This document shows, piece after piece, positions 1 to 64,000 of a stretch of 64,000 nucleotides of DNA. Source of the stretch: Methanosarcina sp. MSH10X1 (GTDB lineage: Archaea; Halobacteriota; Methanosarcinia; Methanosarcinales; Methanosarcinaceae); NCBI RefSeq assembly GCF_004099695.1, contig NZ_SCHL01000001.1:248001-312000 (forward strand), in the 5' to 3' direction. Every line of letters begins with the position of its first letter. The first letter of the stretch is position 1. Under the pieces are notes generated by a model. That model was given only the letters and a program-made list of their open reading frames with translations, had not been told where the DNA came from and did no database searches. Position numbers and translations under genes: made by a program.

Positions 1-258
1 AATACTATATAAAGCTATGTAACGCATAGCGTAGGCTGACTAAAAACAGACAATCTCGTAATTTGGCTATAAAGTACCCATTTGTGGGCGCGCAAATACC
101 TATATGACCTGTGAGAATATAAACCTTACTGTCTTTATATAGCGATTTTATTTTGCGGCAAGTACCGCTAGCAGGGTGTAGGGGTTGACTGATACTAGAA
201 AAGAGTGAATAAAGCTATTTTATAGCTTTTCTTTGAAAAACAAGGAAATTTTGACAGG
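1..258. other. Gene-free AT-rich flank left of the repeat array
   Basis: No credible coding region is visible. Several short inverted repeats occur: GCTATG/CATAGC at 14-30, CCCA/TGGG near 77-90, and AAAGCTAT/ATAGCTTT near 212-230, about 30 bp before the first 37-bp repeat. The stretch could be a leader for the array or the remainder of the element continuing left of the window. It contains no full copy of the 37-bp repeat, so the array starts at 259. Confidence 0.5.
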
Positions 259-692
259 GTTCTTATGGTAGTTGTAGGGTATGTAGCATAGCTACATATC
301 TATCCTTTTGTGAGACATAAGGGAGTTGTATAGTTCTTATGGTAGTTGTAGGGTATGTAGCATAGCTACTCATCGGGTGGAGGTTTTCTCCACCTGATTG
401 TACATGTTCTTATGGTAGTTGTAGGGTATGTAGCATAGCTACTAATCTGAAAAAGGTTTGCCAAATTTGGCGAACCTTTGTTCTTATGGTAGTTGTAGGG
501 TATGTAGCATAGCTACGCAGTAAACCAACGGTACCAAAATGGTACCGTTGGTGGAGGGAGAACAAGAGAAAAAATAGCAAGTTCTTATGGTAGTTGTAGG
601 GTATGTAGCATAGCTACACGGTTTTGCAGAAATCTGCGAACCCGTTGAATTTCCTGTTCTTATGGTAGTTGTAGGGTATGTAGCATAGCTAC
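259..692 (+). repeat. Six-copy 37-bp direct-repeat array with hairpin spacers
   Basis: Six identical 37-bp repeats lie at 259-295, 333-369, 406-442, 480-516, 581-617 and 656-692. Each begins GTTCTTATGG, has GTTGTAGGGTAT in the middle and ends with the small palindrome GTAGCATAGCTAC. Spacers are 37, 36, 37, 64 and 38 bp. Unlike CRISPR spacers, every spacer and the segment after the last repeat carries its own inverted repeat: CCTTTTGT/ACATAAGG, ATCGGGTGGAG/CTCCACCTGAT, AAAGGTTTGCC/GGCGAACCTTT, ACCAACGGTACC/GGTACCGTTGGT (perfect, 5-nt loop), ACGGTTTTGCAGA/TCTGCGAACCCGT, and CTATCAA/TTGATAG. No cas genes are present; the neighbour is a tyrosine recombinase ending 80 bp away. Array geometry is directly seen; function is unknown. 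Confidence 0.95.
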
Positions 693-760
693 CTATCAAT
701 TTGATAGATATTGATAGATATTGATAATTAAAAAGAGAAAAACAGGAAGGAGAGAAGGAA

Positions 761-772
761 GTTACAGGGTAT
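761..772 (+). repeat. Repeat-core motif at the integrase stop codon
   Basis: GTTACAGGGTAT matches the centre of the 37-bp repeat (GTTGTAGGGTAT) at 10 of 12 positions. It abuts the integrase stop codon at 772-774. It is in the same orientation as the array repeats and opposite to the copy at 2096-2107. It may be a recombinase binding or attachment-site core. Confidence 0.6.
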
Positions 773-2094
773 TATTCATCTATTTTCATTATTTTTCCCA
801 TCTCTGCTTTAAACCTGCTTTGACTTTCATTTTTAGGCTTCATCTCTTTTACAAAGTCTATTATATCTTGCTTTATTGCCTCATTACGTTCTTCCTCTGG
901 CATAGCCTGGATCTGCATTCTTCTTAACTCCATTTTAGCATTCATGAGTTCCAAGCCATCCACAAAATACTTCTCAGCAAGTGCTTTAAGCCTCTGGTTC
1001 TCGTCTTTTAAGTTGCGCCACTCTTGAGTATCAACAATATCAACTGCTCTAGTTAATGTCAGATAAGGACAGTACCTAGCATACAACTTCTTCTGGTCCT
1101 CCACAGAGAGCCTGAGATAAGCAGAAACCACTTTGTTTAACTTATGCCCCATCCATACCTCAACTGCTTGGTGGTCGCAACCTGCATTAATTAATGTGGA
1201 ATAGAAATATCTTCTTAAATTGTGTGCCCTGACTAGTGTATAACTGTTTTTTGGAGAATTCATTTTAGCTTTAAGTGCAATACTTCTATAAATCTCCATG
1301 AATGTATTTCTCTTTAATTTACGTTCTTCCTCATTCTTGTTTGTCAGCCATGTATCAGGAATTCTGGATAGAATGAATAGATATCCATCATTAGAAAAGA
1401 TGCGTTGTTTCTCTAGCTGTCTTTCTCTGTTTGGGTCATTGTCCTTAGTGACTCTCTTTTGTCTGAAGTCCAGATATGCTCTAACAGCCCTGGAAGCTTC
1501 AGGTGATAGGAAGGTTACAAAGTCCACTTGTGTTTTGCCTCTTCTAATCTCAATTGTTGTGATTTCGGTTTCTGGATCGTACACAAGGTCTTTTATTTTT
1601 AAGTTTCTTATTTCATTAGCTGAGAGTCCAGATGATACCCCAACCAACAGAACCGCCTTCTCCAGCGCGTCACACACGTTTAACGCGCTTATCAAGTCTT
1701 CCTTAGAGGGGATTTTAACGTTCTCTTCAAGTGGCGCGACTTCCTTTTCGCTTCTAGGAAGGTTAGGTAATTCAACATCTAATTTTTTATAAAAACTCTT
1801 AACCACAGCAAGCCTTAACTTAATCGTATTCTGAGAAATGTCACATTGATTAAGATATTCAATATAACTGAGCAGGTGCCTTCTTACTGTCCTTCTCTTT
1901 AACAGAATGCCTTTTTCAGCTTCGGTATCTGCTTCCTCTATCAACTCACTTGGTGCTTTCCCTAAGAAGTCGCAATAACCTTTTAATGATTGAAGATAAC
2001 TATTTCTAGTCATTGGTTTAGGATTGATTAAGGTAAACCAGTCCTTAACTGCCTCATCTTTCTTTAACTCCTCTATCTCAAAAATTCTTCCCAT
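772..2094 (-). CDS. Tyrosine recombinase/integrase
   Basis: A 440-residue tyrosine recombinase expected to cut and rejoin DNA at specific sites through a 3'-phosphotyrosine. An N-terminal SAM-like core-binding region (about 1-115) precedes the catalytic domain. Visible catalytic residues are the beta-hairpin Lys188, the HNLR box (His291, Arg294), GH (His317) and nucleophile Tyr326 in SAYLR. The usual first Arg, in a GLR-x-x-E-I box, appears as Ser158 in GLSANEI, which is odd and could reduce activity or reflect an archaeal variant. A charged C-terminal tail of about 100 residues follows the catalytic Tyr. The start is the ATG at 2094, one base from the inverted core motif at 2096-2107; no clear ribosome site is seen, so it may be leaderless. 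Its 3' end faces the repeat array. Family call is firm; specificity is inference. Confidence 0.93.
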
Positions 2095-2821
2095 GATACC
2101 CTATAACGCTCAACTTAGATATAACTATATTGTCGTTATGCTTGATAGCGTGAGGGAAATTGAGGCTTTACACGGTGATTTATTTTACTCTCTTGAATGG
2201 ATTTTTACAATATTGTTTACATTGGAATATCTTTTGCGTCTGATCTGTGTCGGTCGACCAATCCGATATGCTACAAGCTTTTTTGGGATTATAGACCTTA
2301 TAGCAATTCTCCCGACATACTTCAGTTTGATTTTTCCGGGCAGCGAGTACCTGCTGGTAATCCGAAGTTTAAGGTTACTCCGGATATTCAGGGTGCTTAA
2401 ACTTGTAAAATATCTTGGTGAAGCTGACTTATTGATCAGAGCTTTACGCGCAAGCCGAAGAAAGATAACCCTGTTCCTTTTTACGGTTTTGAACCTGGTG
2501 GTAATACTGGGCTCCCTGATGTACGTTATTGAAGGTGGAGAAAGCGGATTTACAAGCATACCAAAGAGCATTTACTGGGCAATTATAACACTTACAACCG
2601 TGGGATACGGGGACATAGTTCCAGAGACTAATCTCGGGCAGGCAATGGCATCTATTGTCATGATAATAGGTTACAGCATCATAGCGGTTCCGACAGGGAT
2701 TGTCACATCCGAAATAGCACGTGCAAGAACATACTATAGAGAAAGGATATGCCAAAATTGCGGTTTTGAGGGACACGACATCGACGCTGAGTTCTGCAAA
2801 CACTGCGGGGCAAAACTGTAA
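2093..2821 (+). pseudogene. Voltage-gated K+ channel, 5'-truncated
   Basis: This encodes the bulk of a six-helix voltage-gated potassium channel in the cytoplasmic membrane. It shows the end of helix S1 (IVVMLDSV), S2-S3, an arginine-rich S4 ([13 protein letters not shown]), the pore with selectivity filter TVGYGD, S6, and a C-terminal zinc-ribbon-like tail with two CxxC pairs. The N-terminus and most of S1 are missing: homology begins just inside the boundary with the integrase, and the only upstream in-frame ATG (2093) overlaps the integrase start. The gene was probably interrupted by the integrase element, with its 5' part outside the window. A shortened product from an internal ATG (2137) would lack S1. 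Confidence 0.8.
2096..2107 (-). repeat. Inverted repeat-core motif at the integrase start
   Basis: Read on the minus strand this is GTTATAGGGTAT, matching the array repeat core and the copy at 761-772 at 10-11 of 12 positions. It lies one base upstream of the integrase ATG and at the broken 5' edge of the K+ channel gene, so it marks one edge of the inserted element and may also control integrase expression. Confidence 0.6.
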
Positions 2822-2991
2822 TCTGGAGCTTATACTGTCCCGGACGCTGTATTCTATAAACTGGCTATTCATCTCCAGGATGTTATTCCAGGTTTTTACG
2901 AAGATATGGGGTCGGCTTTATCTACTGTAAAGAAATGTATAGGGGATCAGTTCAGAAAAATCAGAATAAAAAGATCCGGATCGATACGAAA

Positions 2992-3930
2992 ATGATAGAA
3001 GCGAGCAATCCAGAAATAAATAAAGAAGGAAAGTCTGGAATCCCTGAAAATCAGAAAGAAATTTCAGAAAACGCCCCGAAAATCACAATCATCTGTTCTG
3101 CTCCTGACCTTGCCAGCCAGAATATTAAAGCCCGTCTTTTGAGCCTTAAAGAATGGAAACTCCTCGAACTTCCAGAAAATTCCGGATTCTCTGCAGCCAG
3201 GGAATCACGGGATGGAAAATTCAGGCTTATTGAAATAGAAGAAATGCATGTCTTTCAGGACGGACTCGACAGAAAGCTCGAAAATGCGAGACTCCCAGCC
3301 TCCCTCATAATTTTCGCCTCAAAGCACCGCAGCAAAGAAGAAATTTCTTCCCTTACCGTGCACTGCACAGGAAATCCTTCGGGCGAGGCAAGGCTTGGAG
3401 GCTGCCCTAAATCCCTTGCAGTTTCCTCCCCGGCTGCCATGAAATCCGTTCTTACTGAAATGAAGCGCCTGGTTGAGCAAAAAAGCCTGAAGTATGATGT
3501 TACCCTTGAAGTGACCCACCACGGGCCTACGGAACTTTCCGTTCCGTCTCTGTATGCAGAAATCGGAAGCACCGAGGTGCAGTGGAAAGATCCTGATGCA
3601 GGCGAGGTTGCTGCAAAAGCGATCCTTGCAGTTTCCCTTGAAAAAGTGCCTGTTGCCCTGGGTTTTGGAGGAGGGCATTATGCCATGCGCCAGACAGGGC
3701 TTCTGCTTGAGACCGAAATCTCTTTCGGGCATAATTTCCCCAAGTATCAGCTGGAATTCGTAGATGAAGCCCTTATCAGGCAGGCTGCCGAAAAATCAAA
3801 GGCTGATTTTGCTTATTTTGACCGGAAATCGATGAAAAGCGAAGATAGGAACAGAATTTCCGAAATTCTTGAGAAACTGGGGCTCAGGGTCTTCAAAGAA
3901 TCCGAAATCAGGGATAATTATGGGCAATAA
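2992..3930 (+). CDS. dtdA: D-aminoacyl-tRNA deacylase (archaeal DtdA)
   Basis: DtdA hydrolyses D-amino acids mischarged onto tRNA, a cytoplasmic proofreading step. Family signatures are the N-terminal KITIICSAPDLASQNI stretch, the EVTHHGPTELSVPSLYAEIG block with its paired histidines, and GFGGGHYAMRQT further on. Length, about 312 residues, fits archaeal DtdA with a short polar N-terminal extension. The start is uncertain: an in-frame ATG also exists at 2935, adding 19 basic residues. The 2992 start (MIEASNPE) was preferred because the extension is unlike the family. No strong ribosome site decides it. It is followed by membrane proteins on the same strand. Confidence 0.92.
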   Translation: MIEASNPEINKEGKSGIPENQKEISENAPKITIICSAPDLASQNIKARLLSLKEWKLLELPENSGFSAARESRDGKFRLIEIEEMHVFQDGLDRKLENARLPASLIIFASKHRSKEEISSLTVHCTGNPSGEARLGGCPKSLAVSSPAAMKSVLTEMKRLVEQKSLKYDVTLEVTHHGPTELSVPSLYAEIGSTEVQWKDPDAGEVAAKAILAVSLEKVPVALGFGGGHYAMRQTGLLLETEISFGHNFPKYQLEFVDEALIRQAAEKSKADFAYFDRKSMKSEDRNRISEILEKLGLRVFKESEIRDNYGQ

Positions 3931-4019
3931 CCCTAAAGCGAGTGATAAAGCAGGCCCGATTCTTCAGAAAGGCTATATTACTGTACATCCCCGCGCTCCA
4001 GTACACGGAACAGGATATA

Positions 4020-4382
4020 ATGTTGCGTGTTGAGATATTCCCGGTATTCCTCCGCTTTCTTTTTGGGGGGAGCGCAGTTGTGGTTTCCACACTCATTGCA
4101 AAAAATTTCGGAGGCAGGCTTGGTGGAATTTTTGCAGCTTTCCCTGCCGTATACCTTGCATCAGTTCTGGGCCTGAGCATGGATTATAATGGTAGCGAAC
4201 TGCTTCTGGTTTCAGAACAGCTTTCGAAAGGTGCGCTTGTGGGAATGATAGCCGATGTTTGCTGCGCCCTTGCTGCAAGTTATTTTATTCTCCGGTCCGG
4301 ATGGAAAAGAGGGCTGGTCTACGCGCTTCTCCTCTGGGCTGTGCTTGCCCCTACAATATACTTTACGTGGTTTAGATTCTGA
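4020..4382 (+). CDS. DUF3147-like small membrane protein (first copy)
   Basis: A membrane protein of about 120 residues with four predicted hydrophobic helices. It has the family pattern RFLFGGSAVVVSTLIA, then a FAAFPAVYLAS block. It resembles DUF3147 proteins, whose role is unknown. The ATG at 4020 is preferred to one at 3942, because the extra 26 residues are basic and unlike the paralog at 4434, while GGAACAGGAT sits just upstream. The two paralogs are adjacent on the same strand and probably co-transcribed; they may pair in the membrane. Confidence 0.75.
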   Translation: MLRVEIFPVFLRFLFGGSAVVVSTLIAKNFGGRLGGIFAAFPAVYLASVLGLSMDYNGSELLLVSEQLSKGALVGMIADVCCALAASYFILRSGWKRGLVYALLLWAVLAPTIYFTWFRF

Positions 4383-4433
4383 AAAAATTGTAAATTTCCG
4401 AAAAGAATGAGTAAAAAAGTAAGGAGTTGTATC

Positions 4434-4829
4434 ATGAAACTGAATTTCAGGGAGCTTGCTATCAGATTCGCCTTCGGGGGAACTGCTGTTGCTGCCTGTT
4501 TCATCCTGCTTCAGATCATCCCCTCAAAATCCTTTGCAGGAGTTTTTATCGCTTTTCCAGCCGTCATGGCATCTGCCGTAATAATGGCAGGTTACTTCGG
4601 AACCTCAGAGCAGGCGTCTGATATTGCCCTCGGTACCAGCGCAGGGATGATGGGCTGTACTATCTGCGTACTCACTGCCGTTTTCTGCATGGAGCACCTT
4701 AACCGTTGGGGTCTTTCACTTGTTATTGCCATCTCAGTCTGGTTTTTCAGCTCATATTCCGCAACCCGGCTGATTCAAAGTTTACTGGAAAAAATAAGAG
4801 GAAAAAGACACCAGAGAACAGGTTATTGA
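4434..4829 (+). CDS. DUF3147-like small membrane protein (second copy)
   Basis: A 131-residue paralog of the preceding protein, sharing the RFAFGGTAVAA opening and the FIAFPAVMAS block, with four hydrophobic segments and a basic C-terminal tail. The start at 4434 is set by an AAGGAG ribosome site seven bases upstream. An upstream in-frame ATG at 4407 lacks one. Located 51 bp after the first copy, it looks like a tandem duplication. No catalytic residues are evident and no function can be assigned beyond a membrane role. Confidence 0.75.
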   Translation: MKLNFRELAIRFAFGGTAVAACFILLQIIPSKSFAGVFIAFPAVMASAVIMAGYFGTSEQASDIALGTSAGMMGCTICVLTAVFCMEHLNRWGLSLVIAISVWFFSSYSATRLIQSLLEKIRGKRHQRTGY

Positions 4830-4979
4830 AATCTCAGGCTCCAGAAGAGGCCCTGAACAGGAAATCTTTTCCCGGGTTTCTGTTTACAGTATCCTTTGCG
4901 GAAGATTCCGTGATTCATTCCCCTCCTAACTATTCCGGAATCTTCTATCTATATTTATTTTGTTATTTGCCTGAGCTTA

Positions 4980-5138
4980 TTATTTTAATTTCATTGGTTC
5001 TCCGCAGCACATTACATTGCCACTACAGCAAGTGTCTGTAGCGCAGGAGACGTCTCCGCACTCTTTTACGACCTCAAGCTCAAAACCGCATTTTTCGCAA
5101 TGAAGAACCTGACCCATTTTCAAATCTCCACAGTTCAT
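4980..5138 (-). CDS. Small cysteine-rich desulforedoxin-like protein
   Basis: A 52-residue cytoplasmic protein with the desulforedoxin fold signature: an N-terminal CEKCG and a C-terminal CCGEPM, which in that family together bind one iron through four cysteines. Between them is an unusual insert holding four more cysteines (CGDVSCATDTCC), giving nine cysteines in all, so it may hold an additional metal or disulfide. The start is chosen at 5138 because the GAGGTG ribosome site sits about nine bases upstream; an ATG at 5144 is too close to it. The gene is divergent from a MarR regulator and may be its target. A redox or metal role is inferred from cysteine content. Confidence 0.72.
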   Translation of the reverse strand: MNCGDLKMGQVLHCEKCGFELEVVKECGDVSCATDTCCSGNVMCCGEPMKLK

Positions 5139-5339
5139 TTTCATACCACCTCAAATTGCTTAATAGAAAAAGTATGTAATTTTGGTTCAAACTGTTTTTG
5201 AAACAATGATTCTGAACATCAGTCTTAGAAACAGTTATGTATGGAAATAATCTATTGAAACCCTGATCCGAAAATAGCTGGATGAAAGCACCATTTATCA
5301 AGTTCAGGCAGAAAGTTGAGGAAAGAAGTTCAAGCTAAA

Positions 5340-5398
5340 TTCGGGATAACCGAAAATTATATAATTAGGAAAACCCTAACTAACAGGACAGATCGAGA
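5340..5398 (+). promoter_or_regulatory. MarR-gene promoter with possible operator
   Basis: A TATA-like AATTATATAATT lies near 5355-5367. Directly after it TTAGG and CCTAA form an inverted repeat with a 5-bp spacer, within the region where transcription should start. A related TTAGG half-site recurs after the MarR gene near 5841, upstream of lonA. Autoregulation and control of the flanking genes are inferred. Confidence 0.4.
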
Positions 5399-5818
5399 AT
5401 GAGGGAGAAAAAAGAGCATTTGTTCATAGTTTTTGAAAACCTGATCAAAATTAAAAGCGAATGCTCTTCTCAAGTCTTCTCCGAATGTGGGCTATCGGAC
5501 CTTACTCTTAAGCAGATCCGATATCTAAAGACCATTGACGAGTGCGGGGACATAACGTTTAGCAGGCTTGCTAAATTGACCAGCAATTCAAAGCCCACCA
5601 TCACCGAGATGATTAATAAGTTTGTCAAAATGGAGTGTGTCTACAGGGAGAAATCCCAGGATGATGGGAGAATTTTTTACATTCGTCTGACAGAGAAAGG
5701 GCAGACGATAGCCCAGGCTGAGGAGCACGCTTTATTGCAGGTTATTGAGAGGATAGCAAATTCGCTGGATGAGACAGAGGTGGACATGCTTATCAGAATT
5801 TTGGGAAAGATAAGATAA
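5399..5818 (+). CDS. MarR-family transcriptional regulator
   Basis: A 139-residue winged-helix regulator. The helix-turn-helix lies around residues 52-78 (ITFSRLAKLTSNSKPTITEM), followed by a wing with DDGR and FYIRLTEKG, the MarR hallmark, and flanked by helices that form the dimer interface. A single Cys pair near the N-terminus could allow redox sensing, but this is speculative. The gene starts at the first ATG, with weak ribosome-site context. It is divergent from the cysteine-rich mini-protein and upstream of lonA on the same strand, so it may respond to oxidative or protein-damage stress. Ligand unknown. Confidence 0.88.
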   Translation: MREKKEHLFIVFENLIKIKSECSSQVFSECGLSDLTLKQIRYLKTIDECGDITFSRLAKLTSNSKPTITEMINKFVKMECVYREKSQDDGRIFYIRLTEKGQTIAQAEEHALLQVIERIANSLDETEVDMLIRILGKIR

Positions 5819-5890
5819 TTTTTTTTGTCTGCGAAAATAGTTAGGTTAATTGAAACTAAATATTTGAGATAATAATTGAGACGATTGACA

Positions 5891-8278
5891 ATGTATTCAG
5901 AACAAACCGGAGAAAACCGAGAGAAACTGGTAGTGCCTCTTTTTGAGATCGTGGTTTACCCCAGGAGCCGGACAAAGCTCATGGCTGACAAAGTCACCGG
6001 CGAAATCCTATTAAATGAAATGAAAAATGCCGAATCCGTGAACGCTATCGGGCTGACAGTAAAGAGCGGCGTAAAGGCTTCGGACCTGTCCGAAGATAGT
6101 TTGTATAAAACCGGAAATTTGCTTAAAATCACATTTGTACAGCCCGCCGATGACGGATATCTCGTTGTCGCGAAGGCTATCGAGCGGGTAGAAGCGGTCT
6201 CTCTGTACAGGCGGGACGGGCTATTCTATGCCACTTATAAGCCTGTTTATGACGTGCCGGACTTCGATGAGGATACTGAAGTCGAAGTTATGGCAAAAAT
6301 AAAAAATACAATTCACGAAATAAGCAAGAAGTTCCAGGGTTCCGAACAGTTTACCCGCCCGATTGAGAAGATGGATTCCATTGACCAGGTAATGGGATTT
6401 GTCATGCCGTACATACCTGCAAAACTTGCCGAAAAGCAGAGGCTCCTGGAACTAGCTTCCGTTCGCGAACGGTATCTTCTGTTCTTTCATATCCTGACAA
6501 AGCAGAAAGATAATATCAATCTCCAGATCGAAATGGCAAAGAAAGTTACCGACAAAATAAGCAAGTCGAATAGAGAGGCTATGCTCCGTGAGCAGCTGAA
6601 GGTGATTCAGGAAGAGCTCAATCAGGGAGATGACTCTGCTTCAGGCGATGCCGCGTATAGAGAGAAGATCGAGAACTCGAAGATGCCTGATGAGGTAAAG
6701 AAGAAGGCTCTGGCTGAACTAAAGAAACTCGAAACCGGAGGCAGCCACAATCCTGAAGCCAATGTTATAAGGAACTATCTTGACCTTATGCTTGACCTGC
6801 CCTGGGTAACCGAGGAGAAAAAGAGCATCGACATTGCCGAAGCCAGGCGTGTGCTTGAGAGCAACCACAACGGGCTCGAGAAGGTTAAGGAAAGAATAAT
6901 CCAGCATCTGGCCGTAATGAAACTGAAACGTGAGAAACAGGGCTCGATTCTACTCCTTACTGGACCGCCAGGAACCGGGAAAACAAGCCTTGGAAAAAGC
7001 ATTGCCGATGCGCTTGGCAGGAAATACGTCAGGGTCAGCCTCGGAGGTGTCAAAGACGAAGCCGAAATCCGCGGTCACAGGCGAACATATGTAGGAGCCC
7101 TGCCCGGAAGGATTATTCAGGGCATGCGAAAAGCAGGCACGAAAAATCCGGTTTTTATCCTTGATGAGGTCGATAAGCTTTCAGCTTCCTACTCAGGAGA
7201 CCCGGCAAGCGCCCTTCTGGAAGTTCTTGACCCTGAACAGAACGGTACCTTTTCAGACCACTATCTGGAGGTTCCATACGACCTGTCGGATGTGCTGTTC
7301 ATAGCTACTGCCAACTCTATGGCAAGCATCCCCTGGCCGCTCCTTGATAGGATGGAAACTATCGAGATCTCAGGCTACACGAAGAATGAGAAGTTTGCAA
7401 TTGCAAGAGACCACCTGCTTTCCTATATCCTGGAGGAGCACGGTCTTGATGCGGAAAAACTCAAAATTGAAGATGAAGCCCTGAAAGCAATCATCGATAA
7501 GTACACCCGCGAAGCCGGAGTCCGTGGACTTAAAAAACAGCTTGCTAAGACTGCAAGATTCGTATCCGAAAAGATAGTGTCAGGCAAGACCGACCTTCCT
7601 TACGTGGTCAGGGCTGATATGCTTAAAGAAATCCTCGGAAAAGAGGTAATCCGGCAGGAAGAGGCTAGAAAAGAGAATGTGCCCGGTGTGGTTACAGGGC
7701 TTGCCTGGACGCCTGTGGGAGGAGATATCCTTTTCATAGAAGGTACATTTATGCCAGGCAACGGCAAGCTTACGCTTACAGGCCAGCTCGGGGATGTGAT
7801 GAAAGAATCTGCAAAGATATCTCAGAGCCTTGTAAGGTCAAGGCTTGCAAACACTGCAAACAGCTTTGACTTTACTTCAAGCGACATCCACATCCATGTG
7901 CCTTCAGGTGCAACCCCGAAGGACGGCCCATCGGCAGGTGTGACCCTCTTTACTGCCCTCACATCCCTGATTACGGGCAAAGCCGTTGACCCGAAGATCG
8001 CCATGACAGGTGAGATTACACTGAGCGGCGCCGTATTGCCTGTCGGCGGCATAAAAGAGAAAGTCCTGGCAGCTCACAGGGCAGGCATAAAGAAGGTAAT
8101 TCTGCCAAAAGAGAACGAAAGGGATCTTGAGGATGTGCCTGAAGATGCCAGAAACGAACTTAAGTTCGTACCCGTAGAGACTATCGAAGAAGTCCTGAAA
8201 GAAGCCCTGGATCTTGACCTGCCGAGGCCGGTAGCGTCATATTCGGGAAACAGCTTCGCGCCTGTGCACAATGCATAA
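5891..8278 (+). CDS. lon: ATP-dependent protease LonA (bacterial type)
   Basis: A cytosolic ATP-dependent serine protease for damaged and regulatory proteins. In order: an N-terminal substrate domain (from [12 protein letters not shown]), a coiled-coil middle, AAA+ with Walker A GPPGTGKT (about residues 358-365) and Walker B FILDEVDK, and a protease domain with catalytic Ser (about 680) in PKDGPSAG and Lys (about 722) in [14 protein letters not shown]. It has no membrane segment, so it is the bacterial LonA type and not archaeal membrane-bound LonB, which suggests ancient transfer into Methanosarcinales. Length of 795 residues is normal. The ATG at 5891 is preferred to a TTG at 5876. It may be controlled by the adjacent MarR protein. 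Confidence 0.95.
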
Positions 8279-8333
8279 GCGTTGAAAACGATGCATGAGC
8301 AACGAAACTGGAGTTTTCCTTAACAGGTGCAGA

Positions 8334-8380
8334 ATAGGGGATAGCGGCTTACCAGAGCCGCAAAACCCTATCTTTCTTTT
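8334..8380 (+). terminator. Terminator-like hairpin after lon
   Basis: Nested inverted repeats ATAGGG/CCCTAT and GCGGCTT/GAGCCGC (4-nt loop) are followed by a T-rich run CTTTCTTTT. The position, 56 bp after the lon stop, fits a transcription end. Confidence 0.6.
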
Positions 8381-8847
8381 AATTATTTCAAGTCTAATTT
8401 TCTTCTTTAATTTTATCCAATTTCTTTTTTCCTTTTGATTCATCCAAAATTCCACCTGGTTTTTATCTAGGGATTTAAAAGCATTTCAGTCCTTTTTTCC
8501 AGTAACTTTGTTAAACAAGGTTGGGAACGCAATTTCCACTTAATTAACTAAAATTAATCCAATTATATTTTCATTAGATTCACGAAATGCGCCTTTTTTA
8601 CGATTCTGGCCGTCTTTAGAGTCCGATATATAAGACTCATGCCGCACGAGAGGCAAAGAAGGTTATAACCACATGCTTGAAATTAAATCAAAAATTAGAA
8701 AATTAAAAATTCGTATTCAGGTTTAAAATCATATTTTAAGTCCCTGATATTCCACTACACCTTTTTTAGCTTCTCTTTTTCTTATTGACAGCAAGTATTA
8801 TCCTGTTTGGAGATTTATATAAAACCGGAACTTTTGGAGGTAAAACC
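8381..8847. other. Gene-free stretch with promoter of the flavoprotein gene
   Basis: No supported gene is seen. GATATATAAG near 8624-8633 and TTTATATAAAA near 8814-8824 look like TATA boxes. The second is placed to start transcription just ahead of the GGAGGT ribosome site at 8836-8841. Confidence 0.4.
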
Positions 8848-9522
8848 ATGAAAGTAATGGCAATAAACGGAAGCCCCAGAAAGAACTGGAATACAGCGAC
8901 CCTGCTGGAGAAAGCTCTTGAAGGTGCAGCATCAGAAGGCGCAGAAACAGAAATTATCCATCTCTATGACCTTGAGTTCAAAGGCTGCATAAGCTGCTTT
9001 GCCTGCAAGGTAAAAGGTGGAAAAAGCCTTGCAAGATGCTCTATCAAAGATGAACTGACCCCTGTGCTTGAAAAGCTGGAAGAAGCCGATGCGGTAATCC
9101 TCGGATCGCCAATTTACCTCGGGAACTTAACGGGAGAAATGAGATCTTTTATGGAACGCTATGTATTTCCATATATCACTTACTCAGTTGATGTTCAGAC
9201 GTTTTATCCGAAGAATATTTCAGTTGGTTACATTTACACTATGAATATAAAGGAAGAAGACTTTGGAATATTTTGCCTTGATAAGGTTTTTGAGATGAAT
9301 GAGTGGCTTGCAACAAGGATCTTCGGGCATAGCGAATCTCTATGGAGTACCGACACATACCAGTTTGATGATTATTCAAAGTATCTTTCGTCGATATTCA
9401 GTCCTGGGGAGAAGGCAAAAAGGCGAAAAGAAGTATTTCCGCAGGACTGCCAGAAAGCCTTTGAGATGGGAGCAAGATTTGTTAAACGGCAAAAGGCTCT
9501 GGAAGCAGAGAAGGAGAAGTAA
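8848..9522 (+). CDS. Iron-sulfur flavoprotein-like NADPH-FMN reductase family protein
   Basis: A 224-residue flavodoxin-fold protein. It begins with the FMN-binding loop GSPRKNWNTATLLEKAL and has the GSPIYLGNLTGEM segment seen in the family. Residues around 49-68 carry a cysteine cluster, CISCFAC followed by a fourth Cys ten residues later, similar to the compact 4Fe-4S motif of Methanosarcina iron-sulfur flavoprotein (Isf), which moves electrons from ferredoxin to O2 or peroxide. The C-terminal half, with several aromatics, is longer than in plain reductases. The start is fixed by GGAGGT seven bases upstream. It stands alone, with a minus-strand gene beyond. The electron donor is inferred. 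Confidence 0.82.
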   Translation: MKVMAINGSPRKNWNTATLLEKALEGAASEGAETEIIHLYDLEFKGCISCFACKVKGGKSLARCSIKDELTPVLEKLEEADAVILGSPIYLGNLTGEMRSFMERYVFPYITYSVDVQTFYPKNISVGYIYTMNIKEEDFGIFCLDKVFEMNEWLATRIFGHSESLWSTDTYQFDDYSKYLSSIFSPGEKAKRRKEVFPQDCQKAFEMGARFVKRQKALEAEKEK

Positions 9523-9582
9523 TAGAAATTAAAGGGAAAAATAATAAAATTTAAGGAAAAAATTACTTAAACTCAGGCAGTT

Positions 9583-10533
9583 TCACCATATCCGTGAAGA
9601 ACTGGCAAAAAAGTTAAATCTGTCCACAGCTTCAGGAGAAAGTCCCAGATCCTTAAATATTTCCCTGAAAACTGCCCTGTACTCATCTTCAGGTATCGTT
9701 TCTCCACTGCTTCCAGGTGGCATTATGGTATCCAGTCTGACATCACCTGAAGCATCCAGTTCAACTATGTACCTGTTCCCATTATCATAAGTCATTATCC
9801 TCGCCTCCGGGATAAAATATCTTACCGAACCCAGCCGGTTTCCGTCCTTATAAAAAACTTCTTCTCTGTCCGAACCTGCTGTCGAGTACGCATAAATACC
9901 CATAGGTGACCCGTGACTGGAATAGTCACTGTTTTCCATGAGATAGGCATATACACCCGGAAAATCCGGAGATTCATTCACCTGTATTTCAGCGTTCCAG
10001 GTCTGGTTTTGTGCTGCTTTTTTCAGAGCCCCAAGATAATTTTCCGAAGCTTTTTCATCCAGACTGAAGAGAAGCCCGAATTTTTCAAGCATCCATGAGT
10101 CATCCGGAAGCTCCGAAATCTGTAAGGGAGATCCGGGGTCGGAGTGGCTGAAGTTCGAAATCGCCACACAGGTTCTGGCTTCCGATCCTTCTTCACAAAT
10201 GAAAACCGTAAGCTCGGAGTAACTATTATAATTAAACCTTATATCCTGCACACGAGCAGCACCTCCGAAACTTTCCCGGACTTCCGGGACATCACCGGGA
10301 TCAAAGCCTGAAAAACTTCCGGGCCAGGGCCAGGAGCCTTCCACCTCATAACCAGCTTTCTCCGCTTTCGTAAGTACGGAATTGTAATCAAAAGAACCGA
10401 TATCAACTTTCTCCCAGGTATAGTACCGGGAACTGTCAATCAAACCTATTATTAAAAAAGGGACGTAGAAACGCAGTACAAAAAGGAGAGGAAGAAGTAA
10501 TAATAGTATTAGTATGACCTTTTGCTTATTCAT
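9583..10533 (-). CDS. Membrane-anchored protein of unknown function
   Basis: A protein of about 316 residues with one N-terminal transmembrane helix (about residues 6-30, leucine-rich) that should leave the rest outside the cell. The soluble part is rich in aromatic and acidic residues with many Tyr, Ser and Gly, and shows no motif I recognise. The start at 10533 (MNKQKVIL) follows GAGGGT closely; an ATG at 10560 would add nine residues. The gene shares its strand with the next gene upstream but is separated by about 300 bp, so it probably has its own promoter. Real on coding character and length; function unknown. Confidence 0.7.
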   Translation of the reverse strand: MNKQKVILILLLLLPLLFVLRFYVPFLIIGLIDSSRYYTWEKVDIGSFDYNSVLTKAEKAGYEVEGSWPWPGSFSGFDPGDVPEVRESFGGAARVQDIRFNYNSYSELTVFICEEGSEARTCVAISNFSHSDPGSPLQISELPDDSWMLEKFGLLFSLDEKASENYLGALKKAAQNQTWNAEIQVNESPDFPGVYAYLMENSDYSSHGSPMGIYAYSTAGSDREEVFYKDGNRLGSVRYFIPEARIMTYDNGNRYIVELDASGDVRLDTIMPPGSSGETIPEDEYRAVFREIFKDLGLSPEAVDRFNFFASSSRIW

Positions 10534-10830
10534 TAAACCCTCAACTCCAGTAAATATCAATAAGCTGTGACACTATCAGTGTTACGAATAATATGTCAAA
10601 TCTTAAAAGTTAAGAGGATACCAGGTAGCTTGCTGTAATATTACAATATAGTATAAAAATAATAAATAAGTTTGGCTTATTTTGCAAACTGTCAGGTCAA
10701 AAATTTGAGATAATTCAGAACTCAGAGAAGTCTACTTGAAACTCCAAAATAGAAATTCTGATAAGGAATAGGAAACTGAAAATCGAGGAAACTGAAAATC
10801 GGAAAAAATAAAAAATCAGAAGTTTCCTGT

Positions 10831-12057
10831 TCAGACAGTTCCCTTAATTCCTTTTTTCTGTAAAATAAACCATGTAACAAGCACAAGGGCTCCGCAACCC
10901 AGTGCAATAGTTCCGAGCACAGGAATCTTATCCGCCCATTCAAGGGAGATAAACCACATGCCTGCAGCCCCGAGAGTGAAATAGGTGAAAATCAGCAGGG
11001 AAGAAGCCGAACCCGTATCCCTGTCGACCTGTTCCAGCACAAGGTTGTTGCTCGGGGGGCGGCTAATGCCCACCGAAAAGGTGATAAGGAACATTGACAG
11101 GGCAAAGCTCCATGGGCTGTGCTGTCCGGTTGTAAGAAGAAGGATCCCGCCCAGGAAGATTCCTGCAAAACCCATGGTTATCAGCTTCCCGGAACTAAGA
11201 ACCCTTCTTAACCTTAGACAGGTAATGGAGCCGACCATAATCGCAAGCGCATTGAAAGCAAAGAAGTAGCTGTACTTTTGCTCGGTGAGCCCGAATCCGG
11301 TAACATAGATGGTAGAGGAGCCTGCAATAAAACTGTAAAGAGGAAAAAGGCTGATTGACATTACCAGAACCATTACCAGGTAGAGGGGATTGAGCATGAG
11401 CCGGCCGTATGCATGCATTACTCTGGAAAAAGGAGTATTCGATACCGAGGACAGAGTCTCGGGAAAGCGAAATACCCCTAGCAGCCCGACTCCTCCCATA
11501 AAGGCCTGAATAACAAAAATCCAGGGCCAGGAAAAGTCAACAAGGATCCAGCCCCCGATTACAGGGGCGAGCATGGGGGCAATTGCCATTATAACGGCTG
11601 TATAGGCCAGAACTCTCTCCCTTTCCTGCCCTGAGAAAATATCCCTGGTCATTGCCATTGAGAGAGAAGAGCTTGCGGCAGCTCCTGCTGCCTGGAGCAT
11701 GCGAGAGAATATTAACATGGATGCGCTTGACGCCAGAGCACAGAGAAAACTTGCAGCTATGTATACTGCAAGCCCGAATAGCAGAGGTCTGCGGCGGCCA
11801 AACCTGTCGGAAATCGGACCATAGAATAGAAGGAAAAAACCATAGGTAACGAAGAAGCAAACCAGGGTCAGGTTGATCACTGAGAGGGGCTGATTCCAGG
11901 TTTCGGCAAGAGAAGGAAGAGCAGGGAGCATCATATCTGTTGACATTGCGGGAAAAGCCGTTAAAAGAGCTAGCAGCGGCACTGTTCCCTTCAGATTATC
12001 TCGCAGGTTTCCGTTCTGGTTACCTTTAAAGTTATGTTTTTCTTTTTGAAAATGCAT
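10831..12057 (-). CDS. Bcr/CflA-type MFS drug exporter
   Basis: A 408-residue, 12-helix major facilitator transporter, expected to export drugs or metabolites by proton antiport across the cytoplasmic membrane. Signatures include LLTAFPAMSTDMMLPALPSL in helix 1 (the acidic D of the Bcr/CflA group), the loop motif GPISDRFGRRRPLLFG, and an antiporter-like segment APVIGGWIL. A charged Asn-rich N-terminal tail of about 25 residues precedes helix 1; an internal start cannot be excluded. It is divergent from the hydrolase at 12307. Substrate cannot be read from the sequence. Confidence 0.9.
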   Translation of the reverse strand: MHFQKEKHNFKGNQNGNLRDNLKGTVPLLALLTAFPAMSTDMMLPALPSLAETWNQPLSVINLTLVCFFVTYGFFLLFYGPISDRFGRRRPLLFGLAVYIAASFLCALASSASMLIFSRMLQAAGAAASSSLSMAMTRDIFSGQERERVLAYTAVIMAIAPMLAPVIGGWILVDFSWPWIFVIQAFMGGVGLLGVFRFPETLSSVSNTPFSRVMHAYGRLMLNPLYLVMVLVMSISLFPLYSFIAGSSTIYVTGFGLTEQKYSYFFAFNALAIMVGSITCLRLRRVLSSGKLITMGFAGIFLGGILLLTTGQHSPWSFALSMFLITFSVGISRPPSNNLVLEQVDRDTGSASSLLIFTYFTLGAAGMWFISLEWADKIPVLGTIALGCGALVLVTWFILQKKGIKGTV

Positions 12058-12306
12058 GGCAGGGTCCTTTTACGTTTTACTTATTGAATTTAATAACAAA
12101 CTAACACAGGATGAATTGATGATAACAGAATAAACCTGTATAAAAGGATAACTGGAGTAGATAGAATAGATAGCCAAAGAACAGAGGGGTTTATAAAAGT
12201 TGTCAGTATACCCGGATTGATAAAGTTAATGCATAATCAAAGAGGCTGAACTGCAAAAATCAAAAAAGCTATCTATTGAAATCAAAATAGTTTGAACCGG
12301 GTAAGC

Positions 12307-13086
12307 ATGAAAAACCTGCGAAAATACGGAACCTCTCCTTTCAGGCTTGCCGTTATCCACGGCGGCCCGGGCGCTGCGGGAGAAATGGCGCCTGTTGCAG
12401 AAGAACTCTCTGTTTCTGGAGGCGTGCTCGAGCCGCTTCAAACTGCAGTAACCCTTGAAGGGCAGGTGGGGGAGATCAGAAAAGTTCTGGAAGAATACGG
12501 CAGCACGCCGGTTACGTTAATCGGTTTCTCCTGGGGAGCCATGCTCAGCTTTATCTTTACTGCCCGGTATCCGCAGTTCGTAAAAAAACTCATACTTATC
12601 GGGAGTGGTCCCTACGAAGAGAAATACGCTGCAAATATAACAAAAATCCGCATAAACAGGCTTGGAGGGCAGGATCGGAAAGATTTCCTCCACCTGACTG
12701 AAGCCCTCAGTGATCCTTCAGCTAAAAATCTAAATGAGATCCTGTGCAGTTTTGGGAAATTAATCTCGAAAGCCGATGCTTATGATCCCCTTCCGCATGA
12801 AGACGAGCTGCTTGAGTGCAGCTATGAGATTTTCAAAGGCGTGTGGGAAGAGGCAAATGAATTAAGAAGCCGCGGGAAACTGCTTGAACTGGGGAAAGAA
12901 CTTCACTGCCCGGTGGTTGCAATTCATGGTAATTACGACTCCCATCCTTTTGAAGGAGTTCGAGAACCTCTTTCCCGGACTTTAAAGGATTTCAGGTTCA
13001 TTTTGCTGGAGAAGTGCGGGCACAAACCGTGGATTGAGAGAGAGGCAAAGGAGAGCTTTTACAGGCTACTGAAGAAAGAGGTTTAA
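12307..13086 (+). CDS. Alpha/beta hydrolase
   Basis: A 259-residue cytoplasmic alpha/beta-hydrolase. It has the oxyanion-hole motif HGGPG typical of the proline iminopeptidase branch, the nucleophile elbow GFSWGAM, an acid candidate in HGNYDSHP, and the catalytic His in CGHKPW near the C-terminus. A helical cap sits between the Ser and Asp regions. The ATG at 12307 is used; a TTG at 12292 is less likely. It could act on peptides, esters or lactones. The divergent Bcr/CflA exporter and the downstream LysE exporter suggest detoxification, but this is context only. Confidence 0.85.
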   Translation: MKNLRKYGTSPFRLAVIHGGPGAAGEMAPVAEELSVSGGVLEPLQTAVTLEGQVGEIRKVLEEYGSTPVTLIGFSWGAMLSFIFTARYPQFVKKLILIGSGPYEEKYAANITKIRINRLGGQDRKDFLHLTEALSDPSAKNLNEILCSFGKLISKADAYDPLPHEDELLECSYEIFKGVWEEANELRSRGKLLELGKELHCPVVAIHGNYDSHPFEGVREPLSRTLKDFRFILLEKCGHKPWIEREAKESFYRLLKKEV

Positions 13087-13203
13087 ATAAAATTAGTTTT
13101 TGTAACTGGTTGTGCTCTCATCTGTAAATTGGTTATTAACAGGCTTAGATTATAAGCTAGAGCCTTTATTCCACTCAACTAAAAGGGAAAAGTGAGAAAC
13201 CTG

Positions 13204-13827
13204 ATGGAACAGTCTCAGCTAATTTATTTTATTGCAGCCTCTGCTGCACTTACGCTTCTTCCGGGTCCTGACATCTTATTCGTACTGACCCAGAGCATTT
13301 CTCAGGGCAGGAAAGCAGGGATTGCAACCGCATCCGGGCTCTGCACAGGCGTACTTGCCCACACCACCGCAGCCGCGCTTGGGATTTCAGCTCTGGTTTA
13401 TAAATCAGCTCTTGCTTTTGAAATCGTGAAATACGCAGGTGCAGCCTATTTGCTCTACCTTGCCTGGCATGCCTTAAAGGAACGCGACGAATTGATATCA
13501 TCTGCTCCAGTCCGGGAAGCCGATATCCCTGCCCTTTACAGGCGCGGAGTTTTTATGAATATCTTAAATCCTAAAGTCGCGCTCTTCTTTCTCGCCTTCC
13601 TGCCCCAGTTCGTAAACATAAATGCAGGAAATATCCCGGCACAAATGATATTTCTGGGAATAGTTTTCATGGTTCAGGCCTGGTTGATCTTTTCCACAAT
13701 CTCCGCCTTTGCCGGAACAGTCGGCGAGAAAATAATACAAAAACCAGGAATCGGGAAATATATTAACTGGGGAAAAGCCGGAATTTTCGCATCCATTGGA
13801 ATTAAACTTGCTCTATCTCACAAATAA
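13204..13827 (+). CDS. LysE/RhtB-family amino-acid exporter
   Basis: A 207-residue membrane protein with about six helices. The family pattern is clear: TLLPGPDILFVLTQSISQGRKAG at the first helix, SGLCTGVLAHT, and RRGVFMNILNPKVALFFLAFLPQF in the middle. LysE/RhtB proteins export amino acids or their analogues. The ATG at 13204 is chosen over a GTG at 13192. A second, diverged LysE protein lies at 24274. Transcription runs into a hairpin at 13854-13894 shared with the convergent gene. Confidence 0.9.
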   Translation: MEQSQLIYFIAASAALTLLPGPDILFVLTQSISQGRKAGIATASGLCTGVLAHTTAAALGISALVYKSALAFEIVKYAGAAYLLYLAWHALKERDELISSAPVREADIPALYRRGVFMNILNPKVALFFLAFLPQFVNINAGNIPAQMIFLGIVFMVQAWLIFSTISAFAGTVGEKIIQKPGIGKYINWGKAGIFASIGIKLALSHK

Positions 13828-13853
13828 GTAAAAGGTTATCATTCAACGTAACC

Positions 13854-13894
13854 GGATAGTCAGCATAACGATAGTGAGTTATAACTGACTATCC
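13854..13894. terminator. Bidirectional terminator hairpin
   Basis: Perfect arms GGATAGTCAG and CTGACTATCC with an inner ATAAC/GTTAT pair form a long hairpin between two convergent genes, overlapping the last codons of the minus-strand gene. It should work in both directions. Confidence 0.7.
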
Positions 13895-14193
13895 GAGTTA
13901 TTTAATTTTTGCATCTGCTTTACTGCGAATTTCTTAAAGTCTTCTGCCTCTATCACAGGAAACACATCGATCTGGCATAAATCGGTAAACGGTAGATTGT
14001 AAGCCAGGTAATCTTTGACAGTTTCCACGTCAAATAGAGTAACCACACGCCCGCCACCTGCATCAAACCATTGATTAATGACTTTTAAGCCATCTTGGGA
14101 ATATGTTTTTTCCACATGCTCCCATCGTTTAAACAGCTCCATGGTATTTTCAGGGTCAAATGTTGTTATATCTAACAATAGCATGCTCTTCAT
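13879..14193 (-). CDS. DUF3303-like small protein
   Basis: A 104-residue soluble protein of ferredoxin-like alpha/beta character. It contains WFDAGGGRVVTLFDVETVKDY and a later DVFPVIEAEDF, resembling DUF3303/DUF3303-like proteins of unknown role. The start may be the ATG at 14193 or the fourth codon; AGGA lies just upstream. Its stop codon is buried in a hairpin shared with the LysE gene. The conserved Gly-rich centre suggests ligand binding, but nothing firmer can be said. Confidence 0.65.
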   Translation of the reverse strand: MKSMLLLDITTFDPENTMELFKRWEHVEKTYSQDGLKVINQWFDAGGGRVVTLFDVETVKDYLAYNLPFTDLCQIDVFPVIEAEDFKKFAVKQMQKLNNSDSQL

Positions 14194-14523
14194 TCCTGAT
14201 CTGACTATTGATTATACAGTTTAAATTATTTGGTTATGTTTATTATTGCATATAAAGCTTATAAACATTTTGTAGAAAGACCAGTGGGTAAATTAAAAGT
14301 AGATTATAAAAGTGAATTGGAAAGTAAATTAAAAGAGTTATCTTCCAATTTTGCTCCGAATCACCTGAGACCCGAAACAGAAAAAAGTTAACTCGCTGGA
14401 AAAACCTCATGCCTGTTGGTTTAAAGTGCCAGCCACACGGTTTCAAGTATTAGCCATCAGAGTAGACAACCAAAAGCCAGTTAATGGTAGAAGATAATGT
14501 AAGTCAAATTCTTATGCTCCGGA
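14194..14523. other. Divergent intergenic region
   Basis: No gene is seen. A TATA-like GCATATAAAGCTTATAAAC near 14248-14266 could serve the minus-strand gene. The stretch before 14524 has no clear ribosome site. Confidence 0.35.
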
Positions 14524-15126
14524 ATGAACTTTATGATAACGGACCCGAACCTTACACTATTTCATATTATCAACGGTATGGCTGGAAAAAGCCCTGCTCT
14601 TGACAGTACTGTGATATTTGCAGCAAAATATGTCATTTATATTTTCGGTGCTTATCTAGCATACCTGTGGCTTGTGAAAAACCAGCATCTTCAAGAGATT
14701 TTGTTTACAGGATATGCAGCTCTGCTTGGTATGGGAATAAATGTTTTCATTACCCTGTTTTATTTTCACCCCAGGCCCTTCATGATCCCTACCGGAACCC
14801 TGCTTATCGCGCATGCATCCGAATCTTCATTCCCATCCGACCATGCGACTATAATGTTTTCGCTTTCACTCATGCTTCTGGCATTTAAAGAATTAAGGCG
14901 TACTGGCGTGGTGTTTTTAATGCTTTCATGCATTAGCGGGCTTGCTAGAGTTTATTCCGGGCTGCATTTTCCTATGGACATTGCAGGCTCTTTACTTGCG
15001 GCTTTACTTTCAATGGGTATATTGCTGGCCCTGAAAAAGTATCTGATTCCTTTTAACAGGATATTGATTTCTTACTTTGAGAATATTAAGGAGAAAGTCA
15101 AAAAAAATGGTTTAAAATCTTCATAA
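14524..15126 (+). CDS. PAP2-family phosphatase (undecaprenyl-diphosphatase-like)
   Basis: A 200-residue integral membrane phosphatase of the PAP2 superfamily. The three motifs are present: FYFHPRPF (motif 1, RP), PSDHAT (motif 2) and ARVYSGLHFPMDIAGS (motif 3, with catalytic His and Asp). About six helices are predicted, with the active site facing outward in the family. In archaea such enzymes are thought to recycle dolichyl or other polyprenyl diphosphates used in surface-glycan synthesis. The second Met at 14533 is an alternative start. The basic C-terminal tail is probably cytoplasmic. It stands alone. Confidence 0.88.
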   Translation: MNFMITDPNLTLFHIINGMAGKSPALDSTVIFAAKYVIYIFGAYLAYLWLVKNQHLQEILFTGYAALLGMGINVFITLFYFHPRPFMIPTGTLLIAHASESSFPSDHATIMFSLSLMLLAFKELRRTGVVFLMLSCISGLARVYSGLHFPMDIAGSLLAALLSMGILLALKKYLIPFNRILISYFENIKEKVKKNGLKSS

Positions 15127-15274
15127 TAAATTTCGGAAAAGCTTTTTCCATCAAAATACTCCGGAAAGAAGTTGTTTGTATCCTGAGGGTGAAGAATTTC
15201 TATCTGCAAAGTGCAAACTTTAAACTAATATATAGTACCATATAAATCATAAATTGAGAGAGGGGGTAATCATC

Positions 15275-15664
15275 ACGCCAAGAGTGATCCACTTTGAAAT
15301 ATCTGCAGGGAACGTCGAGAGAGCTAAAAAGTTTTATGAAACTGTATTCAGCTGGAAGATAGAGAGATCAGAAGGTTCGATGGAGTACTGGAACATTATA
15401 ACCGGCGAGCAGGAAGAGCCGGGAATCGATGGCGGCCTGATGAAAAGGCAGGGAGGGGAACCGGGAGCGGATGCTCCGATAAGCACCTACATCTGCACAA
15501 TAGACATTCCGAACATAGATGAATACCTTAGAAGGATACAGAAGCACGGCGGTACAGTAACTATGGAAAAGAAGCCCATACGTGGCGTCGGCTGGTACGC
15601 TTACTGTCTCGATACCGAAAAAAACATATTCGGGGTAATGCAGTCTGACAAGGACGCCAGATAA
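15275..15664 (+). CDS. VOC-family protein with apparent ACG start
   Basis: A protein of about 129 residues of the vicinal oxygen chelate (glyoxalase/bleomycin resistance) superfamily. It opens with PRVIHFEISAGNVERAKKFYE and ends with the second half-motif GWYAYCLDTEKNIFGVMQSD, giving the usual paired beta-alpha-beta modules and His/Glu metal ligands. Homologs normally start one codon before PRVIHFEI, where this sequence has ACG, not ATG. A strong GAGGGGG ribosome site sits eight bases before that ACG. The nearest standard starts are a TTG at 15254 (upstream of the ribosome site) and a GTG at 15284 inside the domain. A TATA box lies near 15222-15230. ACG initiation, or a recent start-codon mutation, is inferred. 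Confidence 0.78.
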   Translation, partial: TPRVIHFEISAGNVERAKKFYETVFSWKIERSEGSMEYWNIITGEQEEPGIDGGLMKRQGGEPGADAPISTYICTIDIPNIDEYLRRIQKHGGTVTMEKKPIRGVGWYAYCLDTEKNIFGVMQSDKDAR

Positions 15665-15869
15665 TCTCTTTTTACTACTTTTTCTTACTCATCCTGAAAT
15701 CTTATCCGGTCTATCCTGATTCGATGCGTAAAAGCGTATTTTGTAAAAGCGTATTTTTCAGGAGCTCATTTTTGAAACTTAATAGATATCGCAGTTAAAA
15801 AGAGATTGTGAAATTTTATGAAACAGTGTAAAACTAAATATTGCCGTCTAAATGCAAAAGAAATATAAA

Positions 15870-16046
15870 CTACAAAACATCATTTTTTAGGCTTGGATCG
15901 ACTCTTTGAATAAGCTTCATTTTCTGGATTGAGCTGATTTGCTCGATTGTCCTATTTGCCTTCTCCTGTTCTCGACTCTTTGAATAAGCTTCATTTTCTG
16001 GATTGAGCTGATTTGCTCGGTTATCTCTATTCGATTTCTTACTCAT
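15870..16046 (-). CDS. Small protein with frame-shifting internal duplication
   Basis: A 58-residue hydrophilic protein starting MSKKSNRDNRANQLNP, with a strong GGAGG ribosome site six bases upstream. A 48-bp block occurs twice within the gene (15898-15945 and 15972-16019), 74 bp apart. As 74 is not a multiple of three, the second copy is read in another frame and the C-terminal half is new sequence. The likely ancestral product was a short Asn/Gln-rich protein of about 30-40 residues. The ribosome site and start are convincing; function is unknown and the duplicated form may be non-functional. Confidence 0.6.
   Translation of the reverse strand: MSKKSNRDNRANQLNPENEAYSKSREQEKANRTIEQISSIQKMKLIQRVDPSLKNDVL
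15898..16019. repeat. 48-bp direct repeat
   Basis: Two identical 48-bp copies at 15898-15945 and 15972-16019, separated by 26 bp, lie inside the small minus-strand gene. This is a tandem duplication with a 74-bp period. Confidence 0.9.
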
Positions 16047-16348
16047 GTTTCCTCCACACTAAATCATATAATTTCATTTTTTAAATATTATTGTAAAGAA
16101 GAATATAGACTTAAAAATATACAAAGTGTTTACTCTGCATACGAAAACTATACAAGATATAGGAAAAACAGGTTTATTAGAGACTTGAATCATTTCATTT
16201 TGTGTGGGAAAGTGTTTGTATCTCCTATAAACAAGGAAATTAGAGCTATTGAATACTTTCAATATTTTCTAACCATAATATGTAACGATTGATAGGTAAA
16301 AAAATCTTAATATGTATAGCCTGACATATTAAATGCTGGAGGTAAAAA

Positions 16349-16519
16349 ATGATTTTTTCAAAAGGATATACTTTTACGAAAGTGAGAACTTCACACGGTT
16401 CTGACATGTACGTCTCACGATTTGGGAGACTGGTAAAAGTCACGCCATGCAACCCGAATGTATATCTGTCTGAAGCGTATACAAGTGACTTGATTCATCA
16501 GATCGAGTGCGATAATTAA
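16349..16519 (+). CDS. Small uncharacterised protein
   Basis: A 56-residue protein starting MIFSKGYTFTKVRTSHGSD, with a perfect GGAGGT ribosome site five bases upstream (16338-16343). Composition is mixed beta-like, with two cysteines (VTPCNPN and IECDN) and no membrane helix. I do not recognise the family. It stands alone in an AT-rich gap, with a TATA-like region upstream. The ribosome site and codon pattern support a real gene. Confidence 0.6.
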   Translation: MIFSKGYTFTKVRTSHGSDMYVSRFGRLVKVTPCNPNVYLSEAYTSDLIHQIECDN

Positions 16520-16732
16520 AAGAAGATATTTTTTCCTATTCTTTTCTTCTGGATATTCAAACTTGTATTTATTAAGATGGAATCGAGTTTGGTGACTAAT
16601 CAAAAATTGGTCACTGAAAATTAAATTACCAGAATTTCGACCAAACTTTTTATTCCCTGACGCTCCAATTGATTCATGATTGACGAGTGTTTGAATCTGT
16701 TTTTTTAAGTGAAAAAACATAAAATGTAATCA

Positions 16733-16765
16733 AAGTATCAAAAACTTGACAAGTTTTTTATACTT
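16733..16765. promoter_or_regulatory. 33-bp palindrome upstream of a regulator gene
   Basis: AAGTATC..AAAACTTG and CAAGTTTT..ATACTT form a 33-bp inverted repeat with one mismatch about a single central A; the inner 17 bp are perfect. It lies about 150 bp before the winged-helix gene at 16911, with TTATAC and TTATAATTAT sequences just after. It looks like an operator for a dimeric regulator, possibly that gene's own product. Confidence 0.6.
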
Positions 16766-16910
16766 GTTTGTTTTATACAGTTATAATTATGGTATGAATA
16801 TTTGATACTATGACTTCGCCCCAGCTCCCTTTTCTCCATTGTGGCAGAGCCGTAGTATTAATGGTTATTATTTTTCAACGATTCATAAAACTAAAATATC
16901 AGAGGTTATC

Positions 16911-17309
16911 ATGAAAGATTCTGAAATAAAAGTACTGGACGAAAACGACCTTATTTTTATTGAAACGCTAAAAACTCTTGGGATGTCCAGAAATGTCGCT
17001 ACAACCATGGCATATCTTATGAATGTAGACGAAGCTACGTCCCAGGAAATTGAAATCAGTACCGGATTAAGACAACCTGAAATTAGTCTTGCAATAAGGT
17101 TAATGCACAATCAGTCCTGGGTTAGTGTGCGCTCAGAAAAAAAGCCTGGGAAAGGGCGACCGATGCAAATTTATACTCTCGCAGCCCCCGTTGATAAGAT
17201 AATAAGCTATTATGAGGACAAGATTTACAAAGAATCTCAGGCAACCATCTCAGCAATCAAGAGGCTGAAACTGATGAGTAAAACGGTGTCTCTCACTTCC
17301 TCAAAGTGA
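16911..17309 (+). CDS. Winged-helix transcriptional regulator
   Basis: A 132-residue ArsR/TrmB-like regulator. The N-terminal helix and FIETLKTLGMSRNVATTMAYL segment lead into a helix-turn-helix (EATSQEIEISTGLRQPEISL) and a wing with KKPGKGRPMQIYTL. The C-terminal helices (YYEDKIYKESQATISAI) should form the dimer. No metal-binding cysteines are present. The ATG at 16911 is preferred to an upstream start because it begins the conserved region. The large palindrome at 16733-16765 suggests autoregulation, and an inverted-repeat terminator follows at 17330. Target and signal unknown. Confidence 0.82.
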   Translation: MKDSEIKVLDENDLIFIETLKTLGMSRNVATTMAYLMNVDEATSQEIEISTGLRQPEISLAIRLMHNQSWVSVRSEKKPGKGRPMQIYTLAAPVDKIISYYEDKIYKESQATISAIKRLKLMSKTVSLTSSK

Positions 17310-17329
17310 AGGATTTCGAACAAGGTTAA

Positions 17330-17375
17330 TTCCATAATGGCTGACAATCCTTTTTGGGAATTCACTATTATGGAA
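17330..17375 (+). terminator. Inverted repeat after the regulator gene
   Basis: Perfect arms TTCCATAAT and ATTATGGAA are 28 bp apart, with an inner ATCC/GGGA pair, 21 bp after the stop codon and followed by A-rich DNA. It probably folds at the transcript end. Confidence 0.5.
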
Positions 17376-17574
17376 AAAACATTTAATACAGACCGCCTGA
17401 TTATGCATATTCTCACTTAGCTTTTCTATCTGCTTATCTTTAATGTGTCAGCTGATCCTTCGACAGGCAAGGTCTTAGTGCAGTCAAAATACCTATCCTT
17501 ATCCCGAGCTTCACTTAAATGGTAGCTTAGTATCATGTTAAACTGACTGGAAGGATAATATTATCTTTCATCTC

Positions 17575-17706
17575 AGGAGCCTGAAAAGCTAAAGAAGAGC
17601 ACAGAGCAGGAAGAGAGATGAAGAAGCTTAAGATGACATTGCCAGACGACAGGAGCAGCTTAATAAGATGGCACAACGAGTTAGAGAGGTAGAATCGGGG
17701 AAATGA
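17575..17706 (+). pseudogene. Decayed coiled-coil gene remnant
   Basis: Broken frames together read as a charged helical protein: EEPEKLKKSTEQEER in one frame, then DEEA, a TAA, and DDIARRQEQLNKMAQRVREVE in the next. The last frame ends at TGA 17704-17706, overlapping by four bases the ATG of the following mini-gene, as in translationally coupled genes. It looks like the end of a former operon gene carrying a frameshift and a stop. Assignment beyond coiled coil is not possible. Confidence 0.35.
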
Positions 17707-17852
17707 TGATAAAAAAAAAGAGAAATAAGAGCAATTTGGTAAATAAAGGAAAATTAATAATTCCATGCAAATACGGAGGACTTTGTATTAAGCACCCCAG
17801 TACTATGGCAGATGTGGTTTGCATAGGATGCGAGAGAGAAATAATAATGTGA
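17703..17852 (+). CDS. Small putative zinc-binding protein
   Basis: A 49-residue protein with a basic N-terminus and a CKYGGLC...CIGC cysteine arrangement suited to one zinc ion. It overlaps the decayed gene upstream by ATGA, with GGGGA as a modest ribosome site. Short cysteine proteins of this kind occur in archaeal mobile-element and regulatory contexts. It may be a survivor of a decayed operon. Moderate confidence that it is still a gene; no function assigned. Confidence 0.45.
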   Translation: MMIKKKRNKSNLVNKGKLIIPCKYGGLCIKHPSTMADVVCIGCEREIIM

Positions 17853-18628
17853 AAAGAGATTTTTTAGAGTTGAATGAAATAGGCTTCTTTTTTCTGGGAT
17901 CGAACAAACTGATAGTAAACTAATTTCATCCTATTTTAATTTTTTTCAGAAAGATTTCCAATGACCAGTACCTCATTGATTATTCTAAATCAAGATTAAG
18001 AGAAGCATTTTTGAGTTTTGTGATAGGCTAATAAAACCTCAATACTACAGCTTCTTTTAGTATTTTTAGAACTTCTATAGGAACTTAATTAATCGAGACA
18101 TCTTTTAAAACTCGGCTGAAAAAGGATTGTTAACGATATGTGGGGGTTGGGCATCTGGATATTGGGGAGTTGGGGGGTATGGGGTGGTTATTAAAAAGAG
18201 TTAAAAACAAGTCTTTAATGACCTTCCAGATGCCCAGGACTCTAATATACTTCATCATATATAAATATCGAGGATATGACTGAGCACATCCCATCTGTAG
18301 ATCTTATCTGCTCATTGGAAATTTCATTACTGACAGCTTATTTCACCCATCTCTTCCATATTTTATTCCAGTTTCAAGATGAACAGAACAATAAAACATT
18401 GAAAGCAGTTACAGGCTCTGTACAATTATCATTATTTCGGTTCTGGTTCTCACTCTCTGGAGCCATAGGAAACGTATTAAGCGATCCTTAAAACTTTCTC
18501 GCCTTATTAGTGCTTATAATTGCTTGCTTTTTATATTGAAATTCAGGCGAGGACAGAATAAAGGACTCTTTTTGCTATCTTCTCCTTTTTCAGTTCCAAA
18601 CTGCCTACAGCTTCAGGGTACAGATCTT
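17853..18628. other. Gene-poor region with G-rich inverted-repeat block
   Basis: No well-supported gene is present. A 71-codon frame at 18276-18491 follows a GAGG and a TATA-like CATATATAAATA, but its hydrophobic product is not recognisable and it may be decayed. The notable part is 18142-18235, described separately. The remainder is AT-rich. Confidence 0.4.
18142..18235 (+). repeat. G-rich tract inside a long inverted repeat
   Basis: Five runs of three to six G occur in 18142-18187 within AT-rich surroundings, meeting the usual pattern for a G-quadruplex on the + strand. Overlapping it, GGGCATCTGGA (18149-18159) pairs perfectly with TCCAGATGCCC (18225-18235). The two folds would compete. 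Confidence 0.7.
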
Positions 18629-18960
18629 TTAACAGAATTTTATTGAAGCTTTAAGGGCAAATAATGAAGCCTCTGAGTATTTTCGGTGCTTTCCATTAAC
18701 TTCATATCCTTTCTTTTCCAAAAAATCATAGTAATCGTAAATATCCCATTTAGTAAGTTCGGCGAAAGGTTTCGTGCACCACTTCGCAAAAGGTAGAAGT
18801 CTGCTGTAATGATGAACCAGAGTACGCTCTTTGACTTTACAGCCATGCTTTTTTCATGCATGTGCTTTTTCAAGTATCCGTAGTTCTCAGGGAGAATTTC
18901 ATGCTCAGAAGCTTCAAACTTTCTGATCCAGTAATCAACAGTGAAACTACTGTCAGCCAT
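18629..18960 (-). pseudogene. Tyrosine recombinase N-terminal relic
   Basis: The minus strand reads FTVDYWIRKFEASEHEILPE then YGYLKKHMHEKSMAVKSK, and, after a one-base frame change near 18830, KERTLVHHYSRLLPFAKWC, TKPFAELTKWDIYDYYDFLE and YSEASLFALKASIKF. This is the SAM-like core-binding domain of a Methanosarcina integrase. A TAA at 18629-18631 ends it, and no catalytic domain follows. It is a frameshifted, truncated remnant of a mobile element, different from the integrase at 772-2094. Confidence 0.75.
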
Positions 18961-19956
18961 GATATAGCATACAATACCAGAGCAGGCAAAAGCTCTCATT
19001 TCAGGCATATTAAGCCCATTAAAGCCCTCACCTTCGGGGAAGCCCTTTTTGATATTATCAAAGATTCAGCCCACCTTGGGGGAGCTCCGCTGAACCTTGC
19101 AGCCCATCTCGCAAAATTGGGAGCAAAACCCGCTGTGATCACGGCAGTGGGGAAGGATAAACTTGGCGAAATCCTGCTCGCAAGGGCTAGAGCAATGGGA
19201 ATTGACACTTCATATATCCTTATTGATGAAAAAAAGCCCACAGGGACGGTTACTGTCGAACTTCAGGCTGAAGGAATCCCGGTTTTTACGATTAACGAAG
19301 GCGTTGCCTGGGATGCAATTACGCCGGATGAAGAGAAATTCAGGGCTCTTTCAGGAGAGGAATGGGACGTTTTCTGCTTTGGCACCCTTGCCCAGAGGAC
19401 GGAAGAAAACCGCAAAACTCTGGAAAGGCTGCTTTCGGAAATAAGGTCAAAGCATTTCTTTTACGACATAAACCTGAGAACCGGATTTTACAAAAAAGAG
19501 TGGATACTGTTCTCCCTTGAACACACGACAATATTAAAAATGAACGAAGAAGAAGCCGATTGGCTCTCAAACCTGATTTCCGATATTGCAGACCCCTGCA
19601 AACCTTTCTGCTCCTACGAAGTCTTTTGCCGGTTCCTTACGGGAAAATACCCCGGAATATCCGTAATCTGTATAACAAAAGGTCCAAGGGGAGCTGCTGT
19701 TTACCATAAAGGCGTTTATGAGGAGGTAGAAGCTACTCCTGTAAGGGTTGCGGATACCGTAGGAGCGGGAGATGCCTTTTCCGCAGGTTTCCTTTATGCC
19801 TGCCTCTCAGGGCAAGGTGTCTCGAAAGCCGCGTCAATAGCCTCCATTCTTGGGACATATGTTGCATCAAAACCGGGTTCTGTGCCCGAATACTCAGAAG
19901 AGCTCAGGGAAAAACTCAAAGCCTGGGGATTGGATTTAAGCTCGGTTAGAAATTAA
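18901..19956 (+). CDS. PfkB-family carbohydrate kinase (fructokinase-like)
   Basis: A sugar kinase of the ribokinase/PfkB family, cytoplasmic. It has the N-terminal glycine motif HLGGAPLNLAAHLAKLG and the C-terminal signature DTVGAGDAFSAGF with the catalytic Asp. The closest subgroup by pattern is fructokinase. The start is a problem: the conserved domain begins near 19009 (KPIKALTFGEALFD), where homologs should start, but that codon is ATT. The nearest standard start, ATG 18901 with a GGGAG ribosome site, lies within DNA that is antisense integrase relic and adds about 36 unrelated residues. The 5' end was probably replaced when the relic inserted, or an ATT start is used. Confidence 0.85.
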   Translation: MLRSFKLSDPVINSETTVSHDIAYNTRAGKSSHFRHIKPIKALTFGEALFDIIKDSAHLGGAPLNLAAHLAKLGAKPAVITAVGKDKLGEILLARARAMGIDTSYILIDEKKPTGTVTVELQAEGIPVFTINEGVAWDAITPDEEKFRALSGEEWDVFCFGTLAQRTEENRKTLERLLSEIRSKHFFYDINLRTGFYKKEWILFSLEHTTILKMNEEEADWLSNLISDIADPCKPFCSYEVFCRFLTGKYPGISVICITKGPRGAAVYHKGVYEEVEATPVRVADTVGAGDAFSAGFLYACLSGQGVSKAASIASILGTYVASKPGSVPEYSEELREKLKAWGLDLSSVRN

Positions 19957-19983
19957 ATATTTCAACTAATTGATACAGCAATA

Positions 19984-20583
19984 TTAAAAAGGAATTCCCC
20001 AGAGAGGAAACCATTTTTCTACATTTTTTTCGACAGGCATTTCCCTCTCCATTTCTGCCCTTAGCCTGAACTCAAAGGGGTTGTCTCTCTGCTTGCCTGA
20101 TAGCGGGACAAAGGGATAATAGGTTCCCTGCTTAAAATTGTAGATCCAGTAAACTGCTTTTCCGCCGCCGGATTTTCCGGCTTCGGGCTCGCTGTCAAAC
20201 CTGTAAATGGCACAGAGAAGCTGTTCGCCAAAGCCGTGCTCTTCAAGGGTCTCACTTACAAGGTGAATGCTTGCAACAAGATCCTCAAAGTCCGGGTCTT
20301 TGAAAATAGCCCACAGGAAGTTAAATTCATCTTTCTCAAGCCTGAATTCGGTTTTTGTTTCCTTTGAGCTGTATTCCAGAAGTTCCTGAATCTCTTTTCG
20401 CGCAGATTCGTACGCGGAAGCCCCTATAGGCTTAAAGCAAATCCCTGCAGCTCCTGATGGTTTCAGGTTCAGGCTGCTTTCCAGAGTAATGCTTGCCGTG
20501 GAGATTGCAAAGAGCTTGTCGGTTTTTGCTTTCGGGAGCCTGCTCCTCCCGAGAACCGCATCCATAAAATCCCGGAAACCCAT
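19984..20583 (-). CDS. pspAB: PspA-associated protein PspAB
   Basis: A 199-residue soluble protein. The opening MGFRDFMDAVLGRSR, then DKLFAISTASITLESSLNL, and GICFKPI match the PspAB family, found beside HtpX in haloarchaea and Methanosarcina and linked to membrane-stress responses. It lies 54 bp downstream of htpX on the same strand, so the two likely form an operon. No enzyme motif is visible. The start ATG follows a GGAG ribosome site. The role in membrane protein quality control is inferred from the neighbour. Confidence 0.85.
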   Translation of the reverse strand: MGFRDFMDAVLGRSRLPKAKTDKLFAISTASITLESSLNLKPSGAAGICFKPIGASAYESARKEIQELLEYSSKETKTEFRLEKDEFNFLWAIFKDPDFEDLVASIHLVSETLEEHGFGEQLLCAIYRFDSEPEAGKSGGGKAVYWIYNFKQGTYYPFVPLSGKQRDNPFEFRLRAEMEREMPVEKNVEKWFPLWGIPF

Positions 20584-20637
20584 TTAATTTCTCCTTACTT
20601 ACTCATACCTGAAGGTATTCTGTTGATTTATACCTGT

Positions 20638-21522
20638 TTAAGCCATGTCCTGCTGCATTTTTTCAAGTCTTGCTATTCTTTTTTCAACGGACGGATGGGT
20701 GGAGAAAATATCCATTATAGAAGAACCTGAGAGTGCAGGCACCGTGAAAAAGGCATTCATTCCTTCTACTGACCTGAGGTCCTGGCTCGGAACCCTCGCC
20801 ATAACCCCGCTTATCTTCATGAGGGCAGATGCGAGAACAGACGGCTGACCGGTAATAACGGCTGCGCCCCGGTCTGCAGCATACTCTCGGTAGCGGGAAA
20901 GGGCACGAATCAGTATGAAACTGACAATCCAGACCGCAATTGAAACCAGCCAGATAAATATAATGCCTCCGCCATCCCGCCGCCGGTCTCCTCCCATACC
21001 TCCGAAATATAAGCTGTAGCGCATAAAGTAGAAAGCTAGAGTCGAGATGAAGCTGGCAATTGTCATCACAGCCATGTCCCTGTTCTTGACATGACTGAGT
21101 TCATGGGCAAGCACGGCTTCAAGTTCGGCTGGGGAGAGCTTATCCAGAATCCCTGTCGTAACTGCAACGACTGCTTTATTCTGGCTCCGGCCTGTCGCAA
21201 AGGCATTCGGGATCTGAGATTTGACAATTGCCACCTGAGGTTTCGGGAGATCAGCTATTGCGCAGAGCCTGGTGATCATTCCGTGCAGTTGCGGAGCTTC
21301 ACTTTCAGAAACAACATGCGCTCCGGTTGACATAAGTACCAGTTTGTCCGAATAAAAATATTGTATAGCCATGAAAAACCCGACAAACAGAACCATAAAA
21401 ACCGGAGGCGTTCCGTAGTACGAGAGAAACGCCAGGAAAAAAAGGTAAACTACTGCCAGAAGAAACATTGTGAAAATCATCCGTCCCTGAAGTCCCAAGT
21501 CCCGTTGCCACTTTCGTTTCAT
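20638..21522 (-). CDS. htpX: HtpX membrane zinc metalloprotease
   Basis: A 294-residue M48 protease of the cytoplasmic membrane that clears damaged membrane proteins. The HELSHVKNRD zinc site, two N-terminal hydrophobic helices, a third hydrophobic region around 180-205, and the downstream REYAADRGA segment with the third zinc ligand are all present. The product ends STHPSVEKRIARLEKMQ, the usual HtpX C-terminus. Its first position in an operon with pspAB agrees with stress induction. The upstream region has only weak promoter signs. Confidence 0.95.
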   Translation of the reverse strand: MKRKWQRDLGLQGRMIFTMFLLAVVYLFFLAFLSYYGTPPVFMVLFVGFFMAIQYFYSDKLVLMSTGAHVVSESEAPQLHGMITRLCAIADLPKPQVAIVKSQIPNAFATGRSQNKAVVAVTTGILDKLSPAELEAVLAHELSHVKNRDMAVMTIASFISTLAFYFMRYSLYFGGMGGDRRRDGGGIIFIWLVSIAVWIVSFILIRALSRYREYAADRGAAVITGQPSVLASALMKISGVMARVPSQDLRSVEGMNAFFTVPALSGSSIMDIFSTHPSVEKRIARLEKMQQDMA

Positions 21523-22392
21523 TGATTACAGCTCCTTAATTTGATTGAGAGAGTGAATAAAATTGCAGTTAAATGAAGTTAAATTGTAATTAAATCTGAG
21601 TTAAATTATAATTATGCATACGTTAATAAAAGCCAGGTCCCAGTAGATAAACTTACAGGTGGTTAACCTCCAGATCAAATATTTGCACTATACACAGGTA
21701 AATTGAAAGAGGAGTCTAAACAAAGGCAGCAAGAGCATGATATAGCCTGATTTTCACCTTGGAGACGAAGATTAGCTCAGCTATATATATCCAATAAAAT
21801 ATTTCCTCAAAGATTAAAATTCTTTCCCCTTACGAAATAACTCAGAATTCCTGCGGTTTCAAGAGATTGTTTAAGAGATTAGCTCAAGGATAGCGTTTAT
21901 CAGATCGAATCGAAGGAAGAGATAAAATCCGGGAAGCTAACTTACCAGACAGAGTAAAAAGAAGGGGATAAACTGAAAAATTAATTTGCCAGATAGAATA
22001 AAAAACTTTAAAGAATAGCAAAAGGTTCAGACGCGAACAATACAACTGGAGATCTGGCGTATGAAAAATAGCAGAATATTTATAATTGATATGTAATTTC
22101 TCTGATAGACTTACAAACGGATAAGAAGTTTAAATTTATACAAATTGGTATAAGAATACGAAATAAAATTTATAAAACTGAATAATAGGGTTTATAAATT
22201 CTGCATTCATCTATGGAGAATACGATGAGACTCATCTGAAAAAAGATGCCTTTCCTGCAGAATCTCCCCGGGCGGCAGGAATTAGGAGACTGCTATCAGA
22301 AGTAAATTCTGTCATTAGACTCTCTTATTAAAATTGGCATCTCCTGTTAAAAATTAGTCTTTCCTTATTGAAAAAAAGTTACGGGTCCAGCC
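21523..22392. other. Gene-free divergent region with hairpins before the ABC operon
   Basis: About 870 bp separate htpX (minus) and the ABC transporter (plus). No gene is supported. TATA-like TTTATAAATT sequences occur near 22190-22199. The expected leader after that contains a 13-bp palindrome, GATGAGACTCATC (22224-22236), and arms TTCCTGC/GCAGGAA (22252-22281) around a GC-rich loop. These could be regulatory. Confidence 0.4.
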
Positions 22393-23196
22393 ATGCAAAA
22401 TATACTCTCAGTCCAATCCCTTACAAAAAAATTCGATGATTTTACGGCTGTGAAAGATATAAGCTTCAATGTTAAGACCGGTTCGATATTTGCTTTTCTC
22501 GGGCCAAACGGGGCAGGCAAATCCACAACCATTAAAATGCTCACAACCGTCCTTAAGCCCACATCAGGGGAAATAAGCATTAACGGTTTCGATGCACTCA
22601 AAGAACAGGACAGGGCTCGCGCATCTTTCGGGATAGTCTTCCAGGATCACAGCCTTGACGACGAGCTGACAGCTTACGAGAACATTGTTTATCATGCCGT
22701 AATCTACAAAGTCCCCAAAAAAGAGAGGGCTGAAAGAATCCGAAAAGCCCTGGAGATTGTCGGGCTCTGGGACAGGCGGGAAGATTATGTTAAAAAGTAT
22801 TCAGGCGGAATGAAGCGCAGGCTTGAGATTGCGCGGGCGCTTGTCCATTATCCAAAAATCCTTTTTCTCGACGAACCGACAGTAGGGCTTGACCCTCAGA
22901 CCCGAAACTCAATCTGGAACCACATCAAGAGCCTGAATCAGGAAAAAGGAATGACAATTTTTCTTACCACGCACTATATGGAAGAAGCCGAAGCAATTGC
23001 AGACCAGATCGCAATTATTGATCACGGAAAAATTATAGAATCCGGTACTGTTGAAGAAATAAAGAGACGGACAGAAACCGAATCTCTGGAAGAGGCTTTT
23101 CTGAAATTGACAGGGAGGGATATCAGGGATGAGAATAACGGGTCTGGAGTTAAAGCGCGAACGATAAGGGGCATGAGAAGGAGGAAGAGGAATTGA
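22393..23196 (+). CDS. ABC transporter ATP-binding protein (DrrA-like)
   Basis: A 267-residue nucleotide-binding subunit of an ABC exporter at the membrane's inner face. Walker A GPNGAGKSTT, signature YSGGMKRRLEIA, Walker B ILFLDEPTVGLDP and the switch His in LTTHYMEEAE are intact. The C-terminal tail is basic and variable. The DrrA/NodI/CcmA subgroup drives drug or polymer export. Its stop overlaps the start of the permease by four bases, showing translational coupling. Substrate unknown. Confidence 0.93.
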   Translation: MQNILSVQSLTKKFDDFTAVKDISFNVKTGSIFAFLGPNGAGKSTTIKMLTTVLKPTSGEISINGFDALKEQDRARASFGIVFQDHSLDDELTAYENIVYHAVIYKVPKKERAERIRKALEIVGLWDRREDYVKKYSGGMKRRLEIARALVHYPKILFLDEPTVGLDPQTRNSIWNHIKSLNQEKGMTIFLTTHYMEEAEAIADQIAIIDHGKIIESGTVEEIKRRTETESLEEAFLKLTGRDIRDENNGSGVKARTIRGMRRRKRN

Positions 23197-23945
23197 TCGA
23201 GGTAATCTATGTCCTCTGGCTCAGGCAGATAAAACACTACTGGCGCTCCAAAGCCAGGTTGCTGGGTTCTCTCGGGCAGCCCCTGCTCTTCCTGGTGACA
23301 TTCGGGTTCGGATTCGGCCCCATGTATACGCGGGCAAGCGGCGGGGCAAACTACATGGATTTCCTTGCGCCGGGAATTGTTTCCATGTCGATTCTGTTTA
23401 CTGCTGTTTTTTCAGGGCTTGAGGTAATCTGGGACAGGCAGTTCGGCTTTCTCAAAGAAACACTCGTAGCCCCGATCTCAAGGACAGAAATAATGATTGG
23501 AAAAACCCTTGGAGGCGCAACCATAGCCATGATCCAGGGCCTGATCGTGCTGAGCCTGACTTATGTGCTCGGGTTCAGGATTCCTGATCTCGCAAGCCTC
23601 GGGCTCGGGCTGGTCTTTATGTTCCTGATAGCGGTCTTCTTTACGGGCCTCGGCCTTGCCATTGCCTCAAAAATGAAAGATATGCACGGTTTCCAGCTCA
23701 TCATGAATTTCCTGATTATGCCCATCTTCTTTCTGTCCGGCGCCCTCTTCCCCCTTGAAAACCTGCCGTCGCCGATTTATTTCATAAGCAGGATCGATCC
23801 CCTGACCTACGGGGTGGACGGCTTAAGGGGAGCCCTTGTCGGAATGAGTACATATGGAGTCTATAATGACCTGGCAGTAATAGGTTTACTCTCAGTTCTC
23901 GTTTGCGCAATCGGGACAGTACTTTTCTCGAAGCTTGAGGCCTAA
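23193..23945 (+). CDS. ABC-2 type permease (DrrB-like)
   Basis: A 250-residue membrane subunit with six helices, partner of the ATPase just upstream. The ABC-2 pattern is clear: DRQFGFLKETLVAPISRTEI in the coupling region and FLIMPIFFLSGALFPLENLP, then IDPLTYGVDGLRGAL. The start is a TTG overlapping the TGA of the ATPase gene, preceded by GGAGGAAGAGG. The pair forms a half-transporter dimer that probably exports a hydrophobic compound. A hairpin at 23960 follows. Confidence 0.92.
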   Translation: MIEVIYVLWLRQIKHYWRSKARLLGSLGQPLLFLVTFGFGFGPMYTRASGGANYMDFLAPGIVSMSILFTAVFSGLEVIWDRQFGFLKETLVAPISRTEIMIGKTLGGATIAMIQGLIVLSLTYVLGFRIPDLASLGLGLVFMFLIAVFFTGLGLAIASKMKDMHGFQLIMNFLIMPIFFLSGALFPLENLPSPIYFISRIDPLTYGVDGLRGALVGMSTYGVYNDLAVIGLLSVLVCAIGTVLFSKLEA

Positions 23946-23959
23946 GCGTCTTTTTCGCT

Positions 23960-23993
23960 CAAGCCTTTTTTGAAAAGGCTTGTTATCTTTTCT
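23960..23993 (+). terminator. Terminator hairpin after the ABC operon
   Basis: CAAGCCTTTT and AAAAGGCTTG pair with a short loop, 15 bp after the permease stop, followed by ATCTTTT. It belongs to the same hairpin family as the repeats at 59788-60325. Confidence 0.65.
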
Positions 23994-24273
23994 CGAAGCT
24001 TGCAGCGTAAGCGCCTTCTTCCTTCCGAAATACGGGTTTGAAGCCCAAAGTTCCGCATGAATCAAAGTATTATATATAGCATTAATGTTTATTCTACATC
24101 GTTATCGTATTATTATATACCTTAAATCCGATAGCTATTAATCGTATCCGGAATTTACGGCTTACACGACATTACTCAGTATTTACAGCAGATCCTTTGA
24201 ATTGACGTGTGAAAAGATTCTTTAAATTGACATGATTTTTTAAATTGGCATATGAAAAAATGAGGCATTGCAG

Positions 24274-24900
24274 ATGCTGGATTTTAGCGAATTCTTATTC
24301 CTGGGAGCTTTTCTCGGTCTTGCAGCAGGTATGTCTCCGGGCCCCCTGCTGGCTGTAACCATTTCCGAAACTCTACAGCACGGCAAATGGGAAGGTATAA
24401 AGGTTGCAATATCTCCCCTGATTACGGATCTGCCAATAATTTTATTCATTTTATATTTTCTGTCGCATTTGACAAATTATAGTTCTATTATCGGTATTAT
24501 TGCATTTTCCGGGGCTTCCTATCTCATATATTCAGGAGTGGAAGCCCTGAAAACCAGACCGGATAGTATTGAATTAAACGTAGAAAAAAAAGATGCCCTT
24601 AAAAAGGGAATTATTGTTAACTTCGGGAACCCACACCCATATATCTTCTGGATCTCGATAGGCGGGCCGATAATTTTTAAGAGCCTGCACGCTCACATTT
24701 CAGCTACAATTTTATTCATACTGGGTTTTTATAGCTTTCTCGTAGGCTCAAAAATCGTTATAACACTAATTGTAGAGAAATCAAAGTCTTTTATCAACAG
24801 CAAATATTATTTTTTGATCATTCATATGCTGGGAATTGCACAGATCGTATTCGGACTTGCTTTTATAAAAATGGGTCTTGAATCATTCAATGTAATATAA
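24274..24900 (+). CDS. LysE-family exporter (second, diverged)
   Basis: A 208-residue membrane protein with about six helices. MSPGPLLAVTISETLQHGKWEGIK corresponds to the LysE first-helix motif, and GIIVNFGNPHPYIFWISIGGP to the conserved central block, with HPYIFW replacing the NPK seen in the copy at 13204. The start is ATG 24274, with a GAGG ribosome site nine bases before it. The gene stands alone. It probably exports a small zwitterionic metabolite; substrate unknown. Confidence 0.85.
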   Translation: MLDFSEFLFLGAFLGLAAGMSPGPLLAVTISETLQHGKWEGIKVAISPLITDLPIILFILYFLSHLTNYSSIIGIIAFSGASYLIYSGVEALKTRPDSIELNVEKKDALKKGIIVNFGNPHPYIFWISIGGPIIFKSLHAHISATILFILGFYSFLVGSKIVITLIVEKSKSFINSKYYFLIIHMLGIAQIVFGLAFIKMGLESFNVI

Positions 24901-25231
24901 TTTTAGTTTTTTGTTTTCAATTTCACAATAGATTAAGGTAGTAATTAAAAGATCTGAAACCTATTAACTCAAGCCTACTTCCGATCTACATAGGCAAACT
25001 GAGTAAGTAATACCTTCTGTTGAGTTCGAACGAAAAACAGGACTACTTAAACTGTCCTGTATCCTGACCCGTAAAAGATTATTAGTCATCTCTACTGTTA
25101 TTGTCACATGCGGAACCGGACAGCGATCAGAGCCTAGGCAAAAAACTCGCAACACAGCTTCAGCTTGTTTTACAACAATAATTCAGAAGTATTCAAAATT
25201 AAGAAAAGAATCAATTGTCTGAAATCAATGC

Positions 25232-25440
25232 TCTGAAAATCAGTTTAGAAGTAGATGGTAGAGTCTGAGTCCCTATTCTCAGGTCCCTACCTGCGATCCA
25301 ACACAAAGATTAAGAGGAAACCCTATTACTCTTAATCTGTACCTTTATAATGGCCCGGTTATATATATCATAAACGATACGAAACATTGGTTCTGAGTTG
25401 AATTTTTAATATAATTGAAGAATTATATTATATTAAAAAT
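25232..25440 (-). ncRNA. Repeated structured element A, copy 1
   Basis: First of three near-identical copies of about 190-210 bp in the kinase cluster (also 31509 and 38518). Conserved folds are a hairpin GGTAGAG-CTGAG / CTCAG-CCCTACC and a perfect stem GATTAAGAG/CTCTTAATC. Here the first stem has one A-C mismatch on the + strand, which becomes a G-U wobble on the minus strand, so a minus-strand RNA is favoured. A TATA-like ATATATATAACC lies suitably upstream on that strand. RNA status is inferred. Confidence 0.5.
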
Positions 25441-25534
25441 TATAACGATATTAAAACAAAATATACAGGACGATTTTTTGTTTAAAAACAATTTTTTGTA
25501 TAATTAATTTAAAATAATTTGTTTCTATTATATT

Positions 25535-25735
25535 CTGGAGTTAGGAAGTCCAGTCTGAATATGGTTTGGGGAATCATCTTTCAATAAAAAAATCCTCAAT
25601 CAAAAAATCCTCAATAAAACAATCATCTGAGCCGCTGATCTTTCCTCGGAAAGTATGCCTTGGGAGCATAACTTCGGAGAAACTGTACCGGGGATACAGT
25701 ATCAGCATTTCCGGTTTTCTTCTTACATTATATTT
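25535..25735 (+). ncRNA. Repeated structured element B, copy 1
   Basis: Most diverged of four related elements (others at 31913, 41131, 43950). It opens with CTGGAGTTAGGAAGTC and includes the hairpins TATGC/GCATA and ACTGTA/TACAGT separated by G-rich loops. It lies about 470 bp before the first kinase gene. RNA nature is inferred from the conserved stems. Confidence 0.4.
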
Positions 25736-25812
25736 CGATGCTTTCAATATACTCTTACATCTTCAGTTTTCAATATTTTCGACTTGTTCCAAATATATTT
25801 GTTATCAGTCTG

Positions 25813-25866
25813 CTAGTAGACTGATATATCCTAGTAGACTGATATATCCTAGTAGACTGATATATC
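25813..25866. repeat. 18-bp tandem repeat, three copies
   Basis: Three exact copies of CTAGTAGACTGATATATC lie in the spacer before the first kinase gene. The region 24901-26204 otherwise holds only elements A and B; no gene is supported there. Confidence 0.9.
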
Positions 25867-26204
25867 CTCCAGTTAAAGATCTTCTAAATTAAAATTAAGA
25901 CAAAAAGATATTTGTTCCGATTCTCCACCTGCAAGCTTCAGGGTTTTGTCGGAACGTATCTTAAAATTATTGCGATGATCCCTTCGACAAAACTTTTTGA
26001 TATGCATAAACCTGAACGCAGATTTATAAAGGACTCCCTATATTAATTATATCAGTAACTCATTTATGAGTAAACAATTATATAAAGAAATAAAATCGGG
26101 TTTCCAAAAATACATTTAGGATTAGATAAAATAAAAGCTGTAGCCATAAATAAATTAAGACACTGAGACAAAACTTTCGACATCGTATTTTCACAGGAGA
26201 AAAA

Positions 26205-29200
26205 ATGAATTCCAATAGAGCTTCCGGTGTTGATATTGTTGGAGATATACCCTGGGGAACACATTTCTGCCAGTTCTATCGGACAAATGAAGAACTAACG
26301 GACGTAGCCATCCCTTATTTTAAAGCAGGACTGGAAAATAATGAATTCTGCATCTGGATTACTTCAGGATCTCTAAATGGGGAAGAAGCAAAAGAAGCTC
26401 TGAGGAAGGCTATCCCTGATTTTGATGTTTATTTGAAAAGGAATCAGATCGAAATAATTCCTGATACTGATTGGCACTTAAAAGAAGGTACCTTTAATTC
26501 TAAAAAAGTTCAGGATTGCTGGACTGAAAAACTTAACAAGGCTCTGGACGATGGCTATGAAGGGCTAAGAACTATGGAGATCACTTGCTGGCTTGAAAAG
26601 GAAAATTTTGATTATTTCATTAATTATGAGAAAGAACTGGATTTTATTATAGGCAAGTATCCAGTAATAGCTCTGTGTACCTATCCCCTCGATAAACATA
26701 ATACAATCGAAATTATCAATATTGCCGCAAACCATCAATTCGCTCTGGTCAAAGAAGGGAGAAAATGGAAGCAAATAGAAAATTCGGCGCGGAAAATTAT
26801 TACCGGGCTCGATAGGAAAGATGTTATCTGCGAAACAACCGGATCAATCAATCAGACCATCCACTCTACCCTTGACTTTGATGAGATTGAAAACCTTAAA
26901 ATGGAACTGGCTGAGCGCAAGCAAGTCGAAGATGCGTTAAAGGAGAACGAGAAACAGCTTGTAGGCAACCTGGACATCATGACGAGGTTGCAAAAACTCG
27001 GCACACTGTTCGTACGTGAAGGCAATCTTGAACCGGTCCTTGCCGAGATCGTAGACGCGGCGATCGCCATTTCAGGGGCTGACTTCGGCAATATCCAGCG
27101 ACTGGACCCAGAATCATCCGGTCTTAAGATCGTGGCGCAGCGAGGGTTCCCGGAGTGGTGGCTGGACTTCTGGAACAACGTTTATGAAGGGAGGGGAACC
27201 TGTGGCACGGCACTCGAGCGCGGAGAAAGGGTTATTGTCGAAGATGTTGAACAGAGTCCTATCTTCGCCGGCTCTCCGGCCCTGGAAATCCAGCTTAAAG
27301 CCGGCGTGCGAGCGGTTCAGTCTACCCCGCTGGTGAGCAGGTCAGGAAGGCTTCTTGGCATGTTTTCAACGCATTACAAGACGCCACATCGACCGGATGA
27401 CCGAGCTCTTCATCTGCTTGACCTTCTCGCCCGTAATGCGGCCGATATTATTGAGCGGGCGCAAATCGAGGAAGCACTACATCAGGCGACAGAACGCGAA
27501 AGATTTCTGGCTGACGTTGTGGAGAAGGCCAGCGTCCCCTTCGGCGTCGGCTCGCCGGATGGCAGGCTGCTTATGTTCAACCAGGCGTTTATTGACCTCA
27601 CAGGCTACAGCCGCGAAGAACTGATCCAGAAGCAACTAACCTGGAACGAAGATCTTACCCCTCCCGAATGGCGCGAGCAGGAAGCTGAACGCCTGGCTGA
27701 GGCTCTCCACACCCGGCAACCCGCCCGCTATGAGAAGGAATACCTCCGCAAGGACAGCACACGTGTGCCCATTGAAGTCTTCGTGCAGCCGGTATTCGAC
27801 ACTGCGGGCAATCTGCTCCACTACCGCAGCTTTCTGACGGACTTCACTGAGAGAAAACGAGCTGATGAGGCGTTGCGGAAGAGTGAGGCGCGCTTCCGGG
27901 CTCTTGTGACAGCCAGTTCGGAAATGATATACCGCATGAGCCCTGATTGGAGATATATGAACCGGCTTTGTGGCCGGGGTTTTCTCACAGATACGGAAAA
28001 ACTGAACCCTACCTGGCTTCAGGAATACATCCTCCCTGAAGATCAGCCGTACGTGATAGCCGTGATCAATGAAGCCATTCGGACGAAAAGCGTTTTCGAA
28101 CTGGAGCACCGGGTCAGGCAAGCAGACGGCAGCATTGGATGGACACTCTCGCGTGCGATTCCTATTCTTGATGCAAATGGAGAAATAGTTGAATGGTTCG
28201 GTACCGCCACCAACATCACCGAGCGCAAGCAAGAAGAGCAAAAGATACTCAGATATAACTGGATTCTCAAAGGAATTAACAGGATCTTCGGCAGTGTAGT
28301 TAAGGCTGAAACAGAAGAGGCGTTGGGGAATGCCTGTCTATCGGTAGTGATAGAAATAACCGGCAGTCAAATTGGTTTCATTGGTCAGGTGGGTGCAGAC
28401 GGGCTGTTACATGACATCGCAATAAGCGATACAGGATGGAAACAGTGCCTTATGTATGATAAGACCGGGCATCGACGTCCTCCTGGAGATTTTATCCTGC
28501 ACGGACTGTATGGCTGTGTAATTGATACAGAAAAGAGTTTCTTCACCAATGACCCGCAGTCACATCCAAAAAGTATTGGTCTGCCTCAAGGTCATCCCCC
28601 GATTACGTCATTACTTGGCGTCCCCCTTGTTCAGAATGGGAAAGCGGTGGGCTTGATCGTAGTCGCAAATCGTGAAGGCGGCTATAGCCATGAGCAGCAG
28701 GAGGACCTTGAAGCAATTGCACCGGCTGTGACGCAGGCACTACAGAGAAAAAAGGCAGAAGAAACACTGGCAAAAGCAGATATTTTCCGCCAGAAGGAAA
28801 TTCATCACAGAATAAAGAATAACCTTCAGGTAATTTCTTCCCTGCTGGACCTGCAGGCTGACCAGTTCAGAAATAGAGAATGCATTAAGGACTCGGAGGT
28901 TCTGGAAGCCTTCAGAGAAAGCCAGGACAGAGTAACATCTATGTCGCTTATTCACGAGGAACTGTATAAAGTCGAAGGGTTCGAAACGCTGAACTTTTCG
29001 CCATATATCGAGAAGCTCGCTGAGAACCTTTTCCAGACATACAGGCTTGGAAACCTGGATATTAACTTAGACGTGGATCTGGAAGAAGATGCATTCTTTA
29101 ACATGGACACTGCTGTCCCACTGGGAATAATTGTTAATGAGCTCGTTTCCAACTCCCTCAAACATGCGTTTCCGGACAGGAACAAAGGAACAATTCAAAT

Positions 29201-29462
29201 CAAGCTTCATAGAACCGAAAACCGGGAATGCATAAACAGCAGAGAAGAAAGCGAAAACAAAGGCTGTAAAAGTGCCAGTTTTACTCTGACCATCGCAGAT
29301 GATGGGAAAGGTATACCTGAAAACCTTGAAATTGAGGATCTTGATAGCCTTGGGCTTCAGCTTGTAATTTCCCTTGTAGACCAGTTAGATGGAACAATTG
29401 AACTGAAAAAAAACAATGGGACAGAATTCATTATAAGGTTCACAGTGACAGAAAAAAGGTGA
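26205..29462 (+). CDS. Sensor histidine kinase, MEDS-GAF-PAS-PAS-GAF-HisKA_2
   Basis: A 1085-residue soluble kinase. Modules: MEDS domain (1-195, DIPWGTHFCQFYRTNEELT), GAF (about 255-425), PAS (430-560, ends FTERKRADEAL), PAS (560-690, ends ITERKQEEQ), GAF (695-850), then HisKA_2 with EIHHRIKNNLQVISSLLDLQ (phospho-acceptor His about 868) and a HATPase with N-box NELVSNSLKHA and DDGKGIPE. There is no membrane helix, so it senses cytoplasmic signals. The stretch about 27000-28700 is visibly richer in G+C than both ends, which suggests that the central GAF-PAS block came from another source. ATG 26205 has GGAG upstream. No response regulator is adjacent; the partner is unknown. Confidence 0.93.
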   Translation: MNSNRASGVDIVGDIPWGTHFCQFYRTNEELTDVAIPYFKAGLENNEFCIWITSGSLNGEEAKEALRKAIPDFDVYLKRNQIEIIPDTDWHLKEGTFNSKKVQDCWTEKLNKALDDGYEGLRTMEITCWLEKENFDYFINYEKELDFIIGKYPVIALCTYPLDKHNTIEIINIAANHQFALVKEGRKWKQIENSARKIITGLDRKDVICETTGSINQTIHSTLDFDEIENLKMELAERKQVEDALKENEKQLVGNLDIMTRLQKLGTLFVREGNLEPVLAEIVDAAIAISGADFGNIQRLDPESSGLKIVAQRGFPEWWLDFWNNVYEGRGTCGTALERGERVIVEDVEQSPIFAGSPALEIQLKAGVRAVQSTPLVSRSGRLLGMFSTHYKTPHRPDDRALHLLDLLARNAADIIERAQIEEALHQATERERFLADVVEKASVPFGVGSPDGRLLMFNQAFIDLTGYSREELIQKQLTWNEDLTPPEWREQEAERLAEALHTRQPARYEKEYLRKDSTRVPIEVFVQPVFDTAGNLLHYRSFLTDFTERKRADEALRKSEARFRALVTASSEMIYRMSPDWRYMNRLCGRGFLTDTEKLNPTWLQEYILPEDQPYVIAVINEAIRTKSVFELEHRVRQADGSIGWTLSRAIPILDANGEIVEWFGTATNITERKQEEQKILRYNWILKGINRIFGSVVKAETEEALGNACLSVVIEITGSQIGFIGQVGADGLLHDIAISDTGWKQCLMYDKTGHRRPPGDFILHGLYGCVIDTEKSFFTNDPQSHPKSIGLPQGHPPITSLLGVPLVQNGKAVGLIVVANREGGYSHEQQEDLEAIAPAVTQALQRKKAEETLAKADIFRQKEIHHRIKNNLQVISSLLDLQADQFRNRECIKDSEVLEAFRESQDRVTSMSLIHEELYKVEGFETLNFSPYIEKLAENLFQTYRLGNLDINLDVDLEEDAFFNMDTAVPLGIIVNELVSNSLKHAFPDRNKGTIQIKLHRTENRECINSREESENKGCKSASFTLTIADDGKGIPENLEIEDLDSLGLQLVISLVDQLDGTIELKKNNGTEFIIRFTVTEKR

Positions 29463-29769
29463 ATAAGTATGTCAGCGCCAACCCTGACCCTGCACTGATT
29501 TGTTGAGCAAAGCATTTCCTAATCCATGATTCATGAATTTCGCCCTGCTTTTATGTCTCGTTCTTTTACTATCATTCTCAGCATTCAACTTTTCTCCTAT
29601 GCTTGATGGTTTAAACATGAATTGGACAGTCAGGATATAATTTATACGCTCACATTAAATTCTCTTACATAAGCTCAACAGCTTTTAATATCTAAAATTT
29701 CTAAGATAGGGGCGGGGTAAACGAACTTTTCCAGTGTTTATTATTTTCATTATAGGACAAAAAGAAGCC

Positions 29770-31305
29770 ATGATGGAGTGGGTGCTAATAGAACAAGTCA
29801 CCGAGAGAGAACTTTCCTGCGAGAAGCTTCGAAAAAATGAAGAAATATACCGCATCGTCATAAGGCAAACTGAGCATCTTGTATACGATTAGGATATTAT
29901 AAAAAGCAAAATCTGCTGGTTAGGGGCTACCAGAGAATTTATGGGGCATGACTTAAAAGATCTGGAAAGTACAGATATGGGGGTCTGGCTGGATCATATC
30001 CATCCTGAAGAACGGAATAAAATCTGGAAAACTTTTGAAAAGTATCTGGAAACAGGAGAAAACTTCCGGCTTGAATACAGGTTCAGGAAACATAATGAAA
30101 ATTATATCCACATAGAAGAGAACGTGATCTGCCTGAAAGATGAAAACGGTAGTGTAAATCGAGTTCTTGGAATAATTAAAGACATTACTGAAAGAAAGCT
30201 TACTCAGGAAAGACTGGAAGACAGTGAGGAAAAATACCGTTCATTTATACAGAATTTTGATGGGATCGCGTTCCAGCTAGATGAGAACTTCTTCCCGGAG
30301 TTCATGCACGGGAAAGTAGAAGAAATTACCGGATATAGTGAAGAAAAGTTCTTATCCGGTCAGTTTTTGTGGATAGACATTATTCATTCTGCTGACAAAC
30401 CTCTTGTTATTGAAGATATTAATAATATTCAAAAATCTCCATATAACTCATCAAGAGAGCTTGACTTTCGTATAATACATAGTAACGGCAGAACTAAATG
30501 GGTACACCAGTGTTACTATAAAATCCAGGGCAAAGACGGAAAACCCGAGAAGTATCAGGGAGTCATTTATGATATTACTGAAAAAAAGAATACAGAAGAA
30601 GCTCTTGAAAAAATAGAGGCTATCCGTAACAAAGAAATTCATCACAGGATCAAGAATAACTTACAGGTAATCTCATCCCTGCTGGATCTTCAGGCTGAAA
30701 AATTCAACGACAGAGAATGTATTAAAAATTCGGAAGTTCTCACGGCTTTCAGGGAAAGTCAGGACCGGGTAATGTCAATTGCCCTGATCCATGAAGAGTT
30801 GCACGAAGGTGAGGGAAGAGATACCCTGAACTTTTCGCCTTATCTTGAAAAACTCGTTGAAAATCTTTTCCAGACCTACAGACTTGGAGACAAAGAAATC
30901 AGCTTAATTATGAATCTTGAGGAAGATATTTTCTTTGATATGGATACTGCAGTGCCATTAGGTATGATTGTTAATGAACTTGTTTCAAATTCTCTGAAAT
31001 ATGCATTTCCAGACAGAAAGACCGGAGAAATCAGGATTAACCTGTTCAGAGAGGGAAAAGCCGGGAACTCGTCAGGTACTGATGAAAAAGATGGTGAAAA
31101 AGAACTTACTGAGAAATGTACTGGATATACGCTTATTATTTCAGATAACGGAATTGGCATTCCTGAAAAAATCGATTTTGAAAACCCGGATACGCTTGGA
31201 CTGCAGCTTGTAACTATTCTTGTAGAGCAGTTAGATAGTGAGATCGAGTTAAAAAGAAATAAAGGTACCAGGTTCAAAATAAGGTTTAATGTAAAGCAAG
31301 ACTGA
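29770..31305 (+). CDS. PAS-PAS histidine kinase with in-frame TAG
   Basis: From ATG 29770 the frame is open through 31305 except for one amber codon, TAG 29890-29892, inside the first PAS domain (HLVYD-TAG-DIIKSKICW), where related PAS domains have an aromatic residue such as Tyr. The rest is intact: second PAS, EIHHRIKNNLQVISSLLDLQ (His about 292) and a full HATPase (NELVSNSLKYA, DNGIGIPE). Methanosarcina decodes some UAG codons as pyrrolysine, so read-through is possible; otherwise the gene is a pseudogene or starts at ATG 29941 with a partial first PAS. The N-terminus (EQVTEREL) looks like the end of a further, lost PAS domain. Third in a series of recombined kinases. Confidence 0.75.
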
Positions 31306-31508
31306 TCGACTCACGTCCGTCTGGAAAGCAGCTTATAGTACTGCCTTCTTCAGGAAAAGAGAAAGGTTTAGCGGACACTTCATACCGATAAAAACATGGA
31401 TTTAAAAATAATAACGGTTTTAACAATCAGGAAAACTATAAGATAGGCGATATTAAATTGTAATATAAGTTATATTAAATTGTAAGATAAACTATATAAG
31501 CTAATATT

Positions 31509-31700
31509 TCTGAAAATCAGTTTAGAAGTAGATGGTAGGGTCTGAGTCCCTATTCTCAGGTCCCTACCTGCGATCCAACCCAAAGATTAAGAGGAAACCC
31601 TATTACTCTTAATCTGTACCTTTATAATGACCCGGTTATATATATCATAACCGATAAGAAACATTGGTTCTGAGTTGAATTTTTAATATAATTGAAGAAT
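31509..31700 (-). ncRNA. Repeated structured element A, copy 2
   Basis: Nearly identical to copies at 25232 and 38518. Its first stem is GGTAGGG/CCCTACC, fully paired, whereas copy 3 has GGTAGAG/CTCTACC: a compensatory two-base change that supports a real folded RNA. The GATTAAGAG/CTCTTAATC stem is unchanged. CGGTTAT/ATAACCG around the TATA-like centre is perfect here. Confidence 0.55.
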
Positions 31701-31912
31701 TATATTATATTTAAAATTATAACGATATTAGAAATTATAACGATATTAAAAAATATAACGATATTAAAAATAATTAATTTATAAAAGAGATATAAAATAG
31801 ATAAATTCATAAAAAATTACAATAACCTTAAAATCCTTAAGATTTAACTATTTTTTACTTGAAACTAATTTTTGAGATCAATAATTTAAAGTAGATTATA
31901 ATAATATTACTG

Positions 31913-32175
31913 CTGCACGGTCGGGGAACAACCGTATATTATCCCTCAAACGGAGAATTGTCTGGAGGTTACTGATCCTTTTTCGAATTAATAAGTTTGA
32001 GGAAGCATAAGTTTGAAGAAGCATAAATTTGAAGAAGCATAAGTTTGAAGAAGCATAAGTTTGAAGAAGCATAAATTTGAAGAAGCATAAGTTTGAAGAA
32101 GCATAAATTTGAAGAAGCATAAATTTGAAGAATAAGGTAAACGGATTCAGTGCTTCGGGATTTTTCCTGAAGCCA
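31913..32175 (+). ncRNA. Element B, copy 2, expanded by minisatellite
   Basis: It shares TCGGGGAACAA, CTCAAACGGAGAAT, TTCGAATTAATA and GTAAACGGATTCAGTGC with copy 3 at 41131. In place of the central hairpin it has a 16-bp tandem repeat (31992-32132), as if GAAGCATAA-type hairpin DNA had amplified. It lies upstream of the kinase at 32636. Confidence 0.4.
31992..32132. repeat. 16-bp tandem repeat, eight copies
   Basis: Unit TAAGTTTGAAGAAGCA (or TAAATTTG variant) occurs eight times plus a 13-bp remnant, embedded in element B copy 2. Confidence 0.92.
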
Positions 32176-32510
32176 TTATTTGCCGCTTTTATCGCTTTTA
32201 TCGCTTTTATTATACTTTTCCAATCTATCTCATGTTAACAATTTTCATGATATAATTTTAAATTTGCAGATATATAAAGTGCAATTTTACACGTGAATTG
32301 TACAGAAATATATTTATCATATTATCCTTTATACGCACTCGATTATATAAAAGATGAGAAATAAAATGCGTTTTTAAGTAATTAATCAATGTCTGCGCGA
32401 TAGTGTACACTAAGCTGAGAATTTGATAAATATGAAACCTGCTACATTTGATAAAGTTAAGGTTCTAAAAAGGGCTCTTTGACTTTTTACTTTGATATCA
32501 GAAAATAGTA

Positions 32511-32573
32511 AGTACAATCAGAGTTTCTGATGTTAACATTGCCTGGGATATACCCTGGGGAACGTATAAGTGA
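32511..32573 (+). pseudogene. MEDS-domain N-terminal relic
   Basis: The frame reads RVSDVNIAWDIPWGTY followed by Lys and TGA, matching the first 20 residues of the MEDS domains at 26205 and 41650 (RASGVDIVGDIPWGTHF). It stands just before the membrane-type kinase at 32636, showing that this kinase once began with a MEDS domain that was replaced. Confidence 0.65.
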
Positions 32574-32635
32574 GCAAACTCTGCTACAGGCTTTGTGAGC
32601 TTTTTCTGTCTCATCAAAAATATGGTGAAGGATAA

Positions 32636-34000
32636 ATGAATATAGCTGGACGTATCCAGAAATGGCTGACATTCGGGTTGAGCCCGGAACAGGAAGATCG
32701 CTTTCGGCAAGCCAACTTTGGTGGAGACATAGCCCAGGCCCGAATTTTTGTTCTTCTGATCTTACTGCCCTTTTTAGCTCTTCTGGTCAATGACTACAGT
32801 TTTCTTGGGCTTTCAAGTACATTCTATGCGCTATTAGCGCTTAGACTTGCTTTTACTGCGTACACAGTCCTGTTCCTTAAAAATCTGCGAGGATTTCCAA
32901 ACTACCGTTCCTATGACCGGGCTGAATTCATCTGGGGTCTCTTTCTGGCGGTCTTCCACGTCACGATAAATTCGACTCGACCTGAAAATTTCGTTGCCCA
33001 TACCGTCATAACGGTTCTTGTAGTTTTCATTACGATGCTTGCCATCCCGAATCGATTCACCAACCAGCTTATTCTGTCCTTAGTGTACACTAGCGGGCAG
33101 ACATTGATTATTGCGCCCAATCCGTGGATATCGCCACAGGCTTCTTTTACGGTGCTTCTCAGTATGTTCATGGCTAATGCAATTGCTATCGCATCCGGCT
33201 GGCTGTTTAATTTCTGGCGCAGGCGGGAGTTCCTGACTCACGAGGAAATGCATAACGCAAAATTGGAAATTGAGACGCAGCTTACTGAGCGCAAGAAAGC
33301 TGAAGAAGTTCTGGCAAATATTGAGACCGCCCGTAAAAAGGAGATTCATCACAGGATAAAGAATAACTTACAGGTAATCTCATCCCTGCTGGATCTCCAG
33401 GCTGACCAGTTCAGAAGCAGGAATAACATTAAAAATTCGGAAGTTCTCACGGCTTTCAGGGAAAGCCAGGACCGGGTTTTATCCATGGCTCTGATTCATG
33501 AAGAGCTTTACAGGGGTGAAGGGCTCGAAACGCTTAACTTTTCGTCATATATCGAGGAGCTTGCTGGAAATCTTCTCCAGACCTACAGGCTTGGGAACCT
33601 GGATATTAATTTAGACATGGATCTGGAAAAAGATTCATTCTTTGACATGGACACTGCTGTCCCACTGGGAATAATTGTTAACGAGCTCATTTCCAACTCC
33701 CTCAAACATGCGTTTCCGGACAGGCATAATGGAACAATTCGAATTACACTCCATAGAGAAGGAAACCGAGAATGCATAAGCAGTATAGTGAAAAGCGAAG
33801 GCTGTAAGGGTACGGCTTTCGTTCTGAAAGTTTCCGATAACGGGGTGGGCATTCCTGAAAATCTTGATATTGAAGAACTCGATAGTCTTGGCATGCAGCT
33901 TGTGACTTCCCTTGCAGACCAGATCGATGGGAAACTTGAACTCAGAACTAATCATGGAACAGAGATCATTATAAGGTTCACATTGACAGATAAAAAATAA
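32636..34000 (+). CDS. Membrane-bound histidine kinase (HisKA_2)
   Basis: A 454-residue kinase. Residues about 35-200 form five or six transmembrane helices with short loops, a membrane sensor without a large outer domain; a short coiled linker ending LTERKKAEEVL leads into HisKA_2 (EIHHRIKNNLQVISSLLDLQ, His about 239) and a HATPase (NELISNSLKHA, DNGVGIPE). The transmitter is nearly the same as in the kinase at 26205, but the sensor is unrelated and more G+C-rich, so the membrane module was probably swapped in. A GGTGAAGGAT ribosome-like sequence precedes the ATG. Likely partner response regulators are outside the window. Confidence 0.9.
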   Translation: MNIAGRIQKWLTFGLSPEQEDRFRQANFGGDIAQARIFVLLILLPFLALLVNDYSFLGLSSTFYALLALRLAFTAYTVLFLKNLRGFPNYRSYDRAEFIWGLFLAVFHVTINSTRPENFVAHTVITVLVVFITMLAIPNRFTNQLILSLVYTSGQTLIIAPNPWISPQASFTVLLSMFMANAIAIASGWLFNFWRRREFLTHEEMHNAKLEIETQLTERKKAEEVLANIETARKKEIHHRIKNNLQVISSLLDLQADQFRSRNNIKNSEVLTAFRESQDRVLSMALIHEELYRGEGLETLNFSSYIEELAGNLLQTYRLGNLDINLDMDLEKDSFFDMDTAVPLGIIVNELISNSLKHAFPDRHNGTIRITLHREGNRECISSIVKSEGCKGTAFVLKVSDNGVGIPENLDIEELDSLGMQLVTSLADQIDGKLELRTNHGTEIIIRFTLTDKK

Positions 34001-34308
34001 CCGAGCCCCACTGTTAGCCCCACAGCAACTGGTTGAATAAAACCTTACCTATATACACGGCTCAGGACTGCCAGGCTGCTGAAGCCTGCAGCATATTGAA
34101 CCCTGAGAAATGAGGATAAACCCTAGCAATAAATAATATAGACAAGATATTTATTACATTATTTTCCATACAAATGGACCATTATATAATAATCGAATTA
34201 TAAAATTAACTTCGGGGAAATTCTTACGGTTAATGAAACTAAGGTTCGGACAGAGAAGTAAACATTGAGACAGAGATTTTGACTTTTTATCAAGCGGTCA
34301 GAGAGAAT

Positions 34309-37300
34309 ATGAGGTACGATAATATAGATAAGAAATTTCAGGAAAGCGAAAAGCTGTACCGCATGCTGTTCGATTACAGCATGGACGGTATCATCCTGAC
34401 TGACCCGAGAGATGGGGGGAAAATCCTATCCGCTAATCCAGCCGCTTGCCGGATGCTCGGATGGGCCGAAGAAGAACTCATTGGTAAAGGGCGCGAAGTA
34501 ATGTTTGATCTGGAAGACCCGGCGCTATCCAGTCTGCTTGATGAGCGTGCACGCTCCGGGTCAGTCAGAACCCAGCTCACTTACAGGCGCAAAGACGGGA
34601 CCACCTTCCCTGGAGAGGTAAGCACTGCCTTTTTTACTGATGACAATGGAGAACCCAGGGCAGTCGCTATTATCCGGGATATAACCGAGCGCAAACATGC
34701 TGAGCAGGCTTTAAGCGAAAGCGAGATGCGCTTCCGCACAATGTTTGAGGCACATGGGGCACCCATGCTGCTCATCGAGCCCGGCAGCGGGAAGATTATC
34801 GACGCCAACGATGCGGCGGTCCGGTTCTACGAATACTCGCGCGAGCAGTTACGGGCGATGCACATCGACGAGATAAACCAATTGCCACCGGAGGAAGTCA
34901 CCGCCGAGCGTTACAAGGCTGTGGAACGCGGCAGGAATGTGTTTATTTTCCGGCACCGGCTCGCCAGCAATGACATCCGCTGGGTGGAGGTTTACTCCTC
35001 GCCTGTGAAAATCAAGGGCCAGCCCATTCTTTTCTCAATCATCCACGACATCACAGAGCGTAAACAGGCTGAGGAAGCTCTCAGGAATAGTGAGGAGCGT
35101 TACCGTATGCTTTTCACTAACATGACCGAGGCTTTCTTCCTTGGAGAACCCATTTATGATAAGGATGGTAAGCCTTGCAGCTATCGTTTCCTTGAGGTAA
35201 ACCCTGCTTTTGAGCTTCAAACGGGTCTAAACAGGAAACAGCTATTGGGCAAGACTATACATGAAGTTGTTAATAAACCGAATAGTCTGGCGATTGAGGA
35301 GTACGGCAAAATAACGCTCACAGGCAAGCCAACACACTTTGAAATTTTTAGCAAGGAACTGAATAGATATCTTGATGGTTATATTTTTAGCCCTGAGAAT
35401 GGAAAGTTCGCGGTAATTTTCAGAGATATTACCGAGCGCAAAAAGCTCGAAGAACAGATCCGCCAGCGAGCCGAAGAACTGGAAATCGTGATGGATGTCG
35501 CACCTGTTGCTATCTGGATTGGTCACGACCTGCAAGGTCATAAAATTACAGGCAACAGGATGGCAAACGAGTACTATGAGGCTGAAACCGGAGAGAACGT
35601 TTCGGCGGATGCGGCACCTATGCGGCGCTTCTTCCATAATGGTAAAGAATTAACCGCAAACGAATTGCCAATGCAGCAAGCCTCCTTGAAAAATATTCGA
35701 GTACACAACATGGAAGTTGACGTGCTGTTACCTAGCGGGGAATGTAAAACGTTTCTTGGATCAGCCAGCCCGCTCCACGATACAGAAGGGCATGTACGTG
35801 GCAGTGTCGGCGCATTCACTGATATAACAGAGCGTAAAAAAGCTGAGGAGGCACTTCGGAAAAGTGAGGAACACTATAGGATGCTGTTTACGAATATGAC
35901 CGAGGGTTTCTTACTTGCAGAAATAATCAGCGATGAGGACGGTAAGCCTCATGATTACCGCTACCTTGAGATAAATCCTGTTTATGAATACAGTACAGGC
36001 TTAAAAAAAGAGCAGGTACTGGGTAAGTCTATCCTGGATATCGTTCCCAATGTGAGTCCGATACTGATCAAAAAGCTCGGTGAAACAGCGGTCTCAGGTG
36101 AACCGACGTATTTTGAAATCTTTAGCCAGATAGTAGGCAAGTATTTTGACACCTATGTCTTCAGTCCCGGAAAAGGGATGGTTGCGGCAACTTTTAGAGA
36201 TATTACAAAGAGAAAACAGGCTGAGGAGGCTCTCCGGGAGAGTGAGGAAAAGTACCGGACTATAGTAGAAACCGCCAGTGAAGGCATCTGGACAGCTGAC
36301 CATGAAGCCAGAACTACTTATGCCAATGAGAAAATGGCTGCGATGCTTGGATATACTCAGGAAGAAATGATTGGCAGACCTGTCTGCGATTTTACCAGCG
36401 GAGAAGATAAAATAATCGCAAGGCGGAACATGGAAAAAAGGGAGAAGGGCATCGATGAAAGCTACGAAATCAAATTAATACGCAAGGATGGATCGCCTCT
36501 CTGGGCATTTGCCAATGGAAAAGCTCTCTTTGATAAAAAGGGTAAGTTTACAGGCTCTATAGCGCTAATCACTGATATTACCGCAAGAAAAGAAGCAGAA
36601 GCTAAATTGAAAGAAACCCTCGATAATTTAGAGAAATTGGTTAAAGAAAGGACAGCAGAACTTGAAAATGCTTATAATTCACTGAAAGAAAGTGAAAAAA
36701 GCCTTGCAGAAGCCCAGAGAATGGCACATCTCGGAAACTGGAACTGGAATATTATAACTGACAAAATATACTGGTCTGATGAGGCTTATCGTATTTTTGG
36801 ACTTAAGCCGCAGGAATCCGGAATAAACCTCGGTACATTTTTAAACTATGTGCATCCGGACGATCGAGAATATGTGAATAACGCAGCTAAAAAAGCATTA
36901 AGTAGAGGGTCCTATAGCACAGATTTCAGAATAATCTTAGCTGACGGAGAAGAACGTATAATCCATGCACATGGAGAGGTATCTTTTAACGAGAAAAAAA
37001 CCCCTGTCTGGGTGAGAGGAACGATTCAGGATATCACCGGGCAGAAAAAAACCGAAGAAAAGATTCGCCGCCTGGCGGACATTGTGGAGTCATCGAATGA
37101 TGCTATTATAACCAAATCTCTTGAGGGCATTATTACAAGCTGGAATAAAGGAGCGGAGCAGGTTTACGGCTATTCGGCTGACGAAATTCTGGGAAAAAAT
37201 ATTTCAATACTTGAGCCTGCTAGTTTAAGAGGAGAAATAGAACGGTTAACTCAAAAGATTATAGATAACAAGGATATCAAGCATTATGATACTCTACGGC

Positions 37301-38124
37301 TAAAAAAGGACGGTACATTAATAAATGTCTCAGTAACTCTCTCTCCAATCCTTAATTCATCCGGGAAACTCGTGGCTATCTCAGCTATTGCCAGAGATAT
37401 TACAGAACGCAAGAAGGCAGAGGAAGCCCTGGCAAAACTGGAAAAAATTCGCATAAAGGAAATCCATCACAGGATTAAGAATAATTTGCAGGTTATCTCA
37501 TCTCTGCTTGATCTTCAATCCGAAGCTTTCTCTCATCTTGAGGTTTGTAAGGTTCCGGAAGTCATCGAGGCTTTTACAGAAAGCCAGAACCGGGTGATTT
37601 CTATGGCTCTCATTCACGAAGAGCTGTATAAGGGAGATAAAATCGATACCCTTGACTTTGCAGCTTACCTTCGGAAGCTGACCGAAGACCTTTTCAGTTC
37701 ATACAACCTGGGAGATAAGGATATCAATTTCAAGCTTGACCTTGAGCAGGTAGATCTTGGAATGGATACCGCAATCCCTCTTGGAATTATTGTTAACGAG
37801 CTGGTTTCAAACGCTTTTAAGCATGCTTTTCCTGACCGCAGGGAAGGCGAGATCAAGATAAACCTGAGCAGAATTGAGCCCACAGTCGCTGGGAGAGAGA
37901 TTCCTGACCCGGATAAACACTGCATGGAAAAAGATAGCTTCCGGTACAAACTCGGAGTATCGGATAATGGAAAAGGTATCCCTGAAGGAATTAACCTCGT
38001 AAATACCGATTCTCTAGGGCTCCAGCTTGTAAGTCTCCTTGTCGAACAGATAGATGGCTGTGTTGGACTTAAAATTGATAACGGAACAGAATTCACCATA
38101 TGGTTTAACAATATGGAAACATAA
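34309..38124 (+). CDS. Multi-PAS sensor histidine kinase (eight PAS domains)
   Basis: A 1271-residue soluble kinase with eight consecutive PAS domains, each ending in an ITERK-type junction, a short coiled coil (LEKLVKERTAELENAY) before the seventh, then HisKA_2 (EIHHRIKNNLQVISSLLDLQ, His about 1054) and HATPase (NELVSNAFKHA, DNGKGIPE). PAS 3 and 5 are internal duplicates (RYRMLFTNMTEAF and HYRMLFTNMTEGF). PAS 1 matches that of the kinase at 39007; PAS 7 and 8 match those of the kinase at 41650. The start at 34309 (MRYDNIDKKFQESEKLYRML) aligns with the 39007 gene; a TTG at 34279 is less likely. Signals are unknown. Confidence 0.93.
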   Translation: MRYDNIDKKFQESEKLYRMLFDYSMDGIILTDPRDGGKILSANPAACRMLGWAEEELIGKGREVMFDLEDPALSSLLDERARSGSVRTQLTYRRKDGTTFPGEVSTAFFTDDNGEPRAVAIIRDITERKHAEQALSESEMRFRTMFEAHGAPMLLIEPGSGKIIDANDAAVRFYEYSREQLRAMHIDEINQLPPEEVTAERYKAVERGRNVFIFRHRLASNDIRWVEVYSSPVKIKGQPILFSIIHDITERKQAEEALRNSEERYRMLFTNMTEAFFLGEPIYDKDGKPCSYRFLEVNPAFELQTGLNRKQLLGKTIHEVVNKPNSLAIEEYGKITLTGKPTHFEIFSKELNRYLDGYIFSPENGKFAVIFRDITERKKLEEQIRQRAEELEIVMDVAPVAIWIGHDLQGHKITGNRMANEYYEAETGENVSADAAPMRRFFHNGKELTANELPMQQASLKNIRVHNMEVDVLLPSGECKTFLGSASPLHDTEGHVRGSVGAFTDITERKKAEEALRKSEEHYRMLFTNMTEGFLLAEIISDEDGKPHDYRYLEINPVYEYSTGLKKEQVLGKSILDIVPNVSPILIKKLGETAVSGEPTYFEIFSQIVGKYFDTYVFSPGKGMVAATFRDITKRKQAEEALRESEEKYRTIVETASEGIWTADHEARTTYANEKMAAMLGYTQEEMIGRPVCDFTSGEDKIIARRNMEKREKGIDESYEIKLIRKDGSPLWAFANGKALFDKKGKFTGSIALITDITARKEAEAKLKETLDNLEKLVKERTAELENAYNSLKESEKSLAEAQRMAHLGNWNWNIITDKIYWSDEAYRIFGLKPQESGINLGTFLNYVHPDDREYVNNAAKKALSRGSYSTDFRIILADGEERIIHAHGEVSFNEKKTPVWVRGTIQDITGQKKTEEKIRRLADIVESSNDAIITKSLEGIITSWNKGAEQVYGYSADEILGKNISILEPASLRGEIERLTQKIIDNKDIKHYDTLRLKKDGTLINVSVTLSPILNSSGKLVAISAIARDITERKKAEEALAKLEKIRIKEIHHRIKNNLQVISSLLDLQSEAFSHLEVCKVPEVIEAFTESQNRVISMALIHEELYKGDKIDTLDFAAYLRKLTEDLFSSYNLGDKDINFKLDLEQVDLGMDTAIPLGIIVNELVSNAFKHAFPDRREGEIKINLSRIEPTVAGREIPDPDKHCMEKDSFRYKLGVSDNGKGIPEGINLVNTDSLGLQLVSLLVEQIDGCVGLKIDNGTEFTIWFNNMET

Positions 38125-38401
38125 GCCACTTTCTTTTTTTGTAGCGCCTGTGCATTCTATGCTATGGCTCCATTGGAAATAAAATCTGACGAACTAAAGA
38201 AGGATCCGGGGATCTGTAAACCGGAGTGCAGGAGTGAACTGGGCAGCCCTTTTGAACTGAAGGCATCGGGATAGTTCAGATCCTGAACCCAAAATACAGA
38301 GCATATAATAGATTGTTAGAAGCGGATTACAGGCTCATGCTTTACAGCCTTTGCAAGTTCCAGAAAAAGAGTTCCTCAAAATAAAAAATTAAAGTTTCAG
38401 C

Positions 38402-38510
38402 AAACAAAAAGAGGATATTCAAAAAGAGAATATTCAAAAGGATAATACTCAAAAAGAGGGTATTCAAAAAGAGGGTATTCAAAAAGATAATAGTCAAAAA
38501 GATAATATTA
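38402..38510. repeat. 16-bp tandem repeat, about seven imperfect copies
   Basis: Unit AAAAAGAGGGTATTCA with small changes repeats across the spacer just before element A copy 3. Unrelated in sequence to the minisatellites at 25813, 31992 and 41284. Confidence 0.85.
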
Positions 38511-38517
38511 TTTTGTT

Positions 38518-38715
38518 AAAAATCAGTTTAGAAGTAGATGGTAGAGTCTGAGTCCCTATTCTCAGGTCTCTACCTGCGATCCAACCCAAAGATTAAGAGG
38601 AAACCCTATTACTCTTAATCTATACCTTTATAATGACCCGGTTATATATATCATAACCGATAAGAAACATTGTTTCTGAGTTGAAACTTCATTATAATTG
38701 AAAAATTATATTATA
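38518..38715 (-). ncRNA. Repeated structured element A, copy 3
   Basis: It matches copies at 25232 and 31509. The first stem is GGTAGAG/CTCTACC, compensating for GGTAGGG/CCCTACC in copy 2. The second stem GATTAAGAG/CTCTTAATC is identical. It lies about 290 bp upstream of the kinase at 39007. The rest of the 38125-39006 gap is AT-rich without genes. Confidence 0.55.
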
Positions 38716-39006
38716 TCAAAAATTCCAATTTCATTAAATTACAAATTTATAAAAAGGTTGTATGATATGTTATTACAAATAATTCTTTGATGAGGGCTGC
38801 CCGGATATACAAATATGTAAGAAGCTCTCTCTACCAAATACAGAAAAAAATTTGTTATTTTTATTTTATAAATTTTTAGTTATAGAAATGAAATTATAAA
38901 ACGTTTCCATGAAAAAGTTTTAAATGTTTTAACTCACAGAGTAGAATAGAGTAAATCCTGAAAGAAAATTTTAGCCTCTTGTTTTGTATTCATGATGAGA
39001 TAAATT

Positions 39007-40929
39007 ATGAAAAAAGATAGCATAGATAAAAAATTGCTGGAGAGCGAAAAACTGTATCGCATGCTATTCGACCATAGCATGGATGGTATTATGCTGACTG
39101 ACCCGAGAGAGGGTGGAAAAATCCTGTCGGCTAATCCAGCAGTTTGTCATATGCTTGGGTGGACGGAAGAAGAACTTATCGGCAAAGGGTGGAGGGACAT
39201 AATATTTGACCCGGAAGACCCTGCATTATCTACCCTGCTGGATGAACGTGCACGCTCCGGATCAGCAAAAGCCGAGATTACTTACAGGCGCAGGGATGGA
39301 ACCACTTTTCCCGGGGAAGTAAGCACTGCCATCTTCTTCGATACCAATGGAGAGCCGCGGGTAGTTGCTATTACTCGAGACGTCACTGAGCGTAAACAGG
39401 CTGAAGCAGCACTCTGTGAAAGCGAATCACGTCGTAAGGTTGCTGAAGCCAGGGAAGCTGAAAGAAAGCGGCTTTTTGACGTGCTGGATAAGCTGCCAGC
39501 AATGATATCCCTGTTAACACCTGACCATCACGTTACCTTCACCAATCGCAGCTATCGTGAGAAGTTCGGCGAGCCCGGGGGCAGGCACTGTTATGAGTAT
39601 TGTTTTGGGAACACCGGACCGTGTGAGTTCTGTGAGGCATATAAAGTACTTGAAACCGGTCAACCCCATAACTGGGAAGTCACCACCCCGGACGGAAGCG
39701 TGATTGATGTTTATAACATCCCGTTTACCGATATTGATGGTTCCCCTATGATCCTCGAGATGAACGTTGACGTTACCAGGCGTAAAAAAGCCGAAGAAAT
39801 CCTTAAAAAAGCGCATAACAATTTAGAAGAAAAAGTTAAACAGCGTACAGAAGAACTTGAGAAGGCTTATTATTCTTTGAAAGAAAGTGAAAGAGGGCTT
39901 GCTGAAGCTCAAAAAATGGCTCATATTGGAAGCTGGGAGTTGGATCTTGTAACCGGCACACTGGATTGCTCTGATGAAATGTATCGGATTTTCGGACTTG
40001 ATCCTGAAAAATTCGGCGCAACCTATGATGCATTGTTGAGTCATATACATCCAGAAGACCGGGACTGTGTTAATAATGCTGTTATGGAAGCTTTAAGTGG
40101 AAAAGCCTACAGTATTGATTACAGGATCATCCTGGCAAATGGAGAGGAACGTATAATCCATGAGCAAGGAAAAGTTATTTTTGATGAGAAAAATATTCCT
40201 GTTCGAATGTTTGGAACAGCTCAGGATGTCACTGAGCGTAAAAGGACAGAAGAAACCCTGGAAAAAATTGAGGAGACTCGCATAAAAGAAATTCATCACA
40301 GGATCAAAAATAATCTGCAGGTTATCTCATCTTTGCTCAGTCTTGAAGCTGAGAAATTCACTGATTCAAAAATCCTTGAAACCTTTAAAGAAAGCCAGAA
40401 CCGTATAGCTTCGATGGCTCTTATTCACGAAGAGTTATATAAAGGGGATAAAATCGATACCCTTGAGTTTGGAGATTACCTTAGGAAATTGACTGCAGAT
40501 CTTTTCCTCTCGTATAACCTTAGAAACGAGAATATCAACCTCAGCCTGGATTTTGAGCAGGTTTATCTTGGCCTTGATACTGCAATCCCGCTAGGTATAA
40601 TAGTCAATGAACTGGTGTCGAACTCTTTGAAACATGCTTTCCCTGATGGGAACAAATGGGAGATCAGTATTAGTTTGAAGAAAATAAAAGAACTCACTAC
40701 AAATAAAGAGGACTCGAGGGAAGACTGTGAATGCAGCCGGGAAAGGGATTTCCAGTACACACTTACAATAGCAGACAACGGAAGGGGTATTCCGGAGGGG
40801 ATAGATTTCAGAAACACTGATTCTCTTGGCTTGCAGCTTGTAAATATTCTTGTTGAACAGATAGAAGGCTGTATAGAACTTGGAAGAAACCAGGGAACAG
40901 AATTTTGTATCTGGTTTAACAACATCTGA
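39007..40929 (+). CDS. PAS-domain sensor histidine kinase with Cys-rich PAS
   Basis: A 640-residue soluble kinase: PAS (5-135), PAS (145-270) containing five cysteines in CYEYCFGNTGPCEFCEA, coiled coil (270-310), PAS (305-420), HisKA_2 (EIHHRIKNNLQVISSLLSLE, His about 431) and HATPase (NELVSNSLKHA, DNGRGIPE). The Cys cluster could hold an iron-sulfur centre, haem, or act as a thiol redox sensor; this is inference. PAS 1 is nearly identical to that of the 34309 kinase, evidence of recent duplication. ATG 39007 has weak ribosome-site context. Preceded by element A copy 3. Confidence 0.92.
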   Translation: MKKDSIDKKLLESEKLYRMLFDHSMDGIMLTDPREGGKILSANPAVCHMLGWTEEELIGKGWRDIIFDPEDPALSTLLDERARSGSAKAEITYRRRDGTTFPGEVSTAIFFDTNGEPRVVAITRDVTERKQAEAALCESESRRKVAEAREAERKRLFDVLDKLPAMISLLTPDHHVTFTNRSYREKFGEPGGRHCYEYCFGNTGPCEFCEAYKVLETGQPHNWEVTTPDGSVIDVYNIPFTDIDGSPMILEMNVDVTRRKKAEEILKKAHNNLEEKVKQRTEELEKAYYSLKESERGLAEAQKMAHIGSWELDLVTGTLDCSDEMYRIFGLDPEKFGATYDALLSHIHPEDRDCVNNAVMEALSGKAYSIDYRIILANGEERIIHEQGKVIFDEKNIPVRMFGTAQDVTERKRTEETLEKIEETRIKEIHHRIKNNLQVISSLLSLEAEKFTDSKILETFKESQNRIASMALIHEELYKGDKIDTLEFGDYLRKLTADLFLSYNLRNENINLSLDFEQVYLGLDTAIPLGIIVNELVSNSLKHAFPDGNKWEISISLKKIKELTTNKEDSREDCECSRERDFQYTLTIADNGRGIPEGIDFRNTDSLGLQLVNILVEQIEGCIELGRNQGTEFCIWFNNI

Positions 40930-41130
40930 AATGAACTCGAGAAATAAGCCAGTAGAATCAACAGGTGTTATATTTACGCCAGGAAGAATCATCACCCGAG
41001 AAGAGTAAATCAGCAAGATAAATAAAGGTCTACACTACCATTGCTCCCGTTGAAATTTTTCGTCTGGAAACATTTTTTGATTGAATACAATTTTTAGTAT
41101 CATTAATTTAAAATAGATTATAATATTACT

Positions 41131-41290
41131 ATGTTTCGTAGTTGGGGGACAAACGGGGTATCATCTCTCAAACGAAGAATCGCCCGGAGGTTGCTGGCCC
41201 TTCTTCGAATTAATATGTTTGGGAAAGCATAAATTCGAAGAAACTGTACCGGGGAACACAGTAAACGGATTCAGTGCCTCAGGATTCTTC
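41131..41290 (+). ncRNA. Element B, copy 3
   Basis: A clear nested fold: outer arms TTCTTCGAAT and ATTCGAAGAA enclose TATGTTT/AAGCATA, followed by ACTGT/ACAGT. The one non-Watson-Crick pair in the inner stem is T-G on the + strand, favouring a + strand RNA. It lies about 360 bp before the kinase at 41650. Confidence 0.5.
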
Positions 41291-41391
41291 TTAAACTTTA
41301 ATTTATCGTATTTCTTCTTAAACTCTAATTTGTCGTATTTCTTCTTAAACTCTAATTTGTCGTATTTCTTCTTAAACTCTAATTTGTCGTA
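41284..41391. repeat. 27-bp tandem repeat, four copies
   Basis: Four copies of a 27-bp unit containing CTTCTTAAACTCTAATTTG lie directly after element B copy 3; the first copy is slightly diverged, the other three identical. Confidence 0.92.
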
Positions 41392-41649
41392 TTCTCTAAT
41401 TTTTCTTAAACGTTTACTGCTTCTAAATTAAACCTGTTTATTGTTTAACTGACTATCAAATTGAAAATATCTTACAGGTTTTTGAACAGGATCCTGATCT
41501 GGAATGCAACGTTTAACTTTTTACCTGCAGGTCCGGGAAGTTGTCAGAGCAAATTAACTCTCAAATAATTATTAACATTCCCTTTATATGCTTTCAATTG
41601 TATAATTATTAAATGATAAAATTTCCCTTTGCGATTATCGGAGAAGGAT

Positions 41650-43764
41650 ATGAAAAATAATATTAGAGCCTCCGGTATTGACATTATTGGAAACATACCC
41701 TGGGGAACACATTTCTGTCAGTTTTATCAGACAAAAGAAGATTTGATAGGTATAGTTGTCCCCTATCTCAAAGCCGGACTGGAAAATAATGAATTTTGCA
41801 TGTGGATAGTCTCGCCGCTCCTTGAGATAGAAGAAGCAAAGGAAGCTCTGAAAAGAGATATTCCTGGGTTTGAGTTTTATCTGGAGAAAGGGCAAATCGA
41901 GATAGTTTTGTACGCTGACTGGTATGTAAAAGATTACGTTTCCGAATTGGAGGAATCCTTAGAAAAACGGGTTGAAAAACTCAATCAGAAGGCTGCGAGT
42001 AATTACGATGGCTTGAGGTTAAGCGGGGACTCTTTCTGGTCCGAGGCGCACCGGCAGGATATCGTCCAATATGAGGGAGAGGTGGATAGCCTCATTGGTA
42101 AACATCATATGATAGCTCTATGTACCTATTCATTTGATAAGTGCAGCACAGCAGGAATTGCTGAGATAGTTACCAACCATCAGTTTATTCTAGCCAGAAG
42201 GGAAAGGAAATGGGAGAGAATAGAAAACTTCGGGCGGAAAAGGGCTGAAGACGCAGAAACCAGATTGAGAGAAGCTTTTGAAAGCCTTGAGAGAAAAGTT
42301 AAAGAGCGTACAGCCGAGCTTGAGGAAGCTTATAATTCACAAATGGAAAACTCGAGAAGGCTTTCTGAAGCTCAAAAAATGGCTCATATCGGAAGCTGGG
42401 ACTGGAATCTCATAACCGACCGTATATACTGGTCTGATGAAGTATATCGAATTTTTGGGCTCACTCCTGATAAATATAGCCTGTCTCTTAGCAAGGTTCT
42501 GGACAATATACACCCTGACGACCGCAGTTTTGTTGGTAATGCAATTAAAAGAGCCTTAAATGGAGAGCCATATGATATTGAGTACAGAATAATCCCAGCT
42601 GATGGAAAAGAGCGTATAGTCCATGCACAGGGCGAGGTTAACTTTGATGAGAAAAATGCCCCTGTCCGAATGAAAGGAACAGTCCAGGATATAACCGAAC
42701 GTAAGAAAACCGAAGCTAAAATTCAGATGCTTGCAAATGTTGTGGAGTCATCTGATGATGCCATTATAACCGAATCTCTCGATTACATTATTACAAGCTG
42801 GAATAAAGGAGCAGAACAGGTTTACGGCTATTCGGCAGAAGAGATTCTCGGAAATGATATCTCCATTCTGGCTCCGCATGATTTGAAAAATGAGACAAGA
42901 AAATTGGTTGAACAGGTTAAGCAGGGAGAAAAGATCCAGCAATATGAGACTTTACGATTGGGAAAAGATGGTAGAAGAATCAACGTTTCAATAACTATTT
43001 CTCCAGTTCTCGATGTTCATGGAGAGCTTACTGCCATTTCACTTATTTACAGGGACATAACCGAAAAAAAAGAGGCAGGGGAAGCCCTGGCAAAACTGGA
43101 GAAAATCCGCATAAAAGAAATTCACCACAGGATAAAAAACAATCTTCAGGTTATTTCCTCTCTTCTAAGCCTCCAGGCGGAAAAGTTCAGCGATGCAAAA
43201 ACCCTTGAAGCCTTCAGGGAAAGCCAGAACCGCGTAACTTCAATGGCTCTGATTCATGAAGAACTCTACAGAGGGAACAGGGTAGACAAACTTGATTTCT
43301 CGGATTACCTTCAAAAATTAGCCGAAGATCTCTTCTCATCATATAATCTAAGGGACAGTGGTATCAGCTTGAAAGTTGACCTTGAGCAAGTTTATCTGGA
43401 TATGGATACTGCAATTCCTCTTGGAATCATTGTAAATGAGCTGGTCTCAAATTCTTTCAAGCATGCTTTCTCAAATGAAAGGGAAGGGGAGATATGCATA
43501 GCCCTGAAAAAAGCGGAGAATTTCACTGTGCATGAGGAAAGTTCCGGGGTAGAGCCGGGATGCAGAGGGGAGAGCGACCTGCAATATATACTCAGAGTGA
43601 CTGACAACGGAAAAGGTATCCCGGAAGATATAGATTTTCGAACTGCCGACTCCCTCGGGTTCCAGCTCATAAATCTTCTTGTCGAACAGGTAGACGGCTG
43701 CATCGAACCAGGAAAAGACCGGGGAACGGAATTTACAATACGGTTTAGCAATACGGGAAAATGA
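41650..43764 (+). CDS. MEDS-PAS-PAS sensor histidine kinase
   Basis: A 704-residue soluble kinase: MEDS domain (1-190; NIPWGTHFCQFYQTKEDL), coiled coil (about 200-245; VKERTAELEEAY), two PAS domains (245-360 and 360-480) near-identical to the last two of the kinase at 34309, HisKA_2 (EIHHRIKNNLQVISSLLSLQ, His about 493) and HATPase (NELVSNSFKHA, DNGKGIPE). The ATG at 41650 follows GGAGAAGGAT; a TTG at 41629 is less likely. It is a mosaic of the 26205 N-terminus and the 34309 C-terminus, showing recombination among neighbours. Last gene of the cluster. Confidence 0.93.
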   Translation: MKNNIRASGIDIIGNIPWGTHFCQFYQTKEDLIGIVVPYLKAGLENNEFCMWIVSPLLEIEEAKEALKRDIPGFEFYLEKGQIEIVLYADWYVKDYVSELEESLEKRVEKLNQKAASNYDGLRLSGDSFWSEAHRQDIVQYEGEVDSLIGKHHMIALCTYSFDKCSTAGIAEIVTNHQFILARRERKWERIENFGRKRAEDAETRLREAFESLERKVKERTAELEEAYNSQMENSRRLSEAQKMAHIGSWDWNLITDRIYWSDEVYRIFGLTPDKYSLSLSKVLDNIHPDDRSFVGNAIKRALNGEPYDIEYRIIPADGKERIVHAQGEVNFDEKNAPVRMKGTVQDITERKKTEAKIQMLANVVESSDDAIITESLDYIITSWNKGAEQVYGYSAEEILGNDISILAPHDLKNETRKLVEQVKQGEKIQQYETLRLGKDGRRINVSITISPVLDVHGELTAISLIYRDITEKKEAGEALAKLEKIRIKEIHHRIKNNLQVISSLLSLQAEKFSDAKTLEAFRESQNRVTSMALIHEELYRGNRVDKLDFSDYLQKLAEDLFSSYNLRDSGISLKVDLEQVYLDMDTAIPLGIIVNELVSNSFKHAFSNEREGEICIALKKAENFTVHEESSGVEPGCRGESDLQYILRVTDNGKGIPEDIDFRTADSLGFQLINLLVEQVDGCIEPGKDRGTEFTIRFSNTGK

Positions 43765-43949
43765 GCCAATCAAACAGGTTAACCGGATACATCCAGACCG
43801 AAAACTCAGGTATTATGAGCAAGTAGAATAAGTAAATAAAAAACACTGTAAAAAACCCTGTGCCGGTTTTGAAATTTTTAACCTTAAAATATTATTTGTT
43901 TGAAAACAATTTTTGATATAAATAATTTAAAATAATTTAGGTTATTAGT

Positions 43950-44131
43950 ATATTCTGGAGTTGGGAAGTCGGAGTAGAAGGGGTAATTAGACTCTACCAC
44001 ACAGAAAATCGCCTGGAAGCACCATCCTTCTTCGAGCCGGTATGCTTGGGGAAGCATAACTTCGAAGAGACTGTATTGGGGGATACAGTAAACGGATAAG
44101 TGCCTCCGGGCCTCTTCCTGTGCGTTTTTTA
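43950..44131 (+). ncRNA. Element B, copy 4
   Basis: It opens with CTGGAGTTGGGAAGTC as in copy 1 and has the clearest stems: TCTTCGA/TCGAAGA enclosing TATGCTT/AAGCATA, then ACTGTAT/ATACAGT with a G-rich loop, then CGGATAAGTGCCTCCGG. It lies after the last kinase, without a kinase following, so it is not strictly a kinase leader. Confidence 0.45.
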
Positions 44132-44140
44132 AATCTCTTT

Positions 44141-44171
44141 TTATGTTATTGACCTGTAGCCAATAACATAA
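44141..44171. terminator. Hairpin between convergent genes
   Basis: Perfect 11-bp arms TTATGTTATTG and CAATAACATAA with a 9-nt loop, between element B copy 4 and the convergent xthA gene. Probably a bidirectional transcription stop. Confidence 0.5.
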
Positions 44172-44337
44172 GGGGGAATTCTTCCGCCCGAATTTAACCT
44201 CTGGAAGATGAGACCTTTTTCGTTTCACTCAAAGGATGACCTATGGGCAAAAAATGTTATTTTTTTAAGTAGTCCGTGGACTTAACGAGCTCTTCACATT
44301 AAAAAAGAGAATGCTAAAATAAAGGTAAAATTTAAGC

Positions 44338-45114
44338 TTAGAATTCAAGTTCAAGCGCTACAGGGCAGTGATCCGAGCCTGTGATTTCAGGATAGATAGT
44401 AGAAGATTTAACATTGTCCCGCAGATTCTCACTGATGAAGAAATAATCCAGGCGCCAGCCGACATTCCTTTTGCGTGCGCCGGTCCTCATTGACCACCAG
44501 GAATAGTTTCCTCCCTCAGGATTGAACATGCGGAAGGTGTCAATATAACCGGCTGCAAGGAAGTTATCCATCCAGGCTCGCTCTTCAGGGAGGAAACCGG
44601 AGATCATTTCATTTTGCTTTGGGCGGGCAAGGTCTATTTCTTTATGGGCGGTATTTACGTCCCCGCATATGACAAGCTTTCTACCGTCTGCCAGGAGGGC
44701 GTTTGCATGATCTAAAAAGGCATCATAAAAATCCATTTTGTATTCCAGACGCTCCTGGGAGGCTTTGCCGTTAGGGAAATAGATGTTCATTAAAGTGAAA
44801 TCCTCATAATCAGCCCGCAGGAAGCGTCCTTCCCGGTCAAATTTTTCTATCCCCATGCCGGTTTCGAGATTCAGGGGCTTTTTCTTTGAGAAGATTCCGA
44901 CTCCGCTGTAGCCGCTCTGTTCTGCTGAAACAAAGTAGTTATAGTAACCTGGCATGTTCTTGGCTTCTCTGGGGAGCTTATCAGGAGAAACTTTAGTTTC
45001 CTGAATGCAAACAATATCAAATTTCTGTTCCAGCAAAAGCTCAAGAAAACCTTTCTTTATTGCAGCCCTGAGGCCGTTTACATTCCAGGAGACGAGGTTA
45101 TAGTGGCCAGACAT
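44338..45114 (-). CDS. xthA: Exodeoxyribonuclease III / AP endonuclease
   Basis: A 258-residue enzyme of the ExoIII/APE1 family that cuts DNA at abasic sites in base-excision repair. Motifs: SWNVNGLRA, IQETKV (metal Glu), YSGVGIFSKK, YFPNG, CGDVNTAH (Asp/Asn), a WRLDYFF segment and the catalytic SDHCP. Length is normal. Start ATG 45114 is the first possible and leads straight into the domain. It is convergent with the kinase cluster and unrelated in function. Confidence 0.95.
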   Translation of the reverse strand: MSGHYNLVSWNVNGLRAAIKKGFLELLLEQKFDIVCIQETKVSPDKLPREAKNMPGYYNYFVSAEQSGYSGVGIFSKKKPLNLETGMGIEKFDREGRFLRADYEDFTLMNIYFPNGKASQERLEYKMDFYDAFLDHANALLADGRKLVICGDVNTAHKEIDLARPKQNEMISGFLPEERAWMDNFLAAGYIDTFRMFNPEGGNYSWWSMRTGARKRNVGWRLDYFFISENLRDNVKSSTIYPEITGSDHCPVALELEF

Positions 45115-45476
45115 TTTTTCCTATCCCTAAGCGTGTTTCAGAATTTGAGTTATGTTATAAGAAGATTAAGAGCAGCATGCAGTAAATTAAACCAAAATCC
45201 ACTGAAATTAAATCGAAGTTAAATTAAGCCGGAATTAAATCGGATCGAACTGAAATCAGATCGAATTAAAATGAAAATAATTCAAAGTCTTAGTAAATAA
45301 ATGCTCCTTATTTATCCAGCAAATCCTGCCTGTGGTCAAAACGCGAACAAAATGAAAAAATAAAATAATACTTCAGATCATTATTGAGAAAAACTGTTAA
45401 GAAAAAAATCTGACCTTCTATCAGCAACAGACCATCGGCAACAGAAAAGGTTTAAGCCAGGACAGCAGGGAAACTT
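45115..45476. other. Gene-free divergent region
   Basis: AT-rich region with imperfect repeats of AAATTAAA/AAATCGAA type. No gene or strong regulatory structure seen. Confidence 0.4.
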
Positions 45477-46505
45477 ATGAATTTAATAAAAATTGCCTGT
45501 ATTATGCTTGCAATTGCACTCTTTCTTGGAATCCTTACCAGCGGGGGCGGAGATGAAATGCCAGCAATCTCACCCGAACCCGGAAACGAGATCGTAAGTT
45601 CGGATGTCAGCGGGTTAGCCGGCACGGTGAAAGCAGAAGAAAAAAGTGAGATAGCCGCACCTGCTGTCCCGAAAACCGAGCAGGATTCCCCTATTCCGGA
45701 AAAGGGAGAAAGTAAGCTTGCAGGCGAAAGAAGGAATATAGAGAGCAAGGTAAGAGCTACAGTTAGACTTGTTGAAGCGCAGGGAAAAGAGTTATTTCCT
45801 TCGTTCCGGGAAGAAGGGTCACCCTGGTTCCAGGACGACTTCTGCATTCTTGTCTGGACCCCCGATGGTACCCAGGTAGTCTGCCCTTCGGATCCGAGCC
45901 GTGAAGGCAAAAATATCAAAGAACTTGTAGATGCAGACGGCAAGCCAATAGGAGAACTCTTTATAGAAACAGCCCTGAGCGAAAAAGGCGAAGGCTGGAT
46001 TGAGTATAACTGGCAGGATAGAAACAGTTCCGAGCCTTACCGCAAGTGCACTTTCGTTAAAAAGGCTTCTTCCGGGAAAAGAACTTACATTGTCGGAGCG
46101 GACTTCTACCTGGAGGACTATATTGTTTGCAGGAATCTTGAAGCATGCAAGTACACAGACGAGCCCGGAAACTCTCAGATTGCCGAGCTCCTGAATCCTC
46201 TAAGTCTTGATAGGAACCTTGAGCTTGACTGCAGCCTTGCACATTCCATTATAGAACCCGGAAGAAATACTGCACCCCATATAATGGGAAATCCCGAAAT
46301 CCATTATATCCTTGAAGGACAGGGCCTGCTTTATATTGATGGAATCCCGATCGAGATACGCCCTGATCAGCTCATATGTATCCCTGCGGATTCAATCCAG
46401 AGCACATACAATACCGGAAATACGACTCTTAAATTCCTGATTATAGACCAGCCTGCGCGGTCAGAGCAGAATATAGATTTTCTCGAATTAAAGAAATTAG
46501 ACTGA
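45477..46505 (+). CDS. Cache-domain protein fused to a C-terminal cupin
   Basis: A 342-residue protein with an N-terminal hydrophobic segment (about 4-22, signal peptide or anchor), an acidic low-complexity linker to about 75, a Cache-like sensor domain (about 90-215; WFQDDFCILVWTPDGTQVVC, KGEGWIEYNW, YIVGADFYLEDY) and a cupin barrel (about 240-335; ETAPHIM-like APHIMGNPEIHYILEGQGLL with metal-type His/Glu). Cache domains bind small extracellular ligands; cupins bind metals or sugars. There is no transmitter domain, so this may be an extracellular binding or enzyme protein. The fusion is unusual to my knowledge. ATG 45477 lacks a strong ribosome site. Confidence 0.78.
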   Translation: MNLIKIACIMLAIALFLGILTSGGGDEMPAISPEPGNEIVSSDVSGLAGTVKAEEKSEIAAPAVPKTEQDSPIPEKGESKLAGERRNIESKVRATVRLVEAQGKELFPSFREEGSPWFQDDFCILVWTPDGTQVVCPSDPSREGKNIKELVDADGKPIGELFIETALSEKGEGWIEYNWQDRNSSEPYRKCTFVKKASSGKRTYIVGADFYLEDYIVCRNLEACKYTDEPGNSQIAELLNPLSLDRNLELDCSLAHSIIEPGRNTAPHIMGNPEIHYILEGQGLLYIDGIPIEIRPDQLICIPADSIQSTYNTGNTTLKFLIIDQPARSEQNIDFLELKKLD

Positions 46506-46614
46506 ACCAAAAAAGAGTAACAGGATTGAATTAAAAGAGTAAACGAACTGAATTAAAAAGGAACAGCACCGGACTGAAAAAAGAAGCAAGACTGGACAAC
46601 GAAAAAAACGTAAA

Positions 46615-48906
46615 TTATAGAAGGGATTCGGGATTAATCTCGTACACAAAATGCAGCCCCCAGCTATCAAGGGTGCCTTCGTGCTTTTCTGCAAGGTCTG
46701 CAATTTTCAGAGTCCAGGTTCCCTGTATTTCTTTACTTATGGCAGGCCGAAGGTTCTCATCATTCCCGGTACTGAAGATTTTTTTGAGTTCTTTTCTGCC
46801 GAATTCCATCCTGTCAAGCAGGGTCAGCTTTTCTCCTGACGGCATAATCAGTTCCGCTTTGAGATCCCCGATGGAAGGGTGGGTAATCTCAAGCGAGACC
46901 TCAAGCTCAAGGATTTTTCCCGGTCTCTCGATTCCGATCAGGCTTTTTATTCCTGCGGGGTCGGAATCCGGAATTATAAGCCAGGGGAAAATTTCCCTTT
47001 TAAGCTCTTCCTTCTCGGCTTCTATTAACAGAAACTTAATTCCCCAGCTCAGGAAAGAACCTGCATTTCCTTTTGAATAGTCGGCTACGGTAAGGCTCCA
47101 TTTTCCCCTGGCTCTTTCCCCTATGCATTTCCTGAGGTCAGGAATTGAACCCACATTATAGGTTATGACGAGGCTTTTATCTTTTCTCGCCAGCCGTTCG
47201 TGAAGTACTATAACTTTCCCGATGGGAGTCTTTAGAGTAACCCTGATATCCCTTAGATAGGAATGTTCGATATTTACACTGACCCGAATATCTCTGATAA
47301 GCCCGTCTTCAGGAAAATAAATTGAACTCTCTATTCCCTGAGGGTTCATGTCCGGGATAGGGATCTCAGGAGAGATTGCCCTTTCAACCGGTATAAGGTC
47401 TCCTTCCGGCTTCCCTATACCGACCGCAGCCCAGGCATTCCTGATTGCCGCATATTCAGGTCCCTTCTCCCCATACAGCTGGCGGCAGGCGTTGAGCAGG
47501 GCATACCTGGCTTCGCGGAAAGTCCACCTGCTGAGGGTTGCACTGTGCAGGTAAGCCGTGAGGGCAAGGTAATAGATCTTTTCAGCTCTTGTTCTGGAAA
47601 TTCCTTTGACCGTTATCCCGTAATGCGTTCCGCCTTCTATGGTCAGGTAAGCAGCCCTGTTGGGAATTCCGCTGTTTTGATGGATATACCCGCTCTGGTT
47701 CCTGTCAATATCAGGAAGCTCTCCGGGAGCAAGCCGTATAAAATTGTCAATATGGTCAGGCTGCCCGAATCGCGGAGGATCGGAAAGATCCCTCAGGGCA
47801 TCTCCTTCATGGTAAGGAGTGTAAACGCCTTCCCCAATCTGCCAGCTCGTTATTTTTTCCCCATTTGAGATAAGGACTGCAAATACATCTGCAAAAGACT
47901 CATCAAGCGCTCCCGCTTCTTCGCTGTACACAAACCTCGCTGTGTGCGCGGCAATTGCGTGGGTCAGCTCATGGGCTACAATATCGAGCGCAAAAGCCAT
48001 GGGTTTCCAGCGGAATCCGTCCCCGTCTCCGAAAACAAGCTGCTTGTGAAAGTCACTCCAGAAGGAATTGTTATACCGCTCCTGGTAATGGACCGTGGAA
48101 ACCAGAGGGGAACCCTTATTGTCGTAGCTGTCCCTTCCAAAGCTGTTTTTGAAATAATTATACACGATTGCCATGTTTTCATGGGCTGCCTTTGCCACCT
48201 CATCAGCCGTTGCCTGGTCATTCTCAAGCACCAGCTCTCCTGGCAGGGAAGCGGCTGTTTTTGCACTGTACGTTTTTCTGGAAAGTGCAGCCCTGATCTG
48301 CGAAAATCTATCTAATAGTTCCCCGGTATGCGCATCAATGAAATGAAACCTTCCTGCAAGTCCGCTGGCAAAAATTGACTCGAGTTGCCAGGCGAGATGA
48401 AGCTTATTTTTGCGGTCTCTAAAAAGCATAAGCCTTGAGCGAGGAGTTGTAATAACCTTATCCGGACCGATATCCAGATGGACAAGTTCGATAGCTTCTT
48501 CTCTTGTAATTTTGGGTTCCAGTTCAACAGACACTTCCGCAAGCCTGAAGTCCTTATATGCTGTCACCTGCCCCTCAGGGTTTATGTGAACCTGGGTTGA
48601 GCCTTCAAATACAGGAATACTTTTGATATGCTGGAGAAAAATTACATGGTGAAACCCGGAAAAATCCGTCTCGACCGTGAAAAGTTCAAGGTTTTCATCA
48701 AGCTCCTGCTGCATGTCCGAAAGTTCCCTGTATTCTTCCAGAAAAGTTCTTGCTATTTGCCCAGGATTTTCAGTTGAAGGCTTCGAAAGCGTACCTTTGA
48801 TAAAGCTCGGAATTTTCGTTCCGGATTCCCAGAAAGTTTTACACTGAGGATCGATTTCTTTCAGTTTCTCGGCAGCTTTTTTCTGCTTTTGATTCAGTCC
48901 CCTCAT
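46615..48906 (-). CDS. M4 metallopeptidase (thermolysin-like) with two P-domains
   Basis: About 763 residues. An N-terminal FTP/PepSY-type propeptide (to about 220), an M4 catalytic domain with zinc site HELTH (residues 312-316 from this start) and third ligand Glu in ALDES, then two C-terminal beta-sandwich P-domains (proprotein convertase type) of about 100 residues each. Oddly, no signal peptide or membrane helix is visible although M4 enzymes are normally secreted. ATG 48906 is used; a GTG at 48945 adds 13 residues and does not supply a signal. It may be exported by another route, or act inside the cell. Confidence 0.88.
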   Translation of the reverse strand: MRGLNQKQKKAAEKLKEIDPQCKTFWESGTKIPSFIKGTLSKPSTENPGQIARTFLEEYRELSDMQQELDENLELFTVETDFSGFHHVIFLQHIKSIPVFEGSTQVHINPEGQVTAYKDFRLAEVSVELEPKITREEAIELVHLDIGPDKVITTPRSRLMLFRDRKNKLHLAWQLESIFASGLAGRFHFIDAHTGELLDRFSQIRAALSRKTYSAKTAASLPGELVLENDQATADEVAKAAHENMAIVYNYFKNSFGRDSYDNKGSPLVSTVHYQERYNNSFWSDFHKQLVFGDGDGFRWKPMAFALDIVAHELTHAIAAHTARFVYSEEAGALDESFADVFAVLISNGEKITSWQIGEGVYTPYHEGDALRDLSDPPRFGQPDHIDNFIRLAPGELPDIDRNQSGYIHQNSGIPNRAAYLTIEGGTHYGITVKGISRTRAEKIYYLALTAYLHSATLSRWTFREARYALLNACRQLYGEKGPEYAAIRNAWAAVGIGKPEGDLIPVERAISPEIPIPDMNPQGIESSIYFPEDGLIRDIRVSVNIEHSYLRDIRVTLKTPIGKVIVLHERLARKDKSLVITYNVGSIPDLRKCIGERARGKWSLTVADYSKGNAGSFLSWGIKFLLIEAEKEELKREIFPWLIIPDSDPAGIKSLIGIERPGKILELEVSLEITHPSIGDLKAELIMPSGEKLTLLDRMEFGRKELKKIFSTGNDENLRPAISKEIQGTWTLKIADLAEKHEGTLDSWGLHFVYEINPESLL

Positions 48907-49249
48907 GTTTTCCCATATCTTAGTTTTCCCTCTCCCTATATCCACTTTTCACCCTGAACTTATTAATGAATCTGTACTGACCCGCCGCAAAAGTTATTCC
49001 CTGGGTGATTTATGAGGCAGGCACCTGGACTGAGTTCGGTTAAGAAACATGATTTTGTTAACGACTGCCCAGAAAAAGCAGAAGAAAAATTATTGCGGAA
49101 ACTGGTAATTCAGGATTAACCAGACCCCTCCGCCAGCTGTGAATTAGGGGCAAGAGCCTTCACGAGAAAGCAATACTACTAATTAAACAACACTTTGTGG
49201 CATCCGTGCAGATAAACATTAATCGTATGTGCCCTATCCTATAATTCAA

Positions 49250-50281
49250 ATGTACAGAATAATCCGAATCCCTCCGGAAAAAGGGGAGGAAATCAGGAAA
49301 AAAGCAGTCAGGGAGCATTTTCTGGATACTGAAAGAAAAATTCGAAAATTCCGGACTGCAGAAAACGCTTTTCTTGAAATTCCTGTCACCGAGGCTGCTG
49401 GGAAAAGCGTTGAAGGTTTTCCGGTTCTTGAACAGGAGAATCCGGAATTTCCTGAAAAGCCAGGTTCCCTGAAAGAATATCTCAAAGACTTTCTTTCCGA
49501 AGCCGAACTTGCATGCGTTCCGGCAGGCTGGCAGATTCTGGGGGATATAATAATAGTCAGTATCCCTGAAGCACTGGAGGATAAAAAGATAAGGATAGCT
49601 GAGGCTCTGCTCTCTATGTATCCGAAGTGCAGGACCGTTGTAAGAGATCTCGGAATCGAAGGGCAGTTCCGCCAGCCAAAAAGGGAGCTTCTTCTTGGCA
49701 CCGGAACCGAAACCATCCACAAAGAACACGGCTGCTTCTTTAAGCAGGATGTAACAAAGGTAATGTATTCCAAAGGCAACCTTGAAGAAAGAAAGCGGAT
49801 GAGCAGGTTAGGGAAAGGGGAAGTTATAGTGGATATGTTTGCGGGAATAGGGTATTTTTCAATCCCCATGGCTGTGCATTCCAGCCCGGAAAAAATAACG
49901 GGAATAGAGATCAATCCCGAATCTTTTGCCTACCTGAAGGAAAACATCAGGTTGAATAGGGTAGAGGAGATTTTTATCCCGGTCTGCGGGGACTGCTCAA
50001 CGGCTGCCCCGGAAGGAACAGCCGACCGTGTGCTTATGGGATATGTAGGAACAACGCATCACTACCTTGAGCCTGCTATAAAAGCCCTGAAAAAAAGCGG
50101 CGGGATTCTCCATTATCATGAGACAGTCCCGGATAGTCTTGCCAGGACCAGACCTCAGGAAAGGATCAGAAAAGCCGCATATGCGCTTGGAAAGAAAGTG
50201 GAGATTCTGGAGACCCGCAGGATTAAAAAATACTCTCCAGGCGTCCTGCATGTCGTTGTGGATGCCCGGATATTCGAATAA
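49250..50281 (+). CDS. taw2: tRNA wybutosine aminocarboxypropyltransferase Taw2
   Basis: A 343-residue SAM-dependent enzyme of the Trm5/TYW2 class. TYW2 transfers the aminocarboxypropyl group of SAM to 4-demethylwyosine-37 of tRNA-Phe. A D1-like N-terminal part is followed by the HGCFFKQDVTKVMYSKGN segment, the SAM motif VDMFAGIGYFSIPMA, and RVLMGYVGTTHHYLEPAI. This last block has MGYV where Trm5 has an NLP/NPP motif, which favours TYW2 over the G37 methylase. ATG 49250 is preferred over a GTG at 49229. A methylase role cannot be fully excluded. Confidence 0.88.
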   Translation: MYRIIRIPPEKGEEIRKKAVREHFLDTERKIRKFRTAENAFLEIPVTEAAGKSVEGFPVLEQENPEFPEKPGSLKEYLKDFLSEAELACVPAGWQILGDIIIVSIPEALEDKKIRIAEALLSMYPKCRTVVRDLGIEGQFRQPKRELLLGTGTETIHKEHGCFFKQDVTKVMYSKGNLEERKRMSRLGKGEVIVDMFAGIGYFSIPMAVHSSPEKITGIEINPESFAYLKENIRLNRVEEIFIPVCGDCSTAAPEGTADRVLMGYVGTTHHYLEPAIKALKKSGGILHYHETVPDSLARTRPQERIRKAAYALGKKVEILETRRIKKYSPGVLHVVVDARIFE

Positions 50282-50285
50282 AGAG

Positions 50286-50954
50286 TTATTCAACAAATTC
50301 AGTGCCATCAACCCGCAACTGGCTTTTATCCGGTGAAAAGCGGGGATCTGTCAGTTTTACTTTGCTCGGGGAGCCGGGTATGACGTTTATATCCATGCTG
50401 AGAATTTTTCTGTAAATATTCCTTTTTTGCACAATGGGCCACCAGCCATAGAGGAAAACATAAACAGGCTCCCACATGGCAACCCAGCCGATAATTATCA
50501 GGCCTTCGGAAAGCATGGTGCTTACAAGCCCCTCCTCAAGTGTTGAAAGAAGCCGGATCATGAGCAGACAGAGAGATAGAAAAATGATCGCAATTGTCAT
50601 ATTTCGCCTTCCCCGCTGGAGAAGCCTTCTCAGTTCTATGTCAGTGAGAACTTTTTTGTAGGAAAAATGATTCCTGATCGCTCCTTTAAGAAAACGTCCC
50701 GCCTCCCCATCGACTTCGGAAGGAGGGACATATATTAAGATTTCAAGGGGCTTCTTTAGAGGGAACTCTGCAACCGTATTATAAATATATTCTTCCGCTT
50801 GCGGGTCAAGCTCTTTTTCATGAAAAGGTGCAGGATCAAAGGAATTGAAAATTTGCATCAGGCTGTGAAGTTCAAGTTCGACCAGGAGTTTTCCGTCCCG
50901 CTCCCTGTAAAGGGCATCGGTGCTTTTCGGGGAAAGATCTATCCCCCAGACCAT
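50286..50954 (-). CDS. Two-helix membrane protein, paralog 1
   Basis: A 222-residue protein with a soluble N-terminal half, two transmembrane helices around 118-135 and 142-170 (IIGWVAMWEPVYVFLYGWW), and a soluble tail. About two-thirds identical by eye to the next gene at 51152: shared LELHSLMQIFNSFDPAPFHE and ELRRLLQRGRRN blocks. No known domain recognised. Its 3' end nearly meets taw2. Function unknown. Confidence 0.7.
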   Translation of the reverse strand: MVWGIDLSPKSTDALYRERDGKLLVELELHSLMQIFNSFDPAPFHEKELDPQAEEYIYNTVAEFPLKKPLEILIYVPPSEVDGEAGRFLKGAIRNHFSYKKVLTDIELRRLLQRGRRNMTIAIIFLSLCLLMIRLLSTLEEGLVSTMLSEGLIIIGWVAMWEPVYVFLYGWWPIVQKRNIYRKILSMDINVIPGSPSKVKLTDPRFSPDKSQLRVDGTEFVE

Positions 50955-51151
50955 TTTAATCCACCTTCTGTAAGCGTCTTTATAGGTTTTAAGGAATTTT
51001 CAGGTTATCAGAGTTTTGAGAGGTTTTAAAGGCTTGAAAAATTATTGAGTCTTCAAAATTAAATGTCTTATAAACATAGTTAGAACAGTTTTCTGGTTCC
51101 ATATAAGGCTTTGCTTTTTTCGCTTCCGGCTCCAGGACAAAATAAAAGGTG

Positions 51152-51838
51152 TTAAGGCTCCTGTTTTGAGGTAAAATGATAGGCTGAAAGTTTCTCCTCC
51201 TGGAGCGAGCCTATTCCTACATATACATCCATATCAGCGATTTTCCGGAAAATATTGCGCTTGTGGACAACAGGCCACCAGCCATAGAGAAAAATATATA
51301 CGGGCTCCCACATGGCGACCCAGCCGATTATGAGGAGACCTTCGGAAAGCAGGGTGTTCAGCAGGCTTTCCTCGAAAGTCGAAAAGATCCGGATTGTGAG
51401 AAGGCACAGAAACAGGAAAAAGAGCGCGATTACAAGGTTTCTTCTTCCCCGTTGAAGTAGCCTTCTCAGGTCGATTTCGGCAAGGAGTTTCTTGTAAGAA
51501 AAATGGTTTTTGATGGCTTCTTTCAGGTCAGCTTCGATTTCTGCACTTATGTCTGCAGGAGGGAGGTATATCATTATCTCAAGGGATTTTTTCAGGGGAA
51601 ATTCGTCTACAGCGTTGTAAATGTATTCTTCTGCATCCGGGTCGAGCTCTTTTTCACGGAATGGGGCAGGGTCAAAGGAATCAAAAAGCTGCATCAGGCT
51701 ATTGAGTTCAAGTTCGATAACAGGCTTTCCTTCATGTTCCCTGTAGAGGGCGGCAGTTCCTTCCTGTGAAAAGCTCTTCCTCCTGTCTCTGTTAATGCTT
51801 ATTCCCCCGGCAGGTTTAAAATTCAACTGTATCTTCAA
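51152..51838 (-). CDS. Two-helix membrane protein, paralog 2
   Basis: A 228-residue paralog of the protein at 50286, same strand, about 200 bp apart: LELNSLMQLFDSFDPAPFRE, DLRRLLQRGRRN and IIGWVAMWEPVYIFLYGWW. Two helices lie near the middle. The N-terminal part is longer and basic (NRDRRKSFSQEG). A tandem duplication. Both could be stress or surface-related; nothing in the sequence proves it. Confidence 0.7.
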   Translation of the reverse strand: MKIQLNFKPAGGISINRDRRKSFSQEGTAALYREHEGKPVIELELNSLMQLFDSFDPAPFREKELDPDAEEYIYNAVDEFPLKKSLEIMIYLPPADISAEIEADLKEAIKNHFSYKKLLAEIDLRRLLQRGRRNLVIALFFLFLCLLTIRIFSTFEESLLNTLLSEGLLIIGWVAMWEPVYIFLYGWWPVVHKRNIFRKIADMDVYVGIGSLQEEKLSAYHFTSKQEP

Positions 51839-52073
51839 GAATTAGCCGTAGATTTTGGTAAACCGTTTTTCCGGTGAACCGTTTATTTCCGTTGAGGCAT
51901 CCCACTCCTTTGCATGCCCCGAGACCTGTAATAGTTATTAAGCTTTTATAAATATAAATATAAAATCTCAGATAATCCAGAGAAGTTCTTCCGGTTCCCC
52001 GGAAGCTAAAATTAAGGAGTGAAAGCTCAAAAAACAGGGATTTTCAATAGTGCGACCAGAATTCTCAGAATCC

Positions 52074-52568
52074 TTAATACTGTGCTGCAGCCTCCCTGAT
52101 TGCGCTGCACAGTTCTTCGGGCTTTCTGGAGCTGATAAGCATTCTTTCGCCTGAGATAAGTTTCAGGATTACCACAGGATTGACTTTTTTTGAAGACTGG
52201 GGTACATCATATTCTTTTCCTGTGAGAGGGTCATAAGTTTTGATTTTGCATTCCTCCACTATATGGAAGGGAATCTTTTTGAAGGAAAAATTAAGGGGTA
52301 TCATACGAATGTATATTCCGTCACTTCTGACCTCGGTTATGTGCTTTGTGCAGTAGAATACGAGAGGGAAAAATAATCCGAAAATAATCCAGAGCGCAAA
52401 CAGGTATACACCGGGAACGTTATGGACTCCAGCAGGTTTTCCGAAGACCAGGCTATGAATTTCGACATACCAGAGCAGGAGCGCAGGATAAAGGACCGAA
52501 ACCAGGAAAAAGTTATTGCGCAGATCCTGTACCTCCCTGTAAATTACATATGTTTTCGGCTGTTCCAT
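52074..52568 (-). CDS. DUF6141-like membrane protein
   Basis: A 164-residue protein with two N-terminal transmembrane helices (about 20-40 and 53-75) and a C-terminal PH-like soluble part (EVRSDGIYIRMIPL, then VVILKLISGERMLISSRKPEEL). The pattern resembles DUF6141 proteins, whose role is unknown. Start ATG with GGAA upstream. It may form a group with the two paralogs at 50-52 kb, all on the same strand. Confidence 0.65.
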   Translation of the reverse strand: MEQPKTYVIYREVQDLRNNFFLVSVLYPALLLWYVEIHSLVFGKPAGVHNVPGVYLFALWIIFGLFFPLVFYCTKHITEVRSDGIYIRMIPLNFSFKKIPFHIVEECKIKTYDPLTGKEYDVPQSSKKVNPVVILKLISGERMLISSRKPEELCSAIREAAAQY

Positions 52569-53141
52569 AAAAGTTCCTTCCTTGAAACGTGCCTTACCTC
52601 TAAATACCCTAACTGGAAACCCCTTAATTAAACACGGGCATAAAGTCTCAGTACCTTAGCAGAGGCTTGTCGTAGAAAATGTTCCTGACATTTTCTATAA
52701 AAACTGAGTAAATAAACCTTCCGAAAAAAATAGAAATTGTATATATCCTTTAATTTAAAAATTTGAGAATAATGAGAATATAATACTATTACTTTTTAAT
52801 GACATTTTCCGGTATCTGTTCATGATTTCTTTGCAGTTCTATGGAGTTTACCTTTTAATACCACTTCCGATGGCTTCAAAGAGTTTTTCCGGAGCCCCGG
52901 ACCCAATAATTAGCTTTTTCACCTTCTTCCCGCCAGTAAGAAAGACCGAAATTATTAGATACATGAGAAAAATATTATATTAAGATATGTAAAAAATCAC
53001 GTAATGTTAGAAGAAAATATGTAAAAAATCACGTAATGTTAGAAGAAAATATGTAAAAAATCACGTAATGTTAAAAAAAATTCCTGAAAAATTAAGTAAA
53101 ATAAATTTAAAAAAGTTTATTGAGAAAATGGTTCTCAAGCC
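52569..53141. other. AT-rich gap with a tandem repeat
   Basis: No gene is seen. The main feature is a 32-bp tandem repeat near its right end, listed separately. It also holds the promoter region of the minus-strand gene ending at 52074. Confidence 0.4.
52985..53080. repeat. 32-bp tandem repeat, three copies
   Basis: Unit starting ATATGTAAAAAATCACGTAA is repeated at 52985, 53017 and 53049; the third copy ends in an A-run. It lies just after the CMD gene's stop. Confidence 0.9.
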
Positions 53142-53510
53142 TTAGAAACCCAATCTCTCCATCTCTTTAAGCACGGCTGAACTGAAATCCGTGAAATTCT
53201 GGATTCCGCCTGTCCAGGCTGCGAGCATCATGGCATCGTTGATCTCGGTTCTCGTGGCTCCGAATTTCTTAAGCCTTTCAAGGATTTTTACCGCACTCTG
53301 GATATTGTTGTTGGAGCAGGCTATAGCAAAGACAATGAGATGCTTTTGCTTAGTAGAAATCCCACCATCCCTTTCTTCCCAGATTGCTTTGTAAAAGCCT
53401 GCTACACCCTCGGCAAAGTTTTCGTTTATCTGTCCGGCGTATACAATAGATCTGGGCAAAAAACCCTTCAATTCCCTGATTTCTTCAGTAGCTTTCTCCA
53501 TAATCATCAT
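53142..53510 (-). CDS. Carboxymuconolactone decarboxylase-family protein
   Basis: A 122-residue AhpD/CMD-fold protein. It shows the family pattern KQKHLIVFAIACSNN and the helix ILERLKKFGATRTEINDAMMLAAW. The redox motif CxxC-x3-H of active members is reduced to one Cys (ACSNNNIQSAV) with no His, so peroxidase activity is unlikely. Start may be 53510 or the fourth codon (53501); TTATAAC just upstream suggests a near-leaderless transcript. Confidence 0.8.
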   Translation of the reverse strand: MMIMEKATEEIRELKGFLPRSIVYAGQINENFAEGVAGFYKAIWEERDGGISTKQKHLIVFAIACSNNNIQSAVKILERLKKFGATRTEINDAMMLAAWTGGIQNFTDFSSAVLKEMERLGF

Positions 53511-53651
53511 ATGTTATAAGGCAGGAACAAATATAATTGTATCTCATCAGAAGACATAAAAGACCAGGGGAAATAAGAAAGAAAAAGGTAAAGAAAAAGA
53601 TTTTTCCTGCATGCAAATCCGGAAGTTTCTGATAATCGACTTCGGAAGAGT

Positions 53652-54119
53652 TCAGGTCTCCAGTACCTCAACCGTCAGGTCAGCATTGATGATATGATCA
53701 AAATTTATTATTTCGTCCCATTTCTGCTGCATGAATGCAGACTGGAAGCAGACTCCTATGATTTTTCCTTTTTCCGATCCTTCAATGATTTTACCTGCAA
53801 CTTCTTTTGCTTTTTCAGGACTTATCCCGATCTTTGGCATTGAAAGCCCGCCAAGCAGGACAACAACTTCAGCGTGCGGATCTGTAAGTTCCCCAAGCTG
53901 CATGCCTTCATAATCCATGAATATGGACCTGGCTTTCTCAAAATCCTGACTGGAAACAAAAGCAAGCTCCCGGTCCCGGACTACAAAACCGAGAAGTTCG
54001 GCAAAAGGCGTGCAGAACCCTGGAGTTCCTACAAATGTGATCTTCCCTGCGCCTTCCACAAGACTCCTGAAACTATTCAGGATGCCTCCTACTCCCTGTG
54101 AGGTACTTATAATTGGCAC
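53652..54119 (-). CDS. DUF2124 methanogen protein
   Basis: A 155-residue soluble protein of the DUF2124 family, conserved in methanogens. Pattern: GKITFVGTPGFCTPFAELL, RDRELAFVSSQDF and VVVLLGGLSMPKIGIS, a Rossmann-like arrangement. Function unknown. GGAGAGAAT precedes the start. It lies upstream of the CMD gene on the same strand but 140 bp away. Confidence 0.85.
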   Translation of the reverse strand: MPIISTSQGVGGILNSFRSLVEGAGKITFVGTPGFCTPFAELLGFVVRDRELAFVSSQDFEKARSIFMDYEGMQLGELTDPHAEVVVLLGGLSMPKIGISPEKAKEVAGKIIEGSEKGKIIGVCFQSAFMQQKWDEIINFDHIINADLTVEVLET

Positions 54120-54474
54120 GAAATTCTCTCCTTAAGGCTTTAAATAAAATCTTTTTTTGATTATTTTATTTCAGCTCTATATTTTTACAATAAGATTGGA
54201 GGCATTCACTTAAATAAATAGTGTTAACAGCGTTTACTGGAAAGGATTCGGAAAATGAGAATTATTGACAGAAAAGTGAAATAGAAAAATCAGAAAACAA
54301 ACAGGTTCGGCAATTTAAAGTAAAAAGGAGACAAAGAAGAAAAATAAAAGAGAAGAAGAAGCAGAAGAAGAAACAGAAGAAACCTGAAAGAAAAAAATTG
54401 AAAATAGAATTAAAAGCAAGAAGATAAAAGTAAAATCAAGAAGATTAAAAAAGGATTAGAAGGGCATTTGCCCT
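54120..54474. other. Purine-rich gap after mch
   Basis: The + strand is strongly A/G-rich from 54330 to 54450 (AGAAGAAGAAGCAGAAGAAG runs), hence pyrimidine-rich in any mch transcript. Such a T/C-rich tract could be the mch transcription end, as archaeal stops are often oligo-U. No gene. Confidence 0.35.
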
Positions 54475-55440
54475 TTAAACGTGCCTTATCCCGAAAGATT
54501 GCAACAGGATTTCCGGGTAGAGCCCGCCGCTGGAAATGGTCTTCGTGCTCTTTAGATCGTTTACCGTGAGCCTGGCAGGGGCGAACATGCCTGCGTCAAC
54601 TTTAAAGAAGTCAAAGTTTGCTTCTTTGAAGGTCTGGTAGAAAGGTTTTCCGAAGTCCCGGGAGGTTTTGGAAGGCACTTTCTTTACGAACTCCTCAAGG
54701 TCGGCCAGCTCTCCGTCGAAGCGGACCGTGTAGTTGGTTTCGCCGCAGTAGATCACACAATCATTGGTCGAGCCCATGCACTGCACATCATTTCCGACTA
54801 CAGGAGCAATTGGTGCTACACCGTATCCGCTTTTTATGCAGTTGATGTCAAAGCCGATGGATTCAAACTTGTGGATTCCGGTTTCAACGACACGGGCTGA
54901 GATCTGGACAGAGCCGGCAATAGAAGCCGTAGGAGCAACAGCAATCATTACATTTTCGGGATCTACACTGCAGTGTTTTGCAATGTATTCCACAACCTTC
55001 TCATCAGGAAGCTTATCAGATTCCATGACAAGGACTGCAGCTTCGAAGTCATCTTCATACCCTATTTCTTCATAGAGCTCTTTAGGCTTCAAGCCGAGGG
55101 CACGTGCAGGACCCGAACCCATTCCGAAATAACTGCCTACCGAGATCCTCCAGCCTGCATACTGGGAAGCCATACAGGCAATTACAGGATTGTCAGTTGC
55201 TACCTGTATAGCAGGCCATTTGAGACCGTTCAGGTCAAAAGTAGTATATTTGAGATCAGCAAGGTCAGCAAGGCAGAGTCTTGCCAGGTACATTCCGGCT
55301 TCATATCCACCCTCGGCTTTAACTCCACAGTCGATAACCGTAGCCCCGTTGTCGAGCTTGAACACTTCGGTTTTCAGGTCTTCGCTCCAGTCGAGCATCT
55401 CTTCGATGACGTATGATCCCATTTCGTTGACGCTTATCAA
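54475..55440 (-). CDS. mch: Methenyl-tetrahydromethanopterin cyclohydrolase
   Basis: Mch interconverts formyl- and methenyl-H4MPT (H4SPT), a core cytoplasmic step in methanogenesis and in methyl-group oxidation. The 321-residue product matches the family along its whole length: [47 protein letters not shown] and the C-terminal [16 protein letters not shown]. Length is standard. It is a single gene with a long upstream region (55441-55834) containing two inverted repeats, as expected for a highly expressed methanogenesis gene. Diagnostic for a methanogen. Confidence 0.97.
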
Positions 55441-55834
55441 AGTATCACCTTTACTACTGGCTCCGGGATAAACAGTAAATCATCCTCACTAAGGACGTTA
55501 TTTTTGCCTGCCCTTATTACGCAGGAGACTGTTTATCGGTCAGAGAATTGCTTATAAAGAACGTTGCTTGTAAGAATAATCTCAATCGAGAGTTTTATCG
55601 ATCAAAGGACCGGTAATTAATCGGCTGACGTTTACCGGGATAAAGGTCAAGCCCACAGATAAGAGTTAACAGACAAGGTTATTTATCCGATAAAAGGGTA
55701 TCCAGCCGATTGAAGGTATTATCGGATAAGTGTACAGTGATTTCTTCCTGTAAACTCTTCTTTCCTGTAATTTGTTACCCGTATGGGAAGAATCCAATAT
55801 ATAGCTACTGCTCTATTATTTTAATTGTGATATT
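55441..55834. promoter_or_regulatory. mch upstream region with paired inverted repeats
   Basis: Inverted repeats CCGGTAA/TTACCGG (55610-55638) and TTATCCGATAA/TTATCGGATAA (55683-55729) lie between the U32 gene's stop and mch. The second could end U32 transcription; the first could be part of the mch leader or an operator. No gene is present. Confidence 0.45.
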
Positions 55835-57043
55835 TTATTCTTTCAAGCTTACAATGAAAACCCGGTCATTTTTCCGAACCGGTCCGTCAACAGCCAGACC
55901 TACGAGATCTCCTTTTTCAGCCCTCTTAAGGACCTCGCTTTTTTTCTTCAGGGAATGGACTCGCTGTCTCAAGTAAGTAGTATTTCCTTCAATTATTATC
56001 TCGTCTCCAGCCGCAATCCCTTCCTCCAGAAGCCTGACGGCTGCAGCTTGCTGTCTCGGATAGTAGTTTTCAATTACTCCGGCAGCCCTGCGCTGTTTTT
56101 TCGAAGCATTCATATCTTTTTCAGGAGAAAAGCCCTCAAGTCCTGGAACTCCAAAGTAAAAGCCAGTTGAAAAGCCCCTGTTATAGACCGAGGCAAGTTC
56201 GCGTCTCCATGTTTCTATTTTCTCAGGAGTATAGTTTCCTTCTACGCAGGCGTCGATCGCCTCCCTGTAGCATCGGGAAACCGTTTCAAGGTAGCCCGAA
56301 TCCCTCAGCCGCCCTTCTATTTTAAAGGCAGTAACACCAGCTTCAAGAAGTTCGGGAATGTGCCCTATCATACAGAGATCTTTTGCACTGAGAAGGTATT
56401 TTCCAAAGCTTGCTGCGACAAGTCCGCTCTCCCCGTGAAGCTCCCATTCCCAGCGGCAGGGCTGGGAACATTCCCCGCAGTTCCCGGATTTCCCGAGAGC
56501 ATAAGCCGAGAGATGACATCGGCCTGAGATAGCCATACACATCGCACCGTGGACGAAAGTTTCAATTTCCACTTCAGTCTGCTGGCTTATTTTCCCGATC
56601 TCTTCAAGGGAAAGCTCTCTTGAGAGTACAATCCGTTCTGCCCCGAGGCTTCTGTAGAAATTTGCAGTTTCATGGTTGGTAATATTTGCCTGCGTGGAGA
56701 TATGAATTCGAAGCCCGGCTCTCTGCGCCCTGAGAATTACAGCCGGGTCCCACGCAATGACTGCATCAACTCCTGCATTAGAAGCTGCAGCTATAACAAC
56801 CGATGCATCTCCGAGCCTTTCCTCGTTTACTGTTGAGTTTACAGCCAGGTAAGCCCTGAGTCCTCTCGCTCTTACCTCAGAGATGAAATCGCTAAGGTTC
56901 TCCAGAGTGATTTCCTTTGCCTTAGCCCTGAGGCTCAGCCTGTCGGTTGAAAAGTAAACCGCATCCGCGTGTCCTGAGCAGGCTTCAAGCCCTGAAAGGT
57001 TCCTGACCCCTACAATGAGCTCAGGTTTTGGATCTTTACGCAT
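55835..57043 (-). CDS. U32-family peptidase
   Basis: A 402-residue protein of the U32 collagenase-like family. It has the signature region VHGAMCMAISGRCHLSAY, then CGECSQPCRWEW, giving four clustered cysteines that in this family (RlhA, TrhP) hold an iron-sulfur cluster. Related proteins hydroxylate tRNA or rRNA from prephenate, so RNA modification is more likely than proteolysis. A TIM-barrel N-terminal half and small C-terminal beta domain (GEIIIEGNTT-like) are visible. Upstream of mch on the same strand. Confidence 0.88.
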   Translation of the reverse strand: MRKDPKPELIVGVRNLSGLEACSGHADAVYFSTDRLSLRAKAKEITLENLSDFISEVRARGLRAYLAVNSTVNEERLGDASVVIAAASNAGVDAVIAWDPAVILRAQRAGLRIHISTQANITNHETANFYRSLGAERIVLSRELSLEEIGKISQQTEVEIETFVHGAMCMAISGRCHLSAYALGKSGNCGECSQPCRWEWELHGESGLVAASFGKYLLSAKDLCMIGHIPELLEAGVTAFKIEGRLRDSGYLETVSRCYREAIDACVEGNYTPEKIETWRRELASVYNRGFSTGFYFGVPGLEGFSPEKDMNASKKQRRAAGVIENYYPRQQAAAVRLLEEGIAAGDEIIIEGNTTYLRQRVHSLKKKSEVLKRAEKGDLVGLAVDGPVRKNDRVFIVSLKE

Positions 57044-57159
57044 GAAGACAGAAAATAACCATCTCTCATTTAAAAATATCTTATTGCTCCTAAACAGTGT
57101 GACAAATAATGCTAAGAATTGTCAACTTTTAGCGATTTGCAGGAAGAAACTTTGGTTGA

Positions 57160-57190
57160 CAGAAAACTTTATATAAACGAAAAGCGTTTT
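57160..57190 (+). promoter_or_regulatory. Promoter with palindromic operator-like site
   Basis: TTTATATAAA (57168-57177) is a good TATA box; AAACG/CGTTT (57175-57189) is an inverted repeat overlapping its end. It likely drives the mini-gene at 57316, leaving a leader of about 115 nt. Confidence 0.5.
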
Positions 57191-57315
57191 CAAAAATGGG
57201 GACTAAGGTAATTTAAAGAATTAACTTTTGTTAATAAACAAAAACAAGAATAAATTACTGTCATTATAAAGCAAGAATAAACTACTGTTATTAGAATCCA
57301 GGACGGGGGGATAAA

Positions 57316-57384
57316 ATGGAACACGAACTCGAAGAAGTCGAGAGAGATTACATAGAATTCAGGAAAGAAATGGGAGAAGAATAA
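57316..57384 (+). CDS. 22-residue mini-protein
   Basis: The ATG follows GGGGGG by five bases, and the product MEHELEEVERDYIEFRKEMG plus two Glu is a highly charged amphipathic helix. A TATA box 140 bp upstream makes an independent transcript likely. Functional micro-proteins of about this length, such as the 23-residue sP26 of M. mazei, are known; whether this is one of them was not tested. Confidence 0.5.
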   Translation: MEHELEEVERDYIEFRKEMGEE

Positions 57385-57540
57385 ATTCTTGGGGAGAATA
57401 ATAGACTGTAGAAATCTGGTGGAAAGCGACAAAATTAAGAGGAAAAAATATACTTTTTCAAAGATGAAATAAACTCCTATTAGCACCAGAACTACATTTT
57501 CTTTATTTTTGATTGAAGGGCGCTGAAATGCTTTAAAGAT

Positions 57541-57937
57541 TTTTTGCCGGATTTCTGTTTATCTTTATCATGCGGCTTTTTATTGATAGTGCAGTTTTAC
57601 ACGGTTTATTTAAGATGTTTGGAGGAGAATCTATCTGCCAGAAATCCCTCCAGATTCTATCATACTCTTACGTAGCAAACCAGTTTACTATAATTCAAAT
57701 CCTTCAATCGAGTTCTACATTATCCCTGCTGATTTCAGCCTGATTTTCACACTATACGGTGCATATTTTATAACCCGAACAGGGCAGTCTATCCATAAGC
57801 TAAATTTTGAAAAATCCGCTTTTGCTGCACTCCTGTGGGATTTCTGGTACCCTGTTACGTCTTTAACCCTGCTTATTTTTGTAAGGGCTCATTATAATAC
57901 AGGCATTATCAATAATATTATTTTTATATTTTTTTAA
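57541..57937 (+). pseudogene. Yip1-like membrane protein relic
   Basis: Two frames joined near 57705 give FAGFLFIFIMRLFIDSAVLH, LFKMFGGESICQKSLQILSY and then IEFYIIPADFSLIFTLYGAY and FEKSAFAALLWDFWYPVTSL, a helix pattern like a Yip1-domain protein. The frameshift and lack of a start show decay. Confidence 0.4.
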
Positions 57938-58425
57938 TAGATCCCTTCCTATTAATAGATCCCTTCCTATTCAACCTGCCCACCCTTTCACTTCAATAAC
58001 TTCTTCTCTTACCTTAGTTCATTTATTTTTGTTCAGGTAGTTTTTCTGCTACTTTAGTGAAAATCCTATATTCAATCACACGACCTGCGAATTCTCACCT
58101 GGCAGAGGTAATCTTCTTTTTGTACCCCGGTATAAGCCGAAATCCTGTATGTTCCGAATAGGATGAATTAAAAATTCCTAAGATAGGAGGAGAATTTTGT
58201 AAATTTAGTGGTATAAATATAAGAAGTCCGTATCTTATTGAATATTATAAAAATGATTTAATAAAAGAAAATCACAGAGTTTATATATATAAAAATTATT
58301 GTTATCTTTTTAAAGAATTTATGGTTATCAGATAAAAATTATTTTGTGACCCCGGTCACATTGAACAGATGCTATAGAGGCCGAGTCACATTTGTTTGAG
58401 ATTTAATTTACAGGAGTTGAAATAT
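57938..58425. other. AT-rich gap with acyltransferase promoter
   Basis: A short tandem ATAGATCCCTTCCTATT duplication occurs near 57938-57972. TTATATATATAAAAA near 58281-58295 is a likely TATA box, leaving a leader of about 115 nt. No gene. Confidence 0.4.
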
Positions 58426-59727
58426 ATGAAAAACAAAATAATCGCATTTGATTTCTTAAGGGCTTTAGCAATAGCAATGATCATCCCGGCTCACTTAAGC
58501 AACTTTCTGTCTTCTACTTATAGCAAATTAGCCCTTTATGCTGTTGACCCTTATGTTGCAAATATGGGTCTGGGGCTTTTTATATTCATGAGTGGGTATT
58601 TGCTATACTATAACAATCACTCAATAGATTCGTTTCAGAATGTATTGTTCTTCTACAGGAAAAGGCTCCTGAGAATTTTCCCTCTATACTGGGCTGCTAT
58701 TGCCGCTTTTACACTTGTATTTTTTATATTTGCTCCAGAGCTGAATTCAGGCTTTGTATTCCCCAATGCTGAGCATGTTTTTAGTTTTAAGAATCTGATC
58801 ATACATATATTGGGATTGCAGATTTTCCTCGCTCCTGCTTACGCATTCCCGATGTTGACATTATATTTTATCGGTCTGATTATTGTCTTTTACACTATTT
58901 ATCCAATCATAATCATGCTCTCGAAAAACTCAAAACAGCTTTTGCTTTACTTTTTCCTTGTATTTCTCGGGTTTTCATTAATATCTAAAGTTTTTAACGT
59001 TATTGATCACCGTTTTTTTATGTTTTTCCCCGTATTTGTATTTGGAATCCTTACCTGTAGAGAAAGCCTGTTTGAAAAGTCCATGGCAAGTATCGTGAAA
59101 ATTCCTTTTGTCCAGATACTCCTGGCAACCCTTCCTGTTATATTCGTACTTATTATTGTCCTGGGTTCAAGAACATCGCTTCTCCTTGACCCGAAAGTCT
59201 CATTAACCATTGCGTCCGCAGGCAGCGGCACTATAGGATCTTCCATGGTTGTATCGATGCTGGAGAACCTGGCGAATTCAGTGGATATTGGGTACGTTAC
59301 TCTGAAATTCATTATCGATTCTGTACTACTCAATGCATTCATAATAACGTTCTGTATGCTGGAATACAGGTTCGCAATGAAATTTGTCAATGATAAGCTC
59401 TCAGGTTCCCAGGAGTCTGCCCTCAGTTATATCGCTACAGCTTCATATTGCATTTACCTTTTTCACAGACCTTTCCTGGCACTCTGGAATTCGGGCACGA
59501 GCTTTATAGGCAACCCAATTCTGCACGATGTTATCGTAATATTTGTAGCCTTACCCTTCCTGCTATTCATTTCATATCGTCTCCAGATTGTGGAATTAAA
59601 TTTTAAGCAGTCCATTTCGCACAAGAAAGCACCCGGCAGGAACTTACCACTTACAGCCTCTACAATAAGCTCCGGCAAGTTAGCAAGTATCAGGTCGAAA
59701 ATGCCTGGGAAAAGATCGAAGCTTTAA
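58426..59727 (+). CDS. Acyltransferase 3 family membrane protein
   Basis: A 433-residue integral membrane protein with about ten helices. N-terminal FDFLRALAIAMIIPAHL carries the catalytic His of the family; GLGLFIFMSGYLL and FFYRKRLLRIFPLYW follow; IYLFHRP is the late motif. These enzymes move acyl groups to surface polysaccharides or lipids. The start is set by CAGGAGTTG before ATG 58426. The basic Ser/Lys-rich tail is cytoplasmic. The substrate is unknown; an extracellular glycan is plausible. Confidence 0.88.
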   Translation: MKNKIIAFDFLRALAIAMIIPAHLSNFLSSTYSKLALYAVDPYVANMGLGLFIFMSGYLLYYNNHSIDSFQNVLFFYRKRLLRIFPLYWAAIAAFTLVFFIFAPELNSGFVFPNAEHVFSFKNLIIHILGLQIFLAPAYAFPMLTLYFIGLIIVFYTIYPIIIMLSKNSKQLLLYFFLVFLGFSLISKVFNVIDHRFFMFFPVFVFGILTCRESLFEKSMASIVKIPFVQILLATLPVIFVLIIVLGSRTSLLLDPKVSLTIASAGSGTIGSSMVVSMLENLANSVDIGYVTLKFIIDSVLLNAFIITFCMLEYRFAMKFVNDKLSGSQESALSYIATASYCIYLFHRPFLALWNSGTSFIGNPILHDVIVIFVALPFLLFISYRLQIVELNFKQSISHKKAPGRNLPLTASTISSGKLASIRSKMPGKRSKL

Positions 59728-59787
59728 AAAACCAGGTCTGAAACTTCTAAGCCCGGCTTAGCAGATTTCATTCGCAAGCCATTTACA

Positions 59788-59895
59788 AAAAATCCTTGAC
59801 CGCAAGCCTTTTAAAAAAAGGCTTGAGCGAAAACCTTTTAAAAAAATCCTTGACCGCAAGCCTTTTAAAAAAAGGCTTGAGCGAAAACCCCCTCT
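59788..59895. repeat. 54-bp tandem repeat, two copies, with hairpin
   Basis: Two copies (period 54 bp) each contain CAAGCCTTTT/AAAGGCTTG, the same hairpin as the terminator at 23960, followed by AGCGAAAACC. They immediately follow the acyltransferase gene. Confidence 0.88.
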
Positions 59896-59910
59896 TGCGG
59901 GTGACAACCG

Positions 59911-60325
59911 GTGCAACGCAAACTTTTTCAAAAAAAGTTTGATCAAAAACGCATGATTTATCTAAACCGGTGTAACCGGAGCGTGATAAACCGGTGCAAC
60001 GCAAACTTTTTCAAAAAAAGTTTGATCAAAAACGCATGATTTATCTAAACCGGTGTAACCGGAGCGTGATAAACCGGTGCAACGCAAACTTTTTCAAAAA
60101 AAGTTTGATCAAAAACGCATGATTTATCTAAACCGGTGTAACCGGAGCGTGATAAACCGGTGCAACGCAAACTTTTTCAAAAAAAGTTTGATCAAAAACG
60201 CATGATTTATCTAAACCGGTGTAACCGGAGCGTGATAAACCGGTGCAACGCAAACTTTTTCAAAAAAAGTTTGATCAAAAACGCATGATTTATCTAAACC
60301 GGTGTAACCGGAGCGTGATCGACCG
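59911..60325. repeat. 83-bp satellite, five exact tandem copies
   Basis: Copies begin at 59911, 59994, 60077, 60160 and 60243; a sixth starts at 60326 and breaks off. Each unit includes the stem AAACTTTTT/AAAAAGTTT followed by GATCAAAAACG and the paired CCGGTGTAACCGG block. The hairpin is a compensated variant of that in the 54-bp repeat. No open frame spans it, as 83 is not divisible by three. Confidence 0.95.
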
Positions 60326-60702
60326 GCGCAACGGTTTCGGGTCAACGCTTGCATTCAGGAGAGCCAGGCAAAAAGAGAGGTTTACAGAACTATTTTTTAT
60401 GTTTTATGTTTTATTTTTTATTTTTTATGTTTTATGTCTATGTTTTGTGTATTACATTTTATGTTATAGAGGGCGGGGTGAGGGGAACCATGAGGGTTGA
60501 TTACGGGATGAGGGGAGAAAAAAACAGCAGAATGGGTTCTTCGTATGAGAGTATAGAATATAGAATTTTGAGGGGATTATATAAACAACTGAGTACGAAA
60601 GCTGTAATTTGATTCACGACTTTGAGCTGGTGCGGCAACCTTCAGGAAACCACAGTAAAAATAAGAATTAATACAATCTTTGGAAAATCATTTAAGAAAA
60701 GA
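60326..60702. other. Low-complexity gap before tRNA-Ser
   Basis: A T-rich run of TTTTATGTTTTATG repeats (60392-60465) is followed by a purine-rich stretch. No gene is supported. Confidence 0.4.
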
Positions 60703-60787
60703 CGCTGAGGGGGAGATTCGAACTCCCGCAGCGCGAGGCGCTACCGGTTTTCAAGACCGGCGCCGTGGTCCGCTTGGCTACCTCAGC
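60703..60787 (-). tRNA. tRNA-Ser(UGA)
   Basis: An 85-nt cloverleaf: acceptor GCTGAGG/CCTCAGC with discriminator G, anticodon stem CCGGT/ACCGG with loop CTTGAAA (anticodon UGA), a long variable arm AGCGCCTCGCGCT and T arm GGGAG-TTCGAAT-CTCCC. The class II variable arm and UGA identify serine. No intron; CCA is not encoded. Confidence 0.97.
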
Positions 60788-60939
60788 AGGTAGAGAAAAT
60801 TATCTTTACGGCTTCCGGAAAGAAAATGGTGCAGGTCACCCTGGGATTCCGGCGAGCGTATACAGAAAACCCGATTATGGTATATAAAATTTGCGAAGAG
60901 GAAATGCTCCTCGCTTTTTTGAAGACTGTGCGGCTGAAA

Positions 60940-61698
60940 TCAGACTTCAGGTTCTGAGGGTCCCTCGGTCTCGGCTTCGGGCTCAGGTTCAGCTTCGGTT
61001 TTAGCTTCGGGTTCAGCCGGTATTTCGGCTTCGGATTCAGCTGTTACCTTTTCAATAAACTGGATTTCCTTAAGGTCGGCATACTTGAAGAGTTCAGATG
61101 CAACCCTGTTCTTTGCCATGAGCCAGCGCTGATTAAAGGTCAGGCCCGTGGGGGTGTAGATTTTTGCAACGCCGTCATCGATCTCGATCTCCAGGTCTCT
61201 GAGGCCGGTGTAAAGAGCTAGCAGACCCTGTATTTTTTCAATATCCGTTTCAAGAACCTTTTCAATAGTATACTCATAGGTTACAGTCTTGCCTGCGAGA
61301 GGGCTGTTAAAATCCACAGTGACCCTGCGCCCTATAACCCTGCTGACAATTCCCCGTCTGCCATCTACCTCAACCGCAAGGCCAGGGTGAACATTTCGGT
61401 CCTTAAGTTTCGTGATAGAGATAGTTTCCACAAGTTTGGGATTGCTCGGGCCAAAGGCCTTTTCAGGAGAAATTGCGACGGATCCGGTGTAACCGACTTC
61501 CTTTCCCTCGAGATCTTCATCAAGGCCTTCAATAGTATGACCTGCCCCGACAATAACAACGTCTCCGCCGTAAAGCCCGCGCGGATTGAAGATGTCTTCT
61601 TTTTTTGCAAGTTCTTCGTCTGTTGTGTCGAAAATCTTGCCATCTTCGAATTTACCTGTGTAGTTCAACTTTATAAAATCGCCTTTCTGGATTGCCAT
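60940..61698 (-). CDS. FKBP-type peptidyl-prolyl isomerase, long form
   Basis: A 252-residue chaperone. The FKBP domain begins FIKLNYTGKFEDGKIFDTT and contains VGAGHTIEGLDEDLEGKEVG, with the IF insert domain (PGLAVEVDGRRGIVSRVIGR, DFNSPLAGKTV) of SlyD-like enzymes. A C-terminal extension typical of archaeal long FKBPs ends in an acidic Glu/Pro/Ala repeat tail. The start is MAIQKGDF at 61698; an ATG at 61740 is less likely. Role: protein folding in the cytoplasm. Confidence 0.93.
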   Translation of the reverse strand: MAIQKGDFIKLNYTGKFEDGKIFDTTDEELAKKEDIFNPRGLYGGDVVIVGAGHTIEGLDEDLEGKEVGYTGSVAISPEKAFGPSNPKLVETISITKLKDRNVHPGLAVEVDGRRGIVSRVIGRRVTVDFNSPLAGKTVTYEYTIEKVLETDIEKIQGLLALYTGLRDLEIEIDDGVAKIYTPTGLTFNQRWLMAKNRVASELFKYADLKEIQFIEKVTAESEAEIPAEPEAKTEAEPEPEAETEGPSEPEV

Positions 61699-61740
61699 AA
61701 TTTTCAACTCTTTTATTAAATTAACTAAATTGATAAGCAA

Positions 61741-62295
61741 GACAGCTATTCATTGTCAGCCAAATTCAGCATAAATGTGTTTCACGCTATAGAACTCTGC
61801 CTTTAATAAGCTTTTTGGGAATCCGCAGGGTTACCGCAGATCCGACGAACAGTATTAAAAAAGTTTATTTGCGAAAATATTCTCCCGGAATCAATATCGT
61901 TTGACCTCAAGACCCGCTTTTCGAAAACAGATGTCCTGAAAACGAGCATGCAAGACTATTTTAATTTATATAAGTAGTAGTTGCCAGCTTTTGCTGGAAT
62001 GTCATCTTTCTGCAAATTGTCCGGACAAAAGCAAAGGTTCGGGCAGAAAAACTCATACCCGGAGACTCTAAGTCTGAGATATTTCCAAGTTCAGGTCACT
62101 TTCTCATATTTCATATGTCTTCCGATTACTATTTATGCCACTAAATTACATAAAATATTTGAATATAATTCAGGGTATAATTTTGGGGAATTCGGAATAT
62201 AGTATTAATTTTTTTCCGTTCAGTGTCCTGTTTATACATTCATCCGCTGGTGGATAAGGCACTTAACAGAAGATTTCCGTTTTCAAGAGGGATAT
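61741..62295. other. Divergent gap with a small hairpin
   Basis: TTTATATAAG (61966-61975) is TATA-like and precedes CCAGC/GCTGG (61984-61997). A TATA-like GAATATAGTATT near 62196 could serve nikR. No long nickel-type operator palindrome is evident. No gene. Confidence 0.4.
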
Positions 62296-62727
62296 ATGGA
62301 AAAGAAGCTTATGAGGATAGGAATTTCCCTGCCTGGGGAACTTCTGGACAAATTTGATAAAACTCTTCTGAAGAGAGGTTATTCTTCCCGGTCTGAAGGA
62401 ATAAGGGATGCCATAAGGACATATAACCAGCACTATGAGTGGATGCAGCAGATCAGGGGCAAAAGAGCTGCAACAATTTCAATAGTATACGATTGCTCAA
62501 AAACCGGAGTATCGAACAACCTGGCAAAAATTCAGCATGAAAATATAGATCTGATAAATTCCTCAGTACGTTTCCATATTGAGCCGAATTCCTGTTTTGA
62601 AGTGATAATTTTGCAGGGTGAAGGGGAGAAAATCGTAGAACTGACTGAAAAAATCTTAAGTCTAAAAGGAGTCAGGCACTCCAGATTAACAACAATCCCT
62701 AAAGAGAAGATTGAAAAGACGGTTTAA
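62296..62727 (+). CDS. nikR: NikR-like regulator with altered nickel site
   Basis: A 143-residue ribbon-helix-helix regulator (RIGISLPGELLDKFDKTL, then YSSRSEGIRDAIR) with a C-terminal ACT-like domain. NikR of E. coli binds nickel by His76, His87, His89 and Cys95. Here the spacing is exact but His87 is replaced by Arg92; His81, His94 and Cys100 remain. The high-affinity square-planar site is thus probably lost or changed, so the effector may differ. ATG 62296 follows GAGGGAT. Stands alone; no nickel transporter is adjacent. Confidence 0.85.
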   Translation: MEKKLMRIGISLPGELLDKFDKTLLKRGYSSRSEGIRDAIRTYNQHYEWMQQIRGKRAATISIVYDCSKTGVSNNLAKIQHENIDLINSSVRFHIEPNSCFEVIILQGEGEKIVELTEKILSLKGVRHSRLTTIPKEKIEKTV

Positions 62728-62944
62728 AGCCTCTAATCCCGGAAACGATTTGAAATCCGATTATCTCTAATCTCATGTCCCTGATCTGGCCTTAAAAACT
62801 TTGAATATTCAGGAAGAACACAAATCTGAAATGTCTCGTATATAGCTTTTCAGTGTGCAGGAAACTTAATTCACAGGGCATGGAGTCCAGAGGATTATTC
62901 GAAAAAGATTCGCCAATTATTATACTCGCTTAAAAGTGATCTAC

Positions 62945-63514
62945 ATGGGCTTAATAAAAGTTCAGGTTACATTAAATGTATATTTAATAAGTCTCGAGAG
63001 ATTGGTACGGGACACTATTGCTACCCTATATGTAAGGAAATGGAGACAGGTAGAGAAAGAAAATGTGGTATCCATAGAGGATTCCATGCTTCCTGAGATT
63101 ATTCGAATTCAGGCCGAAGGTTTTGAAACTAAAAGTGGTAATGGCATTAGACGATATTCGAAAAGAATGAGAAAAATCTTTTATGTGGTAAAGAGCCAGG
63201 ATCGGGTTGTAGGCTACTGCATTTACTATATAAAACCTGACCTTTCTCTAAAGGGTTTTAAGAAAAAATCGGTAATTTATTCAATTTCAGTAGATAAGGA
63301 TTTTAGAAGAAAAGGTTGCGGCGAGAGGCTGCTAAAGGAAAGCATCAAAGAAATGAGGTTAAATGAAGTGTCCTCAATTCTCTTATATGTAAATACAAAA
63401 AATCTTCCTGCCATAAGGTTATACGAAAAAATGGGCTTCAGGACAACTGAAGAGATAAAAGATATATGTGGCCTGAAAGAGACGTGTTATGAGATGGAAC
63501 TAAGAATTTTCTAA
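62945..63514 (+). CDS. GNAT-family N-acetyltransferase (first of pair)
   Basis: A 189-residue acetyltransferase. The acetyl-CoA motif SVDKDFRRKGCGERLLKESI (V-x-x-x-x-R/Q-x-x-G-x-G/A) is present, with IRLYEKMGF near the end, like RimI-type enzymes. Upstream of the domain is a 50-residue N-terminal segment, LVRDTIATLYVRKWRQVEKE, not typical of RimI, shared with the gene at 63846. ATG 62945 is chosen over GTG 62936. Target unknown; proteins or small amines are possible. Confidence 0.85.
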   Translation: MGLIKVQVTLNVYLISLERLVRDTIATLYVRKWRQVEKENVVSIEDSMLPEIIRIQAEGFETKSGNGIRRYSKRMRKIFYVVKSQDRVVGYCIYYIKPDLSLKGFKKKSVIYSISVDKDFRRKGCGERLLKESIKEMRLNEVSSILLYVNTKNLPAIRLYEKMGFRTTEEIKDICGLKETCYEMELRIF

Positions 63515-63845
63515 CTTCAGGTCTTTTCATCGTTCCCGGCTTCCATCATTCCTGCAGTAACCCTGAGCTTTTAATATAAACTTTAGATAGATAAATTTGT
63601 TTTGAGAGTAAAAACCGATTTATTGAAATGTCTTTTGCCCTGGAATAGCGTGTTTTATTTACTTTTTTAAATGAAATATAAGGGAAATTTTTTTAAAAGA
63701 TATATTTAATAAAGATTGGATTCTCTAATATATTTGATTGGCTGGCTTCGTAAATTTTTTGCCTGAGAGATAATAAATTTTTAATGGTCTGAAATTATAA
63801 ATTCACAAAGGTAATTTCACCAGGCTTCACTTAAAGGTGATTTTT

Positions 63846-64000
63846 ATGGATCTTACAAAAATTCACACTCGATCAGTTATATATTTAATGAGTTTTAAGA
63901 AGCTGCTTCGAGATATCGCTGGCAGTCTTCTGGTAAAACAATGGAAACTGATAGAGAAAAAAGATATTATGTCAATTGAGGATTCCCTGCTTCCTGAGGT
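63846..64000 (+). CDS. GNAT-family acetyltransferase, 3'-truncated by window end
   Basis: The first 51 codons (MDLTKIHTRSVIYL, LLRDIAGSLLVKQWKLIEKK, SIEDSLLPE) align with the N-terminus of the preceding gene (VEKENVVSIEDSMLPE). A tandem paralog, continuing beyond the window. A near-identical GTGAT-ATG context precedes both starts. Confidence 0.7.
   Translation, partial: MDLTKIHTRSVIYLMSFKKLLRDIAGSLLVKQWKLIEKKDIMSIEDSLLPE

Follow-up and report, generated by a model that had tools for sequence, protein, structure and literature searches.

A CRISPR-shaped array in a Methanosarcina provirus whose palindromic spacers probably include pieces of ParB-like mobile-element genes

What kind of element has the geometry of a CRISPR locus and yet holds spacers that fold into hairpins? 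The question is raised by a short locus near the start of a 64,000-nucleotide stretch of Methanosarcina DNA (the window, whose position 1 is position 248001 of a 411-kb contig). Six mutually identical 37-bp repeats (GTTCTTATGGTAGTTGTAGGGTATGTAGCATAGCTAC) start at positions 259, 333, 406, 480, 581, and 656 and enclose spacers of 37, 36, 37, 64, and 38 bp. This is the layout that the original prediction had described, and identical direct repeats separated by unique spacers of nearly uniform size (36–38 bp, with one of 64 bp) are what is expected of a CRISPR array. The locus and its surroundings comprise the following features, in window positions:

134–141, plus strand: TTTATATA, resembling an archaeal TATA box (suggestive only), in an AT-rich region 5' of repeat 1
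259–295, plus strand: repeat 1 of 6, 37 bp, with a self-pairing 3' end (GTAGC-ATA-GCTAC)
296–332, plus strand: spacer 1, 37 bp, inverted repeat at chance level
333–369, plus strand: repeat 2
370–405, plus strand: spacer 2, 36 bp, palindrome ATCGGGTGGAG-GTTTT-CTCCACCTGAT
406–442, plus strand: repeat 3
443–479, plus strand: spacer 3, 37 bp, palindrome AAAGGTTTGCCAAATTTGGCGAACCTTT
480–516, plus strand: repeat 4
517–580, plus strand: spacer 4, 64 bp, perfect palindrome with 13-bp arms, core GGTACCAAAATGGTACC
581–617, plus strand: repeat 5
618–655, plus strand: spacer 5, 38 bp, reading TVLQKSANPLNF
656–692, plus strand: repeat 6
693–730, plus strand: end segment, starting directly at the repeat border; a palindromic repeat unit with dispersed copies in the genus
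757–772, plus strand: candidate remnant of a seventh repeat (13 of 16 positions; shuffle P about 0.01; a weak match)
772–2094, minus strand: tyrosine recombinase, 79 bp from the last repeat
2128–2139: right att core (TATTGTCGTTAT); the left copy is at contig positions 225580–225591

The palindromic unit of the end segment (CTATCAATTTGATAGATTTTGATAGATATTGATAG) is an intergenic repeat dispersed across the genus (also seen at L041, L052, and L078), with two to five spaced copies per site.

All five spacers and the end segment had been described as palindromic, with perfect inverted repeats of up to 12 bp. Folding against 500 shuffled sequences bears this out for spacers 2, 3, 4, and 5 (better than 500, 500, 500, and 499 shuffles, respectively). 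A dyad is also present in the end segment, where the fold is weaker (matched by 17 of 500 shuffles), and the claim fails for spacer 1, whose unremarkable fold is matched by 46 of 500. Strong perfect stems are indeed present, the longest measuring 13 bp rather than 12 (spacer 4). Palindrome scores are 5.5, 8.5, 11.5, 13, and 8.0 for spacers 1–5 and 7.5 for the end segment. As a control we used the host's own CRISPR array, whose 50 spacers were taken from the contig that carries cas1; none of these spacers scores above 7, and among random 37-mers from the region 0.4% attain 8.5. Given the shuffles and the host-spacer control, we regard the palindromes as real rather than due to chance (spacer 1 excepted), and the host's genuine CRISPR spacers, which are not palindromic, agree with the proposal that the contents of this array were selected for palindromes. 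A scan of 124 kb of the contig for arms of at least 10 bp revealed two unusual clusters in the surrounding provirus, namely the array and a ParB-like open reading frame (ORF) 4.5 kb from it. The third cluster of strong palindromes in the scan, at window positions 59801–60273, is a tandem repeat. It is part of a series of hairpin-bearing tandem repeats (59773–60333) that has an acyltransferase-like gene on one side and a tRNA gene on the other; a 27/54-bp repeat is followed there by an 83-bp unit with CAAACTTTTTCAAAAAAAGTTTG, present in 5.2 copies that are 99% identical.

The array is located inside a 24.6-kb provirus or integrated element (contig positions 225580–250139) that is inserted in an ion-channel gene. 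The att core TATTGTCGTTAT is a 12-bp direct repeat with copies at contig positions 225580 and 250128, and we conclude that the provirus splits the ion-channel gene because the N-terminal part precedes the left copy and the remainder continues from the right one. Besides the ParB-like ORF, the provirus encodes a Prim-Pol protein, a D5-type helicase, a 1560-residue protein, and a packaging-type ATPase-like protein. Also encoded within it is another tyrosine recombinase, shorter than the one beside the array (contig C11:229631-230278; L008:1631-2278, minus strand), and just beyond the left border of the element are 28-bp tandem repeats (TAAGAAATAACTAT...; C11:225036-225277; L060:17036-17277).

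The tyrosine recombinase that had been placed about 80 bp from the array is the integrase of this provirus. Its proximity and the hairpin payloads would suit an integron-like arrangement, with the 37-bp repeat as the place where the adjoining recombinase takes up small hairpin cassettes. Such a system would recombine at the sites of the array; here the att core sits at the provirus ends, the right copy 34 bp upstream of the integrase start codon, with the array at the opposite end of the integrase gene, and the core is absent from the 37-bp repeat. The idea of an array of recombination sites for this enzyme is thus not upheld. Furthermore, the integrase scores 30 bits against the integron-integrase profile TIGR02249 (cut-off 265), and identical full-length repeats are not attC sites. 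The search of related genomes for the repeat and the integrase that had been proposed as a check was carried out: the repeat is absent from the 100 genomes, and none of the integrase homologues is flanked by such an array. Array detection around these homologues returned only WD40, HEAT-type, and other coding repeats. We set the integron-like explanation aside as very improbable, because the att core lies elsewhere and the integrase homologues have no arrays beside them.

Where, then, do the spacers come from? Spacer 3 is 36/37 identical to a linker in the provirus' own ParB-like ORF (contig positions 243649–243684, minus strand). The match ends at the spacer borders, and the 36 matched bases comprise an 8-base flank (AATCTGAA) followed by a 28-base palindrome. 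The ORF is a tandem of degenerate units, each with a different palindrome at the equivalent place, just before the helix-turn-helix (HTH) motif (V/N)(D/N)TREE. The palindrome beside the first unit has the core GGTACCAAAATGGTACC in common with spacer 4, and the ParB-like gene in two other genomes of the genus carries yet another palindrome at the equivalent place in the linker. In one related genome the linker palindrome encodes GLQKSANL, which resembles the reading VLQKSANP of spacer 5. For spacer 5, a library search identified 20 bases (GTTTTGCAGAAATCTGCGAA) that are identical in the linker palindromes of ParB-like genes on two viral contigs (L236 and L240), including the base that forms the arm mismatch; these two best matches score 20, against maxima of 12 for shuffled sequences.

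In spacer 4 the dyad is followed in frame by codons for GGRTREKIA, which corresponds to the beginning of the ParB-like HTH motif (DTREEIAK in the family, and GRTIEKIS at the equivalent place in one viral member, L148). The resemblance is confined to the motif, and a similar motif arises by chance in 54 of 20000 random 64-mers read in six frames. The core of spacer 4 is present in viral contigs, outside recognizable ParB-like genes, and none of them contains the full dyad. On the strength of the TREKIA that follows the dyad, spacer 4 likely also derives from the ParB-like gene family. Spacer 2 has a 17-bp core dyad (GTGGAGGTTTTCTCCAC) that occurs in 22 viral contigs (L265–L286), often at two or three sites per contig, as a dispersed operator would, and not within recognizable ParB-like genes on those contigs. 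No related gene was found for spacer 1. A profile of the gene family's protein, run on the short translated spacers, scored none of them above controls, and this includes spacer 3, which matches its gene over 36 of 37 bases.

Spacers 3–5 are all in coding orientation, and, judged from sequence comparison, at least two and probably three of the five spacers are pieces of one kind of mobile-element gene (ParB-like), palindrome included. The evidence comes from a single array in which one spacer matches its source exactly (in the array's own element), another matches strongly over part of its length, and a third matches by motif; one protospacer is available with both flanks. Spacers drawn from mobile-element DNA are expected of CRISPR arrays, and spacer 3 (36/37) and spacer 5 (20 bp) provide them. 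Spacers matching viruses or plasmids, with protospacer motifs, had been named as what would overturn the view of the locus as something other than CRISPR; sequence matches came to light for spacer 5, in viral ParB-like linkers, and for spacer 3, in its own provirus, and not for spacer 1. The argument that spacers captured from foreign DNA should not be palindromic throughout loses its force, as spacer 3, and very probably spacers 5 and 4, carry the palindrome of a gene family. A CRISPR-type origin is therefore compatible with the palindromes, and it is our leading reading.

We then examined the palindrome in this gene family. A consensus of the HTH region retrieved 29 IMG/VR viral contigs, and an alignment of those retrieved 271, of which 80 were taken. 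The family member examined in full joins a ParB-like N-terminal half, which contains the HTH, to an MT-A70 methyltransferase domain at the C terminus; this domain may modify the linker dyads. The best palindrome of a region of about 275 bp falls in the coding linker before the HTH in 59 of 62 viral genes; scores reach at least 8.5 in 50 of the 62 genes, and 43 different sequences are represented (examples are found among the IMG/VR loci L130–L260, such as L131:2001-2276, L226, and L238). When 22 genes were compared with 400 synonymous recodings each, most palindromes were equalled by fewer than 2% of recodings, with a few genes unexceptional (e.g., L139 and L146). Once the palindromes are aligned on their centers, covariation of the arms is evident: at distances of 6 to 8 and 10 to 14 from the center, Watson-Crick pairs are kept above shuffled pairings while the bases change. 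The P values of this covariation are inflated by the relatedness of the sequences, and a firmer measure is how many different pair types occur; template switching at palindromes could be an alternative source of the compensating changes. By recoding and covariation, the dyads of the gene family thus behave as symmetrical sites under selection, as expected of ParB-binding sites.

Arm mismatches in the family (six G-T and 13 A-C) show no G-U bias, and many of the dyads have centers too tight for RNA loops. The linker palindrome points to a DNA dyad because an mRNA hairpin would tolerate G-U pairs and no such bias is seen; as far as sequence can tell, it looks like a DNA site. These observations also bear on the idea that the array produces structured small RNAs from its plus strand, mimicking the hairpin of ParB-like mRNAs, or acts as stacked terminators. 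In its favor, RNA of the plus strand folds far better than shuffled sequences (z −9.75) with hairpins stronger than those of the minus strand, and the coding orientation of spacers 3–5 would fit such mimicry. The minus strand folds well too, however (z −9.55), no Rfam family reaches threshold within the array, and the mismatches in the gene family tell against an RNA hairpin. Stacked terminators, which had been among the initial suggestions, are unlikely given that few units have a T run and that the best terminator-like match overlaps the start of the repeat. Altogether we consider an RNA-level role improbable.

Searches for relatives of the array itself were negative. The 37-bp repeat has no other copy in the genome (allowing up to three mismatches), no exact match in the viral or genome contigs, and no match in phages or plasmids by blastn. 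No array of at least four copies was detected in the 80 viral contigs with ParB-like genes. The expectation that no cas gene lies nearby was borne out, in that the provirus proteins tested gave no convincing match. The single Cas1 of the genome is encoded on a different contig from the array, and the host CRISPR repeat is unrelated to the array repeat; an array repeat common to a cas locus, or adjacent cas genes, would be expected of a CRISPR array. None of the host's 50 CRISPR spacers matches the provirus convincingly (best 26/37). One other CRISPR-shaped array, near a homologue of the D5 helicase in genome G013, was rejected as a relative, its repeat being unrelated (shuffle P 0.29) and its spacers of ordinary length not palindromic. 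This array (L104:11353-12230) has 12 repeats of about 36–37 nt and one double-length spacer with a hairpin, and it abuts the 3' end of a TnpB/Cas12f-like gene (L104:12198-13502, minus strand) whose family has many copies in related genomes.

We tentatively favor, as plausible though short of probable, the interpretation of the locus as a provirus-borne orphan CRISPR-type array whose spacers sample the linker dyad of ParB-like genes from mobile elements. Gene pieces would have been captured by a process that duplicates the repeat, as Cas1-Cas2 does, and either the capture or selection would have favored pieces with a dyad. The array would then be a store of dyads by which other mobile elements are identified, and the stored dyads might serve as guides against those elements via an effector not encoded in the provirus. 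Capture of the Cas1-Cas2 kind is suggested by the uniform spacer size, the identity of spacer 3 over its full length, and the six unchanged repeats. The geometry with six identical repeats supports a CRISPR-type array, as do the match of spacer 3, which reaches 8 bases past the dyad on one side, and possibly the degenerate terminal repeat. Weighing against it, a palindrome is not a normal selection target of Cas1-Cas2-type capture, spacers 1 and 2 have no assigned source, and a single such array is known. CRISPR spacers are also expected to spare their carrier, and spacer 3 matches the provirus, which is something that an active DNA-targeting array should avoid. The missing cas genes, the private repeat, and this self-match speak against an active guide array in the host, and the array may be inactive in its present host.

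The same observations could be read as a bank of protein-binding sites, in which ParB-like proteins would use the linker dyads as operator- or parS-like sites, several of which the provirus has gathered in an array. They would act as decoys that titrate the proteins of rival elements or as a compound partition or regulatory site, with the 37-bp repeat as a spacer or as the site of a second protein. Every identified payload is a dyad, and the dyads of the gene family, with covarying arms, no G-U bias, and tight centers just before the HTH, have the character expected of such sites. A copy of the provirus' own site (spacer 3) would be harmless, and the tandem ParB-like segments of the provirus hold a second cluster of different dyads. 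On the other hand, the uniform spacers of 36–38 bp are left unexplained, non-dyad flanks were copied too (8 bases in spacer 3 and 28 in spacer 4), one protein is unlikely to bind dyads of differing sequence, and spacer 1 has no clear dyad. We place a bank of this kind on the unlikely side, while recognizing that it and the CRISPR-type interpretation share the same facts and differ only in inferred function.

Alternatively, the locus could be inert, either as an old CRISPR array or as something left behind when hairpins or cruciforms are processed, with preferential cutting and capture of palindromic DNA. The failure to find partner genes among the provirus proteins tested and the self-matching spacer 3 are compatible with this, and the end segment, which is a palindrome dispersed in the chromosome and not part of a ParB-like gene, fits a general capture of palindromes. 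Six unchanged repeats suggest recent activity or selection instead, and a single gene family, as opposed to palindromes in general, is the source of two or three of the five spacers; we regard an inert orphan as decidedly unlikely.

If the CRISPR-type interpretation is correct, the memory would be restricted to one feature of one gene family, and we found no CRISPR or integron of this sort described. A rather doubtful extension is that the hypervariable coding dyad in ParB-like genes is an identity tag of the element and that some viruses keep an array of captured tags with which to recognize or exclude rivals; the array would then be a CRISPR-shaped memory aimed at one site and not at random DNA. 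Independent of the array, the linker palindrome is a strong signal for a site that some protein reads, perhaps the product of the gene itself; such a site could account for self-discrimination among mobile elements. In the open-licence literature we met neither palindromic spacers nor the linker dyad, and we found no described role for either the array or the linker palindrome.

Several known systems resemble parts of this locus. Like integron attC cassette arrays, it has a tyrosine recombinase beside an array of folding DNA, and it differs from them in that the integrase site is elsewhere, the repeats are identical, and the units are without genes. As in ParB-parS and KorB operators, the source genes encode HTH proteins of mobile elements with ParB-like character and the payload is a DNA dyad, whereas an array of such sites with spacer-like capture was not found described. 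A survey of ParB-CTPase-fold proteins reports MT-A70 fusions in archaea, and its main text makes no mention of palindromes (PMC12704722). TIGR arrays (TIGR-Tas) consist of two alternating 8–12-nt repeats with 9-nt spacers, or of box C/D stem-loop units, and are associated with a Nop-domain Tas protein, some loci being operonic with a parB-like gene (PMC12045711). They share with our locus tandem arrays in viruses, sometimes variable palindromes, and a parB-like link (PMC12045711), a resemblance and not a membership; here one constant 37-bp repeat alternates with spacers of about 37 bp, unlike the TIGR repeats, and no Nop domain was found among the provirus proteins scanned (small ORFs in part). 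Lastly, the mini-CRISPR arrays carried by archaeal viruses have one or two spacers, host-like repeats, and no self-match (Medvedeva et al., 2019; PMC6858448). The present array is similar to them in its association with an archaeal virus, its lack of cas genes, its viral or mobile-element spacers, and the presence of a spacer source near the array (PMC6858448); it is distinguished by its larger number of spacers (five), a repeat that is not otherwise known from the host, a match to its own provirus, and the dyads that most of its spacers carry. The form of the array is already known, and it is the contents that are new.

Follow-up and report, generated by a model that had tools for sequence, protein, structure and literature searches.

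A repeat and hairpin array and near-copies of its core at both ends of the integrase gene in a 24.5-kb integrated element of Methanosarcina

Results

The integrase gene and the neighboring array

The window analyzed here is a 64,000-nucleotide stretch of contig C11 from Methanosarcina sp. MSH10X1, and plain coordinates refer to it. Near its left end, a minus-strand gene (772-2094) encodes a 440-aa tyrosine recombinase (integrase) that matches PF00589 with an E-value of 3.8e-16 (59.8 bits, cut-off 27.1) and has psiM2-like relatives in phage records. In minus-strand order from the right, the integrase is followed by a repeat array, a dyad with a TATA-like box, ORFs of 53 and 91 aa, a primase-polymerase (PF09250, 24.9 bits against 22.8), and a helicase-like protein (DUF5906, 57.2 bits against 27.6, with a weaker D5_N match). 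The replication operon lies left of the window. Its putative promoter-like region (4-30, minus strand) contains the TATA-like box at 4-13 and the dyad GCTATG-TAACG-CATAGC at 14-30. The 53-aa ORF looks by eye like a ribbon-helix-helix protein; Pfam returned nothing for it and the PDB nothing credible.

The array (259-692) comprises six identical 37-nt repeats, starting at 259, 333, 406, 480, 581, and 656, that are separated by unique spacers. Four spacers form predicted hairpins: spacer 2 (372-398; palindrome score 8, fold z -6.1), spacer 3 (452-479; score 11, z -6.7), spacer 4 (524-552; score 13, z -7.6, with perfect 13-bp arms), and spacer 5 (618-645; score 7, z -3.4). Palindromes also occur ahead of the first repeat (211-229, score 8) and past the last (693-717; score 8, z -2.0), and the one in spacer 1 (304-322, score 5) is not unusual. 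A palindrome score of at least 7 is reached by six of the seven stretches around and between the repeats and by 37 of 2000 38-nt stretches drawn at random from the element, a comparison that favors the array because its stretches 1, 5, and last exceed 38 nt. Against mononucleotide shuffles, four of the seven stretches give fold z-scores of -3.4 to -7.6 and the other three -1.5 to -2.0; against dinucleotide shuffles, the whole array region scores -8.3 and -10.2 on either strand. By eye, the hairpins at 372-398, 452-479, and 618-645 each contain a pair that is of the G-T type on the plus strand and C-A on the minus strand, which hints weakly at the plus strand as the one that folds.

Searches with the array found little outside the source genome, which is the only one of 30 genomes of the genus to carry it (at up to 3 mismatches). 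A 22-nt part of the repeat had no exact match in viral contigs, phage and plasmid BLAST searches with the array region returned only pieces of 25-38 bases (best E-value 1e-2), and an Rfam search gave nothing at gathering score. A scan for bacterial-type promoters found 5 sites against 6.3 in shuffles, and terminator-like sites numbered 5 against 1.4 (s.d. 1.2), two of them coinciding with spacer 3 and the 14-30 dyad. The repeat heptamer GCATAGC also occurs in this dyad, upstream of the operon's TATA-like box, a weak resemblance, given that the heptamer is found three times in the element beyond the array. The array sits between the integrase and the replication operon, and direct repeats beside replication genes are what is expected of an iteron-type origin. 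Together with its hairpins, the array looks like a putative origin or control region.

The source genome has a CRISPR array of its own near Cas1 (contig C48, L130:16111 onward), with 50 copies in that stretch of what appears by eye to be a 37-nt repeat. We considered the element's array as a mimic of the host CRISPR and rejected this, since the repeat beside the one place in the genome with Cas1, where 60 kb were scanned, is unrelated.

Near-copies of the repeat core at both integrase ends

The earlier note on this DNA reported inverted 12-mers at the stop and start codons of the integrase gene that match a sequence within all six repeats, and both copies are indeed in place. The stop-codon copy, GTTACAGGGTAT (761-772, plus strand), shares one base with the stop codon, and the start-codon copy, GTTATAGGGTAT (2096-2107, minus strand), lies one base from the ATG. 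Compared with the repeat core GTTGTAGGGTAT, which is present in six of six repeats, they differ at 2 and 1 of the 12 positions, respectively. By eye, the likeness between the repeats and the integrase-end copies ends with the 12-mer.

Allowing one mismatch, the pattern GTTRYAGGGTAT occurs 8 times in the window (0.44 expected), and all 8 occurrences are exact. The 3.56-Mb genome as a whole contains 10 exact matches, of which 6 are the repeats, 2 the integrase copies, and 2 lie elsewhere, and a single match to the pattern read backward. Because the pattern was built from the copies themselves, any 12-mer of the repeat was also searched over 179,800 bases, which yielded 12 hits with at most one mismatch and 244 with at most two, the two integrase-end sites included; one of the element's ORFs contains a further one-mismatch copy, GTTGTAGAGTAT. 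When 4000 random pairs of sites 1.3 kb apart were each compared with one and the same part of the repeat at both sites, none came down to the observed total of 3 mismatches, the best total being 5 (three pairs). When the two integrase ends are compared with each other, leaving the array aside, they form an inverted match at 11 of 12 positions, a likeness that 1 of 300 random pairs reached. The motif, its length, and the gene were all picked after the sequence had been read, so these figures overstate the case. The claim that the three-way match is unlikely by chance thus stands nominally, on 0 of 4000 random pairs, and is weakened by the post hoc choice of motif. With this reservation, the agreement between the repeat core and the integrase ends is probably beyond chance.

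The start-codon copy lies between the integrase ATG and a TATA-like box, TTATATCT (2117-2124, minus strand), that we read from the sequence as the putative integrase promoter, and it takes up most of the gap between the two. By the usual spacing of archaeal promoters, the distance from box to ATG suggests a leaderless integrase transcript, beginning with the ATG or close to it. The stop-codon copy has no evident role of this sort.

An integrated element that interrupts an ion-channel gene

The integrase is the last gene of an element of 24,548 bp (core to core) whose ends are formed by the 12-bp direct repeat TATTGTCGTTAT. Its right core, attR (2128-2139, plus strand; C11:250128-250139), begins 34 bases away from the first base of the integrase start codon, and its left core, attL, lies outside the window at C11:225580-225591. 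The element splits an ion-channel gene (PF00520). The start-less 3′ part of this gene occupies 2128-2821 on the plus strand (2140-2821 beyond the core), and the 5′ part is found about 24.5 kb upstream at C11:225434-225598, extending from C11:225434 to the attL core, with TATTGTCGTTAT common to both parts. When the flanks are joined at the core, they yield an open channel frame of 279 aa that is identical at 230 of 279 positions to an intact 279-aa relative. The channel gene is uninterrupted in all eight full-length relatives, defined as those in which the whole 8-239 stretch is present and drawn from the 28 of 30 genomes with some match, the source genome included (the fragment at L085 was excluded). 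In these eight, TATTGTCGTTAT is exact in three, carries one mismatch in four, and three mismatches in one; none of their eight loci has an exact copy of the core motif near the channel gene. The G+C content is 36% in the element and 41% and 44% in its flanks. A direct-repeat core at both ends, a host gene that becomes contiguous on joining, and an uninterrupted site in relatives are the marks of a site-specific element. A scan confined to the stretch L039, without the left end, found no tRNA target.

At the right junction (2093-2139), the truncated channel gene acquires a new in-frame ATG in a head-to-head overlap with the integrase ATG. The sequence GCTCAACTT at 2108-2116 is a possible arm of an imperfect inverted repeat whose partner, AAGTCGAGC, lies inside attL. 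In the joined attP, this inverted repeat flanks the core, with an outer portion that extends into the start-codon 12-mer. It is weak, with 28 of 2000 shuffles as good at 17 nt and 111-233 of 2000 at 9, 13, and 21 nt, and it may represent the integrase's own site.

These ends bear directly on the proposal in the earlier note that 761-2107 is a discrete cassette bounded by the core. The boundaries given by the empty site are 2128-2139 and C11:225580-225591, not 761 and 2107, and in the homologous integrases that we compared, 15 of 15, the motif is absent from the start and stop codons (see below). We therefore reject the cassette. To the left of 761, the same element continues with the array and 28 more ORFs of at least 60 aa. 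The core 12-mer is internal to the element and is not its boundary.

Among the ORFs left of the array are a 1670-aa protein and a likely ATPase (AAA_25 below cut-off; phrog_5484, DnaA-like, E-value 7e-7). An 87-aa protein of the element weakly matches a virion protein family (E-value 0.0016), and the element may therefore be a provirus or an integrated plasmid. The element also contains a second tyrosine recombinase of 215 aa (C11:229631-230278; L096:13631-14278), which matches PF00589 below cut-off (E-value 2e-4) and phrog_1 with an E-value of 5e-8.

Active-site residues of the integrase

Alignment identifies H291 and R294 (HxxR), K187 (the β-strand lysine), and either Y326 or Y338 as the candidate catalytic tyrosine among the active-site residues of the integrase. 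The column of the canonical first catalytic arginine (G-L-R motif) holds no arginine in any of the 19 aligned integrases, which comprise the integrase family of the element, ours included, together with those of psiM2 and Methanobrevibacter smithii tailed virus 1; the smithii virus protein has arginines one and two places past this column. Within residues 154-187, all 19 proteins have R185 and K187, and R185, which is close to the strand lysine, may replace the canonical first arginine, in which case the arginine would have moved. This absence from 19 of 19 proteins makes the family's active site a checkable point. A single-sequence structure model of the integrase reached a mean pLDDT of 38, too poor to use. 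In a profile alignment to XerA, profile position 69 corresponds to chain residue 85 at the start, so the integrase has no longer N-terminus that could serve as a separate arm-binding domain.

Comparison with relatives

Members of the integrase family were found in 29 of 59 genomes, the source genome included. We compared the gene flanks of 15 other integrases, a part of the family matches listed, with start codons chosen by hand (non-ATG in some) and excluding L049, L050, L051, and L052 (broken or at a contig end) as well as L022, L024, and L027. In these, the core has at least 3 mismatches at the start flank, which in L042 contains a run of N, and at least 2 at the stop flank, and it is never close at both. 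Inspection by eye of 17 other integrase loci, and of nine stretches around relatives of the replication module, revealed repeats and no array like that of the element. The repeats seen include three 27-nt tandem repeats soon past the integrase stop in L046 and a run of 28-nt tandem repeats in L122. The absence of the motif from 15 integrases and of the array from 17 loci indicates that any link between array and integrase does not extend to the family. If real, this link would be specific to this element.

The nearest replication module, in genome G014, has a helicase 44% identical to ours; it is accompanied by a different integrase and has no such array. Between this integrase and a gene that by eye resembles pyrF, G014 has three 27-nt repeats (L121:2728-2809) that may mark where another element attaches, and in its L120 stretch a 34-nt palindrome is present twice. 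Contig C11 itself encodes a second integrase of the family (C11:40500 onward; L040:3500-4822), 42% identical to ours, and a search over 65 kb for the ends of its element (C11:40494) found one 12-base repeat only. The helicase matches 300 phage records (21-27% identical among the matches listed) and the integrase 26 plasmid records (about 23% identical among those listed). No close relative of the element for a test of motif conservation was found among the genomes and viral contigs searched, a set from which records very near the source genome may be left out.

Discussion

Weighing the explanations

The repeat core and the integrase ends could agree for several reasons. The 12-mers may be a chance resemblance noticed post hoc, with array and integrase linked solely by adjacency in the same element, an account that we regard as possible though on the unlikely side. 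Matches to parts of the repeat with up to two mismatches are frequent (244 in 179.8 kb), one more single-mismatch copy lies inside an ORF of the element, and the motif, chosen after the fact, is shared by 0 of 15 relatives; against this, no random pair among 4000 matched as well at both ends, and the inverted match of start to stop was by itself reached by just 1 of 300. It is more doubtful that the recombinase itself binds the core, with the array and the two copies serving as arm-type sites and working together with the attP core in integration or excision. The array, the gene, and the att core are close together, and the imperfect inverted repeat around the attP core overlaps the start-codon copy. 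That inverted repeat, however, is weak (28-233 of 2000 shuffles) and has nothing further in common with the array, nothing closer than about 1.5 kb to the attL core matches a 12-mer of the repeat at two or fewer mismatches, and all 15 relatives tested do without the motif. With an N-terminus no longer than that of XerA, no site over that distance from attL, and 1.4-1.9 kb between the attR core and the array, the integrase is less likely to read the core than another protein of the element.

The two remaining alternatives carry far less weight. We think it very improbable that the array is CRISPR-like or a structured RNA, unrelated to replication, with the integrase-end copies as by-products. 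Its 37-nt repeats and mostly 36-38-nt spacers resemble the host array in length (period about 72) and it folds strongly as a single strand, but the host repeat beside Cas1 is unrelated in sequence, most spacers are self-complementary, and no Rfam family reaches gathering score. Least credible of all is a cassette at 761-2107 that moves or inverts between inverted core copies: the inverted 12-mers at its two ends speak for it, whereas the ends and empty site of the element lie elsewhere and 15 of 15 other integrases do without the motif.

A putative protein that reads the core

The explanation that we prefer, and hold to be slightly on the probable side, is that a DNA-binding protein of the element reads the core both at an origin-like array and at the integrase promoter. 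The element would have inserted by site-specific recombination catalyzed by its integrase, and GTT(G/A)(T/C)AGGGTAT would be the recognition core of this putative protein, for which a replication initiator or a copy-control regulator of the element is the candidate. Its binding sites would be the six repeats of the array, which separates the integrase from the replication operon, and the integrase promoter, between the TATA box and the ATG. Bound at this promoter, it would cover the start of transcription and so keep integration and excision repressed during replication or quiescence of the element; the stop-codon copy would be either one more binding site or a coincidental match. The 0 of 4000 coincidence and the position of the start-codon copy between the TATA-like box and the ATG argue for a shared core; against it stand the mere 12 bases in common and the nearest replication module, that of G014, which has a different integrase and no array.

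If one protein does bind the common core, the element would provide an example of replication control coupled to integrase expression. It is a tentative and rather unlikely extension that the alternation of repeats and hairpins constitutes a new form of origin in a primase-polymerase element, with the reader of its core also reading the integrase promoter; were this true, a single core would tie replication to the choice between integration and excision. Independently of these readings, the cassette claim is corrected by the exact ends, the target gene, and the empty site of a 24.5-kb element.

Comparison with known systems

The repeat and hairpin array is unusual, and the element itself is of a known kind. 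The integrases of psiM2, psiM100, and Methanobrevibacter smithii tailed virus 1 are homologous to ours over 78-80% of the length at 25-27% identity, and those of psiM2 and the smithii virus, both of which were aligned, likewise have no arginine at the canonical first position. The surroundings of the psiM2 and smithii virus genes contain no exact GTTRYAGGGTAT, the smithii record starting about 0.1 kb upstream of the gene.

In the portion of PMC8371274 drawn on here, classical (non-suicidal) archaeal integrated elements are described as leaving the integrase intact after integration and duplicating the core, so that the empty site can be rebuilt. The present element resembles them in its intact integrase, duplicated core, and rebuildable empty site; it departs from that description (PMC8371274, same portion) in its target, the 5′ part of an ion-channel gene that is left interrupted.

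Among replicons, those of the pRN1 type share with the element a primase-polymerase and helicase module and one or more stem-loops near the replication genes, at least as the available part of PMC4234260 presents them. In that account, pRN1 has one large stem-loop downstream of its replication gene, at which its primase-polymerase works, and no iterons (PMC4234260). Our element, unlike pRN1 as described there, has two separate ORFs and carries repeats with hairpins upstream of the operon. RSF1010, as outlined in the same part of PMC4234260, has an iteron origin in which repeats recruit the initiator and hairpins are primed. The array resembles this origin in bringing repeats together with short stem-loops, and differs from it, within the scope of that outline (PMC4234260), in that the replication proteins of the element are different and its hairpins alternate with the repeats.
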